Positions 1-7,075 of a DNA stretch of 7,075 nt are shown here, piece by piece. Position numbers and translations under genes: made by a program. The notes beneath the pieces are model-generated. The model searched no databases. It was not told the origin of the DNA and saw only the letters and a program-made list of their open reading frames with translations. Origin of the DNA: Candidatus Nanopelagicales bacterium (GTDB lineage: Bacteria > Actinomycetota > Actinomycetes > S36-B12 > UBA10799); contig JAUYKX010000010.1 of the NCBI GenBank assembly GCA_030699055.1, positions 1 through 7,075 on the forward strand, written 5' to 3'. The first letter of the stretch is position 1; every line of letters begins with the position of its first letter.

Positions 1-634
1 ACCGCAAATCGCCGTCCACTCGGCGAAGAGACAATCCCGCACTGGGCCACGCTGTTTCCCAACCGCCGCAGCCACTGTCGATGGGCATCGCGAACGAGCC
101 GAGATAGGAGAAGTCGCTGTCCCGCACGACCGGGATCCCGAGACTCGGTGATGGATTGGGCGGCGCGTCAGTCCCGGGAGCGCCCCCGCCGCCGCCTCCG
201 CCTCCGCCGGGTGAGCCGTCATTGCTCCCTCCCCCCGAGCCCGGGGAGCCGCCGGAACCAGGAACCAGCAATGCTCTGCGGCTCCAGCGGCCCGGCTTCC
301 CGTTGACGACCAGCCGCAGCCGCACCCTGGTCACGTCGGTGTTGCCGACCATGAGCTTGCCCAATGCCTTGGTGAGCGAGACGGCGATCCGCTTGCCTGC
401 TACCCGCTTGGCCTTCAACCTCACGCGTTTGCCCGCGCCGACCCGCAGATCAACCGCCAGCCGGGCGCCGGCGGGCACCGTCGTGCCCGACTTGAGGCGC
501 ACGGTTTGACCGACATTCGCCACGCCGGGTTTGATGGAGGAAATGTCCGCAGCGGCAGCCTGTGTGATCAGACCCGGGGCGCAAATCACCGCCGCCAGGG
601 CAGCGGCGCCCACCCGCAGCGGATTCGAATACAT
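1..634 (-). CDS. Secreted two-domain protein with Gly-rich linker, C-terminus cut by window edge
   Basis: Partial gene reading leftward from an ATG at 634 and still open at position 1 (211 codons visible). Residues 1-29 form a signal peptide: a short polar start with Arg7, a hydrophobic core and an Ala-rich end (QAAAA/D) suited to signal peptidase I. Residues 30-123 form a small, basic, probably beta-rich domain with many alternating V/L-K/R stretches. Residues about 125-163 are a Gly/Ser/Pro linker that includes nine consecutive glycines. From about residue 166 a second domain begins with the motif SDFSYLGSFAMP, two Trp and one Cys, and is then cut off. Start choice: the signal peptide begins exactly at this Met, although no good Shine-Dalgarno precedes it. 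The gene lies 86 nt downstream of another minus-strand gene. I do not recognise the family. The second domain could be an extracellular binding or hydrolytic domain, but that is inference. Confidence 0.72.
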   Translation of the reverse strand, partial: MYSNPLRVGAAALAAVICAPGLITQAAAADISSIKPGVANVGQTVRLKSGTTVPAGARLAVDLRVGAGKRVRLKAKRVAGKRIAVSLTKALGKLMVGNTDVTRVRLRLVVNGKPGRWSRRALLVPGSGGSPGSGGGSNDGSPGGGGGGGGGAPGTDAPPNPSPSLGIPVVRDSDFSYLGSFAMPIDSGCGGWETAWPSAGLSLRRVDGDLR

Positions 635-720
635 ATTTCGTTTGTCGGGAAGTTGGGGACAGTTCCTCAGCCCCGTCACTCTCGGGCGTGGCCATCCTCT
701 TCAACCAAGCTTGTTGTCCC

Positions 721-1341
721 CTACTTCCCGGCGGAACGCGCGGCGCGGAGTTTCGCTTTCTTGATCTTGCTTGGAGTCCACGGGCCCTTGACACACTGGG
801 TGGACTTCTTCCTTTTCCCACCAGCCTTCACGATAAATACCTTGCAGCTTCGCGCTCGCGCCTTCGTTGTGGCTTGAGGCTGAGGCGAGGCCGCCGGACT
901 GGGCAGCAGCGTCGGAGACTCTTCCGCCGCCTGCGCGTTTTCGTCCGCACCTTCGACCGGACTAGTTGGGGGCTGCGGGGCGGAACAATCACCCCGCAAC
1001 GTGACCTGCATAGTGGCGGCGCCGCTTCCGATGCCGATCAGCGGGCTCTTCTTGCCGCCAGCTTTGAATCGCTCTCCCAGCGACATCCCGTAGGAATCCG
1101 ACGTCGCCCAAATCGCTTGCTGCCAGATGTTCCAAGCCGCAAACAACTCGGGCGCAATCCGGGCCGCCGCAAACGGGGGCTTGGCTGAGAACTGGGCAGA
1201 GTCGTTGCCGTACTTGCCACCCCAGTATCCGAACGAATACGCAGTCACCAGGTCGCCGTAAATCCAGCCGTATACGTCATTGAGAACCGCCTGGGTTCGC
1301 CCGGTTCCCGGTCTCAGGTTGCCACGAGTGGCGGTTTGCAT
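721..1341 (-). CDS. Hypothetical protein, possibly the 3' remnant of a secreted enzyme
   Basis: 206 aa from the ATG at 1341 to a TAG at 721. Residues 15-117 look like a folded domain rich in aromatics and glycine (VYGWIYGDL, YSFGYWGGKYG, FAAWNIWQQ, SDSYGMSLGERF). Residues 120-158 are a Pro/Ala/Ser-rich linker. Residues 160-206 are a strongly basic tail with two cysteines (C166, C183). There is no signal peptide at this start, although the composition looks extracytoplasmic. The frame stays open to 1458, but that extension runs antisense into the signal-peptide codons of the divergent lipoprotein gene, so I prefer the internal Met. The SDSYG..L-F segment is vaguely reminiscent of the C-terminal end of some GH64 beta-1,3-glucanases (DAYGFxF/Y). 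If so, the catalytic N-terminal part is missing and this is a truncated gene. That resemblance is weak and from memory. No clear Shine-Dalgarno precedes the start. It is probably co-directional with the secreted protein downstream. Confidence 0.55.
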   Translation of the reverse strand: MQTATRGNLRPGTGRTQAVLNDVYGWIYGDLVTAYSFGYWGGKYGNDSAQFSAKPPFAAARIAPELFAAWNIWQQAIWATSDSYGMSLGERFKAGGKKSPLIGIGSGAATMQVTLRGDCSAPQPPTSPVEGADENAQAAEESPTLLPSPAASPQPQATTKARARSCKVFIVKAGGKRKKSTQCVKGPWTPSKIKKAKLRAARSAGK

Positions 1342-1376
1342 AGAAACTGAATAGATACCCTCAGAGAAGAGAAGAC

Positions 1377-2348
1377 ATGAGCGCCAGGCAAATGGGAATT
1401 GCGGCCCTTGGTGCTGGTTTGGTATTGGCCCTGGGCGCATGCTCCGTGGAAAGTGCAACCGATCAAATTCGCGAGGCTGGCGGAACCTCGCCCCCTGCGG
1501 TTGCCGCCCTCAAGGATTGCTCGGAGACTCCTAAGACAAGCGGAGAGAATCTTTCTCGCTGTGACCTGTCCGGGGCGGACCTGAGCGGGGCGAGACTGAT
1601 TAATTCGAACCTGAGCGACGCCGACCTGTCCGGGGCGAACCTGAGCGGGGCAAGACTGAAAATGTCGAACCTGTCCGGAGCGAACCTGTCCGGAGCGAAC
1701 CTGAGCGGGGCGAACCTGGTCGGGGCGAACCTGGTCGGGGCGAACCTGACCGGCGCGGATCTTCGCGATGCCGACCTGGAGTGGGCGGATCTTCGCCAGG
1801 CGAACCTGAGCGGGGCGAACCTGTTCCAGGCGAAGAACTTGGACAAGACGGGGAACCTGCGCAAAGCGAACCTGAGCGCGGCGAACCTGGTCGAGGCGAA
1901 ACTGGAAAGGGTGAACCTGGAAGGGACCCAGATGTTTGCGGCGAACCTTCAGGGGGCGAACCTGACCGCGGCGAACCTGAACGGAGCGGACCTGCGCGAG
2001 GCGAACCTGTCCAGAGCAAGACTGCGCATGATCACGGCGTTCGACGCGGACCTGCGCGAGGCGAACCTATCCGGCGCGAATCTGCACAATGTGAATCTTT
2101 CGGGGTCAGACCTGTCCGCATCGAACCTGTCTCGGTCAGACCTGTCCGCGGCGGACCTGTCTCGGTCAAACCTGTCCGGGGCAAACCTGACCGATGCGGA
2201 CCTGCGCGGAGCGAGCCTCTTCAAGGCGGACCTGACCGACGCGGACCTGCGCGGAGCACGCCTGTCCGAGGCGAACCTGGACTCGGCAACCTGGGTGGAT
2301 GGACAAAAGTGTCAAGACAGGGCTAACCCGCCCACGTGCCCCCGTTAG
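1377..2348 (+). CDS. Pentapeptide-repeat lipoprotein
   Basis: 323 aa, ATG at 1377 behind a purine-rich AGAGAAGAGAAG ribosome-binding region. Residues 1-22 are a lipoprotein signal ending in the lipobox L19-G20-A21-C22, so the mature protein should be lipidated at Cys22 and sit on the outer face of the membrane. A short linker (23-60, with C48) leads into pentapeptide repeats of the A(D/N)LSG type. The central Leu falls every five residues from L64 to L149 (18 repeats) and again from L161 to L301 (29 repeats). A two-residue slip at 150-160 (around AKNLDKTGN) probably makes a loop. Such repeats fold into a right-handed four-sided beta-helix; about 47 of them would give roughly 12 turns. The end (WVDGQKC...CPR) is a short cap with two Cys. 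Known cytoplasmic members such as Qnr and MfpA mimic DNA for gyrase, but the lipobox argues against that role here. It could be a surface spacer or binding protein; the function is unknown. It ends 73 nt from the convergent Lon-like gene. Confidence 0.93.
   Translation: MSARQMGIAALGAGLVLALGACSVESATDQIREAGGTSPPAVAALKDCSETPKTSGENLSRCDLSGADLSGARLINSNLSDADLSGANLSGARLKMSNLSGANLSGANLSGANLVGANLVGANLTGADLRDADLEWADLRQANLSGANLFQAKNLDKTGNLRKANLSAANLVEAKLERVNLEGTQMFAANLQGANLTAANLNGADLREANLSRARLRMITAFDADLREANLSGANLHNVNLSGSDLSASNLSRSDLSAADLSRSNLSGANLTDADLRGASLFKADLTDADLRGARLSEANLDSATWVDGQKCQDRANPPTCPR
1560..2291 (+). repeat. Degenerate 15-bp tandem repeat encoding the pentapeptides
   Basis: The pentapeptide region is repetitive at DNA level, with a roughly 15-bp unit close to GCGAACCTGAGCGGG repeated throughout. 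The copies between about 1565 and 1755 are the most alike and later ones more diverged. The period is a multiple of three, so gain or loss of units keeps the reading frame. This repetition also creates long open frames on the other strand and in the +2/+3 frames, which are not genes. Confidence 0.85.
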
Positions 2349-2421
2349 ATGCACGACCCCCACGAGCTCTGCGCCCGGATCAATCGATCGAATGTGACCC
2401 ACGTGTCGCCATTTTGATGTT

Positions 2422-4227
2422 CTAATCGAGTTCAGCCAACCCGGACAGAATCTGACCGTTCACATACATGAACCACATGTAGGTCAGCCCGAATGTTCGG
2501 GCGCGACCGGTTCCGGGACCGGATGTTCCGGTTGCCAGGCCCGATCCCCAGCGGCTGTTCCACTCCAGATACGCCGTGTTCAATCCCCTGGTGTCGAGGT
2601 GATGGAAAACGGCACGGTTCGAGGCCACAGCGACAGCGGTCAACGCGTCGATGCTCACCGGATCGACGATGCGCTCCAACCCCAATCCATCGCGGGTTTT
2701 GATCAATCCCCCCGCGTCGGCGACGAGCGCTGATGCGTATATGTAATAGGACTGCGTGGCAGCCAGGGCCAGCAGTTGAGTCGCCGAGTCGCGAACCGAA
2801 CGCAACTCGTCAACCAGAACGCCGTGCGCCGTTGCCTGCGAGTAGGTGCTGAGACTGTCGGCACCGGCAATCTTATGTACCTTGTCGAAGTAGTTCATAA
2901 GGCTGTCGCCCGCATGGTCGAGGAAGTTCACCCAGCCGTCCAGAGCATCCGCCATGTCGGTCGGCGCTGGTCGCGAACTCACCTGCGCAGCCACTGCGGC
3001 GACGTCGGATGCAACTTCCACGCCTTCGAACAATGCCTGGGCCTGCAGGTCTGCGGCGTCAGCCAACTTGTCGGAATCAACTGACCCGGCGAGCGACTGG
3101 TTGACTCGGCGCAGGTCGACCAATGCGTCGGTCACCCAGGAAAGCGCATCGGCGCCGTTCGCTACCCTCTCGAGGTCTCCGGGAAGCTGTGGCGACAGAT
3201 CCCGACTCTGCTCCATCAGCTTGGCGGTTGCATCGATATTTTCCTGCTGCAGTTTGCCCCGGACCGAAGTTGTTCCTAAACGATCAATATCGACAACGGT
3301 GCCGGTTCGCGCGATCAGCCCGCGCGCTTCAGCGAGCACTGCTGTTGCATCCGAGTAGGCGTCAACGATCCGACCCTCAATTAGCGCGGCTTTCCCCTTC
3401 TCCAATGTCGACACCGCTGTCGCCCTCCGGGCGCCTCCCTTTCCTTCGAGTCGCTCCAGCAACGCGGCAGCCTCATCGAGATACGACTCCGCACGTCGGG
3501 CGAGAAGCGATCGTGCCCCTTCCGGCAGTGGTCCGCCCACTGCGGCGTCAGGTGGAGTCGGTCCGCCAACCACTATCTGGTAGGCCTGCATCAGCGATGC
3601 CACCGGCTTCACCGCGATTCCCAGAGATCGACCCAACTCCACCGTGTTGACATCGGTGCCAGTGGTCGTATCCCGACTGACCACACCGGCTTCGGGTATG
3701 ACAACGGATGCGAATCCCGCGTCCTTGGCTGCGCGGATCTTCGAAGGGATGCCACCGACGTTGCCGATCGAACCATCGGGCGCAATCGTCCCGGTCATAG
3801 TCACATCGGGCAGCGGTTCGGCGTCATTGAGCGCCGCGAGCACACCAACGGTCATTATCCCGCCCGCCGACGGGCCGTCAATCTCTCCGGTTATCGAGTA
3901 TGAGATCCGTAGGGTGCGTGGGTCGGAATGCGATGCGAGGGTGGCCGCCGTTGCCGCACCCCAGGCCGCGGCATCCCATGCGGGTCCGGCGCCTTGATCA
4001 CGTCCAGTCTGCAAATCCAGCGTGAACTCGGATGGGCGGCGGCGTTCAACGGTTATGGTCACCGGCTCGGTGCCGGCTGTAGGTGTGCCGTCTGCCGCGC
4101 GACCGAACCACAAAGCGGTGACGGTGACACTGTCCGGACCCCCAGGAAGACCGCACGATGTCAACAGGGTCGCCAACACCGCGCATGTCAGCACACCGCT
4201 GGCGACAGAACGAACTGGCTTGGCCAT
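2422..4227 (-). CDS. Lon-like (S16) serine protease lipoprotein without ATPase domain
   Basis: 601 aa, ATG at 4227 to TAG at 2422. Residues 1-25 are a lipoprotein signal (MAKPVR, hydrophobic core, lipobox L22-T23-S24-C25), so the protein is predicted to be membrane-anchored outside the cytoplasm. Residues about 85-215 match the Lon proteolytic domain: DGPSAGG with the catalytic Ser120, and the GGIPSKIRAAKDAG segment with the catalytic Lys163. The Ser-to-Lys distance of 43 residues equals that of E. coli Lon (S679/K722). There is no Walker A or other AAA+ motif anywhere, so proteolysis would not be ATP-driven; related AAA-less Lon proteins are known, notably in archaea. Residues about 240-601 are Ala/Leu/Asp-rich, probably helical, ending in an aromatic stretch (YMWFMYVNG); I recognise no family there. 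The frame extends upstream to a GTG at 4281, but only the 4227 start places the signal peptide at the N-terminus. The Shine-Dalgarno is weak. It converges on the pentapeptide lipoprotein. Confidence 0.88.
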   Translation of the reverse strand: MAKPVRSVASGVLTCAVLATLLTSCGLPGGPDSVTVTALWFGRAADGTPTAGTEPVTITVERRRPSEFTLDLQTGRDQGAGPAWDAAAWGAATAATLASHSDPRTLRISYSITGEIDGPSAGGIMTVGVLAALNDAEPLPDVTMTGTIAPDGSIGNVGGIPSKIRAAKDAGFASVVIPEAGVVSRDTTTGTDVNTVELGRSLGIAVKPVASLMQAYQIVVGGPTPPDAAVGGPLPEGARSLLARRAESYLDEAAALLERLEGKGGARRATAVSTLEKGKAALIEGRIVDAYSDATAVLAEARGLIARTGTVVDIDRLGTTSVRGKLQQENIDATAKLMEQSRDLSPQLPGDLERVANGADALSWVTDALVDLRRVNQSLAGSVDSDKLADAADLQAQALFEGVEVASDVAAVAAQVSSRPAPTDMADALDGWVNFLDHAGDSLMNYFDKVHKIAGADSLSTYSQATAHGVLVDELRSVRDSATQLLALAATQSYYIYASALVADAGGLIKTRDGLGLERIVDPVSIDALTAVAVASNRAVFHHLDTRGLNTAYLEWNSRWGSGLATGTSGPGTGRARTFGLTYMWFMYVNGQILSGLAELD

Positions 4228-4512
4228 GCCGACTAGTTTGTCGACACTGCGGCGGCTTCGCCCACCTGAGTCGATATCCACCCCGAATCAATACCCAGAT
4301 CGGACTAATCGATGTCAACCGAACTTGAAACCGTTGCAGCAACCATTCGCCACTCTCGGCGCCGTCCAGGCTTGCCATCGACCTGGGCCGGGTGGCGAGT
4401 AGCCCGAGTTGATCCCGACCCGGATTTCACCCGCCGAATAGCCGTTCGGCCACCCGGGCGAGGCTGCCCGCTAACCCGTATCCGGATCCTCCGAACAAAC
4501 CCATCGGGCCGA
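4228..4512. other. Intergenic region between GGGtGRT gene and Lon-like gene
   Basis: About 285 nt upstream of the Lon-like gene and downstream of the GGGtGRT gene, both on the minus strand. It should hold the end of the operon transcript and the promoter of the Lon-like gene. I see one clean small hairpin (4433-4450) and no convincing promoter boxes. Small open frames here on either strand show no recognisable protein features. Confidence 0.5.
4433..4450. other. Small inverted repeat, possible transcript-end hairpin
   Basis: GCCGAA and TTCGGC form a perfect 6-bp stem around a 6-nt loop (TAGCCG), lying 62 nt after the stop codon of the GGGtGRT gene in its direction of transcription. No T-run follows on the minus strand, so it is not a classical Rho-independent terminator. 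GC-rich actinobacteria often lack the T-run, so a terminator role remains possible but unproven. Confidence 0.25.
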
Positions 4513-5583
4513 TCAATGCCGCATTGTTGGCTGCTGGTTTCGACTGTTTCGCCGTTGGGTTGTTGACATCGCTGGCTGAGGCGAGCGCGCCAGCGCCTGC
4601 TCCACCGCCACCGCGACCGCCACTGACGCGCCAACCATCGGGTTGTTGCCCATGCCGATCAGCCCCATCATCTCGACGTGCGCCGGCACCGACGACGATC
4701 CGGCGAACTGGGCGTCGGAATGCATCCGGCCCATGGTGTCGGTCAAGCCGTAGCTGGCCGGGCCGGCGCCGACGTTGTCCGGGTGCATGGTGCGGCCGGT
4801 CCCGCCGCCGGACGCCACCGAGAAGTAAGGCTTGCCAAGCAGGATGCGCTCCTGCTTGTAGGTGCCGGCGACCGGATGCTGGAACCGGGCGGCGTTGGTC
4901 GAGTTGCCGGTGATCGAAATGTCGACCTGCTCGTGGTGCATCACCGCGACCGCCTCGACAACGTCATCGCTGCCATAGCAGTTGATCTCGCCACGGACAC
5001 TGTCACTGAATCGACGTTGGCTGACCACGTTCAACTCGCCGGTCGCGTAGTCGAACTGGGTGTGAACGTAGTTGAAACCATTGACCCGCGAGATTTGGTA
5101 CGCCGGGTCCTTACCCAGGCCGTTCAGGATCACTCGCAGCGGCTGAGTGCGCACTTGGTTGGCGTTCTGTGCGATCTTGATCGCCCCCTCGGCCGCGGCG
5201 AACGACTCGTGGCCGGCGAGGAAGCAGAAGCAGGCCGACTCCTCCGACAGCAGGCGCGCCGCCAGCTTGCCGTGACCCAGGCCAACTTGGCGCTGATCGG
5301 CCACGGAGCCCGGAACGCAGAACGCCTGCAGGCCAATTCCCAGCGACTCGGCCGCATCTGCGGCTTTTCGGTTGTTGTTCTTGATCGCGATCCCGGCTCC
5401 GAGCACGTAAGCCCAGCGCGCGTTCTCAAACGAGATCGGCTGCGTCTCATGGACGATCTCGTACGGATCGAAGCCCAAGTCGACGCACTGCTGACGGGCT
5501 TGCTCCAAGCTGCCCAGCCCGTATTCGGCGATAGTCGCCTCGACGCGCTGCTCGCGTCGCTTCTTCCCCTCGAAGTCCGGCAT
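4513..5583 (-). CDS. GGGtGRT family protein
   Basis: 356 aa, ATG at 5583 to TGA at 4513. It belongs to the family named after its signature (Pfam GGGtGRT protein): GGGTGRT at residues 259-265, followed by MHPDN and the very conserved AGPASYGLTDTMGRMHSDAQ and GSSSVPAHVEMMGLIGMGNNPMVGA blocks up to about residue 320. Earlier conserved blocks are FENARWAYVLGAGIAIK (52-68), GHGKLAARLLSEESACFCFLAGHES (103-127) and NGFNYVHTQFDY (168-179). Cysteines are at 33, 89, 118, 120 and 202; the CFC pair sits in a conserved block. There is no signal peptide, so it is probably cytoplasmic. The last about 25 residues (from about 331) are polar and lie beyond the conserved core. The start is fixed by AGGGAG four nt upstream, which overlaps the stop of the scaffold gene. 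I know of no established reaction; the partner gene points to iron-sulfur or other metal-cofactor biochemistry, which is inference. Confidence 0.93.
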   Translation of the reverse strand: MPDFEGKKRREQRVEATIAEYGLGSLEQARQQCVDLGFDPYEIVHETQPISFENARWAYVLGAGIAIKNNNRKAADAAESLGIGLQAFCVPGSVADQRQVGLGHGKLAARLLSEESACFCFLAGHESFAAAEGAIKIAQNANQVRTQPLRVILNGLGKDPAYQISRVNGFNYVHTQFDYATGELNVVSQRRFSDSVRGEINCYGSDDVVEAVAVMHHEQVDISITGNSTNAARFQHPVAGTYKQERILLGKPYFSVASGGGTGRTMHPDNVGAGPASYGLTDTMGRMHSDAQFAGSSSVPAHVEMMGLIGMGNNPMVGASVAVAVAVEQALARSPQPAMSTTQRRNSRNQQPTMRH

Positions 5584-5587
5584 GACG

Positions 5588-5593
5588 CTCCCT
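5588..5593 (-). promoter_or_regulatory. Ribosome-binding site coupling the two operon genes
   Basis: AGGGAG on the minus strand, four nt before the ATG of the GGGtGRT gene and overlapping the TAG stop of the scaffold gene. Only 8 nt separate the two coding regions, so translation of the second gene is probably coupled to termination on the first. Confidence 0.7.
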
Positions 5594-6257
5594 ATTCCTT
5601 GCGCGGATCGACGTAACGGACGGCCTCGTCGAAACGCCCGTAGGTGGTTTTGCTCGCGGCGATCGCCTCGTTGGCATCGGTGCCGTCGGCGACCAGCCGC
5701 ATCATCGCCCCGAGGTTGACGATCTCGTACCCGATGATTTCGCTGTGATCATCGAGTGCGAGTCGGGTGACGTAGCCCTCGGTCAGCTCCAGGTAGCGCG
5801 GCCCTTTCGCCGAGGTCCCGTAGACCGTGCCGACCTGCGAGCGCAGGTTCATGCCCAGGTCCTCCAGGCCCGCCCCGACCGGCAGCCCGCCCTCGGAGAA
5901 CGCTGTCTGACTGCGCCCGTACGCCAGGTTCTGAACCAATTCGCGCACCGCGACGTTGATCGCGTCGCACACCAGGTCTGTGTTCAGCGCCTCCAGAATC
6001 GTGCGGCCGGTCAGGACTTCCGCGGCCATCGCCGCCGAATGCGTCATCCCCGAGCAGCCGACCGTTTCAATCAGGCACTCCTCGATGCTGCCGCCCTTGA
6101 CGTTCAGCGTGACCTTCGTGGCCCCCTGATGGGGTGCGCAAGTCCCGACCCCGTTCGACAGTCCGGAGATGTCGCTGACTTGCAGCGCGTGTACCCAGCG
6201 ACCCTCGACCGGGATCGGCGCGTTGGGATTATCGGGTCCGCGCGAGATCGGACACAT
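5592..6257 (-). CDS. Iron-sulfur cluster scaffold family protein (IscU/NifU-like), GGGtGRT partner
   Basis: 221 aa from the ATG at 6257. Residues about 38-108 follow the IscU/NifU N-terminal pattern: GTCAPHQGATKVTLNVK (C40), IEECLIETVGCSGMTHS (C61, C68) and AAEVLTGRTILEALN, followed by DLVCDAINVAVREL (C97). C40 and C68 align with the first two cluster-binding Cys of IscU; the third IscU Cys is not obvious, and its place seems to be AYGRSQTAFSEGG. The rest (120-221: GAGLEDLGMNLRSQVGTVYG, KGPRYLE, TYGRFDEAVRYVDPRKE) is specific to the subfamily paired with GGGtGRT proteins. It is presumably cytoplasmic and may bind or pass on an Fe-S cluster to its partner. The start is uncertain: 6257 has GGAG close upstream and good codon use. 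The frame stays open to 6449, with alternatives at GTG 6344 (GGAGG upstream) and ATGs 6377, 6386, 6395 and 6449. That extension is Pro/Gln-rich with weaker third-position GC. It is first in the operon. Confidence 0.9.
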   Translation of the reverse strand: MCPISRGPDNPNAPIPVEGRWVHALQVSDISGLSNGVGTCAPHQGATKVTLNVKGGSIEECLIETVGCSGMTHSAAMAAEVLTGRTILEALNTDLVCDAINVAVRELVQNLAYGRSQTAFSEGGLPVGAGLEDLGMNLRSQVGTVYGTSAKGPRYLELTEGYVTRLALDDHSEIIGYEIVNLGAMMRLVADGTDANEAIAASKTTYGRFDEAVRYVDPRKE

Positions 6258-6369
6258 GTTCTCCACTGCCGTTGTCTGCTGGACCGCCGCTGGCGCCGGA
6301 GACTGCCCTCCAGGCGGTACTGACTGCTGCTCTACCTGTGGCACCGGTCCTCCGAGTTCCTCGTTTTTT

Positions 6370-6405
6370 GCGGGCATGGCGGGCATGGCGGGCATGGCGG
6401 GCGTG
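6370..6405. repeat. Four tandem copies of a 9-bp unit
   Basis: GCGGGCATG occurs three times in direct tandem (6370-6396), followed by a one-base variant GCGGGCGTG (6397-6405). On the minus strand each perfect unit supplies an ATG in frame with the scaffold gene (MPAMPAMPA if translated), so it multiplies potential start codons in steps of three codons. A run of six T (plus strand) abuts it. Confidence 0.85.
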
Positions 6406-6548
6406 CAGCACGTGAACGGCAGCGATGAACACACGCCCAGTCGGACCATAGAACGGCGGGAGGTGCGCAGGCTCGCTGCCAGCGCAAGCAGTCACCCGAT
6501 CGCCGCCGGCTCACAAGTCGGCAGGCGCCACTCCACCCGGATGTGAGT

Positions 6549-6563
6549 GATATCGTCTGATAG
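6549..6563. promoter_or_regulatory. Candidate VapBC operator
   Basis: TATC and GATA arms (6551-6554 and 6559-6562) form an inverted repeat around GTCT, 25 nt before the vapB start. VapB antitoxins of the ribbon-helix-helix class typically repress their own operon by binding such inverted repeats near the promoter. The arms are short, so chance is possible. Confidence 0.3.
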
Positions 6564-6587
6564 CAGAGCGAAAGATGGGGTGTGAAG

Positions 6588-6809
6588 ATGACCGATGTGC
6601 TCATCCGGGATCTACCTGACGACGTAATCGCGGCAATCGATCGCAATGCCGAACGGTTGGGCTTATCGCGCAACGAGTACCTACGCCGCCAGTTGGCCCT
6701 GGACATTGGGTCCACTCAATCCGAATTGAATGCGGACGCCTGGAGAACCTTCGGTGAGACGTTCGCCGACCTCGCTGACCCGACCGTGATGGATGGCGCG
6801 TGGCGATGA
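6588..6809 (+). CDS. vapB: VapB-like ribbon-helix-helix antitoxin
   Basis: 73 aa from ATG 6588, with GGGG seven nt upstream. A GTG two codons earlier (6582) is less likely because the G-run would touch it. Residues 1-38 are the DNA-binding ribbon-helix-helix: a short strand (TDVLIRDLP), helix (DDVIAAIDRNAERLG) and second helix (SRNEYLRRQLAL). Residues 45-73 are the toxin-binding tail, ending in DPTVMDGAWR. From memory the N-terminal LIRD.PDDV and C-terminal DP..M..AWR resemble M. tuberculosis VapB2. Its role would be to neutralise the toxin by blocking its active site and, as a VapBC complex, to repress the operon. Its stop codon overlaps the toxin start by ATGA, typical of translationally coupled toxin-antitoxin pairs. 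Confidence 0.9.
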   Translation: MTDVLIRDLPDDVIAAIDRNAERLGLSRNEYLRRQLALDIGSTQSELNADAWRTFGETFADLADPTVMDGAWR

Positions 6810-7075
6810 CGGTCTGGCTGGCAGACAAGTCGGCCCTGGTCCGCTTCCCGCAATGCCCGGAGATCGCGGAATGGTCAGCGCGGGTCACTCGGGGGCTCGT
6901 TCGGATCACCGCTGTGACCCGCCTGGAGATCGGATACTCGGCTCGTTCCGGCACTCAACTTCGCGCGGCAGCGACAAGCCCCCCGTTATCGCTCATGCCG
7001 CTTCAGAACCTGGCGCCGGCTATGGAGGCTCGCGCGATCGAAGTCCAGCAACAACTCGCCGACCGCGGCCACCAT
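6806..7075 (+). CDS. vapC: VapC-like PIN-domain ribonuclease toxin, truncated by window end
   Basis: 90 codons visible from ATG 6806, with the reading frame open at 7075. The start overlaps the vapB stop by 4 nt. The N-terminal LADKSAL carries the first PIN-domain metal-binding acid (Asp7), and TRLEIGY the conserved Glu41. The later acids (expected in a PDLLIA-like motif and near the C-terminus) lie beyond the window. Resemblance to M. tuberculosis VapC2 is good across the visible part (DKSALVR, ITAVTRLE, PPLS.MP, LADRGHH). VapC toxins are Mg2+-dependent endoribonucleases that cleave specific tRNA or rRNA sites when freed from VapB. The visible half looks intact; whether the whole toxin is intact cannot be told here. 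Confidence 0.9.
   Translation, partial: MTVWLADKSALVRFPQCPEIAEWSARVTRGLVRITAVTRLEIGYSARSGTQLRAAATSPPLSLMPLQNLAPAMEARAIEVQQQLADRGHH

Follow-up and report, generated by a model that had tools for sequence, protein, structure and literature searches.

An obligate pair of IscU-like and GGGtGRT proteins with probable membership of the fluoride response

Introduction

Two adjacent genes on a contig of a Candidatus Nanopelagicales bacterium, encoding an IscU-like protein (here S) and a GGGtGRT protein (here G), raise the question of what so conserved a pair does for the cell. The GGGtGRT family, PF14057, appears as a conserved unknown in the papers found on it, which give it no reaction, as a preliminary description of this DNA had also stated. 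G is described as poorly characterised and highly expressed in vivo in gut anaerobes (PMC11204068), and proteomes or expression surveys of the rumen and of the chicken and human gut also report it. A passage of PMC9942572 places GGGtGRT among software-scored putative virulence factors of Clostridium innocuum and contains no supporting test; no support for such a role was seen in the present analysis. The preliminary description had proposed a dedicated cluster-delivery pair, in which S builds a cluster and hands it over to cysteines of the enzyme G. Here, we show that S and G form a dedicated, obligate pair, never apart in the genomes searched, and that some relatives, from three phyla, have the pair behind fluoride riboswitches or next to genes for fluoride exporters, a link that is new so far as our searches reach.

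Results

The window, by which we mean the whole 7,075-nucleotide stretch analysed, carries S and G on its minus strand (Table 1). Both open reading frames of the preliminary description, their 8-nt spacing and the ribosome-binding site of G at the stop of S proved correct; the GGGAG of G and the TAG that stops S (5594-5592) share one base, the last of the stop. The start of S was placed as in relatives (MCPIS...), in a frame that stays open up to 6449. Conservation is as extreme as had been described, with 115 positions of G and 60 of S invariant over 104 sequences, and the GC content of the pair is 0.650 vs 0.633 in the remaining window. Other genes of the window are a pentapeptide-repeat protein (1377-2348, plus strand; PF00805, 229.8 bits) with an N-terminus that looks lipoprotein-like by eye; a 619-aa protein (2422-4281, minus strand) that has a Lon-type S16 protease domain (Lon_C, 40.3 bits), for which no Lon ATPase was among the listed matches and whose N-terminus by eye resembles a lipoprotein signal; and, within 6582-7075 on the plus strand, a VapB antitoxin (NF050181, 106.9 bits) followed by a frame cut by the window end that by eye is probably its VapC partner.

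Table 1. Positions of the S and G genes and of their conserved elements in the window
Feature	Position	Strand	Evidence or conservation
G, GGGtGRT protein, 356 aa, PF14057	4513..5583	minus	profile match 587.9 bits
G SVASGGGTGRT (255-265), Gly-rich signature loop	4789..4821	minus	model pLDDT <50 from 260
G GNSTN (226-230), conserved loop after predicted core strand	4894..4908	minus	
G GHES (124-127), conserved loop after first predicted core strand	5203..5214	minus	
S stop to G start gap, 8 nt	5584..5591	minus	median in 103 relatives 17 nt
GGGAG ribosome-binding site of G	5588..5592	minus	one-base overlap with S stop
S, IscU-like protein, 221 aa	5592..6257	minus	distant NifU_N/IscU matches, predicted fold of relative
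S Cys97 codon	5967..5969	minus	invariant, 104/104; no IscU position
S Cys68 codon	6054..6056	minus	aligned with second IscU cysteine; invariant, 104/104
S Gln44 codon	6126..6128	minus	aligned with first IscU cysteine; Gln in 104/104
S Cys40 codon	6138..6140	minus	Cys in 104/104

G and S were searched separately in even draws from four phyla, the four set centres being chosen as carriers. G was present in 29 of the 892 sampled genomes, and the same 29 carried S, in every case within 100 nt and with S first by match coordinates. By phylum, both proteins occurred together in 12/296 Actinomycetota, 10/199 Bacillota (the phylum of a Clostridium genome), 6/249 Pseudomonadota and 1/148 Bacteroidota, the last being the chosen set centre itself; for three of the four sets the threshold for S was E <= 1e-20. 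In eighteen further Bacillota genomes the only S-like matches were weak, at about 32 bits or below, the best of them 32 bits vs at least 376 for true S, and a seventh G match in Pseudomonadota (19.9 bits) fell under the family cut-off. The preliminary description had proposed this co-occurrence survey, and its outcome contradicts the alternative that the two genes are usually apart. S also matched directly upstream of G in 79 of 80 collected loci, the exception (L008) stopping at a contig edge; S was split in two pieces in three loci (L014, L052, L070) and cut by the contig end in L060. The same 10 PLSDB records contained both proteins, and record titles and tree labels place the pair in at least seven phyla. 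Distances between S proteins and between G proteins were correlated (r = 0.815 over 5356 pairs), a value that shared descent alone could yield. The genome of L041 additionally holds part of a second GGGtGRT gene, a fragment of 56 positions (G357:C13:169180-169347) about 24 kb from the intact one.

S resembles the IscU scaffolds at a distance. The window protein scored 17.3-17.9 bits against Pfam NifU_N, under the cut-off of 22; NifU_N was matched by 32/32 aligned S proteins at E <= 0.1 (best E 9.8e-6), S matched the IscU chain 4eb5 (E 2.6e-4), and the IscU fold is present in the predicted model of an S relative. Two cysteines of S had been described as IscU-like. Cys68 does occupy the second IscU position, whereas Gln44, not Cys40, aligns with the first, and the first IscU cysteine is therefore replaced in S, as is the Asp position that follows it. 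The preliminary description had placed the replacement at the third cysteine, a region of IscU that is not alignable to S. Among the cysteines that it had called extra, Cys97 is invariant and Cys61 is not conserved (Cys in just 14/81); position 47 is Cys in 93/104 and Thr in the window copy. S thus differs from IscU, NifU_N and SufU scaffolds in the invariant Gln at the first cysteine, in having Cys40 and Cys97 at new positions, in an extra C-terminal half and in being found only alongside G.

G is a full-length member of PF14057 (cut-off 27 bits; positions 1-327 of 327) with a C-terminal tail beyond about residue 333 that is not conserved. No invariant cysteine was present in G among 104 sequences, in which Cys118 was kept in 101, Cys33 in 100, Cys202 in 99 and Cys89 in 93. 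Delivery of a cluster from S to cysteines of G would draw on the obligate pairing and on the closer set of 206 sequences, in which Cys118 is kept in 206, Cys202 in 205 and Cys89 in 203, but Cys118, Cys202 and Cys89 are all absent from G of L100, L101 and L102, in which S keeps Cys40, Cys68 and Cys97. Because all three are lost together (in L101 as read from its sequence), they are not essential cluster ligands in these loci; Cys89, which had been singled out earlier, is common in G but not invariant. Nor is the CFC pair (118-120) of the preliminary description a conserved feature, since position 120 is Cys in 59/206 and Ala in 147/206 of the closer set. Maturation of G by S through Cys118 and Cys120 is unlikely, because the first IscU cysteine of S is Gln and G is without an invariant cysteine. 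The loss of cysteines in L100-L102 takes away the basis of the delivery model, which we now regard as very improbable, and leaves a joint working of S and G unaffected. Of that earlier proposal, the dedicated pair and the link to iron (below) survive, and the handing over to Cys118 and Cys120 does not.

An Rfam scan at gathering thresholds of 54 sources (the window, 25 of the 80 loci, 24 loci from other genomes and 4 PLSDB loci) gave 15 matches to the fluoride riboswitch RF01734 in 14 loci, and 14 of the 15 lay upstream of S-G; the scanned loci are a weak control for chance, because many are short and centred on S-G. The exception is a second match in L100 (187-248, minus strand) at the far end of an S-G-CrcB-CrcB-DUF190 operon, facing the next gene. 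The 14 loci represent 12 distinct genomes, L118 coming from the genome of L002 and L136 being like L133: Photobacterium aquae (L002; 35.4 bits, cut-off 34), Motilimonas pumila (L003), five further Pseudomonadota (L119-L123; 47.2-58.4 bits), Vibrio sp. THAF191d (L133), two Bacillota (L100, L102) and two Persicobacter (L134, L135). Among carriers from the even draws, RF01734 was found in 6/6 Pseudomonadota and 2/10 Bacillota. In L100 and L102, terminator-like hairpins (-20.9 and -18.8 kcal/mol) with T-rich tails are built with the conserved 3' strand of the aptamer, a layout that would turn transcription on with fluoride.

The distribution of the switch is uneven. No fluoride riboswitch was detected in 12/12 Actinomycetota carriers (Rfam covered 8 of the 11 besides the window), in the Pseudomonadota locus L015 (Succinivibrio) or in the other scanned Bacteroidota and Clostridia loci, and most S-G loci, those of gut Bacteroidota, Clostridia and Coriobacteriia, showed neither riboswitch nor exporter. 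A second model, R1, built from nine of the sites, matched only L003 across the 80 loci and the window; L002 escapes it, and the weak Photobacterium site scores just 14.3 bits with this model (E 0.35) in L118. The window itself yielded no fluoride riboswitch with Rfam or with R1, at lax settings too, and no fluoride exporter was seen among its open reading frames. The fluoride context comes from relatives and not from the window. That most loci are without any detected fluoride element would suit an incidental link, in which some lineages simply carry S-G along beside fluoride genes. Against this, the aptamer ends 75-222 nt before the start of S in 11 of the 12 genomes, several arrangements occur across the three phyla that hold the riboswitch-bearing and exporter-adjacent relatives, and, although some riboswitch genomes are close kin, the riboswitch label needs at least five changes on the tree. 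We therefore give an incidental link hardly any credence.

Fluoride-related genes adjoin the pair in several loci. L100 and L102 have the order riboswitch-S-G-CrcB-CrcB-DUF190, and a third Bacillota locus, L101, repeats this order with no riboswitch detected. In L046 (Draconibacterium) the order is CrcB-DUF190-S-G-C_GCAxxG_C_C-enolase, on a single strand and likewise with no riboswitch detected. In the Persicobacter locus L134, a CLC-family gene, a putative fluoride exporter, lies between the aptamer and S in the order CLC-S-G. DUF190 (PF02641) travels with CrcB and S-G in L100, L101, L102 and L046 and has a weak P-II likeness in L100 and L102; the C_GCAxxG_C_C gene of L046 (9094-9561, plus strand) encodes a putative redox protein (PF09719). 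CrcB and DUF190 occurred in 3 of 16 regions of 16-18 kb around S-G, those of the L100, L101 and L102 genomes, and tblastn of the other 13 (5 Pseudomonadota, 5 Bacillota, 3 Actinomycetota) gave no relatives of CrcB, CLC, DUF190, enolase or C_GCAxxG. Five Pseudomonadota have a riboswitch before S-G and no relative of CrcB, CLC, DUF190 or enolase within 16-17 kb, as would suit a pair that acts on fluoride chemistry itself, for example through fluoride binding or the breakdown of a fluorinated by-product such as fluorophosphate. A metabolic enzyme accords better with the high in vivo expression in gut anaerobes in the passages of PMC11204068 and with the response to iron in Clostridium and Bacteroides, on the assumption that these bacteria meet little fluoride, and direct action on fluoride chemistry is in our judgement improbable.

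Enolase, a classic fluoride target, was the commonest family among the nearest neighbours, with 3 of 141 open reading frames from the 80 loci (66 downstream, 75 upstream; mechanically called, so that some may be no genes), and no other listed family exceeded two; PRK08350 had the same count and was taken as the same enolases. At up to 1 kb from the pair, enolase was present in 4/80 loci, from Clostridium, Faecalibacillus, Akkermansia and Draconibacterium (L046 included). A Poisson estimate for the nearest-neighbour enolases, assuming 2500 genes per genome, was 2.9e-5; being uncorrected and noticed after the fact, the enrichment is suggestive only, and the small count is not significant when corrected for thousands of families.

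Fe-S supply systems are usually raised in low iron. The opposite was reported for Bacteroides BT0173-74, which fell 11- to 12.8-fold under iron depletion in the passages of PMC10434189. The corresponding part of PMC5395762 gives higher levels with iron for C. pasteurianum G (7.1-fold early, 2.2-fold late) and for a NifU-related protein whose locus tag is next to that of G and which is for this reason taken for S (1.6- to 3.7-fold). These responses bear on whether S-G is a factor for Fe-S supply or repair, with S as a special kind of scaffold or carrier that G assists, and with demand raised by metal-disturbing fluoride stress. The predicted IscU fold, the three invariant cysteines of S, the rise of both proteins with iron and the redox-like protein behind G in L046 are all compatible with supply or repair, but S was never seen without G in the genomes searched, it retains neither the first IscU cysteine nor the Asp position after it, no cysteine desulfurase was among the 25 top families listed for the 141 nearest neighbours, and the fall in low iron runs counter to the usual supply systems. 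We consider supply or repair unlikely.

The copy in the window branches among riboswitch-bearing copies and is itself without a switch. In a tree of joined S plus G (53 rows; bootstrap not fully settled), it is sister to Motilimonas L003 (support 99/91), in an 8-row clade (support 100/100) in which 7 rows bear a riboswitch. None of 59 genomes from the same family and order as the window's organism carried G, while database proteins with 87-92% identity exist, one of them named Actinomycetes; GGGtGRT likely arrived laterally in this lineage. For the window's own organism, we infer a fluoride role from kinship only.

Discussion

Membership of the fluoride response in relatives is the best-supported new property of S-G, and a fluoride-related role of the family is in our view highly probable. 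Because in some relatives the pair sits under fluoride riboswitches or beside exporters, S-G likely helps cells keep metabolism running once fluoride enters. Known fluoride-riboswitch operons contain CrcB/Fluc, CLC-F, enolase, pyrophosphatase and UspA, as in Enterobacter cloacae FRM in the passages of PMC5533749. S-G shares with these a common riboswitch family, and CrcB and enolase also occur with it; it differs from them in that it is no exporter and no enzyme known to be sensitive to fluoride, and in that many genomes keep it without a detected switch. The literature found does not tie fluoride or its riboswitch to GGGtGRT, IscU or NifU, and a mention is possible in Baker et al. 2012, who reportedly described the fluoride riboswitch and its linked genes.

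We propose that S-G is one iron-dependent, two-protein enzyme of central metabolism that belongs to the fluoride response, a reading whose chances we hold to be evenly balanced. Within it, a single iron-dependent enzyme complex is somewhat favoured, and a role near enolase is a tentative suggestion only. The invariant cysteines and the published iron response suggest that S likely holds an iron-sulfur cluster or iron on Cys40, Cys68 and Cys97, within a remodelled IscU fold. G may have a Rossmann-like core in which conserved loops lie densely at the ends of the strands and likely form the substrate pocket; no clear fold match for G was found, and the pocket is for this reason something we infer. 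A predicted model of fused S-G gave a pTM of 0.76, a figure for the model as a whole. Our confidence falls from S holding a cluster, to G being the catalytic part, to the step lying near enolase. Where a riboswitch is present, its fluoride-bound form would let transcription run into S-G, so that cells would make more of the pair when fluoride enters, either because fluoride inhibits S-G or to restore flux around a fluoride-blocked enolase step. In gut anaerobes, for which no riboswitch appeared in our scans, S-G may instead serve as an iron-governed housekeeping enzyme.

A bolder version of this proposal is that S-G is a new Fe-S enzyme that replaces or relieves the fluoride-blocked enolase step, the IscU fold having turned into a catalytic subunit. 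It would provide a fluoride-tolerant lower-glycolysis route, constant in fermenting gut bacteria and fluoride-switched in Vibrio, Photobacterium, Persicobacter and their kin. Fe-S hydro-lyases include L-serine dehydratase and aconitase, and the likeness of S-G to them is in idea only, namely a three-cysteine cluster doing enolase-like dehydration chemistry; no sequence or fold match to them was found. We regard this version as a long shot.

The link to fluoride gives a widespread, gut-expressed family, to which the papers found assign no function, a concrete handle, comprising a stressor, natural riboswitch reporters and a suspect pathway in enolase and lower glycolysis. Should S carry a cluster, the IscU fold would have been recruited as a dedicated enzyme subunit, and fluoride tolerance would have in S-G an arm that depends on iron, a point of relevance to microbes employed against organofluorines.
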